Shown here piece after piece: positions 1 through 64,000 of a DNA stretch of 64,000 bases; positions within the stretch are counted from its first letter, which is position 1; every line of letters begins with the position of its first letter. Under the pieces are notes generated by a model, which was not told where the DNA came from, did not search any database, and worked only from the letters and a program-made list of their open reading frames with translations. Location of the stretch: contig JACRPQ010000004.1 in NCBI GenBank assembly GCA_016223135.1, forward strand, positions 806,001 to 870,000, written 5' to 3'. A program made the translations under genes and the position numbers. The stretch is from Chloroflexota bacterium. Lineage in GTDB: Bacteria; Chloroflexota; Anaerolineae; Anaerolineales; Villigracilaceae.

Positions 1-498
1 CTTCAGGCAAAGGAAGAACTGAACAACCTCAAAACCTCCGCCATGGGAACTTTTCAGAAGGTGCGCAACTATATTTTCGAACTGCGTCCCATGATGCTGG
101 ATGACCTGGGTTTGGTGCCGACGGTGCGCCGCTATGCCGATGCCTTCAAAGAGCAGGCAGGATTGGATGTAAGCGTGACCATCACCGGCAACGAACGCCG
201 CCTCGAGTCTTACCTAGAAGTGATGATTTTTCGCGCCATTCAAGAATTATTGGGGAATGCCGCCCGTCACAGTCAAGCGTCACAGGTCAAGGTGCTGCTC
301 GATATAGGGGATGAACGCGTGCGCGTCAGCGTGGACGATAACGGCCGCGGCTTCGATCCCGAATCCGTTCAGCAGGGGAGCAGCCTCGGGTTAAAGTTGA
401 TCCGCGAACGGGCGGAGATGCTGGGCGGCACGTTTGAGGTGGATAGCGCCATCGGGCGGGGTACGCGTGTCACCTTTGCTGTGCCAGCCCGTTCGTAA
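1..498 (+). CDS. Sensor histidine kinase, DegS/NarL type (5' end outside window)
   Basis: The reading frame is open from the first base, so only the C-terminal part is seen; the ATG at 43 is internal. What remains is the end of the HisKA_3 dimerisation region (motif LRPMMLDDLGL, typical of DegS-like kinases) followed by a complete HATPase_c domain: N box ELLGNAARHSQ, G1 box DDNGRGFD and G2 box SSLGLKLIRERAEMLGG. The family autophosphorylates a His and passes the phosphate to a NarL/FixJ-type regulator. No partner regulator is visible; the gene ends its transcript at a hairpin terminator about 30 bases downstream. The signal sensed cannot be judged from this part. Confidence 0.9.
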   Translation, partial: LQAKEELNNLKTSAMGTFQKVRNYIFELRPMMLDDLGLVPTVRRYADAFKEQAGLDVSVTITGNERRLESYLEVMIFRAIQELLGNAARHSQASQVKVLLDIGDERVRVSVDDNGRGFDPESVQQGSSLGLKLIRERAEMLGGTFEVDSAIGRGTRVTFAVPARS

Positions 499-527
499 GT
501 CCATACATTGCAATTTGATGAAATTTT

Positions 528-559
528 GGCTCTGCTGCACGGCAGAGCCTTACTTTTTT
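528..559 (+). terminator. Rho-independent terminator after the histidine kinase
   Basis: Perfect 8-bp stem GGCTCTGC (528-535) / GCAGAGCC (542-549) with a short loop, followed by a run of T at 554-559. It separates the kinase from the tad operon. Confidence 0.75.
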
Positions 560-593
560 ACCAACTATGCCCTCAAGTTTTAGGGTTATACTG

Positions 594-599
594 TATAAT
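594..599 (+). promoter_or_regulatory. Candidate -10 box for the tad operon
   Basis: A perfect TATAAT follows the terminator and precedes cpaB by about 210 bases. No convincing -35 hexamer is present at 16-18 bases upstream. The rest of 560-808 contains no gene; it holds the small palindrome at 650-693. Confidence 0.35.
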
Positions 600-649
600 A
601 ATTCAAACCTGCTTCGTTGCAAAAAGAGTCAACAGGATGAAATTTTCCC

Positions 650-693
650 GTCTTGCCCTCACTCCCACCCCTCTCCAATATGGGAGAAGGGCA
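650..693. repeat. Small imperfect palindrome
   Basis: CTTGCCC (650-656) pairs with GGGCAAG (687-693), and inner CTCC pairs with GGAG around an AATAT loop. C-rich then G-rich halves resemble the palindromes found inside the nucleotidyltransferase genes near 32.0 and 32.7 kb. Confidence 0.4.
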
Positions 694-808
694 AGGGGCG
701 AGAGAAAAGAAGACGGAAAATGAGCATCAGGCAATCTTTGCAATAGAGCATTTCAAACCAATTGATCTGCCGGAAGTACAGGCGGAGATTCTGGAAGGAG
801 AAATCCCT

Positions 809-1882
809 ATGCGTCGCGGAAGAATATTGCTGTTGGTTGTTTTAATTGTCGTCATTGGACTGGCGATGCTGTATGTCGCCTTTGGGAATTTGGGTGGTGG
901 CGGGTTTTCTGCCATTTCCACTCCACTGCCAGAGCAAGTGACAAAAGTATATTTTGCCGCGCAAAACATCCCCCCAGGGACGACAATCACCCGTGATATG
1001 CTTGGAACATTTTCCCTTCCGCCGGAAAATGTGACGGAAGTCATGTTTAGCGAGGGCGAGGAAGCCAACTTAATTGGTCAAGTGGCTCGTTTTCAGTTGG
1101 ACCAGGGAACTCTTATCACCTCTGCAATGATTGGCGGAAAAGTGGAACTGCCGCCGCCTTCCTGGTCATATAAGGTGCCGGCTGGCATGGTGGCGGTTGC
1201 CATCCCCACCGACCGTCTAGCGACAGCGGCATACGCCATCAACAGCGGCGCTCACATTAATGTCAACGTCTGCATCACCATCGTGGACGTGGATCCAGCC
1301 TTCCAAACGGCGCTTCCCAATTATTTGTCTTCCATGCAGGATATTTTCTTCCCGCAAGACGGTCGTCCTCTCATTACCATTGATGCCACGACTCAGGAAC
1401 TCCCTGCCCGCCAGGGACGCACTGAACTCGACCCGACCTTCCAAAAACCGATTTACGTGGTTCCTTCTGAAGCCCAGCGTCCCCGTTTGGTGTGTCAGAT
1501 TATCTTGCAGGATGTGGTGGTCTTGAACCTCGGCAATTTCCAACTCTCGCAGGCGCAGCCTGTGGCGGCGGCGCCAACACAAGACGCGAATGCTCCCGCC
1601 GTTCAATCGCAGGCAGAAACCAAGCCGGATATCATCACCCTCATGGTGTCGCCGCAGGATTCCGTTGCGCTGAATTACTTTGTTTACAGCGGCGCGGTCT
1701 TCTCCCTGGCGCTGCGCAACCCCAACGATACCTCGCGGGTGGAAGCGCAATCGGCGACCTTGAACAGTGTCTTGACGCAGTACAACTTCTCTCTGCCGTC
1801 CAAATTGCCGTACGCTCAAAACACGCGTATTGACTTCCTCCAGCCTCCGCTTTTACCGAACGATATTACTCCCCAACAATAG
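809..1882 (+). CDS. cpaB: CpaB-like Flp pilus assembly protein (SAF domain)
   Basis: 357 aa. The ATG at 809 is chosen because GGAAGGAG lies 8 bases upstream and an N-terminal transmembrane helix follows at once (about residues 5-24). The SAF domain comes next (AQNIPPGTTITRDML), then a long extracytoplasmic part with a Pro/Ala/Gln-rich stretch near residue 250. In proteobacteria CpaB/RcpC works with the outer-membrane secretin of the Tad system; no secretin gene lies here, which fits a monoderm. First gene of the tad operon; cpaE begins 11 bases after its stop. Family assignment is good; the exact role without a secretin is inference. Confidence 0.8.
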   Translation: MRRGRILLLVVLIVVIGLAMLYVAFGNLGGGGFSAISTPLPEQVTKVYFAAQNIPPGTTITRDMLGTFSLPPENVTEVMFSEGEEANLIGQVARFQLDQGTLITSAMIGGKVELPPPSWSYKVPAGMVAVAIPTDRLATAAYAINSGAHINVNVCITIVDVDPAFQTALPNYLSSMQDIFFPQDGRPLITIDATTQELPARQGRTELDPTFQKPIYVVPSEAQRPRLVCQIILQDVVVLNLGNFQLSQAQPVAAAPTQDANAPAVQSQAETKPDIITLMVSPQDSVALNYFVYSGAVFSLALRNPNDTSRVEAQSATLNSVLTQYNFSLPSKLPYAQNTRIDFLQPPLLPNDITPQQ

Positions 1883-1893
1883 AGGTTTTCCTG

Positions 1894-3111
1894 ATGCCGG
1901 GTGAAAAAATCCGTGTATTGATCGTAGATGATGTCTCTGAAACGCGCGAGAACGTCAAAAAACTGCTGCAATTCGAGTCAGATGTTGAAGTCGTAGGTGT
2001 TGCCCGTACAGGAAAAGAAGCGATTCAAGCCTCGCAGGACTTGAATCCCGATGTCGTCCTGATGGACATCAACATGCCGGATATGGACGGCATCGCAGCA
2101 ACAGAAGCCATTCGCGCCAAACAGCAGGCAGTTCAAGTCGTCATTCTTTCGGTTCAAAGCGACCAGAACTACATGCGCCGCGCCATGCTGGTGGGAGCCA
2201 GAGACTTCCTCACCAAGCCGCCGATGGGCGATGAACTCATCTCCGCCATCCGGCGCGCCGGCGAAATGGCGCAGGCGGAAAAGGCAAAAGCCGCGCGGGC
2301 GCAAGTGATGCCCATCGCAGGCGTGCCGGGCGTCGCAGCCGCTTATGGCGGTCCGCGAGGAAAGATCATAGTCGTTTACAGCCCCAAGGGAGGCACCGGG
2401 CGCACCACGGTGGCGGTCAACCTCGCGCTGGCGCTTCATTCCGCAGATACGCGCGTTGCTTTAGTGGACGGCAACCTGCAATTTGGCGATGTGGCAATGT
2501 TTGTCAACGAGCACGGCAAGAATACAGTGCTGGACCTTGCCCCCCGCGCCGACGAGTTGGACGCCGAAATCGTGGAAGAAGTCATGGTCAAGCACTCCGC
2601 TTCGGGATTGCACATCCTGGCTGCGCCCACTCGCCCGGAATATGCCGAAAAAATCTCGAGCGCCCAATTTTCCAAAATGCTCGAATTCCTCACGCAACTC
2701 TACGCTTATGTCGTTGTTGACACTGCCACAGTTTTGAATGACCTGACGCTGGCGACCGTTGACGTAAGCGACTTGATTGTCCTGATCACCACGCAGGATA
2801 TTCCCGCCATCAAGAACAGCCGCCTCTTTCTGGACCTGTTGAATAGTCTGGGCGTGCGGCGCGAGCGCGTCCTGTTCATCATGAACCGTTTCGACAAAAA
2901 GGTGAACATCACCCCTGAACGTGTTGCCGAAAACCTCAAACAGGAAGTTGCCCTCGTCATCCCGATCGACGAAGCCACGGCGGTCAAGGCGGTGAATCGC
3001 GGCATCCCGTTCATGTTGGATAGCAAAGCCCAACCCATTGCACGCAGTATCGTATCACTGGCAGAAGCGGTTCGCAGCCGCCTGGCGGAAAGTGAAACCA
3101 ACGGCAAGTAA
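1894..3111 (+). CDS. cpaE: CpaE-like Flp pilus ATPase with an intact receiver domain
   Basis: 405 aa in two domains. Residues 5-125 are a response-regulator receiver with the acidic pair D12-D13, phospho-acceptor D58 (VVLMDINMP) and K108. From about residue 155 comes a MinD/ParA-type ATPase with a deviant Walker A, KGGTGRTT (165-172). CpaE proteins localise Tad pilus machinery; many have a degenerate receiver, whereas here every key residue is kept, so phosphorylation control is plausible. Lies between cpaB and cpaF. The adjacent kinase fragment might be a partner, but nothing in the sequence proves it. Confidence 0.85.
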   Translation: MPGEKIRVLIVDDVSETRENVKKLLQFESDVEVVGVARTGKEAIQASQDLNPDVVLMDINMPDMDGIAATEAIRAKQQAVQVVILSVQSDQNYMRRAMLVGARDFLTKPPMGDELISAIRRAGEMAQAEKAKAARAQVMPIAGVPGVAAAYGGPRGKIIVVYSPKGGTGRTTVAVNLALALHSADTRVALVDGNLQFGDVAMFVNEHGKNTVLDLAPRADELDAEIVEEVMVKHSASGLHILAAPTRPEYAEKISSAQFSKMLEFLTQLYAYVVVDTATVLNDLTLATVDVSDLIVLITTQDIPAIKNSRLFLDLLNSLGVRRERVLFIMNRFDKKVNITPERVAENLKQEVALVIPIDEATAVKAVNRGIPFMLDSKAQPIARSIVSLAEAVRSRLAESETNGK

Positions 3112-3144
3112 ATTTTGCCTTGTGATTGCAAGGAGATGTAAAGT

Positions 3145-4557
3145 ATGTCTCTCTTAAAACGAATTGAACAGGGGCAGGGCGGGTCTCCCTCGGGAGGCGG
3201 AAGCTCTTCTGGACAGGAAGGAGAAGGTTCGCGCCTCTCCGCTCTTCAATCGAGGAGGGTGAACGCCCCCATCACATCGCCGCAGGCGGGTTCTTACTTT
3301 GACCTGAAAACCCGCGTGCAAAACAAACTGCTCTCCGAGCTGGATCCCACCATGGACATCACACGGACCGACGAGGTCCGCCGCACCATTCAGGACCTGT
3401 TCGAGCAGATCCTTGCCGAAGAGAACATTGTCCTTTCGCGCCCCGAACGCGCCCGCCTGTTCGAACAGATTGCGGCGGAGATTCTCGGCTTCGGTCCCTT
3501 ACAGCCTTTGCTGGAGGACGACACCATCACCGAAATCATGGTCAACGGACCAAAGAATGTTTATATCGAGCGCAAAGGCAAACTTCACCGTGTGCCGGTG
3601 ACCTTCGAGAACAATGACCATGTCATGCGGGTGATTGATCGCATCGTCGCCCCGCTGGGACGCCGCATTGACGAATCCAGCCCCTATGTGGATGCGCGTT
3701 TACCCGACGGCTCCCGCGTCAATGCCGTTATCCCGCCCATTTCACTGGTGGGTCCCACACTGACCATTCGTAAGTTTTCGAAGAACCCCATCACCATCGA
3801 ACAGCTCATCCAATTTGGCTCCATCACCCCTGAGGCGGTTCAATTCCTGAAAGCGTGCGTGGAAGCCCGCCTGAACATTCTCATTTCCGGCGGCACCGGC
3901 TCAGGCAAAACCACGCTTCTCAACATCCTTTCGGGCTTCATTCCCAACGACGAGCGTATCATCACCATTGAAAACGCGGCTGAGTTGCAGTTACGTCAGG
4001 AACACGTTGTCACGTTGGAATCGCGCCCGCCCAACATCGAAGGACGCGGCGAAATCACCATCCGCGACCTGGTCATCAACTCTTTGCGTATGCGCCCTGA
4101 ACGCATCATCGTCGGCGAATGCCGCGGCGGTGAGACGCTCGACATGCTCCAAGCGATGAACACCGGTCACGACGGCTCGATGACCACAGCACATGCCAAC
4201 TCACCGCGTGACGCGCTTTCCCGCGTCGAGACCATGTGTCTGATGGCGGGTATGGACCTTCCCGTCCGCGCCATCCGCGAACAGACCGCCAGCGCCATAG
4301 ATTTGATTTGTCACCAAGAGCGCATGCGCGACGGCACCCGTAAAGTGACTCACATCACCGAAGTCAGCGGCATGGAAGGCGATGTCATTACCATGACTGA
4401 CATCTTTGTCTTCGAGCAGACCGGCGTGGAAGCAGGCAAGGTGGTGGGACGCCTGCGCCCGACAGGCTTAAGACCCAAGTTCATGGACAAGATTGAAGCG
4501 GCGGGTATCAATTTGCCGCCCTCTATTTTTGGTATTGGCGAGCGCCGCCGCTACTAA
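3145..4557 (+). CDS. cpaF: CpaF/TadA secretion ATPase
   Basis: 470 aa. Type II/IV secretion hexameric ATPase that powers Flp pilus assembly at the inner face of the membrane. The first 50 residues are a Gly/Ser-rich, probably disordered lead. Then come the N-terminal domain ([20 protein letters not shown]), Walker [10 protein letters not shown] (249-257), an Asp/Glu box around [12 protein letters not shown], and a His box with [21 protein letters not shown] lies 9 bases before the ATG. Length and motifs match the family. Confidence 0.95.
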
Positions 4558-4578
4558 AATGGCAAACAGGTTACGGTT

Positions 4579-5547
4579 ATGAATCTCTTGCTAATTGGCG
4601 GTGGAATTATCCTGCTGCTCTTGATTGTTGGGGTGGTTATCACCATCACCAGCGAACGCTCGCTGGTGGATGAACGCTTGGGTCAACTGGGCGAAACCGA
4701 ACAAGTCAAAGAAGCCCAGCGGGAAGCCGCCGCATCCCTTGTCACCGAATGGTTGAATCGCAGGGTTGCCAGTTCCTCCATGGGCGACCGCATTGCGCGC
4801 GAACTGGCGCGGGCAGACCTGAAACTCAAGGTTGCCGAGTACTATGCCCTGGTCTTTATCTCGACCGTTATGTTGGGCGCTCTTGCCTGGGTGCTTCAGG
4901 GACATTGGGCTTCCTTTATCATTGGTGCGGTGGTCGGTTTCTTCATCCCGCGCTTTTACGTCAAGCGCCAGCAAGCCCTGCGCCTGCGAAAATTCGACGA
5001 CCAATTGGGCGATATGCTGAATCTCATGGTGAACGGCTTGCGGGCGGGATATTCAATCATGCAGGCAATGGAGGCGGTCAGCCGCGAACTCCCCTCGCCC
5101 ATTTCCGACGAATTTCGCAGAGTCGTCCAGGAAATGCAAATTGGCATTCCCATGGAAAAAGCGCTGGATAACCTCCTCCGCCGCATCCCCAGCGACGATT
5201 TGGACTTTGTCGTAACCGCCATCAACGTTCAGCGGGAAGTGGGCGGCAACCTTTCGGAAATTCTGGATACGATTTCATTCACCATTCGTGAACGCGTCCG
5301 CATCAAAGGTGAAATCCGCACCATGACCGCCAGCGTGCGCGCTTCTGGCACCATTCTGTCTCTCCTGCCAGTGGGGTTGGCAGTGGCGCTGTGGTTTATC
5401 AGCCCGGAATATATCGGTTCCTTTTTTGCGCCCACGAAATTGTTGGGCGGTCAGCCCATTTGCGGGATCGTTGCCGTGAGCGTTATCGTCGGTCTAATCG
5501 TCGCCGGCTATTTCGTCATGATGAAAATTGCGGATATCGAGGTGTAG
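4579..5547 (+). CDS. tadB: TadB-like Flp pilus membrane platform protein
   Basis: 322 aa. Type II secretion system F domain protein: N-terminal membrane segment (residues 2-22), two further segments around residues 92-125, a cytoplasmic helical T2SSF domain (DMLNLMVNGLRAGYSIMQA) and two C-terminal segments. With TadC it forms the inner-membrane platform on which CpaF acts. It starts 21 bases after cpaF and is followed by tadC after only 2 bases, so the pair is probably translationally coupled. Confidence 0.9.
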   Translation: MNLLLIGGGIILLLLIVGVVITITSERSLVDERLGQLGETEQVKEAQREAAASLVTEWLNRRVASSSMGDRIARELARADLKLKVAEYYALVFISTVMLGALAWVLQGHWASFIIGAVVGFFIPRFYVKRQQALRLRKFDDQLGDMLNLMVNGLRAGYSIMQAMEAVSRELPSPISDEFRRVVQEMQIGIPMEKALDNLLRRIPSDDLDFVVTAINVQREVGGNLSEILDTISFTIRERVRIKGEIRTMTASVRASGTILSLLPVGLAVALWFISPEYIGSFFAPTKLLGGQPICGIVAVSVIVGLIVAGYFVMMKIADIEV

Positions 5548-5549
5548 CG

Positions 5550-6494
5550 ATGAACCTGACCTTAATTTTGGTAATTGCCGGCATCCTGCTGGTTCTGTTC
5601 ATCGTTGTAGGGGTCGTTTCGGTGAATTTGCGGCGCAACGCAGAAGAAGAGGAAGATCCGCTTCAGGCGCGCCTGGCGGAGTATCTTCAAAGCGGCGAAG
5701 TTGCCTCGCTGGAAGAAATCGAACTGTCCCAGCCGTTTTTCGAGCGCGTCGTTGTGCCCATCATTAGGAAAATTGGCGAAATCTCCGCCCGCTTCACCCC
5801 TCAAAAGGCGATTCAGGACACGGCTCGCAGGCTGGAATTGGCAGGCAATCCCTGGCCCATTGATGCCGCCACCTTTCTTGCCATCCGTTTCATTTTGGCG
5901 GTGGCATTGGGCGGCTTGGTGACGGCAGTGGTCTTGCTTTCGCCTGCGCCAAGTTTTAGCGATAATGCGCTATATATTTTTGGCGCAACCTTTGGCGGAT
6001 TTTATCTTCCTCATCTGATGCTCTCGAACAAAATCACCAGCCGCCAAAAGGAAGTCCGCAAGGCAATGCCGGATGCTCTGGATTTGCTCACCATTTGCGT
6101 GGAAGCCGGGCTGGGCTTTGAAGCCGCCATGTCCAAAGTCAGTGAAAAATGGGATAACCAACTCTCGCTGGCTTTTGCCCGCACCATCCGCGAGATTCAA
6201 CTCGGCAAGCCGCGCCGCGACGCCATGCGCGACATGGCGGAACGCTTGGGCGTGGCAGAAATGACCAGTTTCGTCGCTGCCGTCATCCAAAGCGAGCAAT
6301 TGGGCGTGAGCATGGCAAAAATCCTGCGCATTCAGTCCGACCAGATGCGCATCAAGCGCCGCCAGCGAGCGGAAGAGGAAGCACACAAGGCGCCGGTCAA
6401 AATGGTGATCCCAATGGCGTTCCTCATGTTCCCCACCATTTTGATCATCATTCTAACGCCCGCCGTGATGCAAATTATGAATAGTTTGGGTTAG
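5550..6494 (+). CDS. tadC: TadC-like Flp pilus membrane platform protein
   Basis: 314 aa. Second T2SSF protein of the platform: N-terminal membrane helix, two central helices, the signature MPDALDLLTICVEAGLG and a C-terminal membrane helix. The ATG at 5550 is chosen because it follows the tadB stop by 2 bases and begins the hydrophobic segment. No pilin, prepilin peptidase or secretin gene follows; the operon passes straight into a comF-like gene. Confidence 0.9.
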   Translation: MNLTLILVIAGILLVLFIVVGVVSVNLRRNAEEEEDPLQARLAEYLQSGEVASLEEIELSQPFFERVVVPIIRKIGEISARFTPQKAIQDTARRLELAGNPWPIDAATFLAIRFILAVALGGLVTAVVLLSPAPSFSDNALYIFGATFGGFYLPHLMLSNKITSRQKEVRKAMPDALDLLTICVEAGLGFEAAMSKVSEKWDNQLSLAFARTIREIQLGKPRRDAMRDMAERLGVAEMTSFVAAVIQSEQLGVSMAKILRIQSDQMRIKRRQRAEEEAHKAPVKMVIPMAFLMFPTILIIILTPAVMQIMNSLG

Positions 6495-6516
6495 GTTCGC
6501 TTTCTTTTCAATTTGC

Positions 6517-7257
6517 GTGAACAAGACGCTTCCATCGTCTTATCGTCTCTGGCAATGGGTTTGGCACGGAATTGACTTGCTCTTTCCGCCGCAGTGTGGG
6601 GGATGCGGCAAGAGAGGCGCGTCGTGGTGTGCCGAATGTCAGGCGCGCGTGCCGTTCATCTGTGAACCCTTCTGCCGCGTCTGTGGAATTCCCACCGGCG
6701 GCGCTGTTGTGTGTGAGCGGTGTTTGGAAAATCCGCCCGCGTATCGAATGATGCGTTCCTGGGCGGTTTTTGATTCGCCTGTGCAGAGCGCCCTGCATAC
6801 AATGAAATACCGCCGCAACATTGGAATGGGCGGCGCTTTGGCGCGTCAAATGGCGGATTTCGTGCGCTCCCTGCAATGGGAGGTGGATATGCTCATTCCC
6901 GTGCCGCTGAGTAAAAAGCGCCTCAAGGAGCGGGGGTATAATCAGGTTGCGCTGGTGGCGCGTCCGCTGGCTTATGAACTCGGGCTGTCTTATGTTCCTT
7001 CGGCGCTGCAGAAAATCCGCGAAACGCGCTCACAGGTTGGCTTGACGGCTTCCCAGCGGAGGGAAAATGTCTCGAAAGCGTATCAGGCAAAGGCGGGAAT
7101 TGTGAAGCGCAAATCCGTCCTGTTGATGGATGATGTGGCGACCACCGGTTCCACCATCCAGGCGGCAGCGGAAGCGTTATTATCTGCCGGCGCGCGGGAA
7201 GTGTATGCGCTTACCGTTGCCCGTGCCCTTCCTCATCATGATTTGAATCGGGTATGA
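6517..7257 (+). CDS. ComF-family phosphoribosyltransferase-like protein
   Basis: 246 aa. The N-terminus has CxxC pairs (CGGCGKRG, CAEC, CRVC, CERC) that probably bind zinc. The C-terminal half is a PRTase fold with the PRPP loop VLLMDDVATTGST. In competent bacteria ComFC helps DNA uptake; elsewhere the role is unclear. The start is GTG at 6517, with no clear Shine-Dalgarno, so the first residues are uncertain. It lies 22 bases after tadC; a link to pilus-assisted DNA uptake is tempting but only inferred from position. Confidence 0.85.
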   Translation: MNKTLPSSYRLWQWVWHGIDLLFPPQCGGCGKRGASWCAECQARVPFICEPFCRVCGIPTGGAVVCERCLENPPAYRMMRSWAVFDSPVQSALHTMKYRRNIGMGGALARQMADFVRSLQWEVDMLIPVPLSKKRLKERGYNQVALVARPLAYELGLSYVPSALQKIRETRSQVGLTASQRRENVSKAYQAKAGIVKRKSVLLMDDVATTGSTIQAAAEALLSAGAREVYALTVARALPHHDLNRV

Positions 7258-7300
7258 CTGACGCGCCAGCGTCATTGATAAGCCTTCAAGGAGGTTCCGT

Positions 7301-7867
7301 ATGACAAACAAGATCGAGATCCAAGCACGTAATATGCGGTTGGCTGATAACACGCGCGAGTATGTTGAGAAGAGAGCCGCCAAGTTGGAACGTTATCTTC
7401 AAGAAATTGACGAAGTGCGGGTTGAATTGGCGCACGTCAAAACTGCCCGCAGCGCCAATGACCGTCAGGTGGCGCAAATTACCCTGCGAGGCAAAGGCTT
7501 CATCTTGCGCACGGAGGAACGCGCCGACGATGTGCGCGCCGCCTTCGATACGGCGCTGGATAAGATGCAGCGACAAATCGAACGTTATAAAGGCAAACAT
7601 TATCGCGGGCGCGGAGATGGACGCTCGGCGGCGGAAGTCGTTGAAGAAGAATGGCCCGTGGATGAAACCGGCGAACTCCTTCCGCTGATTGCCAAACGCA
7701 AAAAGTTTGTGCTGGTGCCGATGACCGAAGAAGAAGCGGTGGAACAAATGAAACTGCTCGGGCATGACAATTTCTTTGTCTTCTTCAACGCCGAGCAGAA
7801 TTCCATTCAAGTGTTGTATCGCCGCCGTAACGGCACCTACGGTTTGATTGAGCCTGTAATCGGTTGA
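7301..7867 (+). CDS. hpf: Ribosome hibernation promoting factor, long form
   Basis: 188 aa. The N-terminal domain (1-100) is the HPF/RaiA fold ([21 protein letters not shown]) that sits in the ribosome A/P region. The C-terminal domain (about 125-185; [20 protein letters not shown]) is the dimerisation tail of long-form HPF, which joins two 70S ribosomes into inactive 100S particles. Strong SD AAGGAGG lies 6 bases before the ATG. Confidence 0.95.
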
Positions 7868-7890
7868 GACCCCTTGGAAAGGCAAAAAAC

Positions 7891-7920
7891 CAGTGGCGCT
7901 CCGGCGCCACTGCGTTTCTC
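7891..7920 (+). terminator. Hairpin between hpf and folE
   Basis: Perfect 9-bp stem CAGTGGCGC (7891-7899) / GCGCCACTG (7904-7912) with TCCG loop. The following T tract (GTTTCTC) is weak, so it may only attenuate. It ends 8 bases before the folE Shine-Dalgarno. Confidence 0.55.
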
Positions 7921-7932
7921 AAAGGAGTGTGC

Positions 7933-8559
7933 ATGGAATTCAATGATGATTTGGATGATGTCGAAATCACCCCCACCAACGTGGACGTGGAAACGGTAAA
8001 AGGGCTGGTGCATGACCTGATCAAAGCGCTGGGCGAAGACCCCGAACGCGAAGGCTTGAAGAACACGCCGCATCGCGTCTCGCGCATGTTTACAGAATTG
8101 CTCAGCGGCTACGCTACCGATCCTCAACAGGTCATCAACGGCGCGTTGTTCAACATCACCTACGACGAGATGGTGCTGGTGCGCGACATCGAATTTTACA
8201 GTTTATGCGAGCATCACATGCTCCCGTTCCTCGGGCGGGCGCATGTCGCCTACCTGCCGGCGGGCAAGGTCATTGGGCTTTCCAAAATCCCCCGCATCGT
8301 GGACATGTATGCCCGCCGCCTGCAGGTGCAGGAACGCATGACGCGTCAAATTGCCGATTTTCTCCAAAAGACGCTTCAGCCGCAGGGTGTGGCGGTGGTG
8401 GTGGAAGCGGTGCATCTTTGCTCGATGATGCGCGGCGTCAAGAAACACGATGCGCGCATGACCACCTCCGCGATGCACGGCGCCTTCCGCGCCAACCTGG
8501 CGACGCGCCAGGAATTTCTGGATAACATCTCGCGCGGCGCAAAACCGCTTCAATTCTGA
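7933..8559 (+). CDS. folE: GTP cyclohydrolase I
   Basis: 208 aa. Converts GTP to 7,8-dihydroneopterin triphosphate, first step of tetrahydrofolate and other tetrahydropterins. Zinc ligands are visible: C92 and H95 in SLCEHH, and C163 in HLCSMMRG; the conserved RMTRQIADF and TSAMHGAF stretches are present. The ATG at 7933 is chosen over an upstream one because AAAGGAG lies 5 bases before it. Faces folK and folB on the other strand. Together with the FolM-like reductase and phenylalanine hydroxylase nearby, it may also supply a pterin cofactor for hydroxylation. Confidence 0.95.
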
Positions 8560-8572
8560 CCTTCAGCCTGAT

Positions 8573-9058
8573 TCACCGAAACCGGCTTAACACTTCGGGA
8601 CGCGCCTCCATCCACACCTGTGAGCGGAGGCGCGCCGCCGTTTGTGCAAGAGTTTCCCCCAACAATGGATTTTTATAATCGGGGTAAATTTCCGCCAGCG
8701 GCACAATCACAAACGCGTACCGCCAGAACTTGTCGTTATAAGGCTGGTCGTCGAAAAGTACGATGTCAATGTCAATTGTGCGGGGAGCGTACTTGTTCTC
8801 ACTGCGCCGCCTGCCAAGCCGCGCCTCGATGGGGCGGATGATGTTTTCCTTCAACTCGACCTGCATCAACTCTGTTTGGAACAGGACGCAGGCGTTCAGG
8901 TAATTCGGTCCCTCCGCGCCCACCGACAGTGACTCCCATGCGTTGGAGACTTTCAACACCTTGCCGTAGGCGTGCAACAACTCCACCGCCCGCACCAGGT
9001 TGGTTTCGGGCTGGATGTTCGAACCGAGATTCAAGTACGCCAGATGGAGGTCACGCAT
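8573..9058 (-). CDS. folK: 2-amino-4-hydroxy-6-hydroxymethyldihydropteridine diphosphokinase
   Basis: 161 aa. Pyrophosphorylates 6-hydroxymethyl-dihydropterin for folate synthesis. Family motifs: AYLNLGSNIQPETNL at the N-terminus, SLSVGAEGPNYLNACV, RRSENKYAPRTIDIDIVLF and VIVPLAEIYPD. The start at 9058 is chosen because the protein then begins just before the conserved LNLGSN motif and overlaps the folB stop by 8 bases, showing translational coupling; an upstream start would add 24 unrelated residues. Confidence 0.93.
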   Translation of the reverse strand: MRDLHLAYLNLGSNIQPETNLVRAVELLHAYGKVLKVSNAWESLSVGAEGPNYLNACVLFQTELMQVELKENIIRPIEARLGRRRSENKYAPRTIDIDIVLFDDQPYNDKFWRYAFVIVPLAEIYPDYKNPLLGETLAQTAARLRSQVWMEARPEVLSRFR

Positions 9059-9407
9059 CGCGGCTGCGTTCGATCTCCACGCCCACCGACTCGGCAAAGC
9101 GCACCGCCGTCGGCTTTTCCACGCGCACAATCACCCGCTGCACGTTATTCTGTGCAAGACAAATCCCCGCCAAATCGTTCGCCAGCGCCTCCACCGTGAA
9201 GCGACCGACGCTCTCGGCGTGTTCCTGTACCTTTTTCGTGATGGCGCTGTAATCGGCGCAATCGTTGAGGTCGTCGGTCTGCGCGGCGCGGCGGGTATCG
9301 GTGAAGAGGGTGATGTTGATGAGAATATCCTGGGCGCGTTTGCGCTCCCAATCGCGGACGCCGATGATGCCGCGGGCGAGCAGGTTCTTGATGATGACTT
9401 TGTCCAT
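9051..9407 (-). CDS. folB: Dihydroneopterin aldolase
   Basis: 118 aa. Cleaves dihydroneopterin to hydroxymethyl-dihydropterin and glycolaldehyde; many family members also epimerise to dihydromonapterin. Motifs: IIKNLLARGIIGVRDWER, DYSAITKKV, and the VEALANDLA helix with the catalytic region. First gene of folB-folK, with AGGAAA about 8 bases upstream of the ATG. Confidence 0.93.
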   Translation of the reverse strand: MDKVIIKNLLARGIIGVRDWERKRAQDILINITLFTDTRRAAQTDDLNDCADYSAITKKVQEHAESVGRFTVEALANDLAGICLAQNNVQRVIVRVEKPTAVRFAESVGVEIERSRDA

Positions 9408-9525
9408 GTTGTAGTTTCCTTTGTTTTTTGTGTAGTCAGATAGAGGCTTCTTATCGTATTACTTCGTAAAAGCTGTGCCAACCACGAAGATTTTATGGCG
9501 GATGTCCTTGCGAGGAGCCATACCC

Positions 9526-9675
9526 GCACGGACGTGAACCCTTCGACAGGGCTTCGATAAACTCAGCCCGGCGGCTCAGGGCAGGCGTCCGTGCTATTCG
9601 TACAAAGTCCAGCCTTGGCGGGACTAGTCCGCTTGAGCGGACTTGGCAGGAATAGCACGGGGGTTGATCCCCGTG
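9526..9675. repeat. Cluster of nested palindromes (intergenic 9408-9912)
   Basis: The gap 9408-9912 has no gene. It holds stacked inverted repeats: CCGCACGGACG / GTCCGTGC, GTGCTATT / AATAGCAC, AGTCCGCT (9626-9633) / AGCGGACT (9636-9643), and CACGGGG (9656-9662) / CCCCGTG (9669-9675). These look like superimposed REP-type elements. A short run near 9855-9885 (CTGCG, CAGCG, CAGCGG words) resembles ladder repeats. Confidence 0.6.
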
Positions 9676-9748
9676 CGGCGCCAAGAGCAGGGGGATTGTC
9701 AGGTTAAATTGTTAATCTGCAATATCTCGCGTTTCAAGCGACATGACC

Positions 9749-9826
9749 CCCCTTCGTAGGGCGACATTTATGTCGCCCGAAAACGCGAGATAAATCTCGC
9801 GCTACCGCGTAAGGTGAGTTACTGAA
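9749..9826. repeat. Double-hairpin repeat, copy 1
   Basis: Two adjacent palindromes: GGGCGACAT TT ATGTCGCCC (9759-9778) and CGCGAGAT AA ATCTCGCG (9784-9801), followed by TACCGCGTAAGGTGAGTTA. The same pair occurs in reverse order at 49594-49656, so this is a dispersed element. Confidence 0.75.
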
Positions 9827-9912
9827 TTACAGAGAACGTCGAGAAAACCAAACCCTCTCTGCGAGCTCAGCGTCTCAGCGGTAAATTTTCGGAATTGTGT
9901 GCAAAACAAGCC

Positions 9913-10641
9913 CTAAACCAAATGCCTGCCGCCATCCACGTGGATAATTTCGCCGGTGATGTAAGCGGGGCAGGTGAGCAGAAAAATCAGCGCTTGTTCG
10001 ATCTCGCCCTCCGCCGCCCAGCGCTGCATGGGGATGCTGTTTGTAATTTCAGGGTTGGCATTTCCATCGGAGGGCGGCAGGATGGCTCCCAGCGCCAGCC
10101 CGTTGACCGTCACTTTGGGCGCAAGCGCCGCCGCCAGCGACTTTGTCATCGCGGCGAGGGCGGCTTTGCTGACCGTGTAGGGGAAGTGGTCGGCGCCCGG
10201 GCGCAGGGCGCGCCAGTCTAGGATGTTGACGATGCGCGCGCCCTCCTCTGCCTGACGGGCAAAGGCTTGAGAAAGCAGAAAGGGCGCGGTCAGGTTGAGG
10301 GCGAGGTGGCGGTTCCAATCGTCGAGGGAGGCGGTGTGGAGGGTGAGCGGTTCGAAGATGGCGGCGTTGTTGATGAGAAAATGAATCGGGGCGATGCGGT
10401 TGATGAGGGGGATCAGGCTTTGGGTTTGGAGTGAATCGTCCAAGTCCGCTTTGAAAACCCAGGCTCGGCGGTTCAGTCCGCTGATTTCGGCGCGCAGGGA
10501 TTCGGCGTCGGAATCCGAATGGGCGTGATGAATAACCACGTCCGCTCCGGCGTGGGCGCAGGCGAGGGCAAAGCGGCGTCCAATGCGGCGGGCGGCGCCG
10601 GTGATGAGAACGGTCTTGCCGAGCAGAGGTTCTTCGGGCAT
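9913..10641 (-). CDS. FolM/PTR1-like pteridine reductase (SDR family)
   Basis: 242 aa short-chain dehydrogenase. The cofactor loop reads TGAARRIGR, the Arg-rich version of pteridine reductases rather than the usual TGxxxGIG. The Ser of the SDR triad is replaced by Asp (VNILDWRAL), as in PTR1/FolM, with YTVSK giving Tyr and Lys. The C-terminus ITGEIIHVDGGRHL matches the FolM ending. FolM reduces dihydromonapterin to tetrahydromonapterin, and PTR1 reduces biopterin. Neighbours folE, folB, folK and phenylalanine hydroxylase support this. The substrate is inferred; a general SDR remains possible. Confidence 0.75.
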   Translation of the reverse strand: MPEEPLLGKTVLITGAARRIGRRFALACAHAGADVVIHHAHSDSDAESLRAEISGLNRRAWVFKADLDDSLQTQSLIPLINRIAPIHFLINNAAIFEPLTLHTASLDDWNRHLALNLTAPFLLSQAFARQAEEGARIVNILDWRALRPGADHFPYTVSKAALAAMTKSLAAALAPKVTVNGLALGAILPPSDGNANPEITNSIPMQRWAAEGEIEQALIFLLTCPAYITGEIIHVDGGRHLV

Positions 10642-10691
10642 GACGGGATTTTACTGCATTCTTTCACGCGTATTTTGCGCTCTCTAGCGCA

Positions 10692-10715
10692 AGGAGGCGT
10701 AAGAGAACGCCTCCT
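10692..10715. repeat. Hairpin in the divergent promoter region
   Basis: Perfect 9-bp stem AGGAGGCGT (10692-10700) / ACGCCTCCT (10707-10715) between the pteridine reductase and phhA, which are transcribed divergently. It may be a REP-like repeat or a regulatory site. Confidence 0.5.
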
Positions 10716-10838
10716 ACGCTGTTGTATTGCCAACAAATCTTATGCAAATTGTCGTCTTCTTGACGCTCCCGCCTCGCGGTGATATATTCCCTTTGCAAGG
10801 TGTTTTGAGTCTCGACCCATCCCACAGAAAGGTGAGCC

Positions 10839-11849
10839 ATGGATAGGAATCAAACTCCGATTTACACAGGGGACATTGCCGCAGAACAGATTGACCCCAC
10901 AAAAGAATATAGTGCAGAAAATCAGGAAATCAACTTTACCGCCGAACAGCACGCCATTTGGGCGGATTTGTTCGCCGGCATTCACCAGCCGTATCTGCTG
11001 GAGCATCTCTGCCATGAATACCATCGCGGTTTGGAACTGCTGGAACTGGACCCGCATCACATTCCGACCGTGGCGCACCTCAACGAACATATCACGCCGC
11101 GCACGGGCTGGCGCGTCGAACGGACGGTGGTGCGCTACACGCCTGCCGACGACTGGTACAAGAAATTTGCCCAGCGCGTCTTCCTCATCACCGACTACCT
11201 GCGCACGCGTGACCAGATGGAATTCACGCCCGAGCCCGATATGTTCCATGACATCTTCGGGCATCTGCCGTTCCTGACGCAGAAGTTTTACGCCGACATC
11301 GAAGACAAGTTCGCGCCCGCCTACATGAAAGCCACGCAGGAGGAGCGCGAGGTCATCAAGCGGCTGGCGTGGTACAGCACGGAGTTTGGGCTGGTGGTGC
11401 AGGAGAACCGCTTCAAGGTCTTTGGCGCGGGCATCATCTCAGGACGCAAGGAATTGACCCGCACCATCATGGAGTTCTACCGCCTCGGGCGCGATAACGT
11501 GATTGATTACACCAAACCCATTTACCCGCAACTCTATGCCCATTTCCAAGCCAGCAAGACCAACCTGCACCGCATCATTGACGGGGTGAACGCGCTTCAC
11601 CAAAAAGGGCAGATGTCTTCCGCCGACGAGGGCTGGAACGTGGTGCTTGGTCTGTACAAGAGCCTCGGCATCAAGCCGGAAGGCATCTTTGGCGGCGAGG
11701 TCATCATCGCCCCCTTCGACATCGAGACCATTGCGCGCATCCCGAAGACGGTCTATGCCTTCAACCCGATGCTGTTCGTGTGCGAGTCGCTGGAGAAAAT
11801 GGACGAACTGCTCGACTCGTATTTGAAGCCGATTGCGATGAGGAATTAA
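10839..11849 (+). CDS. phhA: Aromatic amino acid hydroxylase, phenylalanine 4-hydroxylase type
   Basis: 336 aa. Hydroxylates Phe to Tyr using O2 and a tetrahydropterin. The iron triad is visible: H137 and H142 in PDMFHDIFGHLPF, and E182 in WYSTEFGLV. Longer than typical bacterial enzymes (about 260-300 aa) because of both N- and C-terminal additions; no ACT regulatory domain is present. SD AAAGGTGA lies before the ATG. Divergent from the FolM-like reductase. Pterin-4a-carbinolamine dehydratase is at 23285 and tyrosine breakdown genes are at the end of the window. Tryptophan or tyrosine hydroxylation cannot be excluded from sequence. Confidence 0.93.
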   Translation: MDRNQTPIYTGDIAAEQIDPTKEYSAENQEINFTAEQHAIWADLFAGIHQPYLLEHLCHEYHRGLELLELDPHHIPTVAHLNEHITPRTGWRVERTVVRYTPADDWYKKFAQRVFLITDYLRTRDQMEFTPEPDMFHDIFGHLPFLTQKFYADIEDKFAPAYMKATQEEREVIKRLAWYSTEFGLVVQENRFKVFGAGIISGRKELTRTIMEFYRLGRDNVIDYTKPIYPQLYAHFQASKTNLHRIIDGVNALHQKGQMSSADEGWNVVLGLYKSLGIKPEGIFGGEVIIAPFDIETIARIPKTVYAFNPMLFVCESLEKMDELLDSYLKPIAMRN

Positions 11850-11898
11850 CTCATGGGTGCGACGCGCTTGTAAGGTGAGGAATTAATTCGGGACGAAA

Positions 11899-11929
11899 AA
11901 GCCGCCTCTTTCTTGACTGGAGGCGGCTT
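11899..11929. terminator. Bidirectional terminator after phhA
   Basis: 10-bp stem AAGCCGCCTC (11899-11908) / GAGGCGGCTT (11920-11929), with A-rich DNA before it and CTGTTTTATT after. It sits between two converging genes and can serve both. Confidence 0.8.
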
Positions 11930-11934
11930 CTGTT

Positions 11935-12663
11935 TTATTGGGCTTCTCCCCGCTGACGGAGGGACTCGCTCGCGAACAAGATGACCGTCAGCGCCGCCCA
12001 TGCCGTAATCTGCGCCAAGCGCAACCCGCCGAAGATCAGCGTGCTGTCTCCGCGAAAGGCTTCGAGGAAGAGACGCGCGCCGGCGGTCAGGGCGGCGAAG
12101 GTGAGGAAGAGAAGGCCGGGGGGAGACTCAGCCTTTTGAGACCAGAGCCAGCCAAAGATTAAGAGTGAGGCGAGCAGTTCGTAGATTTGAGTCGGATGCC
12201 GCGCCGCGTTCCACAGGTCAATGCTCCAGGGGAGGGTTGTCGGATTGCCGAAGGCTGTCCCTGCGGCGAGGTGGGCAAGATGCAAACCGATGGCGAGCAT
12301 GGCAAAGATGGGGGTTAGAGCATCGAGTGTTCCCCAGAGTTGAAGTTTCTGACGCTGACCATAAATCAAGCCAACGAGAATTGCCGCAGCCAAGCCGCCC
12401 GTGGGGTCGAACAGGTCGGGGTTGGGCGAAAAGACGCTGAGCGGACTCTGCGAAAACGCAGAGAAGTTGGAAAGCGCAAAGAGCAGCCGCCCGCCGATGA
12501 CGTAGGCGATGAGACTATAGAACGTCAGGTTGTTGAGCTGTTCTTTGGAGACGCCATGACGTTCGCTCCGTTTTTCGGCGAGGGTGAGACCGACCCACAG
12601 GGCGGCGACAAGCAGGATGAAGTGGCGCGGCGGAGCAAAAAGGGAACGGAAGGCTTCGATCAT
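11935..12663 (-). CDS. Lgt-like membrane protein (prolipoprotein diacylglyceryl transferase family)
   Basis: 242 aa, about seven hydrophobic segments. Family marks include ARHPTQIYELLAS (Lgt RHPxQxYE), TAFGNPTTLPWS (the xGxPTxLPW stretch) and RLFLEAFRGDS. However, the HGG motif is replaced by DPTGGL, and the RxGNxxN motif reads LHLAHLAAG, so residues matching E. coli His103 and Arg143, reported as important, are missing. It may therefore be a relative with another job. It overlaps the TlpA-like gene by ATGA, so the two are coupled. Confidence 0.7.
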   Translation of the reverse strand: MIEAFRSLFAPPRHFILLVAALWVGLTLAEKRSERHGVSKEQLNNLTFYSLIAYVIGGRLLFALSNFSAFSQSPLSVFSPNPDLFDPTGGLAAAILVGLIYGQRQKLQLWGTLDALTPIFAMLAIGLHLAHLAAGTAFGNPTTLPWSIDLWNAARHPTQIYELLASLLIFGWLWSQKAESPPGLLFLTFAALTAGARLFLEAFRGDSTLIFGGLRLAQITAWAALTVILFASESLRQRGEAQ

Positions 12664-13202
12664 TTCAAAATCTCCTCCACGCGTGTGCGGAGCAGCGCCT
12701 CTGCCATCGGTCCGCCGATGACCACTTCGCGGATGATGCCCTCGCGGTCAATGAAAAAGGAGGACGGCAGCGAACGCAGTTGATAGGCGGGACCCACGCT
12801 GGCGGTTTCGTCGAGCAGGATGGGGAAGGTGAGACCATATTCCTCAACAAAGGGGGCGATGTTTGCGAAGGTGTCCTGATAAGTCATGTTGACGGCGAGG
12901 ACGACGAACCCCTGCTCTTTGTACTCGTCGTAGATTTTTTGGATGGCGGGCATCTCGGCGCGGCAGGGCGGGCACCAGGTTGCCCACAAGTTGACCAGCA
13001 CCGCCTGCCCGCGCAGGTCGGAGAGTCTGATTGTTTCACCGTCGAGCGTTCGCAGTTCGAAGTCGGGCGCGAGAAACCCTGCTTGAGGGGCGGCGATCTG
13101 CCCGGCGGTGGATGTGCCTGTTTTGTCGGCGCTGACGAAGGTCCACGCGAGACCGAGCAGGAGGATGAGAGCGTAGATAATGCGGCGTTGAGTCGAGTTC
13201 AT
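12660..13202 (-). CDS. TlpA-like membrane-anchored thioredoxin
   Basis: 180 aa. N-terminal membrane anchor (about residues 7-25) followed by an extracytoplasmic AhpC/TSA-Redoxin domain: PDFELRTLDGETIRLSDLRG, active site WATWCPPCR, and cis-Pro region LPSSFFIDREG. Members reduce disulfides, often for cytochrome c maturation. The ATG at 13202 gives a normal anchor; a TTG at 13229 is an alternative. SD placement is poor for both. Its stop overlaps the start of the Lgt-like gene. Confidence 0.88.
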   Translation of the reverse strand: MNSTQRRIIYALILLLGLAWTFVSADKTGTSTAGQIAAPQAGFLAPDFELRTLDGETIRLSDLRGQAVLVNLWATWCPPCRAEMPAIQKIYDEYKEQGFVVLAVNMTYQDTFANIAPFVEEYGLTFPILLDETASVGPAYQLRSLPSSFFIDREGIIREVVIGGPMAEALLRTRVEEILK

Positions 13203-13353
13203 GCTGTATTGTTGGATTACTCCTTCCAAATCTTACGGTTGAGATTGGTCAGTCATTGATTTTGCCGCGTTCCAACCTTTGGATGCGAACTACGCGATTA
13301 TATCCTTTCCGCCGATGGTAAAATGGTGCATCTCACTACATCAAGGTATAACC

Positions 13354-15366
13354 ATGACAGACGACGCCTTCAACACGCTCGGCGCAAATCTTCAGACCCG
13401 CGCCATTAACACGCTTCGATTTCTCTCGGCAGATGCCGTCCAGCAAGCCAACTCGGGACATCCGGGACTTCCGATGGGCGCTGCCGCCATGGCATTCACC
13501 CTTTGGACGCGTCACCTACGCCACAACCCGCGCAACCCCAAATGGCACGGACGCGACCGCTTCATCCTTTCGGGCGGGCATGGTTCGATGCTCCTGTATT
13601 CTTTGCTCCATCTGACGGGGTACGACGTCAGTCTCGATGACATCAAGAACTTCCGTCAGTGGGGGAGCATTACGCCCGGTCACCCGGAATACGGACTGAC
13701 GCCCGGTGTGGAAATGACCACCGGTCCGCTTGGACAGGGGTTTGCCGCCGGCGTGGGCATGGCGATTGCCCAGGCGCATCTTGCCGCGCTCTTCAATAAG
13801 CCCGGGCATGAACTCATCCAATCCTACATCTACGCCATTGTCACCGACGGCGACTTGATGGAGGGCGTTGCCTCCGAAGCCGCCTCGCTGGCGGGGCATC
13901 TCCAACTGGGGCGCCTCATCTACCTCTACGACGACAACCACATCTCGATTGACGGCTCCACCGACCTTGCCTTCACCGAGGACCGCGCCAAACGCTTCGA
14001 GGCATACGGCTGGCATGTCCAAAAAGTGGATGACGGCAACGACGTGGAAGCGATTGACAAAGCCATTCAAGCCGCCAAAGCCGACCCGCGTCCGTCCATC
14101 ATCATGTGCCGCACCATCATCGGCTATGGTGCGCCGAAACGTCAGGGAACGGCTAAAGCGCACGGCGAGCCTCTCGGCGAGGAAGAACTCAACGCTGCCA
14201 AACAAAACCTGGGCTGGGTCACCGAACCGCGCTTTTACATCCCCGATGACGTTCTGGCGTTCTTCCGTAAAGCCGTGGAGCGCGGGCGCGAACTCGAAGC
14301 CGATTGGAAGATGAGACTGGAAGCGTACAGTCGCCTCTACCCGCAGCTCGGCGCTGAATTGAACCGCCGCATCGCCGGCACGTTCCCCGCCGGCTGGGAC
14401 GCGGAACTCCCAACCTTCCCCGCCGACCCCAAAGGCATGGCGACGCGCGCCGCCTCCGGCAAACTCATCAACGCGCTGGCGCCGGCTTTGCCCGAACTGA
14501 TCGGCGGCTCGGCGGACTTGGCTCCTTCCAACAACACCAAAATTGACGGCAGCCCTGCCTTCCAGAAAGATTCGCGCGCAGGACGCAACTTTCATTTTGG
14601 CGTGCGCGAACACGCCATGGGCGCCGCCTTGAACGGCATGAACCTGTTCGGCGGCGTGATTGCCTATGGCGGCACGTTCCTCGTCTTTTCCGATTACATG
14701 AAGCCTGCCATCCGCATTGCGGCGCTCTCGCACATCCCGACCATTTTCATCTTCACGCACGACTCGGTGGGGCTTGGCGAGGACGGTCCCACCCATCAGC
14801 CGATTGAGCATCTGGTTGCCTTGCGCGCAACGCCGAATCTGGTCGTCATCCGTCCTGCCGATGCAAACGAGGTACGTGAAGCATGGAAGGTTGCCATCTC
14901 CCGCCGGAACGGACCAACGGCTCTGGTTCTCACCCGTCAGGCTGTGCCAACGCTCGAAAACGGAAATGCAAGCCAACTTGCGCGTGGTGCCTATGTGTTG
15001 AAAGACTTCGGCGAGCCTGAAATCATCCTCATGGCATCGGGTTCGGAGGTCAGTCTCGTTCTGGATGCGGCGCAGAAACTGCACGAGGAAGGCAGGGGCG
15101 TGCGCGTGGTCTCCTTCCCCAGTTGGGAATTGTTCGAGATGCAGGACGAGGCATACAAGGAGTCCGTGCTGCCGAAGCGGATTCAGGCGCGGCTCGCCGT
15201 CGAAGCAGGAGCCAGCCTCGGCTGGGAACGATACGCCCAGTCCGTCCTCGGCATTGACCATTACGGCGCATCCGCTCCGTATAAAGTCATCTTCGAGAAG
15301 TTCGGGTTCACGGTTGAAAATGTCGTTGCGCGAGCGAAGTCTTTGTTGGACGCAGAAAAACGCTGA
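13354..15366 (+). CDS. tkt: Transketolase
   Basis: 670 aa. Thiamine-diphosphate enzyme moving two-carbon units in the pentose phosphate pathway. Motifs: [12 protein letters not shown], the TPP motif [14 protein letters not shown]...NHISIDG, and the pyrimidine domain [15 protein letters not shown], then [13 protein letters not shown]. The ATG at 13354 is chosen because AAGGT precedes it and conserved sequence begins soon after. First gene of tkt-rpiB-tal/pgi. The last codons (DAEKR, stop) lie in the left ladder repeat that precedes the GxxExxY gene. Confidence 0.97.
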
Positions 15367-15377
15367 TGACGCTGATG
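15348..15377. repeat. Left ladder repeat flanking the GxxExxY gene
   Basis: Short words ACGCAGAA, ACGCTGATG, ACGCTGATG at roughly 10-bp steps; includes the tkt stop codon. The reverse-complement words occur at 15835-15861, after the gene. Confidence 0.65.
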
Positions 15378-15395
15378 GTCTGATTTTGATGAACG

Positions 15396-15830
15396 ATGGA
15401 TAAGAAGCCTTCGTACAGCGCTCCACTTTACAAACACTCCGATTTAACCGAGAAAATCATCGGTGCGTTTTATGCTGTTTACTCTGCGCTGGGTTATGGA
15501 TTTCTTGAAAAGGTGTATGTCAAAGCTCTAATGATCGAATTGGCAAATCGTGGCATGGTTGTTAGGGACGAATTTCCAATCCAAGTATATTATGCTGGGC
15601 AATTGATTGAAGAATACTTTGCCGACCTGATTGTGAACGACCTTGTGATTCTCGAAATCAAAGCGACAAAGGCGTTAACGACGGAGCACGAAGCCCAGTT
15701 GCTAAATTACTTGAAGGCAACCCCCTACGAGGTTGGTTTAGTGCTTAATTTTGGACCGAAACCCGAGACCAAACGTCGTTCGTTCGATAACGCTCGGAAG
15801 GAGTGGTACATTGCTCAAAACAAATCTTGA
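15396..15830 (+). CDS. GxxExxY family protein
   Basis: 144 aa. Recognised from the family signature near residues 33-39 (GYGFLEKVY: G, E and Y in place), and the nuclease-like pattern ADLIVNDLVILEIKA, which resembles the D-(D/E)xK core. The biochemical role of the family is not established. It is more AT-rich than the pentose phosphate genes around it, sits between tkt and rpiB in the same orientation, and is bracketed by inverted short-word repeats (15348-15377 and 15835-15861), suggesting it was inserted as a unit. No Shine-Dalgarno is obvious. Confidence 0.85.
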   Translation: MDKKPSYSAPLYKHSDLTEKIIGAFYAVYSALGYGFLEKVYVKALMIELANRGMVVRDEFPIQVYYAGQLIEEYFADLIVNDLVILEIKATKALTTEHEAQLLNYLKATPYEVGLVLNFGPKPETKRRSFDNARKEWYIAQNKS

Positions 15831-15834
15831 ATTC

Positions 15835-15861
15835 TGCGTTTTCAGCGTTCATCAGCGTCCA
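15835..15861. repeat. Right ladder repeat flanking the GxxExxY gene
   Basis: Words TTCTGCG, TTTCAGCG, TTCATCAGCG run opposite in strand to the left ladder at 15348-15377. It ends just before the rpiB Shine-Dalgarno AGAGGAG. Confidence 0.65.
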
Positions 15862-15874
15862 AAAGAGGAGAATC

Positions 15875-16345
15875 ATGAAAATCGCCGTCGGTTTTGACCA
15901 TGCGGGTTTCCCGCTCAAGCAGGTTGTTTTGGATGCCGTCCGCGAGGCGGGGCATGAACCCATTGACTTGGGCACATATTCCGCCGAAAGCGTGGACTTC
16001 CCCGATTTTTCCGAAAAAGTCGGGCGCGCCATCCAAAGCGGAGAAGCCGAACGCGGCATCCTGTGCTGCGGTTCGGGCATTGGCGCGTGCATCGCCGCCA
16101 ACAAGATGAAAGGCGTATATGCCTGTGTTTGCCACGATACCTATTCCGCCGCCCAGGGCGTGATGCACGACGATATGAACGTGCTTTGTCTCGGCGGGCG
16201 CGTGATCGGACCCGAACTCGCCAGAGTGCTCATCCATGCCTTTTTGAACGCCGAGTATCAGGGGGACAAAGCGGGCGGAGAAAGACTGGCGAGGCGGGTG
16301 GGGAAGATACATAAACTTGAAGATGTTGGAAGGTTAGAAGGTTAG
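15875..16345 (+). CDS. rpiB: Ribose-5-phosphate isomerase B
   Basis: 156 aa. Interconverts ribose 5-phosphate and ribulose 5-phosphate. RpiB/LacAB marks: FDHAGF at 7-12 and the active-site stretch GILCCGSGIGACIAANK with Cys65 as the probable base; CLGGRVIGPELA near the C-terminus. The ATG at 15875 is preceded by AGAGGAG. The last residues (EDVGRLEG) are encoded by the start of the ladder repeat that follows, so the natural C-terminus has been altered or extended by it. Confidence 0.95.
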   Translation: MKIAVGFDHAGFPLKQVVLDAVREAGHEPIDLGTYSAESVDFPDFSEKVGRAIQSGEAERGILCCGSGIGACIAANKMKGVYACVCHDTYSAAQGVMHDDMNVLCLGGRVIGPELARVLIHAFLNAEYQGDKAGGERLARRVGKIHKLEDVGRLEG

Positions 16346-16480
16346 AATGTTGGCGAGTTGGCAAGTTGGAAGGTTAGAAGGTTAGAATGTTAGCGAGTTG
16401 GCAAGTTGGAAAGTTGATGAGTTAATAGTTGCTTGAGCGATGGAAACCTGAAAACTTGTAAACTTGTAAACTTGTAAACC
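16325..16480. repeat. Left ladder repeat flanking the four-helix-bundle gene
   Basis: A 40-bp unit (16325-16364) is repeated in tandem at 16365-16404 with one mismatch. Inside it are short words GTTGGAAGGTTAGAAGGTT (16325-16343, 16365-16383). Further on AACTTGTA is repeated three times near 16453-16479. The reverse complement of the 19-nt word lies at 16932-16950, beyond the gene. Confidence 0.85.
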
Positions 16481-16498
16481 CATCAGACAGGAGAAAAA

Positions 16499-16909
16499 AT
16501 GCCCACCATCACGCGCTTTGAAGAAATCGAAGCATGGCAAACCGCCAGGGAGTTGACCAGATTAGTATACTCCCTCACAGAAACAGGGAAATTTTCGCGT
16601 GATTTCGGGCTGAAGGACCAAATTCAACGGGCATCGGTTTCCATCATGAGCAATATTTCGGAAGGTTTTGAAAGTCAAACTCAGGCTCAGTTTATTCGCT
16701 ATTTGGGAATTGCCAAAGCCTCCGCAGGCGAGGTCCGCTCACAGTTATATGTCTGCAGGGACTTGGAATATATCACCCAGGAGCAATTCGATACAGCCTT
16801 TGCAATCGCTGAAAAAGCCTCCCGCCAGATTGCCCGTTTCATCTCTTATCTTGAGTCTCACCCTCAATCACACAAAATCCGTGAAGATGCCCCTGAATAC
16901 GAGGTCTAA
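16499..16909 (+). CDS. Four-helix-bundle protein (23S rRNA intervening-sequence protein family)
   Basis: 136 aa, almost wholly helical. Family marks: EEIEAWQTARELTRLVY, RDFGLKDQIQRASVSIMSNI, EGFESQTQAQFIRYLGIAKAS and a GEVRSQLYV helix. Relatives are encoded in intervening sequences of bacterial 23S rRNA and, as Avd, in diversity-generating retroelements, but neither an rRNA nor a reverse transcriptase is here. AGGAG precedes the ATG. The gene interrupts rpiB and tal-pgi and is enclosed by inverted ladder repeats, so it looks like an inserted unit. Function unknown. Confidence 0.88.
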   Translation: MPTITRFEEIEAWQTARELTRLVYSLTETGKFSRDFGLKDQIQRASVSIMSNISEGFESQTQAQFIRYLGIAKASAGEVRSQLYVCRDLEYITQEQFDTAFAIAEKASRQIARFISYLESHPQSHKIREDAPEYEV

Positions 16910-16911
16910 CT

Positions 16912-17000
16912 CTCCAACCTTCCAACCCGCCAACCTTCTAACCTTCCAACCTGTCAACCTGCCAACCTGCCAACTTGCCAACCTGAAAACCTGAAAACGA
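16912..17000. repeat. Right ladder repeat flanking the four-helix-bundle gene
   Basis: C-rich words of about 10 bp (CCAACCTT, CCAACCTG, CCAACTTG, then CCTGAAAA twice), in the opposite orientation to the left ladder. AACCTTCTAACCTTCCAAC at 16932-16950 is the exact reverse complement of the left 19-nt word. It runs up to the tal-pgi start codon. Confidence 0.85.
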
Positions 17001-17008
17001 GAATTACC

Positions 17009-19780
17009 ATGAACCCAATCCAAAAACTCACCTCCCTCGGACAATCCCTCTGGTACGACAACATCCAACGCCGCCTGCTCGAAAACGGCGAACTCCAAGC
17101 CATGATCGAACGCGGCGAGATTCGCGGCGTCACCTCCAACCCGACCATCTTCAACAACGCCATCGCCAAAACCAACGATTACGACTCAGCCCTCACGCCG
17201 CTCGCCTGGGCAGGCTGGGATGCGGAAAAAATCTTCTGGCAGCTAGCCATCGAAGACATCAAAGCCGCCTGCGACGCTTTCCAGCCGCTCTACGAAGAGA
17301 CAAATGGCGGCGACGGTTACGTCAGCCTCGAAGTCAGTCCTTATCTCGCGCATGACACCGACGCTACCATTGCGCAGGCGCAGCAACTTTGGGCGCGTGT
17401 CCGCCGCCCAAACCTCATGGTCAAGATTCCCGCCACAAAAGAAGGCGTTCCCGCCATCCGCAAGGCGATTGCCGCCGGCGTCAACGTCAACGTTACGCTC
17501 ATCTTTTCGCTGGCGCGCTATGCCGAAGTGATGAACGCCTACCTCAGCGGACTCGAAGACCGCCTCGCGGCGGGGCATCCCGTTGACCACATCGCCTCGG
17601 TTGCCTCGTTCTTCGTCTCGCGCGTGGATTCCAAAATTGACCCCAAACTTCCCGAAGGCTCGCCCTTGCGCGGCAAAGCCGCCATCGCCAACGCCAAACT
17701 CGCCTACGACCTTTACCAGCAAACCTTCGCGGGCCGCCGCTGGGAAAACCTCAAAGTCAAAGGCGCGCGTGTCCAGCGTCCGCTGTGGGCGAGCACCAGC
17801 ACCAAGAATCCCGCCTACCCCGACACCATCTATGTGGACAACCTCATCGGTCCCGAAACCGTCAACACCGTTCCGCCGCAAACGCTCGAAGCATTCAAGG
17901 ATCACGGCATTGCCGAAGTAACCCTCGTGCGCGGTCTCGATGAGGCGCGGGACGCCATTGCTCAACTCGAAGCGCTCGGCATCTCGATGGAGGTCGTCAC
18001 GCAGGAATTGGAAGACGAGGGAGTCAAAGCCTTTGCGGACGCCTTCACGCAGTTGCTCGCCACCATTGACGAACGCCGCAAAGCCGCCGCTTCTTCTCTT
18101 GGACCTTTGGCTGATTCTGTTTCCAAACGGATTGCCCAACTGGAGGCTGATTCTGTCCCCGCCCGCCTCTGGAAGCATGACCCGTCCCTTTGGGTTTCAG
18201 ACAAAGACCTCGAAGGTCAACGCGAAGTGACCATTCGCATGGGCTGGCTGGATTCCACCGACAAGGCGCGCAAAAAGTTGAAAGAATATCAGGCGTTTGC
18301 CAAAGAAATCAAGAAAGCCAAAATAGACCGCGTGCTGGTTCTCGGCATGGGCGGCTCATCGTTGACTGCTGAAGTGTTCAGTCTACTCTTCGAGCATGAA
18401 CCGCAGGCGATTGACCGCGAATCGTCCACGATCAATCGTTCCTCGTCTTTGAAGGTTGGCATCCTCGACTCCACCGATCCCGCACAGGTGGCGGAAGCCG
18501 CTCAGAACTTCCCGCCCGAAAAGAGCCTGTATATCGTCGCCAGCAAATCGGGCGGCACAGCCGAAGTGATGGCGGCGTTCGAATACTTCTGGAAATTGAG
18601 CAAGAGGGATGGCGCGCGTTTTGCCGCCATCACCGACCCCGGCACCTCGCTCGAGGCATTGGCAAGGAAACGCGGCTTTCGCAAAATCTTCACTGCCGAC
18701 CCGATGGTGGGCGGGCGCTATTCTGCGCTGACCGATTTCGGTCTCGTCCCCGCCGCCCTGCTTGGCATGGACTTGAACCGTCTGCTCGACCGCGCCGACT
18801 GGATGCGGAATCAGTGTTCGGAAAACTGTCCCGCCGCGCGCGACCCCGGGCTGGCGCTGGGAGCCGTCCTTGGCGAAGCGGCTTTGGACGGGCGCGACAA
18901 GTTGACGGTCCTGGCAGATGCGCCTGTATCCCCATTCGCAAATTGGATCGAGCAAATCATCGCCGAGTCCAGCGGCAAGAACGGCAAAGGCATCCTGCCC
19001 GTCCCGCTGGAACCGATTGGGAATCCCGAAGTCTATGGCGACGACCGCATCTTCGTCTATCTCCGCCAAACGGGCGAACACGAGGAAGTGGTTGCCAAAC
19101 TCAAAGCCGCTGGTCATCCCGTCATCCACTTTCCACTTTCCACTTTCTACGACATCGGCGCCGAAATCTACCGCTGGGAAATCGCCACCGCCATTGCCTG
19201 TCACATTTTGGGCGTCAATGCCTTCGACCAGCCCAACGTAGAATCGAGCAAGAAAATTACAAAGGCGAAGATTGCCGAGTATCAAAAGAAAGGCAAATTG
19301 CGCGAGGGCAAGCCCGCCTGGAAGAAGGACGGCGTGATGGTGTTTTCACCGACTGCGGTGACGGGCGCGTCGCTGAAAGCGGTGTTGAACGGATTTTTGA
19401 AGAAGGCGAAGAAAGGCGGCTACGTTGCCATCAACGCCTACCTGCCGCGCAGCGCCGAAAATACGGACGTTTTACAGCAGATGCGCGCCGCCATCCGCGC
19501 CAAAACAGGCAATGCTGTGACGGCTGGCTTTGGTCCGCGCTTCCAGCATTCGACGGGACAATTCCACAAAGGCGGACCGAAGAATGCGCTGTTCCTTGTC
19601 ATCACCGCCGAACCAGAAAAAGACTTCGCCATCCCGAATCAGGGACTGACCTTCGGCACGCTCATCCGCGCGCAGGCATTGGGCGATTACGAAGCGTTGA
19701 TTGAAGCAAAGCGCAAGGTGATGCGCGTCCATTTGCCGTCGGTGAAAGCCATAACCGAACTGCTCAAGGCTTTGGAATAA
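17009..19780 (+). CDS. tal-pgi: Bifunctional transaldolase / glucose-6-phosphate isomerase
   Basis: 923 aa fusion. Residues 1 to about 370 are transaldolase: [15 protein letters not shown], Schiff-base Lys139 in [12 protein letters not shown], and [15 protein letters not shown]. From about 390 on is a PGI domain with sugar-isomerase folds: [23 protein letters not shown] and the [17 protein letters not shown] signature. It would join the non-oxidative pentose phosphate branch to glucose 6-phosphate. Such fusions are known in several phyla. Two low-complexity in-frame stretches are seen (INRSSSLKV near 18430 and IHFPLSTFY near 19125, the latter from three CACTTTC-type units). Confidence 0.95.
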
Positions 19781-19786
19781 CAGGAG

Positions 19787-19820
19787 TTGGCGGTCTGGCA
19801 GGCGCTCGACCGCCAATTTG
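19787..19820 (+). terminator. Hairpin after tal-pgi
   Basis: 8-bp stem TTGGCGGT (19787-19794) / ACCGCCAA (19809-19816), followed by TTTGTTCAATTTTT. Plausible terminator of the pentose phosphate operon. Confidence 0.6.
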
Positions 19821-19867
19821 TTCAATTTTTGCTCTTTGAGTTTTAGCGGTGAAGGTGGATGAGACGA

Positions 19868-20764
19868 ATGGACAACATGCCCTCAAAACAAGGAAATTTA
19901 TCGCGCCGCGATTTTCTCAAGTTGTTGAAGGCGGGAGTTGTTGACCTGGCGCTGCTTGCCGCGGGAGGGGCGGGGTGGAGTTACCTTTTCGAACCGGGCT
20001 GGGTGCAGGTCGAAAACGTGACCGTGAATCTGCCGAGGCTTGCCCCCAATTTTCACGGTACACGAATCGCCCAAATCAGCGACATTCACATGGGCGGCTG
20101 GATGAACGCCGCGCGCCTCCAACATGCCGCAGACCTGCTCCTTGCCCAAAAAACCGATCTGCTCTTGCTCACAGGGGACTTTTTGATCGGTCATGGTTTT
20201 AACTCAGACAGCGAACAGCATCTTCAAGACCTGCTCGACATCCTTGCGCCGCTGGCGAAATCCATCCCCTCCTTTGCCGTGCTGGGCAATCACGATTACT
20301 GGACAAACGCCGATGCCGTTCGGGAGATGTTGAAACAAAGCGGCATTACCGACCTTACAAATTCCGTCTTTACGCTTTCAAACGGCAATCAACATTTACA
20401 TCTCTGCGGCGTGGACGATATTTGGGAGGGAGATGTTCGGCTGGATGAACTTGTCTCCCGCCTGCCCAACGAGGGGTCCGCTATTTTGTTGGCGCACGAG
20501 CCGGATTTTGCGGATACAAGCGCCGCCACAGGCAGATTCGATCTGCAAGTATCGGGTCATTCTCACGGCGGGCAGGTGGTGATTCCATTTTACGGTCCGC
20601 CTGTTTTGCCCTATCTGGGGCGAAAATATCCCAGCGGTTTGTATCGAATTGGAGAGATGCTGCAATACACCAATCGCGGCTTGGGGATGATTAACCCGCC
20701 TGTCCGTTTTAATTGCCCGCCGGAGATTACTGTGTTTAACGTCAGTAAAGCCAGCGCGGTTTGA
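19868..20764 (+). CDS. Exported metallophosphoesterase
   Basis: 298 aa. Twin-arginine-like leader SRRDFLKLL followed by a hydrophobic stretch, so probably exported or anchored outside the cytoplasm. Calcineurin-like metal motifs in order: QISDIHMGG, LLTGDFL, VLGNHDYW and SGHSHGGQV. Resembles the YkuE-type phosphoesterase family. The second ATG (19868) is chosen because GAAGGTGG is 9 bases upstream; the first ATG directly abuts it. Substrate unknown. Confidence 0.88.
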   Translation: MDNMPSKQGNLSRRDFLKLLKAGVVDLALLAAGGAGWSYLFEPGWVQVENVTVNLPRLAPNFHGTRIAQISDIHMGGWMNAARLQHAADLLLAQKTDLLLLTGDFLIGHGFNSDSEQHLQDLLDILAPLAKSIPSFAVLGNHDYWTNADAVREMLKQSGITDLTNSVFTLSNGNQHLHLCGVDDIWEGDVRLDELVSRLPNEGSAILLAHEPDFADTSAATGRFDLQVSGHSHGGQVVIPFYGPPVLPYLGRKYPSGLYRIGEMLQYTNRGLGMINPPVRFNCPPEITVFNVSKASAV

Positions 20765-20836
20765 CTCGTTTTTGCCAGCCTTGCCACAGCCGCCGGGAGC
20801 CGTTTCTCAGGAAGCAGTATTGGGAGTATTTTGAGG

Positions 20837-21064
20837 CTACGAGTATCTCGCTCGACTTTCACGGATTGCGTCAAGAATATCAACTTTGGAGATTGGAAGT
20901 TTTACGCTTCGCACGTCAAATGGCGAAGTTTTCGGAGGGCGTTCCGGGCGAATAATAAAGATTCGCCCATCGCGGCTTCGTAATTTAACCTGTCCTTCCA
21001 ATAACGCTCTTTCCAGCAAAACTGAAAGTCGCTTACGGGCTTCGGAATAAGAATAGGTGGTCAT
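20837..21064 (-). CDS. Antitoxin-like protein, Phd/YefM type
   Basis: 75 aa. Begins MTTYSYSEARKRLSVLLERA, the pattern of the Phd/YefM DNA-binding fold, followed by a short toxin-contact tail. It lies 2 bases downstream of the PIN-domain gene, with AAGGT as SD inside the end of that gene. The order is toxin first, the reverse of most vapBC pairs. Antitoxin role is inferred from position and N-terminal motif. Confidence 0.75.
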   Translation of the reverse strand: MTTYSYSEARKRLSVLLERALLEGQVKLRSRDGRIFIIRPERPPKTSPFDVRSVKLPISKVDILDAIRESRARYS

Positions 21065-21066
21065 AG

Positions 21067-21459
21067 TTATACCTTGAGAACCTGAATGCCTTCTTGTTCG
21101 GCAATCTCAATCATGTTTTGGTCAAGTGAAATTAACGGTAAATTATGTTCGATAGCGCAGCGAAGGATGTAAGCATCATAGGCATAGATATTGTGCTTTC
21201 CAGCAAGCTTGACCGCTTCTTTCAAATCTATCTCTACGATTTCCAGTGAAATTTCCTGATAAACTTCGATGGCTTCAATGGCTTGTTCAAGGGTAATGCG
21301 AGAACGTTTCAGCATGGCAGAAAAAGCATTTCCAACCTCCCAGTCAATTGAAGGTGGTACAACGATGGTTGCGTCTTTGGTCAATTCAATCAATCTTGCT
21401 TTTTCTGCTTCGCCAGCAACTACTGCGATAATAGTTGAGGTGTCAACGACGATTCTCAT
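21067..21459 (-). CDS. PIN-domain toxin-like ribonuclease (VapC family)
   Basis: 130 aa from the ATG at 21459 (five residues shorter than the first possible start). PIN acidic residues: D in IVVDTSTI, E in DWEVGNAF, and the pair around YAYDAYILRCA and SLDQNM. VapC toxins cleave tRNA or other RNA. More AT-rich than neighbouring genes, as usual for mobile toxin-antitoxin pairs. Forms a module with the antitoxin immediately downstream. Confidence 0.85.
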   Translation of the reverse strand: MRIVVDTSTIIAVVAGEAEKARLIELTKDATIVVPPSIDWEVGNAFSAMLKRSRITLEQAIEAIEVYQEISLEIVEIDLKEAVKLAGKHNIYAYDAYILRCAIEHNLPLISLDQNMIEIAEQEGIQVLKV

Positions 21460-21529
21460 GGGGGCGTAATCCATTTTTGATTCAATTGTATCACGCTGAC
21501 CAAGACATTATGCGCCCAACGAAACTGTC

Positions 21530-21562
21530 GAAAAAGTCCCTTTTCACAGGAAGGGAACTGTG
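21530..21562 (-). terminator. Terminator between menA and the toxin gene
   Basis: On the minus strand AGTTCCCTT (21551-21559) pairs with AAGGGACT (21535-21542), followed by TTTTT. It would end the menA transcript. Confidence 0.55.
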
Positions 21563-21595
21563 CAACTCGTTCATCGTGGTCGAGCAACATCGTCA

Positions 21596-22501
21596 TCACA
21601 TCCGCAGGATCGAGTAAAGCGCCATTCCCACCCAATACAAAACACTAAATAAAAACGCCAGCTGCCCTGTCCCTGCCAGCGCAGCGTTGAGCGGACGGCC
21701 CCCCTGCGTAGCAACCATCCGCCACGTTTTCCACGCCAGCGGAAGAGACAGCCATGTCAAGAGCGAGAGCCAGGGGATAAGCCCCAGCCACGCCGCAAAG
21801 GGGATGATGAGATAGGCTCCCACAAGACAGAGCAGATATTCAACCCGCGTTCCGCGCACACCCAGCCGCACCGCCAGCGTGTGCTTGCCAGCCTTGCGGT
21901 CATTCTCGATGTCGCGCAAGTTATTGACCACCAGAATGGCGGTAATCAGCAGACCGGGTGGAATGCTCATCCACCACACCGCAGGCGTCACACTGCCTGC
22001 TTGAATGTAATACGTCCCTGCCACTGCCGCCAGACCAAAGAAGATAAAAACGAAGAGATCGCCCAATCCGTAATAGCCGAGAGGGAACGGTCCGCCTGTG
22101 TAAGCAATGGCGGAGAGAATCGCCGCCACACCCAAGACAACGATAATCCACCCGCCCAGCCAGGCGAGATACAACCCCAGCAGCGCTGCCAGCCCAAAGA
22201 CGACTGCCATCCCCATTTTGACCTGCCTGGGCGAAAGGATACCCGCCTGCGTCACGCGCGTGGGACCCAGCCGTTCCGCCGTATCTGTGCCGCGCTCGAA
22301 GTCGAACACATCGTTGGCAAGGTTGCTTCCAATCTGCAACAGCAGCGCGGTCAGCAAACAGACCAGCGCCGCGTCGAGACGAAAAAAGCCGTCGCGCCAT
22401 GCCAGCGCCGCGCCCATCGTCACGCCTGCGGCGGCGGCGGGCAAGGTACGCGGGCGGCTTGCCAGCATCCATGCGTTCCAATCAAAGGCAGTTCGTTTCA
22501 C
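21596..22501 (-). CDS. menA: 1,4-dihydroxy-2-naphthoate polyprenyltransferase
   Basis: 301 aa UbiA-family membrane prenyltransferase, about nine hydrophobic segments. Key motifs: NLANDVFDFERGTDT (the NDxxDxxxD prenyl-diphosphate site) and the second Asp site NNLRDIENDRKAGK. The GTG at 22501 is chosen because TGGAG lies 8 bases upstream and the protein then starts just before WMLASRPRTLPA, as in MenA. Divergent from menG, so both menaquinone steps share the 22502-22571 control region. A homogentisate-type acceptor is a less likely alternative. Confidence 0.88.
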   Translation of the reverse strand: MKRTAFDWNAWMLASRPRTLPAAAAGVTMGAALAWRDGFFRLDAALVCLLTALLLQIGSNLANDVFDFERGTDTAERLGPTRVTQAGILSPRQVKMGMAVVFGLAALLGLYLAWLGGWIIVVLGVAAILSAIAYTGGPFPLGYYGLGDLFVFIFFGLAAVAGTYYIQAGSVTPAVWWMSIPPGLLITAILVVNNLRDIENDRKAGKHTLAVRLGVRGTRVEYLLCLVGAYLIIPFAAWLGLIPWLSLLTWLSLPLAWKTWRMVATQGGRPLNAALAGTGQLAFLFSVLYWVGMALYSILRM

Positions 22502-22543
22502 AAATTTTGCTCCAGCGGTGAATTCAATTTGGGCAGTATAACG

Positions 22544-22549
22544 TATAAT
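22544..22549 (+). promoter_or_regulatory. Candidate -10 box for menG
   Basis: TATAAT lies 23 bases before the menG start in the menA-menG divergent region. No good -35 is seen at the right distance. AAAGGAG follows as SD. Confidence 0.4.
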
Positions 22550-22571
22550 TATCGCATTCAAAAGGAGACGT

Positions 22572-23288
22572 ATGACACAATTAACAGACGCCGAACGCGC
22601 AAAATACGTCCAGCAGATGTTCACACGCATCGCACGGCGTTACGACTTGATGAACCGTCTGATGACGGGCGGACAGGACATCCGCTGGAGGAAACGCGTC
22701 ATCGAATTGGCGCGGCTCCATCCCACCGCTTCTTTTCTGGACCTTGGAACCGGCACCGGTGACCTGGCGCGGGAGGCGCTTTCAGCGTTCCCCAAAGCCC
22801 GGGTTGTGGGGGCAGACTTCACGTTGGAGATGATGCGGGTGGGGCGCAGAATCAACCCTCTCGATTTTTCCGCAGCAGACGCCCTCCAACTGCCGTTCCC
22901 CGATTTTTCCTTCGATGCGGTGGTTTCCGGCTTCCTGATGCGCAACGTCGTGGATTTGCAAAAAGCGCTGGAGGAGCAATACCGCGTCCTAAAACCCGGC
23001 GGACGCATTGTCATACTTGATACCACCCGCCCCAAACGAAACATCCTTTCGCCGTTTATCTGGATTCACATGCATGTTGTCATTCCCACACTGGGCGGCT
23101 TGATTACGGGTTCGCCCGACGCCTACCGCTACCTGCCCGAAACCACCGAAGGCTTTGTCACTGCCGAGGAGATGGCGGCGCGCATGGCGCAAGCGGGGTT
23201 TCAGAAGATTGGCTTTCAGCGTTTTATGTTTGGCACAATTGCCATCCACTGGGGAGAAAAACCTTTGGAGGGCGGAGGAGCGCAATGA
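22572..23288 (+). CDS. menG: Demethylmenaquinone methyltransferase
   Basis: 238 aa. UbiE/MenG class I methyltransferase, last step of menaquinone synthesis. Motifs: VQQMFTRIARRYDLMNRLM, FLDLGTGTGDLA (SAM motif I), and the UbiE pattern RVLKPGGRIVILDTTRP. It overlaps the carbinolamine dehydratase start by ATGA. The Tyr usual in FDxIAxRYD is kept. Confidence 0.93.
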   Translation: MTQLTDAERAKYVQQMFTRIARRYDLMNRLMTGGQDIRWRKRVIELARLHPTASFLDLGTGTGDLAREALSAFPKARVVGADFTLEMMRVGRRINPLDFSAADALQLPFPDFSFDAVVSGFLMRNVVDLQKALEEQYRVLKPGGRIVILDTTRPKRNILSPFIWIHMHVVIPTLGGLITGSPDAYRYLPETTEGFVTAEEMAARMAQAGFQKIGFQRFMFGTIAIHWGEKPLEGGGAQ

Positions 23289-23617
23289 CCGACCTTGCCG
23301 CCGAAAAATGCGTCGCCTGCCGCGGCGGAGAGCCGCCTCTCACGCCGTCAGAGATTGCGGTCTTGCTGCCCCGCGTCCCGCAGTGGCAGGTCTTGGAACA
23401 GGATGGCATTTTGCGATTACACCGCCTCTTCAAGTTCCAGAATTATGCCCAGGCGGTGGAGTTCGTCAACAAGGTTGCCGCAATTGCCGAAGAAGAAAAC
23501 CATCATCCGCTAATTGTGCTGGAATGGGGCAAGGTCACCGTTCAATGGTGGACGCACGTGGTGAAAGGACTGCATCGCAACGACTTCGTCATGGCGGCGA
23601 AGACGGATTCTTTGTAA
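23285..23617 (+). CDS. phhB: Pterin-4a-carbinolamine dehydratase
   Basis: 110 aa. Dehydrates 4a-hydroxytetrahydropterin made by aromatic amino acid hydroxylases. Family motif with both catalytic His residues: EEENHHPLIVLEWGKVTVQWWTH contains the [EDKH]x3HHP core and the WxxVxVxxxTH signature. N-terminal CVACRGGEPPLT is typical of bacterial members. Start overlaps the menG stop (ATGA). The likely partner, phenylalanine hydroxylase, is 11 kb upstream rather than adjacent. Confidence 0.95.
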   Translation: MTDLAAEKCVACRGGEPPLTPSEIAVLLPRVPQWQVLEQDGILRLHRLFKFQNYAQAVEFVNKVAAIAEEENHHPLIVLEWGKVTVQWWTHVVKGLHRNDFVMAAKTDSL

Positions 23618-23623
23618 CCGCTT

Positions 23624-25177
23624 TTAGCGGTGGAGTCGCTGTGTCAGAATGGCAGGCAACGCCTGATGCCAAACAATTTTCAGAAACCCCCAATTTCTCG
23701 CCAGCCAAACGGGGAAATCCATGTGGGAGACGGAAATAGGCATGGCAGGACTGAAATCCACAATCCGCCCGTCAATCTGATAACAATACCGCCTCAATTT
23801 CTGGACCTGGGGGGCTGCTTCCAAAAATTCCCGCACCTTTTCCTTCTCTGACGGCTTCCACCACCACGGCAGGTCGGAGCTTCCTTTGAAGCCGGTGAGC
23901 GTTCCCAAATCCTGCAGCAACTGATTTTCGTGCGGGGTGAGCGCGTTCCAGCGCGTACGGAAGAACAGCACATCCGGGTCAATGTGAACCAACGGCTTCA
24001 GCCACAAACGGTGCAGGCTGGTGCGGATGGCGTTTTGCGTGGCGGGGTCGTTGGGGTTGTTTAGCCAGACGGTCAGCGCCCGGTTCAGCCAATAAGGCGT
24101 CACGTCGGGACCGATGCGGATGCCGTCGCACAGCCCCAGCGAAGGGATGATGGGCGCGCCGCAAGCGAGGATGTAGGCATCACCCGCCGCCTCTCTCATC
24201 ACCCGCAGGGCGCTGCGGTATGCTTCCTCGCGCGGCATTTCTTTGTAGCGTTTTCCGACCGCCGCGCCGGCGTAGAGAAAGTCCAATTTGAGATAGCCAT
24301 ACCCCCAGCCGACGACTTTCCGAATCAACCGATCCAGCCATTCCAACACGGCAGGGTGGGTGACATCGAGCGCGTAGGTGGTGCCGGTCCAGTTTCTTCC
24401 TGCCGTGACGAGGTTGCCCTGCTCGTCGCGCAGAATCCAATCGTTATGTTCGTGGAAGATTTTCAGGTTGGGCGTGACGATGAACGGCGAGAGCCAAATG
24501 CCCGCCGTGCGCCCTGTGGCTTGGATTTTCTCGGCAAACGCCGCCATCCCCGAGGGGAAGTTCCTGCCTGCCTCCCAGTGACCGCTCTCATCCTCCCAGC
24601 CGTCGTCAATCTGAAACACATCGAAGGGCAGGTCGCCCAGTCCATGCAGGGCTTTGGCAAGGACGGATTCGTCAATCCACTTGTAGAGCGAATACCAGGA
24701 ACACCACACGCGCGGCGGCTTTTCGAAGCGCGTTTTGCCGAACTTCGTCTCCAGCAGGGCGGCGTATTGGGCAAAGACCTCGTCCTCCTTGCCGCGCCCC
24801 ACGAACCAGTCGCCTTGGTGACCGTCTTCGTAAAAACCTTTAAGCGTACTGCCGTCCAATTCGATGCGCCCGCTCAAACCGAGCGCTCCGAGGAGAAGAA
24901 TATCGTTTTCCGCCAGTTCCACTGCGCTCACCCATGCGCTGACGTGATTCTTGTGAAAGGCGTAGGCGGGGTCTTCGTCCTTGGCGCGAAATTCAGGGGC
25001 GCGGATGGGCAGGGGCGGTTCGTGCGGGTCGAGCCACGCGGCGAGAGTCCAGGAGTGCCAGCCGTGGCGGTAGAAGCGCTTCGGAGGCTGAGTCAGGTTC
25101 AGGTCCACGCGCGAAGCGGTGAAGATTTGATGAGCAGAAGGGGAGAGGGCGTCGGCATCCAACAGCAGGGTGGTCAT
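23624..25177 (-). CDS. Alpha-galactosidase, GH36-like
   Basis: 517 aa, no signal peptide, so probably cytoplasmic. Glycoside hydrolase clan D marks: VFQIDDGWED, GIWLSPFIV, the nucleophile Asp in YLKLDFLY and the acid/base Asp in RIGPDVTPYW. Shorter than typical GH36 enzymes (about 700 aa) because the N-terminal beta-sandwich is reduced. Would release terminal alpha-galactosyl units from raffinose-type sugars. Divergent from the ileS leader; no sugar transporter is adjacent. Confidence 0.88.
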   Translation of the reverse strand: MTTLLLDADALSPSAHQIFTASRVDLNLTQPPKRFYRHGWHSWTLAAWLDPHEPPLPIRAPEFRAKDEDPAYAFHKNHVSAWVSAVELAENDILLLGALGLSGRIELDGSTLKGFYEDGHQGDWFVGRGKEDEVFAQYAALLETKFGKTRFEKPPRVWCSWYSLYKWIDESVLAKALHGLGDLPFDVFQIDDGWEDESGHWEAGRNFPSGMAAFAEKIQATGRTAGIWLSPFIVTPNLKIFHEHNDWILRDEQGNLVTAGRNWTGTTYALDVTHPAVLEWLDRLIRKVVGWGYGYLKLDFLYAGAAVGKRYKEMPREEAYRSALRVMREAAGDAYILACGAPIIPSLGLCDGIRIGPDVTPYWLNRALTVWLNNPNDPATQNAIRTSLHRLWLKPLVHIDPDVLFFRTRWNALTPHENQLLQDLGTLTGFKGSSDLPWWWKPSEKEKVREFLEAAPQVQKLRRYCYQIDGRIVDFSPAMPISVSHMDFPVWLARNWGFLKIVWHQALPAILTQRLHR

Positions 25178-25229
25178 GAATCAAATTATCCCGCAAGATG
25201 GAGCGCGGTGCAAGCCTTATCGAAATGGT

Positions 25230-25258
25230 TTGACGCATGCTCCGTCCTGTGGCATAAT
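25230..25258 (+). promoter_or_regulatory. Sigma-70-type promoter of the ileS leader
   Basis: -35 TTGACG (25230-25235), 17-bp spacer, -10 CATAAT (25253-25258). Transcription would begin near 25265, at the 5' edge of the T-box leader. Confidence 0.75.
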
Positions 25259-25267
25259 CCGCCCATC

Positions 25268-25516
25268 CAAAGGCAGTGATGGGAACGAGTAGGTCTGCGG
25301 AGTTGTCAGAGAGCCTGCGGTCGGTGCGAGCAGGTCAACGAAACAGATCGAAAATCCTCCCGTAGCCGCGAACTGAAATTCGAGTAGGCGAGCCGTAGTT
25401 GTCCCACGTTACAGGGACAGGGCGATGCTGGTCGTCCATGAGCGCCTGACTTTGAGTCAGGAATCAGAGTGGTACCGCGGGAGTTCTCTCGTCTCTGTGT
25501 GAGATGAGAGTTTTTG
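25268..25516 (+). promoter_or_regulatory. T-box riboswitch leader of ileS
   Basis: The leader opens with GATGGGAACGAGTAG, typical of the 5' base of stem I. The T-box itself is AGAGTGGTACCGCGG at 25466-25480. It is followed by a terminator: CTCTCGTCTC (25486-25495) / GAGATGAGAG (25501-25510), then TTTTT. An ATC at 25347-25349, in AAACAGATCGAAAA, is the likely specifier codon and matches the isoleucine enzyme downstream. Uncharged tRNA-Ile would pair with the specifier and the T-box bulge and prevent termination. Specifier choice is inferred. Confidence 0.9.
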
Positions 25517-25550
25517 TTTAACGCCGCTGCCCGTCCCGCCGAAAGACTCT

Positions 25551-25600
25551 GAGACTATGAGACTATAAGACTATTTGACTAGGAGACTAGGAGACTGACT
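25551..25600. repeat. Ladder repeat before ileS, supplying its Shine-Dalgarno
   Basis: Repeated GACTATGA, GACTATAA, GACTATTT, GACTAGGA, GACTAGGA words at 9-10-bp spacing, ending at the ileS ATG. The last unit creates AGGAG (25589-25593), 7 bases before the start. The word GACTATAAGACTAT recurs at the typA start (54508-54521). Confidence 0.7.
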
Positions 25601-28744
<3,144 letters not shown>

Positions 28745-28749
28745 TTTGG

Positions 28750-28784
28750 AAAGGCGTGGAGCCATCTACTCCACGCCTTTTCTT
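28750..28784 (+). terminator. Terminator after ileS
   Basis: Stem AAAGGCGTGGAG (28750-28761) / CTCCACGCCTTT (28769-28780), then TCTTTG. It is followed at once by TATAAT (28787-28792), a possible -10 box for the next gene. Confidence 0.85.
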
Positions 28785-28821
28785 TGTATAATTGCAGACA
28801 AATCTTGTTGAGGTGTAAGCA

Positions 28822-29544
28822 ATGGAAAAACTTCCTCTTTGGGCGCGCAAAGCCCTTGCCAACAGCGTGCATCTGTTCACCGCTACCGGCGCGGTGTGGG
28901 GCTTCCTCACCCTGCTCGCCATCTGGAACGGCAATATCAAACTTGCCCTGCTGTATATCATCATCGCCATGTTCGTGGACGGGTTCGATGGCATCCTGGC
29001 GCGTCAATTCGACGTGAAAACATACGCCCGCTGGATTGACGGCGGCTTGATGGATAACATCATTGACTATTTGAATTATGTGGTGGTCGCCTCGCTGCTG
29101 TTGGTGCGGGCGCCGAACCTGATGCCGCCGGGGCTGGAACTTGCGGCAGCGCTTTCCATTTTGCTGACTTCGGCGTTTCAGTTTTCGCAGGTGGAGGCGA
29201 AGACCGATGAGCAGTCGTACTTCTTCAAGGGCTTCCCTTCGGTGTGGAATTTCCTCGTCTTGTACATGCTGCTGCTGGGGTTGAATCCCTGGGTCAATTT
29301 TGCCGCGCTGGTGATTTGCAATATTCTGGTCTTCGTGCCGGTCAAATATCTTTACCCCACCCGCAACAACCGCTTGCGCCGTCTCACCCTCGCGCTGACC
29401 TACCTCTACGGCGCGCTGGGTGTGTGGGGCTTGCTGCAATATCCCGACGTGCCAGAGTGGGTTGCGCCGGCTTCGTTCGTCTATGTGGCGTACTACGCCG
29501 TGATGAGTTTCTTCCCCAAACTGGGCGCGCCAAAAACCGCGTAA
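28822..29544 (+). CDS. CDP-alcohol phosphatidyltransferase, phosphatidylcholine-synthase-like
   Basis: 240 aa integral membrane enzyme with about eight hydrophobic segments. The CDP-alcohol motif reads DGFDGILARQF then GGLMDNIIDYLNY, so the spacing between Asp clusters is longer than in PgsA/PssA and resembles Pcs. YFFKGFPSVWNFLVLY also matches the Pcs K-G-F-P-x-x-W-N pattern. Pcs joins choline to CDP-diacylglycerol; here the headgroup is inferred from that likeness only, and serine or another polyol is possible. Confidence 0.75.
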   Translation: MEKLPLWARKALANSVHLFTATGAVWGFLTLLAIWNGNIKLALLYIIIAMFVDGFDGILARQFDVKTYARWIDGGLMDNIIDYLNYVVVASLLLVRAPNLMPPGLELAAALSILLTSAFQFSQVEAKTDEQSYFFKGFPSVWNFLVLYMLLLGLNPWVNFAALVICNILVFVPVKYLYPTRNNRLRRLTLALTYLYGALGVWGLLQYPDVPEWVAPASFVYVAYYAVMSFFPKLGAPKTA

Positions 29545-29570
29545 CGCGACTTTCAAGCCGCAGCCCAAAG

Positions 29571-29586
29571 GCGACATAAATGTCGC
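29571..29586. repeat. Palindrome related to the double-hairpin repeats
   Basis: GCGACAT AA ATGTCGC, the same core as at 9760-9777 and 49630-49645, in the gap after the Pcs-like gene. Confidence 0.55.
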
Positions 29587-29638
29587 GCTATAGAATCTTC
29601 CTGGTCGGTGCAGTTTTTAAAGACCAATACTATAAGTC

Positions 29639-30073
29639 ATGCACATCGAAACAGTCACCCATTTGAACGGGGAAATCTTCGAAGCCGTTCAGCGGCTGGT
29701 TCCGCTGCTGGGGGCGCACAAACCGATTCCTTCCTGGGATGACCTGGACCTCCTGATCGACTCTGACGCCTCCATCCTGCTGGTAGCCCGTTACCCCGCC
29801 TCCGACTCTCCGATTGTGGGGATGCTGACCATCGCCCTTTACCGCGTCCCGACGGGCATCCGCTCCATCGTCGAGGATGTGGTGGTGGATACGGACTTCC
29901 GCAACAAGGGCGTTGCCAAAGCCCTGATGCGCTCTGCCATCGAGATTGCGCGGCTGGCGGGCGCCAATGGCGTTTCACTGACCTCCAATCCCCAGCGCGT
30001 GGCGGCAAACCGCTTGTATCTCTCATTGGGATTTCAAAAGCGCGAAACCAACGCGTATTTCCTCCCGCTATAA
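29639..30073 (+). CDS. GNAT-family N-acetyltransferase
   Basis: 144 aa. Acetyl-CoA-binding motif A is VEDVVVDTDFRNKGVAKALM (R/Q-x-x-G-x-A), followed by SNPQRVAANRLYLSLGFQKRE, the motif B helix. Substrate unknown. Stands alone between a palindrome and a terminator. Confidence 0.9.
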   Translation: MHIETVTHLNGEIFEAVQRLVPLLGAHKPIPSWDDLDLLIDSDASILLVARYPASDSPIVGMLTIALYRVPTGIRSIVEDVVVDTDFRNKGVAKALMRSAIEIARLAGANGVSLTSNPQRVAANRLYLSLGFQKRETNAYFLPL

Positions 30074-30109
30074 AAAATGCCGGCGGCAACCGAATGCCGC
30101 CGGCATTTT
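30074..30109. terminator. Bidirectional terminator
   Basis: Perfect 12-bp stem ATGCCGGCGGCA (30077-30088) / TGCCGCCGGCAT (30095-30106) flanked by AAAA and TTTT. Lies between converging genes. Confidence 0.9.
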
Positions 30110-30125
30110 GTTCATCCAAGGCGTT

Positions 30126-30884
30126 CTAATCGTTCTTGCCCTTTCCTTTCCCTTTTCCATTGCCGTTATTGCTTTTGTCGCTGCCCTGACCGTTATTGCC
30201 GGTGGGAGTGACCTCATCGCCTGTACCCTGCTGGTCCCGATTGGACATGATCGCGCCGAGGTTTGCCTTCTTCTCCTTCAGCGCTTTCTTGAACTGACCC
30301 CAGTTTTGCGGGACCGTGCCGTCCTCCAGCGTGAAGGCGCTGTAATCGCCGGTCTCTTTTGCCTGCAGAATTGCCAGGAAGACCTCCGAATCGCCCTCCA
30401 TCTGTGTCGTCATCCATAACGCCTGGGTGATGACGCCAAAGCCTGTCCCGTCTTCGTGCGCCGCCATGATGGTTTCGTAGTCCGTCACGTCCTTGAAGAA
30501 CAGGCTGAGCGCGTAGGCGACGGGATGTTTCCATCCCTGCTCTTCTTCATCATCCTCTGGTATGACCAGCGACGGGTCAATGCTGACCTCCATGCCGATG
30601 GCGCCTGCCAGCGCCTCTTCACTGCACGGCGTATCGGGCGCGAGGATGCCGAGCGTAACCGCCGTCTCCTGCGAGATACGCACGGTTTGGGTCGTTTCGT
30701 CGGCTAATTGGACGGTGAGGAGAACGGTGGTCACGCCAGCGTCATCTGTTTCGCAGGCTGCTTCGGTTACGGTTCCAGTAATGAATCCATCCTGTTGGGC
30801 GGGGGCGGCAAGCGCAGGTCCAGCCTGAGCCGCCAGCAGGGCGATGCCGAGGAATAGGGTGAAAAGCCATTTGATTTTGTTCAT
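30126..30884 (-). CDS. Secreted protein of unknown function, Lys/Gly/Asn-rich tail
   Basis: 252 aa. Signal peptide (residues 1-26, cleavage likely after ALA). A beta-rich domain with GFITGTVTEAACETDD follows, then a helical part (HPVAYALSLFF, VFLAILQAKETGDYSA), and a low-complexity tail of N, G, K and D. Start at 30884 because AAGGAG is 8 bases upstream. I do not recognise the family; similar exported proteins with a Gly/Lys/Asn tail occur in Anaerolineae, but this is an impression only. Confidence 0.75.
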   Translation of the reverse strand: MNKIKWLFTLFLGIALLAAQAGPALAAPAQQDGFITGTVTEAACETDDAGVTTVLLTVQLADETTQTVRISQETAVTLGILAPDTPCSEEALAGAIGMEVSIDPSLVIPEDDEEEQGWKHPVAYALSLFFKDVTDYETIMAAHEDGTGFGVITQALWMTTQMEGDSEVFLAILQAKETGDYSAFTLEDGTVPQNWGQFKKALKEKKANLGAIMSNRDQQGTGDEVTPTGNNGQGSDKSNNGNGKGKGKGKND

Positions 30885-31009
30885 GTCACACACTCCTTAT
30901 CTGTCACTTTCATATTCAATATCCGTTACAAGTATTCTACAAGACCTATCTGCCTGCCTCAACTCGGAGGGCGGCAAATCGCATGACAGATATGTAAGGA
31001 CGCCTATGA

Positions 31010-31678
31010 CTATTCTACTACCCGCGTGAAAGGCTTTTCAGGCGGCGTAACCTTTTCGTATTCCCCGCGATATTCGGGCGGCAGGAGTTCGGCAATGCGC
31101 AGCATCATCTCGTCGGCAATCTGCTGACGGACTTCGCGCGTCATCTTCACGCCGTCCAATTCCAGTTTGAACGGTTTGCCCACGCGGATGTGAAAGTCGG
31201 TGCGCTTGAGCCGCGCCAGATTTCGCAGGAAGTTTTCCCCGCCCCAATGCGCCACCGGCAAAATCGGCGCTCCTGAATGCACTGCCAGCATCACCGCGCC
31301 GGGATGAGCGCGTTTCAGCCGTCCCGTTTTGTTGCGCGTGCCTTCGGGCGCAATGCCGAAGATGTACCCGTCCTCCAGCGCTTTCATTGCCTGCCGCAGA
31401 GCGGAGGTATCCGCCTCGCCGCGCCGCACGGGAATCAGCCTCCACAGGTTGAACAGCCAGCGCAGGAAGGCGTTATCCCACGCTTCCATCTTTGCCCAGG
31501 CAGTGACAGGACGGGTCGCCAGTTGCCCAAAGAACACCGGCACTTCCAACTGTCCCGTGTGATTCGTAATCACAATGAGCGGTCCTTTTTGAGGGATGGC
31601 GTCCAGATTGGGCGCGTCTATGCGGCAGAGCAGTTCCGTCCCCAGTTTGATGATGATGCGCGTGAAATGATAGAGCAT
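31010..31678 (-). CDS. PlsC-like 1-acylglycerol-3-phosphate acyltransferase
   Basis: 222 aa. Acyltransferase motif I reads NHTGQLEV, i.e. HX4E in place of the usual HX4D; motif III FGIAPEGTRNKTG is standard. Would acylate lysophosphatidate or a related glycerolipid at the membrane. The Glu for Asp change at the catalytic site is unusual and might affect activity. It lies downstream of the two nucleotidyltransferase genes on the same strand. Confidence 0.85.
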   Translation of the reverse strand: MLYHFTRIIIKLGTELLCRIDAPNLDAIPQKGPLIVITNHTGQLEVPVFFGQLATRPVTAWAKMEAWDNAFLRWLFNLWRLIPVRRGEADTSALRQAMKALEDGYIFGIAPEGTRNKTGRLKRAHPGAVMLAVHSGAPILPVAHWGGENFLRNLARLKRTDFHIRVGKPFKLELDGVKMTREVRQQIADEMMLRIAELLPPEYRGEYEKVTPPEKPFTRVVE

Positions 31679-31717
31679 GAATAAACCCTGTTTCCCGAAA
31701 TTCAGCGGGCAAGTGTA

Positions 31718-32347
31718 TCACGATTTCGTTTGCCACCTGCGGTACTCCTCCAGGGTATCGAGATCGGCGAGGATGTTGGGGTCGTCCACGTTCACATAAT
31801 GGATGCCCGCCGCGTGCGCATTCAGGAAATCGCGCGGCGAGGCAGGCGGTTGTAGTCTCAAGAATTCATCCCATAGCGGATATGCAATCAGCCAGGGATG
31901 ACCTCTCCGCAGGCGATAACTTGGCACGACGAGATTTGCCTCCGTCTCCAAAAACGCTTCGCACACCCGCCGCACGCTTCCCGCCTGGACCTGAGGCTGG
32001 TCGCCCAACCCAATCAGCGCCGCCGCCCTCCCAACCTCCCCAAAATCCTTTGGATTTGGGGGAGGCGTGATGGAGCGGTGGAGGGCGCGCAGCCCGCACT
32101 GGATCGAAGACAACATCTCGCCCGTCTGGAACGCCTCGTTGAAGACCGTTCGCACGCCCAGTCCCGCGGCGAGTTCCTCCACTTGTTCCCTCGCTCCGCC
32201 CGTGACGACAAGAATATCCTCCACACCTGCCTGCTGGAAAATGGAGATGACATGCGTCAACACCGTGCCTTCCCCCCAAGGCAGCAGCATCTTGGGTTGA
32301 CCCATCCGCTTGGATTCGCCCGCCGCCAGAATGATGGCTGAAATCAT
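31718..32347 (-). CDS. MobA/MocA-like nucleotidyltransferase
   Basis: 209 aa. N-terminal NTP-binding loop ILAAGESKRMGQPKMLLPW and second site GLGDQPQV. MocA-type enzymes attach CMP to molybdopterin for xanthine dehydrogenase-type enzymes. About 22 residues just before GLGDQPQV are encoded by a nested palindrome (32023-32090), also present at the same place in the paralogue upstream. Its start overlaps the stop of that paralogue (ATGA), so they are coupled. Confidence 0.85.
   Translation of the reverse strand: MISAIILAAGESKRMGQPKMLLPWGEGTVLTHVISIFQQAGVEDILVVTGGAREQVEELAAGLGVRTVFNEAFQTGEMLSSIQCGLRALHRSITPPPNPKDFGEVGRAAALIGLGDQPQVQAGSVRRVCEAFLETEANLVVPSYRLRRGHPWLIAYPLWDEFLRLQPPASPRDFLNAHAAGIHYVNVDDPNILADLDTLEEYRRWQTKS
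32023..32090. repeat. Nested palindrome inside a nucleotidyltransferase gene
   Basis: Outer arms GCCCTCC (32025-32031) / GGAGGGC (32080-32086), inner arms CCTCCCCAAAATCC (32035-32048) / GGATTTGGGGGAGG (32052-32065, one mismatch). It is in frame with the coding sequence and adds a Pro/Gly-rich loop. Confidence 0.85.
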
Positions 32348-33723
32348 AGGTCTTCCATCGCAATCAAGCGCTCGTATTGTTCGGGCGTATCCACATCCAG
32401 CAGGAGGCGGTCATCATGCCAGGGCAGGTACTCCAGGCGGTGCTTTTGGAAGAGCGCCCGCCCGCCGGTATCGCCCTCGATGTGCATCAAGTCGGGAAAG
32501 GTGGCGCGATCGAACAGGACGGGGTTGCCGCGCCGGTCCATCACCAGCGGCACCACGATGGGATACAGCCCCTCGGCGTGTTTTTCCTTCAACGCCTGAA
32601 TGACTGTTGTCGTCACCTGCGGCTGGTCGGTGAGGAGGAAGACTGCACCGCCGACCCAGACCCCCTCCCAGCTTCCCCCAAATCCAAAGGATTTGGGGGA
32701 GGTGTCACGGAGTGACGGAGGGGGCATAAGGGCTTTTATCCCCTGCCGTATCGAACTTCCCTGTCCGCTCTGCCAGTCCTCGTTCCGCACGATGAGCACG
32801 TTCAAGTCATGCACTGCCGCCTCGACCTCACCTGCGTTTGCTCCCGTCACCACCACGACGGGAGAAAGCCCTGCCCGCAGCGCAGTTTGAGCAACTGCCC
32901 GCACAAAAGACTGACCTTTCCAGTCGAGCAGTTGTTTGGGTTTGCCGAAGCGTTTCGATTCGCCTGCCGCAAGGACAATGCCGGCAATCGGTTCGTGGAC
33001 GGCGTGGATTTGATCGTGGAGCAGGCTGGAGATGAGGACAGCCTGATAGGTCGGGAACAGGCTCGAGGTCAGGGTGTGAGCCGCCGATTGGAGTTCGGGC
33101 GTATCTGCCTGGTTGAGCAGGACGACGCGGCGGGCAGTCTTCTGGATGTTCTTTAGTCCGCTTTGAGGGTGAGTCAATACGTTGGCGATGGCTTCGAGTG
33201 AAATGGTCTCCCCCATATCCAAACCGCTCAACTGTGCAAATTTTTCCGCGCGGTGGACGTGTGTCTCGCTCAGCGGCTTGCCCAAGCCCGACAGCCCCGC
33301 CACATGGATGACCAGGTCGGCAAATTCGGGAATGGGCGGTTCATGCTCTGCCCACGCCTTGAGCGGTTTCTGACGCGAGCCATCGGCTTCGACGAGCAGG
33401 GGGATGGCGTGGGTTTGACAGTGTTGATGCAGACGGTGAAGCAGTTTTTCCGAGATGGGCTTGACGCGCTCGCCTTCGGGCTTGCCTGTGACGAGGAGGA
33501 CGCCTTGAAACCCCTCGATGTTTTCGATGGTGTCTTCGTCGGTGGCGATGTGACGGTCCGCAAGAGATGTTTGCCAAATTCCAAGATGGGTTGTGGCGGT
33601 GACGATGGCGGCTGGCAATTCCCGCGCCAGTTTGAACATTGCCGTTGTTTTGCCGCCCGCGCCGATGAAGACAGCACAGGCGGCGGGTTCCATCCGCAAA
33701 GCGCGCGCAAGCGTGAGGCTCAT
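32344..33723 (-). CDS. YqeC-MocA fusion: selenium-dependent hydroxylase maturation ATPase + molybdopterin nucleotidyltransferase
   Basis: 459 aa. Residues 1 to about 240 are YqeC-like: P-loop FIGAGGKTTAMFKLA, LLVEADGSRQKPLKA and HVHRAEKFAQLSG. From about 247 comes a second domain, IAGIVLAAGESKRFGKPKQL with TDQPQV, like MocA. Both are linked to maturation of molybdenum hydroxylases, YqeC with selenium-containing ones. No such hydroxylase lies in this window. A 22-residue in-frame insert from a palindrome precedes FLLTDQPQV. Confidence 0.85.
   Translation of the reverse strand: MSLTLARALRMEPAACAVFIGAGGKTTAMFKLARELPAAIVTATTHLGIWQTSLADRHIATDEDTIENIEGFQGVLLVTGKPEGERVKPISEKLLHRLHQHCQTHAIPLLVEADGSRQKPLKAWAEHEPPIPEFADLVIHVAGLSGLGKPLSETHVHRAEKFAQLSGLDMGETISLEAIANVLTHPQSGLKNIQKTARRVVLLNQADTPELQSAAHTLTSSLFPTYQAVLISSLLHDQIHAVHEPIAGIVLAAGESKRFGKPKQLLDWKGQSFVRAVAQTALRAGLSPVVVVTGANAGEVEAAVHDLNVLIVRNEDWQSGQGSSIRQGIKALMPPPSLRDTSPKSFGFGGSWEGVWVGGAVFLLTDQPQVTTTVIQALKEKHAEGLYPIVVPLVMDRRGNPVLFDRATFPDLMHIEGDTGGRALFQKHRLEYLPWHDDRLLLDVDTPEQYERLIAMEDL
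32661..32724. repeat. Nested palindrome inside the YqeC-MocA gene
   Basis: Outer arms CCCCCTCC (32661-32668) / GGAGGGGG (32717-32724), inner arms TCCCCCAAATCC (32674-32685) / GGATTTGGGGGA (32689-32700), perfect. Same orientation, length and position in the fold as the copy at 32023-32090. Confidence 0.88.
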
Positions 33724-33731
33724 GCGGGGAA

Positions 33732-34274
33732 TTATAGCCCGTTCAGCCAGGCTTCCGTCTCTTTGGGATGTTGAAAGTGGAGCAGTTGCAGATGGCTATG
33801 TTCGGGCAGAGAGAGCAAGAGGGGGATTTCGCGTTTCCTGCGCCAATAGGTTTTGAACAGCCAGTGAAACAGCGACTCCTCCGACCAGAGTTTGAAATGC
33901 ATCCACAGGCTTTCACGATTGGTGCCCCACAGCAGTTCTTGAGTCCACCAGCGCAGGAAGGTGCGGCGGGTGAGCTGCCAGAAGACTCTTGGAAAGGAAT
34001 AATCGAGCCAGATGACGGCTTGCGCGCGCGCCCAGACAATATCGCGGACGATGCGATAGTTGCCCGCCACAACCCACGCCGGAGCCTGAGTCGCCGTTTC
34101 GACGCGCTGACGGAACACCTCGAGCGGGGCTTCCGCCCAGTTTGGCTCCCAGTGAAGGGCGTCCAGTTCGATGAAGTCATAGCCCAGCTTGCCGGCGAGG
34201 CGCTTTGCCAGCGTGGATTTGCCGGAACTGGTCGTGCCGACGACGACGAAGCGTTTGTAGGGGAATTGCTCCAT
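33732..34274 (-). CDS. P-loop kinase-like protein (adenylate kinase/FlaR-type)
   Basis: 180 aa. Walker A VGTTSSGKSTLAKRLA, then LDALHWEPNW and a region rich in Trp/Arg (FWQLTRRTFLRWWTQ). The layout matches the small AAA/adenylate-kinase-like family once called FlaR topology modulators; the true substrate is unknown. Follows a ladder repeat at 34281-34361 on its 5' side. Confidence 0.8.
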   Translation of the reverse strand: MEQFPYKRFVVVGTTSSGKSTLAKRLAGKLGYDFIELDALHWEPNWAEAPLEVFRQRVETATQAPAWVVAGNYRIVRDIVWARAQAVIWLDYSFPRVFWQLTRRTFLRWWTQELLWGTNRESLWMHFKLWSEESLFHWLFKTYWRRKREIPLLLSLPEHSHLQLLHFQHPKETEAWLNGL

Positions 34275-34280
34275 GTTTTT

Positions 34281-34361
34281 AACACGAAGGACACGAAGAG
34301 CACAAAGGTTTTGACGGATAAGGGACGTAATTTCTTCGTGTACTTTGTGCCCGTTGTGGTG
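34281..34361. repeat. Ladder repeat with inverted halves
   Basis: Left half: AACACGAAGG, ACACGAAGAG, CACAAAGG (34281-34308). Right half: TCTTCGTG, TACTTTGTGCCC, GTTGTGGTG (34333-34361), the reverse-complement words. About 25 bases lie between. Fills the gap between the P-loop and PHP genes. Confidence 0.75.
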
Positions 34362-34367
34362 AAAAAA

Positions 34368-35447
34368 TCACCTCACGTAGATTGGGTTGCTGTAGATCCA
34401 GCCGCGTTTTTTGCCGAGATACCAGTGGTGGGCTTCTACGCGATAGATGCCTGGCTCAGCGGTATTGTAGGTGAGCGTTTGCTGGTTTCGCCAAACGCCG
34501 AGTGCGACGCCGTCTTTGAGCAGGGTGAGGTCTGCTTTGAAAGGGGCATAGGCGTGCAGGGTGACGCCGCCTTTGGCGGGGATTTCATCGCCCATGATGG
34601 CGGAGTGTTCGAGTCCTTTGGCGCGGAAGCGAAAGCCGCGCGTGGAGGCGGGGAGGTCGTAGCCGACGAAGCAGTGACCGGCGGCGAGGGCTTCGTAAAT
34701 CCTCTTCTTGTCGGCGGGTACATCGCCGGTCAGCGGTTCGGGGATGAAGACATGCGTGTTGACCGTGCGGAAGTGGAATTCGTAGGGAAAGATGACGCGG
34801 TGGAGCGGTCCCATGTGCATGTGCATGGCGTGCGCGTCGGAGCCGCCGATGGCAACGATGCGCCTGCCCTCGGCGAGCAATTCGTCCCATTTTTGCAGAG
34901 TCTCGCGGACGGGCGCATGACCGATAAACTGCGGGAAGAAAGCGTAGAACAAGCCGTGCAGTTTGGTGGGGACGAGGGTCTTGAGCTCGCTCAAGCCGTT
35001 CCACAGTTCGATGCCGGTGAAGCCCTGCACATCCCAGGCTTCCCAGGAGATGTCGGTCTCGTTGAAGGCGGGGGCTTCGGGGTCCCAGGGATGGGCGATG
35101 AAAGAGAGACCGCCTGCCTCGGCGACGGCGTGGATGAGCGTTTGCGGGTCGTCGGCGAGGGCGGAAAGGTCACGGTTGGCGTTGAAGACCAGCAGATGGT
35201 TTTTTTGCGGGAGGCGGTCCTGGTCGTGGATTTCCTGTCCAACGAGGAGCAGGACGCGGCGGGGTTTGACCGTCGGGGCGGAGGCGGAGCGATAATATCC
35301 CTCCACGCCTTGCACGAGGACGTTGTGGTCGGTCACGATGACGGCATCCAGTTCCGCTTTCATGGCGGCTTCGGCGATGTCTTTATGAGTTCCGCTTCCG
35401 TCGGAGTAGCGGGTGTGCATGTGCAGGTTGACGACGATTTCGTGCAT
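34368..35447 (-). CDS. PHP-domain metal-dependent phosphoesterase
   Basis: 359 aa. PHP motifs: NLHMHTRYSDGSGTHKD, VTDHNVLVQG, FIAHPWDPEA and IGGSDAHAMH supply the metal-binding His/Asp set. After about residue 265 there is a beta-rich C-terminal domain (GGVTLHAYAPFKADLTLLKD). No polymerase domain. Hydrolyses an unknown phosphoester. Divergent from secG. Confidence 0.88.
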   Translation of the reverse strand: MHEIVVNLHMHTRYSDGSGTHKDIAEAAMKAELDAVIVTDHNVLVQGVEGYYRSASAPTVKPRRVLLLVGQEIHDQDRLPQKNHLLVFNANRDLSALADDPQTLIHAVAEAGGLSFIAHPWDPEAPAFNETDISWEAWDVQGFTGIELWNGLSELKTLVPTKLHGLFYAFFPQFIGHAPVRETLQKWDELLAEGRRIVAIGGSDAHAMHMHMGPLHRVIFPYEFHFRTVNTHVFIPEPLTGDVPADKKRIYEALAAGHCFVGYDLPASTRGFRFRAKGLEHSAIMGDEIPAKGGVTLHAYAPFKADLTLLKDGVALGVWRNQQTLTYNTAEPGIYRVEAHHWYLGKKRGWIYSNPIYVR

Positions 35448-35458
35448 GAGTCCTCAAG

Positions 35459-35488
35459 TTGACGTTTCTTTCGCCCAGCGGGTATAAT
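35459..35488 (+). promoter_or_regulatory. Sigma-70-type promoter of secG
   Basis: -35 TTGACG (35459-35464), 18-bp spacer, -10 TATAAT (35483-35488). Confidence 0.75.
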
Positions 35489-35518
35489 TCCCCCGCTTAA
35501 AAGGAGGCATGTAATTCG

Positions 35519-35743
35519 ATGGAAACTTATTTGAATATCGCGCTGATTATAATCTCGGTACTGCTCATCGTCAGCGTGATAATGCAGAGCAAAGGCGCCG
35601 GTTTGGGCGGCTTGACGGGCGCTGAGTCGGGAACGGTCTTTACCGCCCGCCGCGGCGTGGAACGCACCCTCTTCCGGCTGACGATTGTCTTGAGCGTTGT
35701 GTTCTTTGCGCTGGTCCTTGTGCTTGTGTACCTTGCGCGTTAG
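35519..35743 (+). CDS. secG: Protein translocase subunit SecG
   Basis: 74 aa. Two membrane helices (about 5-22 and 52-72) separated by the conserved loop QSKGAGLGGLTGAESGTVF. SecG assists SecYEG-driven export. SD AAGGAGG lies 11 bases before the ATG; an intervening ATGTAA at 35509 would stop at once and is not the start. Confidence 0.95.
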   Translation: METYLNIALIIISVLLIVSVIMQSKGAGLGGLTGAESGTVFTARRGVERTLFRLTIVLSVVFFALVLVLVYLAR

Positions 35744-35762
35744 AGCAGCGTGAACTTGGCGG

Positions 35763-35825
35763 AAGGCTCTTTCGTTCCGCGGCGGCGTTGCGACGCTGCG
35801 CGGGGAGGGAACGAGCCTTTCTTTA
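35763..35825 (+). terminator. Hairpin between secG and the binding-protein gene
   Basis: AAGGCTC-TTT-CGTTCC (35763-35777) pairs with GGAACGAGCCTT (35808-35819) with a 3-nt bulge; CTTTCTTTATTT follows. Likely terminator, just before the next start codon at 35833. Confidence 0.6.
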
Positions 35826-35832
35826 TTTCATT

Positions 35833-37521
35833 ATGAAACAACTTCGCTGGCAGATTCTGGTCGTCGTAGTGACACTGGGGATTGTGGCAATTTTGCTTTA
35901 CACCCAGCAATCGGCGCCGGTAACCGGCACCACCATCCTTCAACAGCCCGAGCAGGGCGGCGTGTACACCGAGGCGCTGGTCGGCTCGCTGGGCAGGCTT
36001 AACCCTCTGCTGGATTGGAACAACATCGCCGACCGCGATGTGGACCGCCTGCTTTTTAGCGGGCTGGTTCGTTTTGACGAACGCGGATTGCCCCAAGCAG
36101 ACCTGGCTGAGTCGTGGGGCGTTTCGCAGGATGGCACCATCTACAACTTCACCATCCGCCCCAACGCCGTCTGGCATGACGGGACGCCCGTCACCAGCGA
36201 CGATGTGATTTTCACCATCGAAATGATGAAGGGCGCAGGCTCGCTCTACCCGCAGGACATCAAAGACCTGTGGGGCAGGGTGACGGTGACCAAACTCAAC
36301 GATAAGAACCTCAAATTTACGCTTCCCGAGCCATACGTTCCTTTCCTCGATTATTTGACCTTTGGCGTGGTGCCCAAGCATCTACTCGAATCCGTTCCGC
36401 CGGAGCAGATGGCAAGCGCGGAATTCAATATTGCGCCGGTGGGTTCGGGTCCATATCAATTCGACCAGTTAATTGTGGAAAACGGTCAAATTCAGGGCGT
36501 GGTGCTTAACCTTGCCCCGAATTATTACGGCACACATCCGTTCATCGAGCAGGTCGTCTTCCGCTACTATCCCTCTTCCGCCGCCGCTTTCGAGGCTTAC
36601 CGTCAGGGTGACGTTTCGGCGGTGGGACGAATCACTACGGATGTGCTCAATGCCGCTTTGGCAGAACCCAACCTCTCGGTCTATTCGAGCCGCCTGCCGC
36701 AGATGGGCTTTGTGCTGTTCAATCTGACGAATCCCGAAACGCCATTTCTGCAGGATGCAGATGTCCGCCGTGCGCTCATGCTCGGCTTGAATCGTCCCGC
36801 CATTATCAACAATGTCTTGCAGGGGCAGGCGTTCGTGGCAGATTCTCCCATCCTGCCCGGCTCGTGGGCGTATTTCGACGGCATCGAGAGATTCGAATAC
36901 GACCCCGAAGCGGCGATTTCCCTGCTGAAGAATGAGGGATATGTCATCCCGGCGGGCGGCGGAACGGTGCGCGCCAAAGACGGCATCCCGCTGGCATTCA
37001 CCCTCGTTCACCCCGATGACGCGGTTCACACCCAAATTGCGCAAGCCATTCAAACACAGTGGGCGCAGATTGGAGTTGCCGTCCAGCTGCAGCCCCAGCC
37101 TTACGACCAATTGGCGGTGACGACGCTCGCCTCGCGCGCCTTTCAAGCGGCTCTGGTGGACCTGAACCTTGCGCGCACCCCCGACCCCGACCCGTATCCC
37201 TTCTGGCATCAAGCCGAAGCTGTCGGCGGACAAAACTACAGCGGCTGGGACAACCGCGCCGCCAGCGAGTACCTCGAGCAGGCACGCGTCACCGCCGATT
37301 ACGCTTTACGCGCCAAACTCTACCGCAACTTCCAGGTGATTTTTGCAAAGGAACTGCCGGCGCTGCCGTTGTATATCCCCGTCTATTCTTACGGTGTGGA
37401 TTCTCAAGTGAAGGGCGTGCAAATCGGTCCGTTGTATGAGCCAAGCGACCGCCTGAATACATTCACGCGCTGGTATCTGCTCACCCGCCGCGCACTGGAT
37501 CAGGGTACGCCGTCACCGTAA
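35833..37521 (+). CDS. ABC transporter substrate-binding protein, family 5 (peptide type)
   Basis: 562 aa. N-terminal hydrophobic anchor (residues 5-24, no lipobox Cys) then the family 5 fold: LVRFDERGLPQADLAESWGV, NAVWHDGTPVTSDDVIFTIE, DVRRALMLGLNRPAII. Binds oligopeptides, nickel chelates or similar outside the cell. No permease or ATPase genes adjoin it, so it is an orphan here. It is followed by an M20 peptidase, which would suit peptide use. Confidence 0.9.
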   Translation: MKQLRWQILVVVVTLGIVAILLYTQQSAPVTGTTILQQPEQGGVYTEALVGSLGRLNPLLDWNNIADRDVDRLLFSGLVRFDERGLPQADLAESWGVSQDGTIYNFTIRPNAVWHDGTPVTSDDVIFTIEMMKGAGSLYPQDIKDLWGRVTVTKLNDKNLKFTLPEPYVPFLDYLTFGVVPKHLLESVPPEQMASAEFNIAPVGSGPYQFDQLIVENGQIQGVVLNLAPNYYGTHPFIEQVVFRYYPSSAAAFEAYRQGDVSAVGRITTDVLNAALAEPNLSVYSSRLPQMGFVLFNLTNPETPFLQDADVRRALMLGLNRPAIINNVLQGQAFVADSPILPGSWAYFDGIERFEYDPEAAISLLKNEGYVIPAGGGTVRAKDGIPLAFTLVHPDDAVHTQIAQAIQTQWAQIGVAVQLQPQPYDQLAVTTLASRAFQAALVDLNLARTPDPDPYPFWHQAEAVGGQNYSGWDNRAASEYLEQARVTADYALRAKLYRNFQVIFAKELPALPLYIPVYSYGVDSQVKGVQIGPLYEPSDRLNTFTRWYLLTRRALDQGTPSP

Positions 37522-37530
37522 ATTAATTTT

Positions 37531-37578
37531 GCGCCGCGAGATTTATGCCGCCCCTGCGAGATAAATCTCGCGGTGCGC
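37531..37578. repeat. Large palindrome of the CGCGAGATTTAT family
   Basis: CGCGAGATTTAT (37535-37546) / ATAAATCTCGCG (37561-37572), extended by GCGC outside each arm, with 14 bases in the loop. Shares its core with 9784-9801 and 49604-49622. Confidence 0.75.
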
Positions 37579-37596
37579 ATTTACAAAAGAGGACAC

Positions 37597-38970
37597 ATGA
37601 CCAACCTGCAAGCCGCACTCGATTATGCAACTCAAAACCGCGAACGCTTCTTGAACGACCTAAAAGAGGCGCTGAAAATCCCTTCCATCTCCACCGACGC
37701 GGAATACAAAGGCGAAACCCTGCGCGCCGCCGAATGGATGGCGGACCACCTGAAAAAACTCGGCATGGAAAATGTGGAGGTCATGCCCACCGAGCATGAC
37801 GGTCATCCCGTTGTCTATGGCGAATACATTAAAAAGCCCGGCGCGCCCACTGTGCTTATCTACGGACATTACGACGTCCAGCCGCCCGACCCGCTCGAAC
37901 TGTGGGAGAGCGGTCCCTTCGAGCCGCAGGTGCGCGGCGACTTCCTGTATGCGCGCGGCTCCTCCGACATGAAAGGGCAAGTGCTGGCGACCTTCCACGC
38001 GCTCGAAGCGGTCATGCGGGCGGGCGAACTGCCGGTTAACGTCAAGTTTCTGCTCGAAGGCGAGGAGGAAATCGGCTCGAAGAACCTCGAGGCATTCCTC
38101 AAAAAACACGCCGAAAAGTTCAAAGCTGATGTATCCCTCAACCCCGACGCCGGCATGATGGGCGTGGACATGCCCACCATTACCTACGGTCTGCGCGGAC
38201 TCGCCTACATGGAAGTTCACGTCTGGGGTCCCAAAGCCGACTTGCACTCTGGGCTGTACGGCGGCGTCGTTCACAACCCAGCCCAGGCGCTGGCAGAATT
38301 GATCGCCAAGATGCACGACGAAAAGGGACGCGTGACTCTGCCCGGCTTCTATGACAAAGTCCGCCCCATCAGCGACGAGGAACGCGCCGCTTTTGCGCGT
38401 CTTCCCAACGACGATCAGCATTATTTGGAAGAGACCGGCGTCCCTGCGTTGTGGGGCGAGGAAGGATATATCGCCGCCGAACGCACCGGGGCGCGTCCCA
38501 CCTTGGAAGTCAACGGTCTGCTCTCCGGTTGGACCGGTCCCGGTTCCAAGACTGTCCTGCCTGCCAAGGCGATGGCGAAAATCTCCTGCCGCCTCGTCCC
38601 CGACCAGGACCATAACGAAGTCATCGAGCAGATGAGGCGCTTCATGGAAGCGAATGCGCCGAAGACCATCCATTGGGAGGTCAAAAAACTGACGGGCAGC
38701 CCCTATGCCATCGCAGACTTGAACAATCCCGGCGTCAAAGCCATGAACGACGCGATGGAGGCGGCGTGGGGTGTGCGTCCCTTCTATCGCCGCGAGGGTG
38801 GTTCCATTGGCGCGGTGGCGATGCTTCAGCAAATCTGCGGCGTGGAATCCGTGCTGGTAGGCATGGGCTTGCCCAGCGACAATGTCCATTCGCCCAACGA
38901 GCGCCTGCACCTGCCCACGTGGTACAAGGGTATCGAAGCGTTCATTCGCTTCTTCTACAACATGGGTTGA
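37597..38970 (+). CDS. M20-family metallopeptidase (dipeptidase)
   Basis: 457 aa, cytoplasmic. Zinc site motifs: LIYGHYDVQPPDP, GSSDMKGQ, LEGEEEIGSKN and the late His in PSDNVHSPNERL. The dimerisation domain lies between. Removes amino acids from di- or tripeptides. Start at 37597 with AAGAGGA upstream. May act on peptides brought in with the preceding binding protein, by position only. Confidence 0.93.
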   Translation: MTNLQAALDYATQNRERFLNDLKEALKIPSISTDAEYKGETLRAAEWMADHLKKLGMENVEVMPTEHDGHPVVYGEYIKKPGAPTVLIYGHYDVQPPDPLELWESGPFEPQVRGDFLYARGSSDMKGQVLATFHALEAVMRAGELPVNVKFLLEGEEEIGSKNLEAFLKKHAEKFKADVSLNPDAGMMGVDMPTITYGLRGLAYMEVHVWGPKADLHSGLYGGVVHNPAQALAELIAKMHDEKGRVTLPGFYDKVRPISDEERAAFARLPNDDQHYLEETGVPALWGEEGYIAAERTGARPTLEVNGLLSGWTGPGSKTVLPAKAMAKISCRLVPDQDHNEVIEQMRRFMEANAPKTIHWEVKKLTGSPYAIADLNNPGVKAMNDAMEAAWGVRPFYRREGGSIGAVAMLQQICGVESVLVGMGLPSDNVHSPNERLHLPTWYKGIEAFIRFFYNMG

Positions 38971-39024
38971 TGTGTCACCCGCGTAGCGCCAGAGAGCGCA
39001 TTCTACGCGAGATATGGTAGTTTT

Positions 39025-39906
39025 ATGGAAGACAAAATCATCACCTACGGCGGGCAAGCCGTCATCGAAGGGGTCATGATGCGCGGGCGGAACGCCTTGG
39101 CAATTGCCATGCGCGCTCCCGATGGTAGCATCGTCGTCCACAAAGAGAGCCTGGCGGCGGTTTATCGTTCGCGCATCGCGAAAATCCCTTTCCTGCGCGG
39201 CGTAATTCTGCTTTGGGATGCGCTCGGTCTCGGCATGAGAGCGCTTACGCTTTCCGCCAATCTGCAAAGCGGTGAAAATGAAAAAATCGAAGGTCCGGCG
39301 CTCTATCTCACTTTGGGAACATCGCTGGCAATCGGCATCGGCTTGTTCATCCTCCTGCCGGCGGGCGTGGGCGGTTTGGCAGAGCATTATCTCGGCTGGA
39401 AGAATCTTGCCCACAATCTGCTTGAAGGGCTGATGCGCCTGCTTTTGCTGGTGGGTTATATTTGGGCGATTGGCTTCATGCCCGATGTAAAACGTCTCTT
39501 CGGCTATCACGGCGCGGAGCATAAAACCATCAACGCCTACGAAGCGGGCGCGGAACTTACCCCCGAGGTCGTTGCCAACTATCCCATCGAACATCCGCGC
39601 TGCGGCACCGCCTTCATTCTGACCTTCGTCCTGCTCTCCATCCTCGTCCACAGCCTGCTGGGCGATATGACCATTGCCTGGCGTCTGGCGAGCCGCGTCC
39701 TGCTCATTCCGGTCATCGCCGGCATTGCCGTCGAATACATCCGCTGGACCGCCAATCACCTGAACTCACCCCTCGTGCGCCTCCTCATCAAACCGAATCT
39801 TGCCCTGCAATCCCTGACCACGCGCCAACCCGACGCCTCCATGCTGGAAGTTGCCATCGAGTCCTTCAAGACGATGCGGCAGGCAGAGCAGGAATTTGCC
39901 GTGTAG
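39025..39906 (+). CDS. DUF1385 membrane protein
   Basis: 293 aa. Begins with ITYGGQAVIEGVMMRG, the family signature, then about four membrane segments, with the conserved loop GYHGAEHKTINAYEAG and HPRCGTAF that could hold a metal. Widespread in Firmicutes (YqhQ) and Chloroflexota; function not settled. Ends at a clear terminator. Confidence 0.9.
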   Translation: MEDKIITYGGQAVIEGVMMRGRNALAIAMRAPDGSIVVHKESLAAVYRSRIAKIPFLRGVILLWDALGLGMRALTLSANLQSGENEKIEGPALYLTLGTSLAIGIGLFILLPAGVGGLAEHYLGWKNLAHNLLEGLMRLLLLVGYIWAIGFMPDVKRLFGYHGAEHKTINAYEAGAELTPEVVANYPIEHPRCGTAFILTFVLLSILVHSLLGDMTIAWRLASRVLLIPVIAGIAVEYIRWTANHLNSPLVRLLIKPNLALQSLTTRQPDASMLEVAIESFKTMRQAEQEFAV

Positions 39907-39917
39907 CGGCAGAAGCA

Positions 39918-39952
39918 CCGCACGGACGTTCACGTCTGTGCGGGCTTGTTTT
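39918..39952 (+). terminator. Terminator after the DUF1385 gene
   Basis: 11-bp stem CCGCACGGACG (39918-39928) / CGTCTGTGCGG (39933-39943) with one G-U pair, followed by GCTTGTTTTG. Confidence 0.8.
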
Positions 39953-40160
39953 GTCAGAATAATTGGGAAAAATACAAGATGGCGTGCTACCATGTCGGAA
40001 GACGGCGGTTTGATAGAAAATTGAAGAGCGGTCAGACAGTTACTTTGGCTGGCACAAATTTGGAGGGGGAAACGTTATCCATTAACGCGGCGCACATCAT
40101 TTCCCGCTAGAATTGAATTATGGTTGCTCTGTTGCAAACATGAGATAGGCATGATAAATC

Positions 40161-40264
40161 GCTCTGTTGCAAGGATTTTTCCGAGCGTACTCGGCGGTCT
40201 CTACCGCCGGGTTTGCGCAAGAGAGCGCAAACTACGCAGATTTTTTTGATGATTGCAACAGAGC
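40161..40264. mobile_element. 104-bp multi-hairpin element with 12-bp terminal inverted repeats
   Basis: Ends are GCTCTGTTGCAA (40161-40172) and TTGCAACAGAGC (40253-40264), exact inverse. Inside are hairpins CCGAG/CTCGG, GGCGGT/ACCGCC and TTTGCGC/GCGCAAA. An extra copy of GCTCTGTTGCAA stands at 40126-40137. No coding capacity. The rest of the gap 39953-40384 contains no gene. Confidence 0.65.
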
Positions 40265-40265
40265 A

Positions 40266-40389
40266 AATTATGGTTCTTTACCGTACACGGAAACCCTAAA
40301 GGTCTGCTTTCCCTTCGTGAATTTGAGAATTTCCAAAAAGACCTTTAGGGTTTTTCACGAGAGAAATGTATGGTAGAGAGAATTATGGT
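40266..40389. mobile_element. 106-bp MITE-like element, copy 1, with 9-bp target duplication
   Basis: Direct repeats AATTATGGT at 40266-40274 and 40381-40389 flank the element (40275-40380). Its ends are imperfect inverted repeats (TCTTTACCGTACA versus TCTCTACCATACA), with an inner pair ACCCTAAAGGTC / GACCTTTAGGGT. A reverse-oriented copy lies at 45920-46023 with its own target duplication. Confidence 0.85.
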
Positions 40390-41281
40390 AACTGTTCGAA
40401 GCATGAAAAGAATCTGGAAACCCCTGCTGGGCGGATTTTTTGTACTGCTTCTGTGCATTGGCGCATATCGCCTCTATGACCGCGGACGCCCCGCCCCTCT
40501 GCCAATGAAACAGAAGCTGTACGAGGGCATTGTCTATCGCCGCATTGTGCGCTTTACTCCGCACGCAATGATTGCTCACGTCATCATCATTGACCGCAAA
40601 ACTGCGAACGTTGCCTTCCTCGTCACGCCTCCCGACCAGGCAGGCGACCTGCCTCTGAATGCCCGCACCACCTCCCAATTTTTGGACGAATTCAACGTGC
40701 AGATTGCCATCAACGGCGACGGCTTCGATCCATGGTGGTCACGCGGACCGGCAGACTATTACCCCCGCCTGGGCGATCCCGTCGCCCCGCATGGATTTAC
40801 CGCTTCCAATGGGAACGTGTACTCTACGGGTGTTCTGGAGCGAGTTGGTACGGCGCCGACCTTGTATTTCACCCGTCAGGGTTACCCTTCGTTCAACAGA
40901 CGCCCCAACAAAGTCTGGAATGCCATCTCCGGCGACCGTATGCTGATCACACAGGGAGAACCGGTCAGCGGGCTGGATGATTCCGCCCTCGAGCCGCGCA
41001 CCGCCATCGGCATCAACCAGAACGGGCGCTATCTTTATCTGGTCGTCGTGGACGGACGTCAGCCGTTTTACAGTGCGGGCGCAACGTTTCGGGAATTGGC
41101 AGAACTGCTGGTAGAGCAGGGCGCTTACATTGCCATGAGCCTCGATGGCGGCGGTTCCTCCACCATGGTCATCGAGGGGGAGAACGGGGAACCGCTCATT
41201 TTGAATTCACCCATTGACCAGTACATTCCCGGCCGGGAAAGACCCGTTGGGAATCATTTTGGGGTGTATGTAAATCCCTAA
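40385..41281 (+). CDS. Phosphodiester glycosidase family protein (NAGPA/DUF2233)
   Basis: 298 aa. N-terminal membrane anchor (about residues 15-30), extracytoplasmic domain with the family core PRTAIGINQNGRYLYLVVVDG and SLDGGGSSTMV. Relatives uncover phosphodiester-linked sugars or act on cell-wall glycans. Three ATGs are possible (40370, 40385, 40403), none with a clear SD. The first lies inside the MITE and the second in the right copy of its target duplication, so the element inserted just upstream of, and perhaps at, the start of this gene. Confidence 0.85.
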   Translation: MVTVRSMKRIWKPLLGGFFVLLLCIGAYRLYDRGRPAPLPMKQKLYEGIVYRRIVRFTPHAMIAHVIIIDRKTANVAFLVTPPDQAGDLPLNARTTSQFLDEFNVQIAINGDGFDPWWSRGPADYYPRLGDPVAPHGFTASNGNVYSTGVLERVGTAPTLYFTRQGYPSFNRRPNKVWNAISGDRMLITQGEPVSGLDDSALEPRTAIGINQNGRYLYLVVVDGRQPFYSAGATFRELAELLVEQGAYIAMSLDGGGSSTMVIEGENGEPLILNSPIDQYIPGRERPVGNHFGVYVNP

Positions 41282-42099
41282 AACGCAATCTCCCCGATCT
41301 GCTCGAAGTTGACGTCGAACCATTCCTCCGCTTCCATCTCCGCCTCAGCCTGCTCTGCCTCCCCAGCCTGCACTCCCCGGTCACAGTACGACCTGTAGGG
41401 GCAGTAAAGGCATTTCGTGCGGTCATCCGTGAGCGGGTAGGATGAGGCGGCTGCAATCTCGTCCGCCAGTTTGACCAGCGAGTCCCAGTCCCGTTTGTAT
41501 TGCGCGGATGTGTACGTGAATCGAGCGGGGTCGTTGGGATACTCTGCAAACCAATAGACCATCTCGACCTGCTCCGGCGCAAACGGCTGACCTTTGTTTA
41601 GATGCGCCCCTGCATGGACAAGCAGTGCGCGGTACACACGGGTTTGCATTCGCGCCGCCAGCCACTCGCTGCGCGGACGTTTGCGGTAGGTCTTCCAATC
41701 GTAGATGATGGCTTTGCCGTTCTCGATGGCGAGCAGGTCATATTTGGCGACGAGGCGATAGTTCCCCAGCGGCGCGGAGAGCGAGGCTTCGGGGTGAAGG
41801 GCGAGACTTCCGAGGTCTCGAAGACCTTGGAAGTCTTTGTCAGCCAGAAAATTTTCCCACCACCTCTGCAAATTGACCGTGTTCGCAAGTCTTGCAATTT
41901 TCTCAACGGGAACACCGATTAAATATTGATGCGCCAGCCGATGAAAATACTCTCCCTCCTGCAAGTGCTTTTCGTTTTCCAATGCAGGCTCCATCTCGAC
42001 AGCAGGATACGACAAGCGCTCCAGATACCGCAGTTGAAAGCGGCGCGGGCAGTCCACGTAATCTTGCAGGGAGGATTGGGAGAGGGTGGTGAGGGGCAT
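41278..42099 (-). CDS. PD-(D/E)XK nuclease, Cas4/RecB-like, with probable Fe-S cluster
   Basis: 273 aa. Nuclease core: H in GEYFHRLAHQ, AKYDLLAIENGKAIIYDWKTYRK (D...DxK) and QTRVYRA. Four Cys set as in AddB/Cas4: C17 in VDCPRRF and three in KCLYCPYRSYC. The glutamate-rich C-terminus (AEQAEAEMEAEEW) is unusual. No helicase or cas genes adjoin, so it is a stand-alone nuclease, likely in DNA repair. Its stop overlaps the convergent glycosidase gene end by 4 bases. Confidence 0.88.
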   Translation of the reverse strand: MPLTTLSQSSLQDYVDCPRRFQLRYLERLSYPAVEMEPALENEKHLQEGEYFHRLAHQYLIGVPVEKIARLANTVNLQRWWENFLADKDFQGLRDLGSLALHPEASLSAPLGNYRLVAKYDLLAIENGKAIIYDWKTYRKRPRSEWLAARMQTRVYRALLVHAGAHLNKGQPFAPEQVEMVYWFAEYPNDPARFTYTSAQYKRDWDSLVKLADEIAAASSYPLTDDRTKCLYCPYRSYCDRGVQAGEAEQAEAEMEAEEWFDVNFEQIGEIAF

Positions 42100-42116
42100 G
42101 GGATGAGTGGTGATGA

Positions 42117-42222
42117 CCAGTAATCAGTTATCAGTGAACAGTGGTTGGTGTTGTTGCAATTATAGCCTCAACTGACAACTGCTTACTGATCACTGATCAC
42201 TGCTTACTGATCACTGATTACT
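42117..42222. repeat. Ladder repeat with inverted halves between pyrG and the nuclease gene
   Basis: Right half: 21-bp unit (42181-42201) repeated at 42202-42222 with one mismatch, built from ACTGATC words. Left half (42117-42143): CAGTAATCAG, TTATCAGTGAACAGTG in the opposite sense. About 35 bases of unique DNA lie between. Confidence 0.8.
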
Positions 42223-42224
42223 TC

Positions 42225-44340
<2,116 letters not shown>

Positions 44341-44491
44341 ACGGTTCTCCTCAATGCTGAAATCTGTCACAGTTTACCATAATTCAAAAAGCCAGAGAAT
44401 GGAGCGGCGTGACCGTCAGTCAATTGCAAGTTTTTCCCTCCTAAAAATTGACCGTCCCCTCGCTTTCATGTTAAACTTACCTGTCAACCTG

Positions 44492-45094
44492 ATGAAAATC
44501 CGCCTCCTGCTTCTGCTGACTTTGCCTTTTCTCCTCGCCCAGGCGCCAGCTGTCTCCATCACCTCCCCGGCGCCCGGCGCAGCCCTTCGCGGCGAGGTGA
44601 CGATTACCGGCACGACCGACGTGCCCGGCTTTGCCTCCTCACAGCTGGATTTCTCCTACGCTTCCAACCCCACCGACACCTGGTTCGCCCTCCAAACCTC
44701 CACCCAGCCGGCAGCGGATTCTACTCTCGCTGTCTGGGACACGACCCTCATCACCGACGGCGACTACATCCTCCGCCTGCGCGTCTTCTTGACCGATGGC
44801 ACGTTTCAGGAAGTGACCGTCCCCGTGAAAGTGCAGAACGACACCCCCATCCCCACCCCGACGCCCCTCCTCACCTCCACGCCCGACGGGCTGAATGCAG
44901 GTCTCCCCACGCCCTTCCTCGTCGCCGCCTCACCCACCCCCACGCCGACGCCGCGTCCCTCCCCAACTCCGCTGCCGACCAACGCCGCCTCCCTGGACCA
45001 GACTGCCATCTACACCAGTCTTGGTCGCGGCGCGCTGGTGATTTTGGGATTGTTTGCATTTGCCGGTTTGCTCCTCCGTTTCCGCCGCTACTAA
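44492..45094 (+). CDS. Exported Ig-like domain protein with Thr/Pro linker and C-terminal anchor
   Basis: 200 aa. Signal peptide (1-17), one bacterial Ig-like domain (VSITSPAPGAALRGEVTITGT), a Thr/Pro-rich stretch (about 120-160), and a C-terminal membrane helix followed by RFRRY. Probably displayed on the cell surface. Start at 44492 gives a normal signal peptide; 44468 would add eight residues. Divergent from the roadblock gene. Confidence 0.75.
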   Translation: MKIRLLLLLTLPFLLAQAPAVSITSPAPGAALRGEVTITGTTDVPGFASSQLDFSYASNPTDTWFALQTSTQPAADSTLAVWDTTLITDGDYILRLRVFLTDGTFQEVTVPVKVQNDTPIPTPTPLLTSTPDGLNAGLPTPFLVAASPTPTPTPRPSPTPLPTNAASLDQTAIYTSLGRGALVILGLFAFAGLLLRFRRY

Positions 45095-45135
45095 CCGTCC
45101 CGCGATATGAAAGTCGTCCGGGCTGCGGAATGATG

Positions 45136-45231
45136 AGACCCTAAAGGTTTGCTTCACGGTTAAATGAACATTTTGAGCATGACATTTTCGTGAACTTTCT
45201 ACCTGATTTGCCAGAAAAACCTTTAGGGTCT
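45136..45231. mobile_element. 96-bp element with perfect 15-bp terminal inverted repeats
   Basis: AGACCCTAAAGGTTT (45136-45150) and AAACCTTTAGGGTCT (45217-45231) are exact inverses. The CCCTAAAGGT core is shared with the inner repeats of the MITE copies at 40275 and 45920, so this is a diverged relative. No clear target duplication was found. Confidence 0.7.
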
Positions 45232-45271
45232 GCTAAAGCAATACGACAACCTGAAACTTGGAACCTGACAC

Positions 45272-45859
45272 ATGACCCTCGACAACACCTTCCTCATCGT
45301 CGGCTTGGGAAATCCCGGGCGCGAATACAAAGACAACCGTCATAACGTCGGCTTCATGCTGATTGACCGCCTCGCCGTCCGTTTGAACGCCAAAGGGATG
45401 AAACTGCAATCCAAAGCCATCGTCACGACCGCCCAATACAACGACCGCAAACTCATCCTTGCCAAACCGCAGACCTATATGAACCTTTCCGGTCAAGCCG
45501 TGCAGGGATTGGTGCATTTCTATAAACTTCCCCTCAGCCGCGTGATGATTCTCTCCGACGACCTCGACCTGCCTTTCGGCACGATCCGCATCCGCGCCGC
45601 CGGCGGACCGGGCGGTCAGCGCGGCTTGGGCGACATTCTTGAAAAACTTGGCACGAAGGAGGTGCCGCGCCTGCGCATCGGTATTGGGCGTCCGCCCGGG
45701 CGCATGGACCCTGCCGCCTATGTCCTGCAGGATTTTTCGCGCGAGGAAATGAACGAACTTTCGCTCATTCTGGATCATGGCGCAGATGCAGTCCTTGTAT
45801 TTGTGACGCATGGTTTGAACAAGGCAATGAACGATTTCAACGGCGGCGTCAAAGAATAG
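45272..45859 (+). CDS. pth: Peptidyl-tRNA hydrolase
   Basis: 195 aa. Frees tRNA from stalled peptidyl-tRNA. Catalytic residues N14 and H24 in VGLGNPGREY KDNRHNVG, plus KPQTYMNLSGQAV and SDDLDLPFG. Preceded by a short CCTGAAACTTGGAACCTGA stretch in place of a strong SD. Confidence 0.96.
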   Translation: MTLDNTFLIVGLGNPGREYKDNRHNVGFMLIDRLAVRLNAKGMKLQSKAIVTTAQYNDRKLILAKPQTYMNLSGQAVQGLVHFYKLPLSRVMILSDDLDLPFGTIRIRAAGGPGGQRGLGDILEKLGTKEVPRLRIGIGRPPGRMDPAAYVLQDFSREEMNELSLILDHGADAVLVFVTHGLNKAMNDFNGGVKE

Positions 45860-45895
45860 AAAGTAGAAAGCTAGCCGACCTGACAGTTTCAAATG

Positions 45896-46062
45896 GGACG
45901 CTGAAAAACGCAGAAAAAACTCTCTACCGTACATTTCTCTCGTGAAAAACCAAAGGTCTTTTTGAAAATTCTCAAATTCACGAAGGGAAAGCAGACCTTT
46001 AGAGTTTCTGTGTACGGTAAAGAAGAAAAAATAACTTAAATCAGCGTTCATCTGCGTCCCAA
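45896..46062. repeat. Ladder repeat pair enclosing a MITE
   Basis: Left GGGACGCTGAAAAACGCAGA (45896-45915), right TCAGCGTTCATCTGCGTCCC (46040-46059), reverse-complement words of the kind that flank the GxxExxY gene. A second, outer pair uses CTAGCCGACCTG / GTCGGGTGGCTAG (45872-46085). The MITE at 45920-46023 is inserted in the A-rich centre. Confidence 0.75.
45912..46031. mobile_element. 104-bp MITE-like element, copy 2, with 8-bp target duplication
   Basis: Direct repeats AGAAAAAA (45912-45919 and 46024-46031) flank 45920-46023. The sequence is the reverse complement of copy 1 at 40275-40380 over almost its whole length, with a short deletion in one CCCTAAAGG arm. Confidence 0.85.
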
Positions 46063-46099
46063 AACAAAAGTGTCGGGTGGCTAGGTAGAAAGTAAGGAA

Positions 46100-49000
46100 A
46101 TGCAAATCGTCCTCGATGCAATCCGTTCCCTGCCTCAGTATCAGCAGCTGCTGAAGCAGGTACAGGCTGGCGGGCTGTTTCCCGGTTTTGGGCTGCCCCG
46201 CTCTGCCCGCCTGCCTCTGCTTGCCGCATTGCATCAGGAATTGGAACGTCCCATCCTGCTCATCACCGACCGCGCCGACCATGCGCTCTCCGCGTTCGAT
46301 GAATTAGGCTTCTGGGTCAAGTCGCCGCGCTATCATTTTGCCGAGCCGAATCCGCTTTTCTACGAGCAAGCCGGCTGGGGCATTGCCACGCGGCGCGAAC
46401 GCCTGCAAACGCTGATTGCCCTTTCTGCCTATCATCTGCCGTTTGCCCAAAAGCCAGAGACGCCGCCTGTGCTGGTCGCTTCCGTTCGCTCTTTGATGAC
46501 CCGCACCCTGCCGCGGCGCGACTTCCTCAAAGCCTGCCGAAAATTATCGGTCAACCAAACCGCACAGCCCGATGCGCTGACCCACGCTTGGGCAGAGATC
46601 GGGTACCAGCGCGTCAACACCGTGCTGGAGCCCGGTCAATTCTCGAAGCGCGGCGGACTCCTCGACATCTGGACTCCCGCCGAAAGCCTGCCCGTCCGCC
46701 TGGAGTTCTTCGGCGATGAAATCGAAACCATTCGCCGCTTCCACCCCGCCTCTCAGCGTACCGTCGAGAAGTTGGATTCGGTCCTCATTACCCCGGCAAG
46801 AGAATTTATTGCCCGGCATTCGGAAGCCGAAAATATCGAATACTCGGAATTTCACATCCCTCTGCTGCATCCTCAACCCGCCAGCCTGCTCGATTACCTC
46901 CCGCAAAAGACGTTGGCGCTGATTGACGACCTTTCCCTTGTGGAAAGCATGGCGGCGGAGGTGGAAGAGCAGGCGGTCAAGTTGCGGCGGGAGAGCATCG
47001 CCGAAGAGACCCTTCCCGCCGATTTTCCTCTGCCTTACATCCCCTGGTCGGAACTGCACGATGACCTGCAAGGACGCCTCACGCTGGACCTGGGACATTC
47101 AACGGCAGCCATCGCTGACCAGCCAGCGGCAGCCGCCGGGTTTGGGGAATGCTTTGGGCATGACGAAAGGTTTGCAGGGCGGTTAAAGCCGTTCGTGGAG
47201 CACGCGGCAGGTTTGTTGTCCAAGAATGAAGCGATTGTTATCGTCTCGCGTCAGGCGAAGAGATTGGAGGAACTCTGGGCGGAGTCGAATGTTTGGGAGG
47301 CAGAGTCCAATCAGCCCGTATTTGTGGAAGCGTCGCTCTCCGAGGGATTTGTCCTGCGGGATGACGCGCGCCCCGCCGTTCATCTCATCACCGATTCCGA
47401 AATCTTTGGTTGGGAACGCCCCCAGCCGCGCACTCGTCAGCGCCCTGTCGCCGAGACGCCCGAGTCGGTGTATGCCGATTTGCGGGTGGGCGATTATGTG
47501 GTGCATATTGATCACGGCATTGGGCGCTTTGGCGGCTTGGTTCAGCGCGAGTTGGACGGACACCTGCGCGAGTTTTTGGCGGTGGAATATGAGGGCGGCG
47601 GGCAGTTGTTTGTGCCTGTCCATCAGGCAGACCGCCTGACGCGTTATGTGGGGGCGGAAGGGGCTGTGCCGGCGCTCGACCGTTTGGGCGGGCAGGAGTG
47701 GCACGAGAAGAAGGGGCGCGTCAAACAGGCAGTGCTGGAAGTGGCGCAGGAGATGCTTGATCTCTACGCGCGGCGGAGCGTGGTGCAGGGATATGCCTTC
47801 AAGCCCGATACGCCCTGGCAAAAGGAATTGGAAGACTCGTTCCCCTATGTGGAGACGGAAGACCAAAAACGCGCCCTGGCGGAAATCAAGCGCGATATGG
47901 AGTCGCCGCGCCCGATGGATCGTCTGTTGTGCGGCGATGTAGGGTACGGCAAGACCGAGGTGGCGCTGCGCGCCGCTTTCAAAGCGGTGATGGACGGCAA
48001 GCAGGTTGCCATCCTCGTGCCGACAACGGTGCTGGCTCAGCAGCATTATGAGACCTTCCTCCAGCGGCTGGCTGCCTTCCCTGTGAAGGTGGAGATGCTT
48101 TCGCGCTTCCGCACGCCGCGCGAACAAACCGAAATTCTTTACGGCTTGGCGAAGGGCGAGATTGATATTGTCATCGGCACGCACCGCCTGCTTTCCAGCG
48201 ATGTGCAGTTCAAGGATTTGGGGCTGGTGGTGATTGACGAGGAGCAGCGTTTCGGTGTGACGCACAAGGAACACCTCAAGAAGCTCCGTACCGAGGTGGA
48301 TGTGCTGACGCTTACCGCCACGCCCATCCCGCGCACGCTCTACATGGCGCTGACCGGCGTGCGCGACATTTCCACGCTCAACACGCCGCCCGAGGAACGC
48401 CTGCCCATTGTCACGCACGTCGGACCCTACTCGCCGAAACTGGTGCGGCAGGCGATTCTGCGCGAACTCGAGCGCGGCGGGCAGGTCTTCTTCGTCCACA
48501 ACCGCGTGCAAACCATCGAGGCGATGAAGGCGCATCTCAATCACCTTGTCCCGGAAGCGCGGGTGGACATCGGTCACGGGCAGATGCCCGAGCATCAACT
48601 GGCGCAGGTGATGCACCGCTTCAACGCCGGCGAGACGGACATCCTGCTCTCGACGACCATCATCGAATCGGGATTGGACATCCCGAACGCGAACACCCTC
48701 ATCGTGGACCGCGCCGATACCTTCGGACTTGCTCAACTCTACCAACTGCGCGGCAGAGTCGGACGGGGAGCCGCGCGCGCCTACTCATACTTTTTCCGCC
48801 ACCGAAAACTTTCCCCCACTCCCGAAGGTCAGCAGCGGCTGGAGGTCATTGCCGAGAATACGCAATTGGGCGCCGGCTATTCCATCGCCATGCGCGACCT
48901 CGAGATTCGCGGCGCAGGCGAACTGCTCGGCACGCGGCAATCGGGTCACATTCAGGCGGTGGGCTTTCACTTGTACACGCGCTTGCTGGCGGATGCAGTC

Positions 49001-49534
49001 CGACGCTTGCGCTACATTGACAAGTTGGCAGGTTCGCAAGTTAACCTGCAATCTCCCAATATTCCAACTTTTCAACTTTCAAACCTTCAGCCGATGTCCA
49101 TGCCTGTCAACGTGGATTTGCCTCTCGCTGTGGGCATCCCTGCCGATTACATTGCAGACCAGGATTTGCGCCTGCGTCTCTACCGCCGCATTGCAGATTT
49201 GCGTGACGAGGTGGAGATCGAGGCGCTGGCTTCGGAATTTCACGACCGTTTTGGTCCACTGCCGGAGATGGTGGAGAATTTGTTGTATCAGATGCGGGTC
49301 AAATTGCGGGCGGAAAAAGTGGGGCTGGCTTCGGTCAATTGGGAAGGGGGGCAAATTGTGCTGCGGTATCCGCCTTCAGCGGAGGAAAAGGATGGGAAGC
49401 GGCTGCCGGATCTCGGTCCAAGTGTGCGAGGCGGCAAGTCGTCCTATTGGTGTTCGTTTGGAGAAAATTGGAAGCCCGCCTTGTTGGAGACGCTCGAAAC
49501 GCTGTGCCGTTCAGTCGCTGCCGCCGGACTGTAA
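46100..49534 (+). CDS. mfd: Transcription-repair coupling factor
   Basis: 1144 aa. Removes RNA polymerase stalled at DNA damage and recruits UvrA. Order: UvrB-like N-terminal part, CarD-like RNAP-interacting domain ([17 protein letters not shown]), helicase motifs [18 protein letters not shown] and [37 protein letters not shown], then the C-terminal TRCF domain. An in-frame ladder repeat (49020-49090) encodes about 24 residues (near 975-997) between the helicase core and the TRCF domain. Weak SD. Confidence 0.96.
49020..49090. repeat. Ladder repeat inside mfd
   Basis: CAAGTTGGCAGGTT, CGCAAGTTAACC, then CCAACTTTTCAACTTTCAAACC: left and right halves are in opposite sense. It is in frame and occupies the linker before [14 protein letters not shown]. 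Confidence 0.65.
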
Positions 49535-49593
49535 CTTTTTCACATACTGCCAATTTTCAAAGGCGGGGGAATCGTATGTATAATTAATTCATG

Positions 49594-49656
49594 TTACGCG
49601 GTAGCGCGAGATTTATCTCGCGTTTTTGGGCGACATTTATGTCGCCCTACGAAGGA
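49594..49656. repeat. Double-hairpin repeat, copy 2
   Basis: TACGCGGTAGCGCGAG...CTCGCG palindrome (49604-49622) then GGGCGACATTTATGTCGCCC (49628-49647) and TACGAAGG. Reverse complement of copy 1 at 9749-9815. TAATTAATT flanks it on both sides (49580-49588 and 49671-49680). The remainder of the gap 49535-49794 has no gene. Confidence 0.8.
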
Positions 49657-49794
49657 ACTGCGTAAGGTGAGTAATTAATTTGTCGTGGAAGGAAGTTTGT
49701 TTTAAAAAAAGGAGGTGACGCGGAAACATACACCAGGGGAACAAGCAAACCAGAGTTTCAGGTCGTAGTTCAAAAATAAATAGAGGAGATTTGT

Positions 49795-52077
49795 ATGAAG
49801 AGGACCGTCCGCTTGTTTTCTGCCCTGCTGATCCTTTCGATACTTCTTATCCCCATCGCCGCTTCTGCACAGGCGGTTTACCCGCCCGATGTAAAAGTGC
49901 TCGATGACTTCAACCGCGCAAATGGTGGACTTGGCAGCAACTGGTCTGGCAACCGGGTCAAGTACCGCATTGTGAATCAGCAATTGCGTGTGCGAAGTAA
50001 CGATGCCAATTCGGACATCTACTGGAAAGAAGCCTTCGGCGTGGATCAGGAGGCGTTCGTCACGTTTGTAAACGTGAGTCAACGAGCGCCGGAGCAAATT
50101 CTTTTGCTCAAGGCGCAAAGCAATAAGACCTGGGGGAATGGCGTCATCGAAGCGCTCTACGATGCTCAAAATCAGGTTGTGCAAGTGTGGACGTGGGAAT
50201 GGCCCCAAGGCTGGGTCAAATACGGGGATGACATTCCCGCTGTGTTCCAGAATGGCGATACCTTCCGCGCGATTGCCTATGGCAACGGCATGGTGGAGGT
50301 CTATCGCAACGACGAATTGCTCGGTGTGCGCGATATTACATCCTGGTCGCATTATGCCAAGGGCGGTTATATCGGCTTGTGGTTCATCGGCGCACGCGGC
50401 GCAGTGCTGGATGATTTCGGCGGCGGCACGATTGTGGACCCGCCGTATCAACTGGTTGACCTCCAATTGCTGGCGTTCAACGACTATCACGGTCACGTGC
50501 TGCCCAATGAGGCAGGCACAGTGGATGGCATCCCGGCGGGCGGCGGCGAATACCTGGCGGCAAAACTCAACGAACTGCGCGCCGGTAACGAACACAGCCT
50601 GACCGTTGCCGCAGGCGACCTGATCGGCGGTTCGCCAGCCTTCTCCGGTCTCTTCCACGACGAGCCCTCGGTTGAGTCGCTCAATGCGATGGGGCTGAAT
50701 GTATCCAGCGTGGGCAACCATGAATTCGACGAGGGCGTCACCGAACTGCTCCGCATGCAGAACGGCGGATGCCACCCCGTGGATGGTTGTTACTTCCCGT
50801 CTGAACCCTTTGCGGGGGCGGACTTCCAATGGCTTGCCGCCAATGTCGTCAACGAGACGACCGGGGAAACGCCCCTGCCGCCGTATTGGATTACGGAAGT
50901 GGATGGCGTGAAAGTGGGCTTCATCGGTATGACGCTCGAAGCGACCGACACCCTTGTTGCCGCCGTTGGAATTCAGGGCTGGGATTTCCTCGATGAGGCG
51001 GAAACCGCCAACGCGCTGGTGCCGCTTCTCAAAGCGCAGGGCGTGGAAGCGATTATCGTCCTTCTGCACGAGGGCGGCTCGCAGACGCCTCCTCCGGGCG
51101 ACTTCAACGCTTGTGTGGGAATCTCGGGTCCCATCGTTGCCATCAACGATGCGCTCGATCCCGAAATTGACGCCATCGTCACCGGTCACACCCATTTGCC
51201 GTATAACTGTCTGCTTCCCGATGCAGCCGGTCAGCCTCGCATTGTGACCAGCGCCTACTCGTATGGGCGCATCGTGTCGGAACTGCAGCTCGTTCTCGAC
51301 CGCCGCACGAACGATGTCCGCCGCGACTTGAGCAGCGCTGAGAACCATCTGGTGAACCGCGCGGCGCTGACCCCCGACCCGGCTGTCGGCGCGGTGATTG
51401 CCAAGTGGCAGCCGCTCTATGCCGCTGCAGGTACCCGCCCGGTAGGGAGGATCACAGCCGATATTAATCGCGGCGGCAACCCGCCCGGCACCGATCGCGG
51501 GGTTGAATCGCCAGCCGTCAACCTTGTCGCCGACGCGCAGTTGTGGGCAACTTCTGCCAACGGCGCGCAGATTGCCTTCATGAATCCGGGCGGTGTGCGC
51601 ACCGACTTGAAGTATGCCCAGTCGGCGGGCGAAGGCGATGGCGTGGTCACCTTTGGCGAGGCGTTTGCCTTCCAGCCGTTTGGCAACACGCTGATTACTT
51701 TCTCCATGACCGGCGCTCAAATCATTGACGTGCTCAAACAGCAGTGCCAGCCGATTGGTTCCAGCCGCCCGTTCCTGCATTTGGGCGTTTCGCAGGGCTT
51801 CACTTATGACTTGGCGAAGACCATCTCCGGCGGCAACTGTACGAGCATCTCGGTCACGAACGTGAAGCTGAACGGCGTTCCGCTCGACCCGACTGCCTCC
51901 TACATGGTGACCGTGAACAACTTCCTCGCCGATGGCGGCGATAACTTCACCGTCTTCCGTACTGTCACTTCGCCGCGCCTCGACGGCGGCAATGACCTGC
52001 AGGCGCTCATCAACTACCTCGGCACCTTCAGCCCGGTCTCGCCTCCCGGCACCGACCGCGTCAACGAATTGCCGTAG
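49795..52077 (+). CDS. Secreted 5'-nucleotidase/UshA-type phosphoesterase with N-terminal lectin-like domain
   Basis: 760 aa. Signal peptide (1-25, ends ASA), then a beta-sandwich domain of about 190 residues (VLDDFNRANGGLGSNWSG ... VLDDFGGG) resembling LamG-type folds. Then the metallophosphoesterase domain: FNDYHGHVL, AGDLIGGSP, VGNHEFDEG, VTGHTHLPY. The C-terminal 5'-nucleotidase domain has NPGGVRTDL and ADGGDNFTVF. Degrades extracellular nucleotides. No C-terminal anchor. SD is GGAG before the ATG. Confidence 0.92.
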   Translation: MKRTVRLFSALLILSILLIPIAASAQAVYPPDVKVLDDFNRANGGLGSNWSGNRVKYRIVNQQLRVRSNDANSDIYWKEAFGVDQEAFVTFVNVSQRAPEQILLLKAQSNKTWGNGVIEALYDAQNQVVQVWTWEWPQGWVKYGDDIPAVFQNGDTFRAIAYGNGMVEVYRNDELLGVRDITSWSHYAKGGYIGLWFIGARGAVLDDFGGGTIVDPPYQLVDLQLLAFNDYHGHVLPNEAGTVDGIPAGGGEYLAAKLNELRAGNEHSLTVAAGDLIGGSPAFSGLFHDEPSVESLNAMGLNVSSVGNHEFDEGVTELLRMQNGGCHPVDGCYFPSEPFAGADFQWLAANVVNETTGETPLPPYWITEVDGVKVGFIGMTLEATDTLVAAVGIQGWDFLDEAETANALVPLLKAQGVEAIIVLLHEGGSQTPPPGDFNACVGISGPIVAINDALDPEIDAIVTGHTHLPYNCLLPDAAGQPRIVTSAYSYGRIVSELQLVLDRRTNDVRRDLSSAENHLVNRAALTPDPAVGAVIAKWQPLYAAAGTRPVGRITADINRGGNPPGTDRGVESPAVNLVADAQLWATSANGAQIAFMNPGGVRTDLKYAQSAGEGDGVVTFGEAFAFQPFGNTLITFSMTGAQIIDVLKQQCQPIGSSRPFLHLGVSQGFTYDLAKTISGGNCTSISVTNVKLNGVPLDPTASYMVTVNNFLADGGDNFTVFRTVTSPRLDGGNDLQALINYLGTFSPVSPPGTDRVNELP

Positions 52078-52114
52078 ATTGTCCCGTCGTTTGTAGTTTC
52101 TCCTTCCTAAAAAA

Positions 52115-52148
52115 AACCGCAGGGCTGTTCAGCCCTGCGGTTACTTTT
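52115..52148. terminator. Bidirectional terminator
   Basis: Perfect 12-bp stem AACCGCAGGGCT (52115-52126) / AGCCCTGCGGTT (52131-52142), with A tract before and TACTTTTA after. Serves the nucleotidase and the converging methyltransferase. Confidence 0.88.
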
Positions 52149-52920
52149 ACAGCCGCGCTTTCACTGCCCGCGTCGCAATATAACTTGGGTGATAGTTGTG
52201 CAGGGGCGATTCGAGCATGTAGTCCTCGTACAAATCCGTGATGACAAAGCCCGCCTCCAATTGACCTCCCAGCAGGTCGGTCAGCGAGTGACCGAATTCC
52301 AGGGGCAAGCCTTTTTCGAGATGTTCGTTCAAGTCTTCTTTGGGGAGGCTGGTTAGGTCGGAGTAGGGGATGGGATGCGTCACTTCGAGAACGCCCTCGT
52401 CCATCTTGTAGAGGTCAAAGATGTAATGGATCGGGTTCATCGAGCCGGTCATCAAAATCCCGCCGGGGCGCAGCACGCGGGCGCATTCCCGCCAAACCGC
52501 GCGGACGTCTGCCATGAAGACTGTTGAACAGGGATTAAAGACCAGGTCGAAGGAAGAATCGGGGAACATGGACAGGTCTGCCGCGTCGCCTTCCACCGTT
52601 TTGAGACTCAATGCTTCTCTCTCCGCCACAAGTTGATCCTGTTTCAATTGGGCGGGGGAATTGTCGAAGACAGTGACGTTCGCGCCGGCGGCTGCCAGCA
52701 GCGGTCCCTGCTGCCCGCCGCCCGAGGCAAGGCACAATACGTCCGCGCCGCGGAGCGGGGGAAACCAGCGTTTCGGCACGGGGATGTTTTCGGTCAGCAC
52801 AACGCTGAACTCGCCGCGCCGCGCTCTGGCAATGGCTTCGGAGTCAACGGGTTGTGTCCAGCGATTGCCTTCTGCCACCTGTTTGTTCCAAGCGCGTTTG
52901 TTGTAAGAAGGAATGTCCAT
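52147..52920 (-). CDS. Class I SAM-dependent methyltransferase
   Basis: 257 aa. SAM motif I reads [19 protein letters not shown] with [11 protein letters not shown] as the acidic loop; [18 protein letters not shown] and [14 protein letters not shown] follow. The ATG at 52920 is chosen because TGGAG lies 7 bases upstream and the [15 protein letters not shown] start is typical of this family. Substrate unknown. Confidence 0.88.
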
Positions 52921-52989
52921 GGGATTACTCCAAACAAAAACCGCCACATCTTCATCGTTCCAGATATGGCGGTTGGTAGATATATACAT

Positions 52990-53044
52990 CGTCCCGAAGG
53001 TTGCAAAACAGGATGCTTGCCTCTTGAGCAGAACCTCCGGGACG
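52990..53044. repeat. Inverted repeat after the LysM gene
   Basis: CGTCCCGAAGGTT (52990-53002) / AACCTCCGGGACG (53032-53044), 12 of 13 paired, about 30 bases apart. Possible terminator for the LysM gene, though no T tract follows. Confidence 0.45.
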
Positions 53045-53050
53045 TTTCAA

Positions 53051-54214
53051 TTACGGGCTGGGGGTGTTTTGCACTGCCACACCCACCCATGAAAAGACAC
53101 GCTTCTCACTAATCGCGCCTGCCGAAACCCAAATGGGCTGTCCCTGGGTGTCCACGCCATTCTGGCGGACGGTGGTCACCCACCAGCGGAAGACGTGCGC
53201 CAGGTTATCGCTTGGACGCAGAGAGGTGGGAACGATGTATTTTGTGTCAGTCACATAATTGGTAAGGCGCACGCCCTGCCCGGCAGTTACGTCTTCGATG
53301 GTGATCTGGTACGCCTCATTCTCGCGCAGCGTGCCAATGGATGCCCATTGCAGCGTCACCACATCGTTGGCGAGGGTGAAGGCAGCGCCGTCCGCAGGCA
53401 GGAGCAGGTTGGGGGCGGGGTAGGGAGGCGGGAGGGTCGGCGTGGGGGTTGGTCCCGGTGTGGCGAAGCGTTCGCACAGCGGGATGATAATCGGCACGCC
53501 CACGAAGACGTTATCGCTGGAAAGCCCGTTGTAGAATTTAATCGCCTCTTGCGGAACGTTGTAATTCGCCGCAATGCTGGAGAGGGTGTCATTTGCCTGC
53601 ACGGTGTAAGAGATTTTTTCACATGCCTGCGCGGTTTGTGTGGCGGAGTTGGGGATGGCAGTGGGCGGCGGCGCGGCGGTCGGTGTGGGGTAGGGAATCT
53701 TCAGAGTTTGCCCGACAGAGATGTTATTACATGCTGCATCCAGATTGTTCAATATTACTATGCTTTGAACTGAAACACCGAACGATGCTGCTATACCGCC
53801 GCAAAAATCTCCTGCTTTCACCGTGTAATCAAACGGCGGCAGGGGCGTTATGGTGGGGGTGGGCGTAGGCGGCAGGGTCTCGGTGGGGGTTAGGGTGATG
53901 GTAGGGGTGGCGGTGGGGGTGCCAGCGGCGGTGGGGGTGGTAATCGAAGCGCCGGCAATCCCTGAACTCAACGCAAAGTACACGCCCGCCGCACCAAGCA
54001 ACAGAATGATGAGCAGCGCGCCAAGCGCCGCCGGCAGGCTGAGGGTGATTTCGGGCATGCGGCTGGCGCGGATTTCAGCTTTTTTCGACTTTGTTTCGGC
54101 TTTGGCTGTCAGTTCCGTCCCGCACACAAGACAGCGCGTGGCGTTATCGCTCAGGCGCGTCCCGCAGGTGGGGCAGACCTTGGTTTTTTGTGAGGAGGAG
54201 GTTTCTTGAGTCAT
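53051..54214 (-). CDS. Membrane-anchored LysM-repeat protein with N-terminal zinc ribbon
   Basis: 387 aa. Cytoplasmic zinc ribbon CPTCGTRLSDNATRCLVC, a membrane helix at about 55-80, a Thr/Pro stretch, two LysM repeats (YTVKAGDFCGGIAASFGVS and YTVQANDTLSSIAANYNV), a second Pro-rich linker, and a C-terminal FN3-like domain with APNLLLPADGAAF. LysM binds N-acetylglucosamine-containing cell-wall polymers, so it probably links membrane and wall. Function otherwise unknown. Confidence 0.85.
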   Translation of the reverse strand: MTQETSSSQKTKVCPTCGTRLSDNATRCLVCGTELTAKAETKSKKAEIRASRMPEITLSLPAALGALLIILLLGAAGVYFALSSGIAGASITTPTAAGTPTATPTITLTPTETLPPTPTPTITPLPPFDYTVKAGDFCGGIAASFGVSVQSIVILNNLDAACNNISVGQTLKIPYPTPTAAPPPTAIPNSATQTAQACEKISYTVQANDTLSSIAANYNVPQEAIKFYNGLSSDNVFVGVPIIIPLCERFATPGPTPTPTLPPPYPAPNLLLPADGAAFTLANDVVTLQWASIGTLRENEAYQITIEDVTAGQGVRLTNYVTDTKYIVPTSLRPSDNLAHVFRWWVTTVRQNGVDTQGQPIWVSAGAISEKRVFSWVGVAVQNTPSP

Positions 54215-54276
54215 ACGGGCTGGAATTATACCATTATCAATTTAACGCTTCCCTGCTCAATTTGGAGACTCTCTGA

Positions 54277-54340
54277 TACAATATCGCCTGTAAGCCGAAA
54301 GACCCTTTTGATCCCTCGGCATCCCCTGCCGGGGGTTTTT
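54277..54340 (+). promoter_or_regulatory. Candidate attenuator leader upstream of typA
   Basis: Possible -10 TACAAT (54277-54282). The leader can form either GCCGA (54294-54298) with TCGGC (54316-54320), or the terminator CCCTCGGCA (54313-54321) with TGCCGGGGG (54327-54335), followed by TTTTT. The two share CTCGGC and exclude each other, as in attenuators or small riboswitches. I do not match it to a known class. The rest of the gap 54215-54520 is ladder repeat. Confidence 0.5.
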
Positions 54341-54349
54341 GTGTGTATT

Positions 54350-54520
54350 AGCCTGATAGGCTAAAGTCTGATAGTCTGATAGTCTGGAGTCTCATAGTCT
54401 TATGGCTAACCGACTGCGGACTACTGACTGTTTGACTATCAGACTATAAGACTAAAGACTGAAGACTACAAGACTGAAGACCATAAACCTGAAAACTAAA
54501 AGACTGAAGACTATAAGACT
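54350..54520. repeat. Ladder repeat with inverted halves before typA
   Basis: Left half AGTCTGATAGTCTGATAGTC (54365-54384), right half GACTATCAGACTATAAGACT (54434-54453) and further GACTGAAG and GACTATAA words up to the typA ATG. Shares GACTATAAGACTAT with the ladder before ileS. Confidence 0.8.
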
Positions 54521-56377
54521 ATGATTATCGAACGAACCGACCTCCGAAACATTGCCATCATTGCCCATGTAGATCACGGCAAGACCACCCTCGTGGACGG
54601 GCTTCTGCGTCAATCGCACACCTTCCGCGAGAATCAGCAAGTGGCTGAGCGCGTGATGGATTCCAACGACCTCGAACGCGAACGCGGCATTACCATCCTT
54701 GCCAAGAACACCGCCATCACGTTGAACGACCCTGTCACCGGCAAGCCCGTCAAAATCAACATCGTGGATACGCCCGGTCACGCCGACTTTGGCGGCGAAG
54801 TGGAACGCGTCATGAACATGGTGGATGGCGTGCTCCTGCTCGTGGATGCCGCCGAAGGTCCCATGCCGCAGACCCGCTTTGTCCTCAAAAAGGCGCTCGA
54901 GATGGGACACAAAGCCATCGTGGTCATCAACAAGGTGGACCGCAAGGACGCCGAACCCGCCCGCGTCCTCAACGAGACCTTCGACCTGTTCATCGAACTC
55001 GGCGCGAGCGAAGAACAGGCGGACTTCCCCGTCATCTACGCCCAGGCAACCGCCGGGCGGGCGGGTCTTACGCCGGACCTCGGACCTGATCTTGCCGTCC
55101 TTTTCGACGCCATCCTCAAACATATCCCTGCTCCCAAAGTGGACCCCGATGCTCCCCTGCAAATGCTCGTCACCACGCTCGGCTACGACGACTACCGCGG
55201 CGTCACCGCTTTGGGGCGTATCTTTGCCGGGCGCATCAAAGCCGGTCAGCGTCTCGCGCGCCTCACCACCGACGGACGTAACTTGCCCGAATCTGCCAAA
55301 TACCTCTACACCTTCCAGGGTTTGAACAAAATCGAAATCGAGGAAGCCAGCGCCGGCGACATCATCTCGCTGGCGGGGCTGGAGGAAATCGCCATCGGCG
55401 AGACTCTTGCCGACCCCAACAATCCCGTTGCTTTGCCCACCATTCGAGTGGAGGAACCCACCGTCCGCATGACGTTTGGCGTGAACACCTCTCCCTTTGC
55501 CGGCAAAGAGGGCAAATACAGCACTTCCCGCAAACTGCGCGAGCGTCTGTTCGATGAACTGCGCACCAACGTCGCTTTGCGCGTGGAAGAAACCGATACG
55601 GCGGAAAACTTCCTCGTTTCGGGGCGCGGCGAACTGCACCTCGGCATTCTCATCGAGACGATGCGGCGCGAGGGATACGAGTTTCAGGTCTCGCGCCCGG
55701 AGGTCATCTTCCACAAGGCGGATGACGGCGCGCTGCTCGAACCTTACGAGGAAGTTCACATCGAAACCAGCAATGAAACCGTCGGCGTGGTGGTGGAAAT
55801 GCTTGGGAGTAGGAGAGGCAAGTTGATGGACATGCAGGATACGGGTCAAGGCACGACGCGCATGGTCTTCATTGTGCCGACGCGCGGCTTGCTGGGCTTC
55901 CGTTATCAGTTCCTCACGTCCACGCGCGGCGCGGGCGTCATGCACACCATCTTCTACGGTTATGACGAAATGGCGGGACCAATGAACACGCGTCAGACCG
56001 GTTCGCTGGTGGCGTGGGAGGCTGGCACGACTACGGCTTATGCGTTGAAATCGGCGGAGGAGCGCGGCGTGCTGTTTTATGGTCCGGGCGTGGATGTGTA
56101 TGAGGGGATGGTTGTCGGTGAGAATGCGCGCCCCGGCGACCTTGTGGTCAACGTGTGCAAGAAGAAACATCTGACGAACGTGCGCGCCTCCCGCGGCGAT
56201 ATGGAAATCCGCCTCACTCCGCCCCGACAGATGTCCCTGGACGAGGCGATCGAATACCTCGCCGACGACGAACTGCTGGAAGTCACCCCGCAAAGTTACC
56301 GCATCCGCAAGCGGATTCTCAATACCGAGGAGCGCGGCAAGCAGACGAAGAAGGTGAAAGAAGCGCTGGAAGCGTAA
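54521..56377 (+). CDS. typA: Ribosome-associated GTPase TypA/BipA
   Basis: 618 aa translational GTPase acting in ribosome assembly and stress response. G1 [19 protein letters not shown], switch region [15 protein letters not shown]3 [16 protein letters not shown]4 [11 protein letters not shown]-terminal TypA domain with [10 protein letters not shown] and the [20 protein letters not shown] stretch. No clear Shine-Dalgarno: the ladder repeat runs right into the ATG. Confidence 0.97.
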
Positions 56378-56380
56378 AGC

Positions 56381-56417
56381 AAAAGGACTTGCTTCATTCG
56401 AGGCAAGTCCTTTTTTT
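56381..56417. terminator. Bidirectional terminator after typA
   Basis: Stem AAAAGGACTTGC (56381-56392) / GCAAGTCCTTTT (56403-56414), then TTT. Confidence 0.88.
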
Positions 56418-56426
56418 GTCTGTACC

Positions 56427-57194
56427 TTATTGGCAAGTAAATTGAATGGGCGTGCTTCTCGTTGCGCCGCTGGCGTTATAGACTTCGACGAAATATACAA
56501 ATTTATCGCCGGAGGCATAGGGGATGGTTTCGGTGTAGGATTTGGAATCGGCTGGAAGTTCGGCGACTGCCTGTTCGTTCCGAATGATGCGGTAGCCGCT
56601 TTCATCGGCGGCGCGGTCGGTCCACTTGATGGAAAGCGTCATTTGCCCCACACTGCAGTTGAAGGTCCATTCCTGAATGGAGGGGGCGGCGGGCGGCGCT
56701 TTGGTCGCTGTGGGCGGCGGCGTGACGCTCGGCACAGCCCAGTAACTGCCCTTGACTTCCACATATTCGCCCCACAGCCAGCATTGTCCGCTCGGGCTTT
56801 CGGGCGATTTGACCAGCCAGTAATTCAATTGGGGGTAAGCGCCAACGATTTCCAGTTCCTTCCAGATGAGGTAGGTGATGACAATTTCATACTCTTGTCC
56901 CGGACCTGTGCGGCAGTTGGTGTTTGCCAGCAGGCGGAGCATCGGCACGGAATAGGTGGGGGTGATGGTGGCGGTCATCCCAGCCGTTGGTGTGGAGGTG
57001 GGGGCGGGCGTTTCGAGCAGGAGGGCTTGCGGCTCGGTGGCGGAGGGAGTGACCAGAAGCGCTTCCACCGTCAGGGCGGCGGAGGTTTGCACATCGGGGG
57101 GCGGGGGGAGTTGTTCCCCGCTGCCGGGGAAGTTGCAGGCAAGGAGGGCAAGAACAAGCGTCAGGGCGGAAAGAAGCGTTCGTGTTTTTTTCAT
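56427..57194 (-). CDS. Lipoprotein with SH3-like and FN3-like domains
   Basis: 255 aa. Lipobox LALLAC at about 15-20, Pro/Thr linkers, an SH3b-like domain (NTNCRTGPGQEYEIVITY ... CWLWGEYVEVKGSYW), another Pro/Ala/Thr linker, and an FN3-like domain (LSIKWTDRAADESGYRIIRN). A surface lipoprotein of unknown role; many Anaerolineae exported proteins share this layout (impression only). Confidence 0.82.
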   Translation of the reverse strand: MKKTRTLLSALTLVLALLACNFPGSGEQLPPPPDVQTSAALTVEALLVTPSATEPQALLLETPAPTSTPTAGMTATITPTYSVPMLRLLANTNCRTGPGQEYEIVITYLIWKELEIVGAYPQLNYWLVKSPESPSGQCWLWGEYVEVKGSYWAVPSVTPPPTATKAPPAAPSIQEWTFNCSVGQMTLSIKWTDRAADESGYRIIRNEQAVAELPADSKSYTETIPYASGDKFVYFVEVYNASGATRSTPIQFTCQ

Positions 57195-57257
57195 ATAGAC
57201 TCGCTTTCAATGGCTTGCGAAGCATCCGCACAGCCTGCGCTTTCCCGTGTGTCTCAG

Positions 57258-57300
57258 GGCGGTGGAGACCGCCGGGCACGTCTGCCTTACTTTATTTTTT
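57258..57300 (-). terminator. Hairpin between the lipoprotein and serine hydrolase genes
   Basis: GGCGGT (57258-57263) GGAG ACCGCC (57268-57273). The T-rich side lies towards 57285-57300 on the plus strand. Weak support as a terminator; may be a REP-type repeat. Confidence 0.35.
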
Positions 57301-58657
57301 TGTGCGCCCGTCCCCAGAGGCGGAAGTATTCCACGCGTCCCTGTTCATCGCGGATGATGTCGGCAAGCGCGCCCTTGGTGGGTTCGTCCAAGCCGATGAG
57401 TTTGTCTTTCTCGTAGAACTGGAAGCGCATGGGCGGCAAGGCGGGACCGGGCGGGGTGTCGGGCGTGGGGAAGCCGCCGAGCGGAATGTGATGGTAGATC
57501 AGATATTTGCCTTTGACTTTGATGTCGAAGCATTCTATACCTATTCTATAACGTCCCACCACTTCTTTCAGTTCCGCCAAAGGTACTTCCACCGGTTCGG
57601 GCGATTTGAGTTCAACGTTGAAATACGTTTCCAGAATGACCTCAAACATTTCGGCTGTGATGATGCCGCCGTCATCGCTGTTGGTGAGGATGGCGCAGAC
57701 GAAGTCTTTTTCGGGGATGAAGAAGAAGAACGCCTGCTGACCGTTCGTCGCGCCGGGGTGAGCATAGACCTTGAGCCTGCCCGCCTCGCGAATGAACCAG
57801 GTGATGCCCATCATCCCGCGCGGACCGGCGTCTACCTGCGGCTGGCGCATGGCGCGCAGGCTTTTCCCTGAAATGACGTTTTTCTTCCCATTGCTCATGT
57901 GGAAGCGCCCATACTTGAGCAGGTCTTTGACGGTGCTGACGATTCCACCCACGCCGTTGGTTGCTCTGCCAACCGCCCACGGGCGCGCTACTCGAACCTT
58001 TCCCTTCACCTTCTGGTGACCGACGACGAAGCGGTGCGTAAATAGGATGTCGCTGGGGTAAAAGAAGGTCATGTTCAAGCCGAGCGGGTCAAGGAGCATT
58101 TCCTGCACGGCTCGCTCGTAGGGCTTTTCCGTCACGACTTCAATGACCCGCGCGGCAACGTTGAAGCCGGTGTTGTTGTAGGACCAGATTTTCCCCAACG
58201 GCTGAATCTGCGGCAGTTTGGCGATGTCTTTGACCATTTTGTCGAGGGCGTCGTCGCCGTTGCCGAAGTCGTTGAAGTAATCGCCCACCCAGCCGCCCAT
58301 GTGGGTGAGCAGGTGGCGCACCGTGACTTTCTTTGCCACCTCTTCATCCTGCAGTTGGAAGTCTGTAATGTATTTGCGGACGGGGGCGTCGAGGTCCACT
58401 TTGCCGCGTTCGGCGAGCATCATGAGGAGTGTGCCGGTGAAGGTCTTGCTGACGGAGCCGGCTTGAAAGAGGGTATCTGGCGTGACCGGCAGCGGGTGTT
58501 CGACGCTGGTGACGCCAAACCCTGCCGTGAATTCCTTTCCTCGGTGGTAAATGCCGATGGCGACGCCGGGCACTTCCAGCCGCTTCATTTCGGAAACGAT
58601 TTTTTTCGCGACCTTCTTGAATTTGGAATCGGTGATATGTGAAGTGGAAAGATTCAT
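57287..58657 (-). CDS. Beta-lactamase-family serine hydrolase (class C/PBP4*-like)
   Basis: 456 aa, no signal peptide. Catalytic SxxK in QAGSVSKTFTG, YxN in WSYNNTGFNVA, and the third motif HPGATNG in place of KTG. The C-terminal 120 residues form a beta-rich extension typical of the group. Such proteins are esterases or peptidases; true beta-lactamase activity is not implied. Confidence 0.88.
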   Translation of the reverse strand: MNLSTSHITDSKFKKVAKKIVSEMKRLEVPGVAIGIYHRGKEFTAGFGVTSVEHPLPVTPDTLFQAGSVSKTFTGTLLMMLAERGKVDLDAPVRKYITDFQLQDEEVAKKVTVRHLLTHMGGWVGDYFNDFGNGDDALDKMVKDIAKLPQIQPLGKIWSYNNTGFNVAARVIEVVTEKPYERAVQEMLLDPLGLNMTFFYPSDILFTHRFVVGHQKVKGKVRVARPWAVGRATNGVGGIVSTVKDLLKYGRFHMSNGKKNVISGKSLRAMRQPQVDAGPRGMMGITWFIREAGRLKVYAHPGATNGQQAFFFFIPEKDFVCAILTNSDDGGIITAEMFEVILETYFNVELKSPEPVEVPLAELKEVVGRYRIGIECFDIKVKGKYLIYHHIPLGGFPTPDTPPGPALPPMRFQFYEKDKLIGLDEPTKGALADIIRDEQGRVEYFRLWGRAHKKIK

Positions 58658-58735
58658 ATTTGCCTCTTTGGACTTCAGGGATGTTCCGACGGATTCTGGA
58701 AAAAAGGTGATTTTTGCAATTGTATCATCAGCAAT

Positions 58736-58780
58736 AAAAATAACCCACGATCCATTAAGTGGATATGGGTTATTTTTATT
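58736..58780 (-). terminator. Terminator after the M28 peptidase gene
   Basis: Stem AAAAATAACCCA (58736-58747) / TGGGTTATTTTT (58766-58777) with inner ATCCA/TGGAT pairing. T-rich on both strands. Confidence 0.85.
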
Positions 58781-58790
58781 TGGTGTTGAA

Positions 58791-60338
58791 TTATTCGGCT
58801 TCTAACTCATGATCAGAGTCATGCAGACCGCTCTGGCTCGATGAGCCGGGAATGGCTCCGCCGCCGCTGACCGGCGGGAAGTTCCCCTTGCCTTTTGCGC
58901 CATTGATGTCTGCAGTGCTCATGGCATATTGCAGTATGGCAAAGGCAACGGCATCCGAGTTGATATTGAGGGCGTAATCGTTGTTGTTGGCGTAGGTGTC
59001 ACATGTCTGGTGGTAACAGGGATCGTACGGTTGTCCGGCAGTGCCTCCCCAAATGGCAGCCTCGGCGGCGGTCTTGATTCCTTCTGCGCCGGTAAACAAA
59101 CCGCCGGAAGGAATGCCCGCAGCGATGAACGGACCGTAATCCGAACGCCCGCTAAAGTCGGTGCCTTTGAAGGGGATTCCGTGCATATTGAAGAAAGCTT
59201 CGAAGGTCTTTTCAATTTCGGCAGAACCGGCGGGTCCGGGACCTGCGCCAACCGCGTCCGAATCGTTGCCGTCATAGATGAAGAAAACGTGATTCGGCGA
59301 GCCAATCATGTCGAAGTTCAGGTAAAGCGTAATCTTTGCCTTTTCTTCCGCAGGCAGGTTGTTGACGTAATAGGTGGAACCGACCAAGCCCGACTCTTCC
59401 GCACCCCACCACGCAAAGCGCACCTTGTTTCTTGGGTTGACCTTTGCCATCTGTTTGGCAACTTCGATTAATACGGCAGAGCCTGAGCCGTTGTCATTGA
59501 TGCCCGGACCGGCATTGACCGAGTCGAGATGCGCGCCAGCCATGACCACATTGTTGGGGTCGCCGCCTTTGGTCTCAGCCAGCACATTATATGTTGTGGC
59601 AATACCGCGGAAGGTGTCTGTCTTCAGACGCATGACGAGCCCCGGCGTCGCCGCCAGTTGTTGACCCACTGCCCGCGTCACCGAAGTGACGCCGATGTTG
59701 AGCGTAAAGCCGTTACCCAGCGTACCGTTAAGTATCCCGCTGGTATTGTTGTAAATGACCACACCAACAGCGCCGGCGTTATAAGCATTGGTCGCCTTGA
59801 GAGCAAACGTGCAGGCGCCGCGGCTGATGAGCGCGATGTTGCCCGCTGGGAAACCGGCAAAGTCTGCGGCTTCACAGCCCGGCGTTGGGTCGGCAGGCGG
59901 GGCTGGTAATGCTGTCACAGGCGCGGTCACATCACCGCTCCCCGAATAGGACATGATGTTGTTGGCGATGGGTCCGGCAGGCGGCGGCGAGACTTGCTCA
60001 AGGATGGTCGGGGAAAGTGCAATAAACGTTTGGAATTGAAAGGTTTGTACGGTTACATCATAGCCGTAGGATGTCAATTGAGCGACCACATAATCTACAG
60101 ATTGATCGTAACCTGGTGAGCCGGATACGCGTATGCCGTTGTTGGCATCGGCAATCGCCTGAAATGCTGCCTGATGCGCACGCACACCTTCCAGCGTGAC
60201 ACATTCCAACAGTTTCGCATGGGTGTTATTGACGCGCGTATCGCATGCTTCGGGACCAGCCATTGCAGACGGCACAAATGCAAAGGTGGCGGCAAAGATC
60301 GCAATGACGGTCAAAACGCGGACGGTTTTACTGAACAT
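58791..60338 (-). CDS. Secreted M28-family zinc aminopeptidase with PA domain
   Basis: 515 aa. Signal peptide (1-27), a PA domain (PAGNIALISRGACTFALKA), and the M28 core with all zinc ligands: H and D in GAHLDSVNAGPGINDNGSG, E in WWGAEESGLVG, D in NFDMIGSP, and H in CYHQTCDT. Releases N-terminal amino acids outside the cell. The C-terminal tail is Gly/Ser/His rich. The ATG at 60338 has AGAGGAG upstream. Preceded by a GEMM-like riboswitch and terminator, suggesting control by a cyclic dinucleotide. Confidence 0.93.
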   Translation of the reverse strand: MFSKTVRVLTVIAIFAATFAFVPSAMAGPEACDTRVNNTHAKLLECVTLEGVRAHQAAFQAIADANNGIRVSGSPGYDQSVDYVVAQLTSYGYDVTVQTFQFQTFIALSPTILEQVSPPPAGPIANNIMSYSGSGDVTAPVTALPAPPADPTPGCEAADFAGFPAGNIALISRGACTFALKATNAYNAGAVGVVIYNNTSGILNGTLGNGFTLNIGVTSVTRAVGQQLAATPGLVMRLKTDTFRGIATTYNVLAETKGGDPNNVVMAGAHLDSVNAGPGINDNGSGSAVLIEVAKQMAKVNPRNKVRFAWWGAEESGLVGSTYYVNNLPAEEKAKITLYLNFDMIGSPNHVFFIYDGNDSDAVGAGPGPAGSAEIEKTFEAFFNMHGIPFKGTDFSGRSDYGPFIAAGIPSGGLFTGAEGIKTAAEAAIWGGTAGQPYDPCYHQTCDTYANNNDYALNINSDAVAFAILQYAMSTADINGAKGKGNFPPVSGGGAIPGSSSQSGLHDSDHELEAE

Positions 60339-60423
60339 GGTTATCTCCTCTTGGCGAACAAATGGATGTTGCGTCAAACTTTTGAGAAGCCGTTCTATTG
60401 ACGATTCCGCAGGACCTCCTTCC

Positions 60424-60532
60424 TTAAACAAAAACTGCCGGAGAGATTTCTCTTCGGCAGTTTGGCGATCCAGCCTTGGCGGGACCCATAACTTTGCGCC
60501 CCCACCTCACGATGGGTTAGCCCTTTCGCCCC
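60424..60532 (-). promoter_or_regulatory. GEMM-like (cyclic di-GMP-I type) riboswitch with terminator, upstream of the M28 gene
   Basis: On the minus strand: P1 arm GGCGA (60530-60526) pairs with TCGCC (60468-60464). Between them are GGGCTAACCCATC, a GTGA GNRA loop, GGTGGGGGCGCAAAG and GGGTCCC, in the order of GEMM-I RNAs (AAACC, GNRA loop, GGGACGCAAAG, GGGTC). Then AAACTGCCG (60463-60455) pairs with CGGCAGTTT (60440-60432), with inner AGAG/CTCT pairing and TTTTTGTTT, a terminator as expression platform. Class assignment is by pattern only. Confidence 0.7.
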
Positions 60533-60679
60533 AATCCAACTTTGTAAATTGGACTGATTTTATCTTATTATAGGGCTTTACGTGGATATTACAAGTGGCA
60601 ACAGGTTACACTTCTGCGCATCGGGAAACGACAAATCCCGCTTCGCTCGCCGGGGACGCCTGTTCCAACATCCCAGACC

Positions 60680-61846
60680 TCATTCGCCGCTCCCCTCCAG
60701 CCACGTGGACTGGTATTCCGGCTTCTCGTATTCGAGCGCCTCTTTGGTGAGGTGCAGCGGGTAGAACGTGTCCACCATCACCGCCAGTTCCTGCGTTTCT
60801 TTTTTGCCGATGGAGGCTTCGGTCATGCCGGGCTGGGGTCCGTGCGGCAAACCGTAGGGATGCAGGCTGATGTCACAGCGGTCAATGCCTTTGCGGCTCA
60901 TGAAGTTGCCTTCGGCGTAGTAGATGACCTCGTCTGAATTGACGTTCGAATGGTTGTACGGCGCAGGGATGGCTTGAGGGTGGTAATCGAACAGGCGCGG
61001 CACGAACGAGCAGACGACGAAGTTGTGCGCCTCGAAGGTCTGATGCACCGGCGGCGGCTGGTGGATGCGCCCGGTGATCGGTTCGAAATCTTCGATGTTG
61101 AAAATCCAGGGATAGAGATAGCCGTCCCAGCCGACGACGTCGAAGGGATGGTAGTCGAGGATGTGGCGCGTCAGGCGGTCGCGCACTTTGATGCGGACTT
61201 CGAATTCGCCGCGCTCGGTGTGTGTTTCCAATTCTTCCGGCACGCGGATGTCGCGCTCGCAGTAGGGGGCGTGTTCGAGCAGTTGACCGAAATGATTGCG
61301 GTAACGCTTGGGCGGCTCGATCTGTGACGGGTTCTCGATGATGAAGAAGCGCGCTTCGCTGCCGTCAATGTGCATCTGCCAGGTTGTCCCAAACGGGATG
61401 ACGATGTAATCGCCCTTGCGGAATTTGAGGTTGCCAAACTGGCTCTTCAGCACGCCGCTGCCTTCATGCACCCACCAGGTCTCGTATGCCTGCGCGTTGC
61501 GGTAGAAGTAATCCATGCTTTTGCTCACGCGCGCCACGCCGAGGATGACATCCTTGTTTGCCAGCAGCGGAATCCGCGCTGAGACTGCGTCGCCGCCCAA
61601 GGGAATGTCGGAGGTCCGGAAGGCGCGGTGACGGATGGGTCCGAAGTCCACCGTTTCGGGCAGGCGCGAGCCGAGGTCTTCTGCATGTTTGACGCGCGGG
61701 GGGATGAAGTGATGGTAGAGGATGGATTGCAGGGAGGAGAATCCCTCCAGCCCCATTAGTTCTTCCCGGTAAAGACTTCCATCCGGCTTGCGAAATTGGG
61801 TGTGTCGCTTGTGGGGGATTTGTCCGAGTTTATGATAAAAGGGCAT
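60680..61846 (-). CDS. hmgA: Homogentisate 1,2-dioxygenase
   Basis: 388 aa, cupin fold, somewhat shorter than the common form (about 430 aa). Opens the ring of homogentisate to maleylacetoacetate. Iron site: HNHSN-type region YNHSNVNSDEVIYYAEGNF with Glu, and HPYGLPHGPQPG with the His ligands. MPFYHKLGQIPHKRHTQFR is the usual start; GGAG precedes the ATG. Other cupin dioxygenases are possible, but fumarylacetoacetase and HPPD are the next genes upstream. Confidence 0.9.
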   Translation of the reverse strand: MPFYHKLGQIPHKRHTQFRKPDGSLYREELMGLEGFSSLQSILYHHFIPPRVKHAEDLGSRLPETVDFGPIRHRAFRTSDIPLGGDAVSARIPLLANKDVILGVARVSKSMDYFYRNAQAYETWWVHEGSGVLKSQFGNLKFRKGDYIVIPFGTTWQMHIDGSEARFFIIENPSQIEPPKRYRNHFGQLLEHAPYCERDIRVPEELETHTERGEFEVRIKVRDRLTRHILDYHPFDVVGWDGYLYPWIFNIEDFEPITGRIHQPPPVHQTFEAHNFVVCSFVPRLFDYHPQAIPAPYNHSNVNSDEVIYYAEGNFMSRKGIDRCDISLHPYGLPHGPQPGMTEASIGKKETQELAVMVDTFYPLHLTKEALEYEKPEYQSTWLEGSGE

Positions 61847-61871
61847 GGTCTCTCCACTTATTTTCCAATCG

Positions 61872-61990
61872 GTGGTTGAGTAGGGCGCAGCCCGTATCGA
61901 AACCACCGCCATTCATGAAATATTCGGTTTACTGATTTCTGTTGGTCTCGATACAATGGCGGAACAACGCCGCCGTCTACTCGACCAACG
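61872..61990. repeat. Two imperfect palindromes between hmgA and fahA
   Basis: GGTGGTT-GAGTAGGGCGCAGCCCGTATCG-AAACCACC, and TTGGTCTCGATAC...CTACTCGACCAA. Both carry GTATCGA/TCGATAC and GAGTAG/CTACTC words; probably one repeat family. Confidence 0.6.
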
Positions 61991-61995
61991 AGGTT

Positions 61996-62868
61996 CTATC
62001 CAACAGTATTTCGCAGAATTCCGATTCGTTCCACTTCCAATTCCACCACGTCGCCGTGATTCAGCCAGGGACCCTGAAACTTGGTCAGTTCGAGCAAGCA
62101 GCCGGTGCCGACCGTTCCCGAACCGATCACGTCGCCGGGGTACAGCATCGTGGAGTCGGATGCGCGGGCGATGAGCTCGCCAAATGACCAGTGCATGTCC
62201 TTCCAGTTGCCTCTGGAGAATTCCTTCCCGTTGACGCGCGCAACCATTTCGAGGTCGTACACGCCCGGGCGTCCCGTTGCCTTATCGGCAAGCGCCTCAC
62301 GCGTGACGATGAGCGGTCCCAGCGCCGAGGCAAAGTCCTTGCCCTTGGCAGGACCCAGCCCCACCACCATTTCCTTGCGCTGCACGTCGCGGGCAGACCA
62401 GTCGTTGAAGATGGTGTAGCCGAAGATGTACTCTTCCGCCTGCTCGGCTTTGATATTTATTCCCGCTTTGCCGATGATTGCTGCGATTTCAAGTTCGTAA
62501 TCCATGGCGCGGGTATAGGGCGGGTAGGGAATGACATCTTCGTGACCGAAGATGGCGTTGGGGTTGGTAAAGTAGAAGACCGGGAACTCATACCATTCGG
62601 CTGGCACGTCGCGCCCGCGATTTTTGTTGGCGGTTTTGACGTGCTGTTCGAAGGCGTAGCCGTCGCGCAAAGTGAAGGGTTTGAGCGGCGGGAGGAACTT
62701 TACCTCGTCGAGCGGCAGGGAATCCTTCGATGCTTTTTTGGCGGCTTCCGCTGCGCCCGCTTCCATGACGGCGTACATGTCGGCAAAGGGCAGGGTGTAG
62801 AGTCGGTCTCCGTCCACAAGGGCAGGTTGGGAGGTATGTCGAAGCGTGGAGATGGTGGCGAATTTCAT
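61996..62868 (-). CDS. fahA: Fumarylacetoacetate hydrolase
   Basis: 290 aa. Last step of tyrosine breakdown: fumarylacetoacetate to fumarate and acetoacetate. FAH fold: FYFTNPNAIFGHEDVIPYP, metal-binding DYELEIAAIIGK, GYTIFNDWSARDVQRKE, and the closing SGTVGTGCLLEL. Short N-terminal domain as in the bacterial form. Flanked by ladder repeat on its 5' side and hmgA downstream. Confidence 0.9.
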   Translation of the reverse strand: MKFATISTLRHTSQPALVDGDRLYTLPFADMYAVMEAGAAEAAKKASKDSLPLDEVKFLPPLKPFTLRDGYAFEQHVKTANKNRGRDVPAEWYEFPVFYFTNPNAIFGHEDVIPYPPYTRAMDYELEIAAIIGKAGINIKAEQAEEYIFGYTIFNDWSARDVQRKEMVVGLGPAKGKDFASALGPLIVTREALADKATGRPGVYDLEMVARVNGKEFSRGNWKDMHWSFGELIARASDSTMLYPGDVIGSGTVGTGCLLELTKFQGPWLNHGDVVELEVERIGILRNTVG

Positions 62869-62880
62869 GGTGTGAGTCCA

Positions 62881-62969
62881 ATGTCAAAGGTCGGAAGTCA
62901 AAGGTCGGAAGTCACAAGTCGGAAGTCAAAGGTCACAAGTCGGAAGTCGAATGACCTTGGACCTTCGAC
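62881..62969. repeat. Ladder repeat between hppD and fahA
   Basis: Repeated GGAAGTCAAAGGTC and GGAAGTCACAAGTC words (14-bp pace), ending with GACCTTGGACCTTCGACT in the opposite sense just before the hppD stop codon. Confidence 0.8.
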
Positions 62970-64000
62970 TCATAGATTGCCGCGCCGCGCCTGTTCCAGT
63001 TCGATGGATTCGAACAATGCTTTGAAATTGCCCTTGCCGAATCCTTTTGCGCCGTGGCGCTGAATGACTTCGATGAACATGGTCGGGCGGTCCTGGATGG
63101 GGCGGGTGAAGATTTGCAGGAGATAGCCCTCGTCGTCGCGGTCGGCGAGGATGCCGAGCTCCTGAATGGCTTTGTAGTCCTCGTCAATTTTGCCGATGCG
63201 GCCGGGGAGCATTTCGTAGTAGGTATCTGGCACGCGCAGGAATTCCACGCCGCGCTTGCGCAGTTCGCCGACGGTGTGGAGGATGTCGCCGGTGATGAGC
63301 GCGATGTGCTGGACGCCGGGCGTGAGGTAGTAATCGAGGTACTCTTCAATCTGGCTCTTGCGCTTGCCCTCGGCGGGTTCGTTGATGGGGAACTTGACGC
63401 GCCCGTTGCCGTTTTGCATCACCTTCGACATGAGCGCGGAGTATTCGGTGGAGATGTCCTTGTCGTCGAAGTGCAGCAATTGGCGGAAGCCCATCACCTG
63501 ATGATAGAAGTTGACCCAATGGTTCATCTTGCCCAGCTGCACGTTGCCCACCATGTGGTCAATGGCGGCAAGCCCGGTGGACTCGGCTTCGTAGTGGATG
63601 GGTTTATAGGTCGGCGCGAAGACGCCTTTGTAATCGGCGCGGTCCACGAAGACGTGGAGCGTTTCCCCGTAGGTGTAAATGGCAGACGTGCGGTAGATGC
63701 CGAAATCGTCCTTCTCTTCGCGCGGCGCCCAGGCAGATTTGCCGCCGCGGCTGGTGGTTTCCTTCCAGGCTTTTTCCACATCGTCCACGCCCAGGGCAAT
63801 CACCTTGACGCCGTCGCCGTGCACCATGTGATGCGCCGCCAGCGGGCTGGAGGGAGAATAGGGCGCAGAAACAACAAACCGCGCCTGCCCCGATTCGAGA
63901 ACGTACGAAGCAAAGTCGCGGTTGCCGGTTTCCAGTCCCGAGTAGGCGACGGGTTTGAAGCCGAACGCCTTCCACCAGTAGTACATGGCGTGTTTGGCGT
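62970..64000 (-). CDS. hppD: 4-hydroxyphenylpyruvate dioxygenase (N-terminus outside window)
   Basis: Frame stays open through 64000; the upstream codons read AKHAMYYWWKAFGF, which is the normal early part of HPPD, so the ATG at 63986 is internal. Iron ligands: H in AAIDHMVGNV, H in GVQHIALITG and E in PTMFIEVIQRHG. Converts 4-hydroxyphenylpyruvate to homogentisate. At least 343 residues are present; about 10-20 are missing. Upstream of fahA and hmgA in the same direction. Confidence 0.95.
   Translation of the reverse strand, partial: AKHAMYYWWKAFGFKPVAYSGLETGNRDFASYVLESGQARFVVSAPYSPSSPLAAHHMVHGDGVKVIALGVDDVEKAWKETTSRGGKSAWAPREEKDDFGIYRTSAIYTYGETLHVFVDRADYKGVFAPTYKPIHYEAESTGLAAIDHMVGNVQLGKMNHWVNFYHQVMGFRQLLHFDDKDISTEYSALMSKVMQNGNGRVKFPINEPAEGKRKSQIEEYLDYYLTPGVQHIALITGDILHTVGELRKRGVEFLRVPDTYYEMLPGRIGKIDEDYKAIQELGILADRDDEGYLLQIFTRPIQDRPTMFIEVIQRHGAKGFGKGNFKALFESIELEQARRGNL

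Follow-up and report, generated by a model that had tools for sequence, protein, structure and literature searches.

A sugar-metabolism operon in the window (the whole stretch of DNA that was analysed, being 64,000 nucleotides from a Chloroflexota bacterium) is interrupted by two small genes belonging to the unrelated families GxxExxY and IVP, each of which is located between inverted ladders of short words. The reading that we favour, with a probability of roughly 60%, is that each represents a single-gene selfish cassette, in which a small gene and its usually inverted, degenerate-word ladders travel together, and in which the ladder is a putative protein-binding array. The gene order that had been predicted from the letters of the sequence, with a GxxExxY gene and a four-helix-bundle gene interrupting tkt, rpiB and tal-pgi, was confirmed with Pfam and NCBIfam (Table 1), the PF05635 match of the second gene having an E value of 2.7e-33. 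The ladders overlap the ends of both tkt and rpiB, the stop codons of which are located inside them.

Table 1 Position of genes, ladders and the MITE within the window.
Feature	Position	Strand	Remarks
tkt	13354-15366		order confirmed by Pfam and NCBIfam
left ladder, GxxExxY unit	15348-15378	+	GGACGCAGA-AAAACGCTGATG-ACGCTGATGG; includes last codons and stop of tkt
GxxExxY gene	15396-15830	+	PF13366; PD-(D/E)XK nuclease superfamily; Pfam and NCBIfam
right ladder (inverted), GxxExxY unit	15832-15860	+	
rpiB	15875-16345		order confirmed by Pfam and NCBIfam
left ladder, IVP unit	16325-16416	+	8-nt unit GTTGGAAG, ~11 copies; overlaps rpiB 3' end
short antisense ladder	16444-16479	+	AAACTTGT; between left ladder and IVP gene
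IVP four-helix-bundle gene	16499-16909	+	23S-IVP family, PF05635, TIGR02436; Pfam and NCBIfam
right ladder (inverted), IVP unit	16914-16993	+	CCAACCTG x 10
tal-pgi	17009-19780		order confirmed by Pfam and NCBIfam
gene-less palindromic ladder	42114-42227	.	word TCAGTNN (IVP-type); between ORFs 41278-42099 (-) and 42225-43832 (-)
MITE	45871-46084	.	encloses a gene-less ladder palindrome of GxxExxY type; edges marked by 8-bp direct repeat GTAGAAAG
gene-less palindromic ladder	54349-54522	.	word AGTCTGAT

The arms of the IVP unit (16331-16415 versus 16908-16992) are inverted and match at 79% over 85 nt. The 19-nt exact inverted match that the original prediction had placed around the four-helix-bundle gene was borne out, with GTTGGAAGGTTAGAAGGTT being present at 16325-16343 and again at 16365, and its reverse complement at 16932-16950. 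A single pairing register for these arms was sought and not seen, several registers having like scores. Considering that the short antisense ladder is located beside the left ladder, the left side of the IVP unit constitutes a small palindrome. The inverted tracts of the GxxExxY unit are imperfect, as had been claimed, the arms (about 15346-15375 versus 15833-15862) forming a 30 nt inverted match. The scores of the window units, 40 (IVP) and 15 (GxxExxY), exceed chance, the 99% quantile of 600 random window triplets being 13.0; the maximum of these triplets equals the IVP unit score of 40, and the random places could overlap the IVP unit.

Across phyla, these genes are accompanied by ladders far more often than the background would give. 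In the genome from which the window derives, an inverted score of at least 13.5 was reached by eight of ten IVP genes and four of five GxxExxY genes versus 3/362 other ORFs (genome sample), in agreement with the prediction that ladders flank both families more than they flank other genes. The named IVP loci are the best 80 of 557, biased to one IVP clade by the search alignment, and 76 remained after four without full flanks had been left out; 40 of these reached 13.5, corresponding to the 99% quantile of 3200 random triplets from the same loci, and 36 were below it. Because 22 of 396 other ORFs situated more than 900 nt away in these best 80 loci also reached this score, the background is not nil. 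Besides this background and the 36 loci below 13.5, what counts against the cassette reading is that 11 of 23 IVP genus loci fall under the strict inverted threshold, and that 21 of the 76 named loci carry direct besides inverted ladder copies. A left ladder was present at 60 of 75 named loci (best 80 of 557), and 24 of 75 had a left ladder only, which also counts against it; L161, in which nothing but an N run had caused a left ladder to be counted, is absent from these two counts, from the word-protein correlation and from the heptad counts.

For GxxExxY, a score of at least 12.0 (the 99% quantile) was reached by 4/5 loci in the own genome, 22/25 in the genus, 15/18 in the phylum and 16/23 in other phyla (71 of 83 listed loci). 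The core word had a mean occurrence per 250 nt of 2.3-3.0 in sense orientation on the left and of 2.3-3.6 in antisense orientation on the right, compared to a background of 0.64. Five short IVP and three short GxxExxY genus loci had been left out, as had 12 of the 83 listed GxxExxY loci. Among 61 Chloroflexota genomes, IVP presence was associated with TCAGY ladders outside the own family (8/14 versus 5/41, p 0.0017) and showed no association with GxxExxY-type ladders (p 0.58), while co-occurrence of GxxExxY and its ladder was not significant in Chloroflexota genomes outside the own family (3/9 versus 4/46, p 0.078).

The word of the widespread IVP clade is about T-N-R-G-Y-N-N, degenerate and with a period of 7, and that of GxxExxY is C-R-C-N-R-A-K, which is also degenerate. 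In most cases the word keeps one orientation with respect to the gene: at the 76 named IVP loci (of the best 80 of 557) T.RGY.. x3 was found in sense orientation on the left at 57 and in antisense orientation on the right at 39, versus 14 for left antisense and 6 for right sense, the background being 56 of 6328 strand windows. Similarity of the word follows similarity of the protein in 92 IVP loci (Mantel r 0.59, and 0.46 under 70% identity; 0/2000 permutations each), from which 17 of 109 had been left out owing to no clear ladder, an N run or a stop. The same applies to the 26 IVP of the own genome and genus (r 0.21, 13/5000 permutations), to nine within the own genome (r 0.37, 42/5000), where several paralogues carry differing words, and to 57 GxxExxY (r 0.43, and 0.29 under 70%, 0/2000 each; 0.14 under 50%, 1/2000). 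The class of the word is typical of the protein clade. The original view that the words of the two loci differ on a like architecture can thus be retained, but the word is not arbitrary, being a family- or clade-typical degenerate motif. Counted leniently, a run of five heptads is the commonest, at 30 of the 75 named IVP loci (best 80 of 557), and under a strict rule four are commonest (20, versus 18 with five), a lead that is due to Flavobacterium and its relatives (four in 14/27; others: five in 16/48). The ladders of some further IVP clades are longer, and both this and the strict count speak against the cassette reading.

The GxxExxY unit of the window is present at three or more sites, with matches in related species at L097, L110 and L116 that reach as far as the outer edges of the ladders and stop there, and also at L111, in which a contig end restricts the match to the left flank. 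Among the matches listed, L112 and L101 carry the same unit at different sites, and in one genome two IVP copies, L078 and L092, share a word while lying on separate contigs. The proposed search of relatives for empty sites was productive, since both unoccupied matching sites and gene-less palindromes exist. A clear target-site duplication of the cassettes was not seen in these site comparisons, in which the flanks have diverged. In 7 of 21 genomes, belonging to three genera that agree in the ladder word, the IVP unit between rpiB and tal is kept in place with its ladder, so that this copy is old and vertical, with many losses; this vertical inheritance means that no recent movement is seen in that copy, which counts against the cassette reading. 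Of the proposed single-gene mobile unit, the part concerning GxxExxY is supported, with ladders as its edges, whereas the rpiB-tal IVP gene is vertically inherited. Ladders flank both genes as their proposed ends, yet they also occur without a gene or, at the left-only loci mentioned above, on one side. Mobility is well supported for GxxExxY and more weakly for IVP.

Gene-less palindromic ladders are also present in the window, so that ladders are not limited to GxxExxY and IVP genes. Near-identical copies of ACGCAGATGAACGCTGAT gave 80 forward and 79 reverse matches in the genome, often two per copy. By a fixed rule applied to the window and a 400-kb sample, the outer ends CTAGCCACCC...GGTCGCTAG were both present in 14 of 16 copies, with an edge direct repeat that is an exact 8-bp one in eight of these 14 and matches at 6 or 7 of 8 positions in the other six; the window copy fails the end rule at one end, and its exact 8-bp repeat was identified by reading the sequence. 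The cassette was rejected as disperser of the ACGCAGATGAACGCTGAT copies, the outer ends and 8-bp repeats indicating that a MITE amplified them. Ladders of TCAGTNN are abundant in the own genome (108 TCAGY matches), and this word is found on none of its ten IVP genes, which again counts against the cassette reading. In the genome sample, a HAD-phosphatase-like ORF (L235) lies between two separate palindromes, and no third cassette family was established among the other genes located between ladders.

Alternatively, the ladders may be intergenic repeats of an ordinary kind, palindromic or prone to slippage, which spread by themselves and in which both gene families merely settle or survive. The frequency of gene-less palindromic ladders would fit this explanation, as would the MITE, which with its 8-bp target duplications carries a GxxExxY-type palindrome in many genome copies, and the ladders found even in frame within an ABC-transporter-like ORF (L247). 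We nevertheless regard it as unlikely, given that other genes are seldom situated between ladders, and that two unrelated families have word classes of their own, in mostly fixed orientation, with a word that tracks the protein.

A role at the RNA level, in which pairing of the two arms would give a long stem whose loop holds the ORF, for insulation or for RNase III excision as in 23S rRNA intervening sequences, is likewise considered unlikely: a left ladder alone occurs at 24 of the 75 named IVP loci (best 80 of 557), the words are common to the arms and yet several arm registers score alike, and the clade-typical words would be left unexplained. Agreement with such a role comes from the predicted stem of the IVP stretch 16320-16998 (fold z -9.5 versus 20 shuffles), and from IVP genes known in stem-bordered 23S intervening sequences that are removed by RNase III (PMC4990558).

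The rpiB-tal IVP gene, in place in three genera, has a dN/dS of 0.081 versus 0.080 for rpiB (one pair), which indicates purifying selection and would be expected of a third possibility, namely that the proteins are domesticated host translation regulators, the ladders being dispersed operators in 5' leaders and mobility being incidental. The distance from the left ladder end to the IVP domain (median 47 nt; 75 named loci of the best 80 of 557) also fits, and translational control by TAACTGA repeats has been proposed (MacGregor 2015, PMC4679880). Patchy presence, with 6 of 20 relatives carrying the gene at the rpiB-tal site, the several paralogues with differing words in one genome, and the same unit at different sites make domestication quite unlikely.

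Under the cassette reading, the ladder would offer the encoded protein many binding sites at once, and its binding may first serve the control of the protein's own mRNA or promoter. IVP would form a pentameric ring on a ladder of about five heptads in the widespread clade (by the lenient count), both matched IVP structures containing five chains. Movement of GxxExxY would most likely be homing-like. Residues D77, E87 and K89, which we take to be the catalytic residues of the PD-(D/E)XK fold, are invariant in 57/57 aligned relatives, from which 14 of 71 with an inverted-ladder score below 12 or with a stop had been left out, and the nuclease active-site residues are thus kept as in a homing endonuclease. 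The protein may nick or cut ladder DNA, repair from a ladder-flanked copy would then install the gene, and recombination between like-oriented ladder tracts could remove it and leave a palindrome. IVP has no recognised catalytic motif and would depend for its movement on an activity supplied by the host or by a partner.

More tentatively, and at less than even odds, IVP and GxxExxY may be founders of bacteria-wide ladder cassettes, in which the protein would read arrays of its own word and might even create and disperse them, each subunit of the IVP ring binding one heptad of RNA or single-stranded DNA, some five in all. If so, this ring would control its own messenger as well as host genes located behind gene-less ladders, and orphan heptamer repeats such as TAACTGA would be supplied with their missing protein and their missing transfer route. 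The pairing of gene and ladder itself connects two protein families, widespread but without a known function, to two classes of dispersed repeats whose origin is likewise unknown, and it provides each protein with a predicted ligand open to testing in vitro. Orphan heptamer repeats (TAACTGA) are already in print; among the matches listed, the open-licence PMC literature contained no paper tying IVP or GxxExxY genes to ladders.

The TAACTGA repeats, as described in the sections of PMC4679880 that were covered, occur in Beggiatoaceae, cyanobacteria and Bacteroidetes, often just upstream of start codons and with a patchy distribution across phyla; the S1, Csp and CsrA families were named as candidate binders, and the possibility was raised that a repeat-binding protein is itself the mobile element (MacGregor 2015). 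The IVP-type word has TCAGTTA as one of its forms, which on the opposite strand is TAACTGA. In contrast to the cassettes, no IVP or GxxExxY gene is tied to these repeats in those sections, and there the orientation taken as forward with respect to the following start codon is TAACTGA, opposite to the sense word left of IVP genes. In the Nostoc trnL intron, the P6b stem contains the heptamer repeats TDNGATT and NNTGAGT, degenerate seven-nucleotide words that likewise build palindromic stems, with word classes being repeatedly replaced, but these repeats belong to the stem of an intron and have no gene with them (PMC4476775, as far as covered).

With the 23S rRNA intervening sequences the second gene shares PF05635, a place inside a putative selfish insert with a predicted stem, and a patchy distribution. 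Those are located in 23S rRNA helices 9, 25 or 45, whereas the IVP unit is located between rpiB and tal, has ladders as its ends, and contains a gene under clear purifying selection. Similar to insertion sequences and MITEs, the cassettes have inverted ends, several sites and gene-less derivatives, but no fixed terminal sequence is apparent, the words differing per unit, and they have no transposase domain. A diversity-generating retroelement (DGR) accessory protein (Avd) was rejected for the own genome, which gave no RVT_1 (PF00078) match at 98% completeness. In RAYT/REP systems a gene is located between inverted copies of a short repeat, the class of which matches the protein clade, and many copies are gene-less. 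The cassettes resemble these in that the repeat class matches the protein clade and gene-less copies are dispersed; they differ in that neither gene encodes a Y1 (HUH) transposase (Pfam, NCBIfam), in that their ends are ladders of degenerate 7-10 nt words rather than one short palindrome, and in involving two unrelated protein families. TRAP is a ring protein with (G/U)AG repeats, and differs from IVP in fold and word, but the model proposed for IVP is of the same kind, with a ring oligomer that would bind an RNA ladder whose repeats match its subunits in number.

In the window, the first gene, located between tkt and rpiB, encodes a member of the PD-(D/E)XK superfamily, GxxExxY (PF13366, E 8.6e-40; TIGR04256), and the second, located between rpiB and tal-pgi, a four-helix protein of the 23S-IVP family (hereafter IVP; PF05635, E 2.7e-33; TIGR02436). 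The original observation that both genes are surrounded by inverted tracts of repeated short words ("ladders") was borne out, the left and right tracts being inverted; tkt and rpiB each have a 3' end that is overlapped by a ladder. The IVP unit, i.e. the gene with its flanking ladders, consists of a left palindrome (a sense tract followed by a short antisense tract), the gene and an antisense tract, and a similar layout is readable in the IVP-bearing relatives at rpiB-tal.

The genome of the window (G000) contains ten IVP and five GxxExxY genes. By reading, the ladder words vary between IVP copies (GTTGGAAG, GTCGAAA, GACCATT, GGTAATT, CGCGATA, GAATGCA, GATTTAC, GAAAGAT, GCAAATG and GATTGCA, the right-hand ladder of locus L007 being weak), and the GxxExxY word types are ACGCTGATG, CGCTAATCTA, CACGAAGG and CACGGAG. 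Using 300-nt flanks, an inverted score (match of left versus right flank ladders) of at least 15 was obtained for 10/10 IVP loci, versus a random 99% quantile of 13.0. Ladders had been expected to flank these families more often than other genes, and this held: with tighter flanks, at least 13.5 was reached by 8/10 IVP and 4/5 GxxExxY loci, and by 3/362 control ORFs of at least 100 aa (longest open frames, uncurated, from the window and a 400-kb sample).

Features of the window and of one sampled locus
Feature	Position	Strand	Remarks
GxxExxY gene	15396-15830		between tkt and rpiB
IVP gene	16499-16909		between rpiB and tal-pgi
PIN-domain gene	21067-21474	-	possible toxin-antitoxin part
T-box leader (Rfam)	25267-25596		followed by one-armed ladder AGACTATG; next ORF resembles isoleucyl-tRNA synthetase (by reading)
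MITE	45871-46084		CTAGCC ends, 8-bp target duplications; copies at L233, L234, L237, L238, L241, L243, L245-L248, L251
c-di-GMP-I riboswitch	60453-60532	-
GTCGGAA/GTCAAAG ladder	62883-62975		short inverted continuation; word similar to that of IVP locus L002
ABC-transporter-like ORF	L247:8551-12246	-	fused, cydDC-like by reading; in-frame ladder stretches in apparent linkers

The CTAGCC-ended MITE has many copies in the genome, 16 of them within the window plus the 400-kb sample; it contains a ladder palindrome of the GxxExxY type as well as further insertions nested inside it.

Single-gene mobility would leave empty sites in relatives. The tkt-rpiB-tal region was read in 20 of these: GxxExxY was present between tkt and rpiB in 0/20 and IVP between rpiB and tal in 6/20 (with the window, 7/21 genomes from three genera). 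These IVP copies share 77 to 93% identity, near that of tal, and all have a left ladder of the GTTGG type whose copy number varies. Between IVP of G000 and G006 dN/dS was 0.081 (rpiB, 0.080), synonymous sites being saturated in the other three comparisons; among the six copies in relatives, one (L050, G014) has an internal stop. In G008, the closest relative by tal (92%), the interval from the aligned end of rpiB to tal is 54 nt without a ladder, and in G001 it holds two ladder units, the gene being absent. In G001, moreover, a palindrome lacking a gene begins at the tkt position where the window's GxxExxY unit begins, and a CACGAAGG palindrome occupies the tkt-rpiB site without a gene in three relatives.

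The window's GxxExxY unit can be aligned over its full extent, ladders included, with units of three relatives (G013, G016 and G014; loci L097, L110 and L116) and, as far as a contig end allows, with one in G004, all within flanks unrelated to its own; since L097 and L116 have the same downstream gene, at least three different sites are represented, the window's included. L112 and L101 repeat this pattern with another word, and at the L015 site G016 holds a different GxxExxY gene with another word. In G003 a GxxExxY gene has a palindrome on either side, at a site that in G000 holds a single palindrome (L118, L238). Three further sites are filled in a relative and empty in G000, with flanks too diverged for exact junctions: the length difference is about cassette-sized at L094 and L077, and the ~1.1 kb of additional DNA at L121 exceeds a cassette. 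G013 carries two IVP copies that share a word; they lie on separate contigs (L078, L092), and their flanks are unrelated.

Among 61 Chloroflexota genomes, IVP occurred in 20, GxxExxY in 15, the TCAGY ladder in 18 and the ACGCNGAT ladder in 13, gene-linked ladders being included; the number of ladders in G000 is inflated by MITE-borne ones. IVP was associated with TCAGY (p 4.7e-5; with the own family excluded, 8/14 vs 5/41, p 0.0017) and GxxExxY with ACGCNGAT (p 1.3e-4; with that family excluded, 3/9 vs 4/46, p 0.078), the crossed pairs giving p 0.58 and 0.36 outside the family. The backward control pattern YGACTNN (x3), possibly another ladder word, was abundant in IVP-bearing G092 and G101 (34+28 and 21+19 hits).

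The word follows the protein. In correlations inflated by kinship of loci, protein identity tracked word similarity among 92 ladder-bearing IVP (r 0.59; pairs below 70% identity, r 0.46) and 57 GxxExxY (r 0.43; below 70%, r 0.29), each with 0/2000 permutations, and among GxxExxY pairs below 50% (r 0.14; 1/2000). For IVP of the own genome and genus r was 0.21 (13/5000), and within the own genome alone 0.37 (42/5000; a small sample of nine genes), a set in which all genes share one genomic background. No gene-ladder link was found in the available portions of PMC4990558, PMC4679880, PMC4476775, PMC8934634, PMC12085832 and PMC4853749, in a search covering open-licence papers.

In the genus, a score of 13.0 was reached in 12/23 testable IVP loci and 11 in 18/23 (28 fetched, 5 too short), and the 99% quantile in 22/25 testable GxxExxY loci. 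GTDB genomes, many of them metagenome assemblies, were scanned with an IVP clade alignment, and the best 80 of 557 loci were kept ("named loci"); by titles these span Chloroflexota, cyanobacteria, Bacteroidota, Acidobacteriota, Desulfobacteraceae and others, several being from isolates. Among the 76 testable of these best 80, the 95% quantile (from 3200 random triplets of the same loci) was reached in 60 and the 99% quantile in 40, the direct orientation also reaching the latter in 21/76; of other ORFs in these loci, more than 900 nt away, 22/396 attained the 99% quantile score. Ladders exceeded the shuffled 99% quantile in 61/76 left flanks (one an N run) and 43/76 right flanks; without the N-run locus, both were present in 36/75, left only in 24/75 and right only in 7/75. 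Period 7 characterized 57/61 left ladders, the word approximating T-N-R-G-Y-N-N, which occurred three in a row in left sense in 57/76 and right antisense in 39/76, versus 14/76 and 6/76 in opposite orientations and 56/6328 background strand windows. GxxExxY was present in 23/38 genomes searched, all drawn from the same best 80 of 557 loci, and reached the 99% quantile in 16/23 testable loci, with core C-R-C-N-R-A-K.

Ladder binding, cutting and transfer by the encoded proteins are putative steps. Upstream of genes of the widespread IVP clade (again the best 80 of 557), the commonest run was five heptads under a lenient rule (30/75; shuffled 1/75); under a strict rule it was four (20/75; five in 18/75), with four in 14/27 loci of Flavobacterium and relatives and five in 16/48 others. 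In a model that we infer, one subunit would bind one heptad; five chains are present in each of the two solved relatives, 2GSC and 2RLD, and the Xanthomonas protein is described as a homopentameric torus (PMC4990558).
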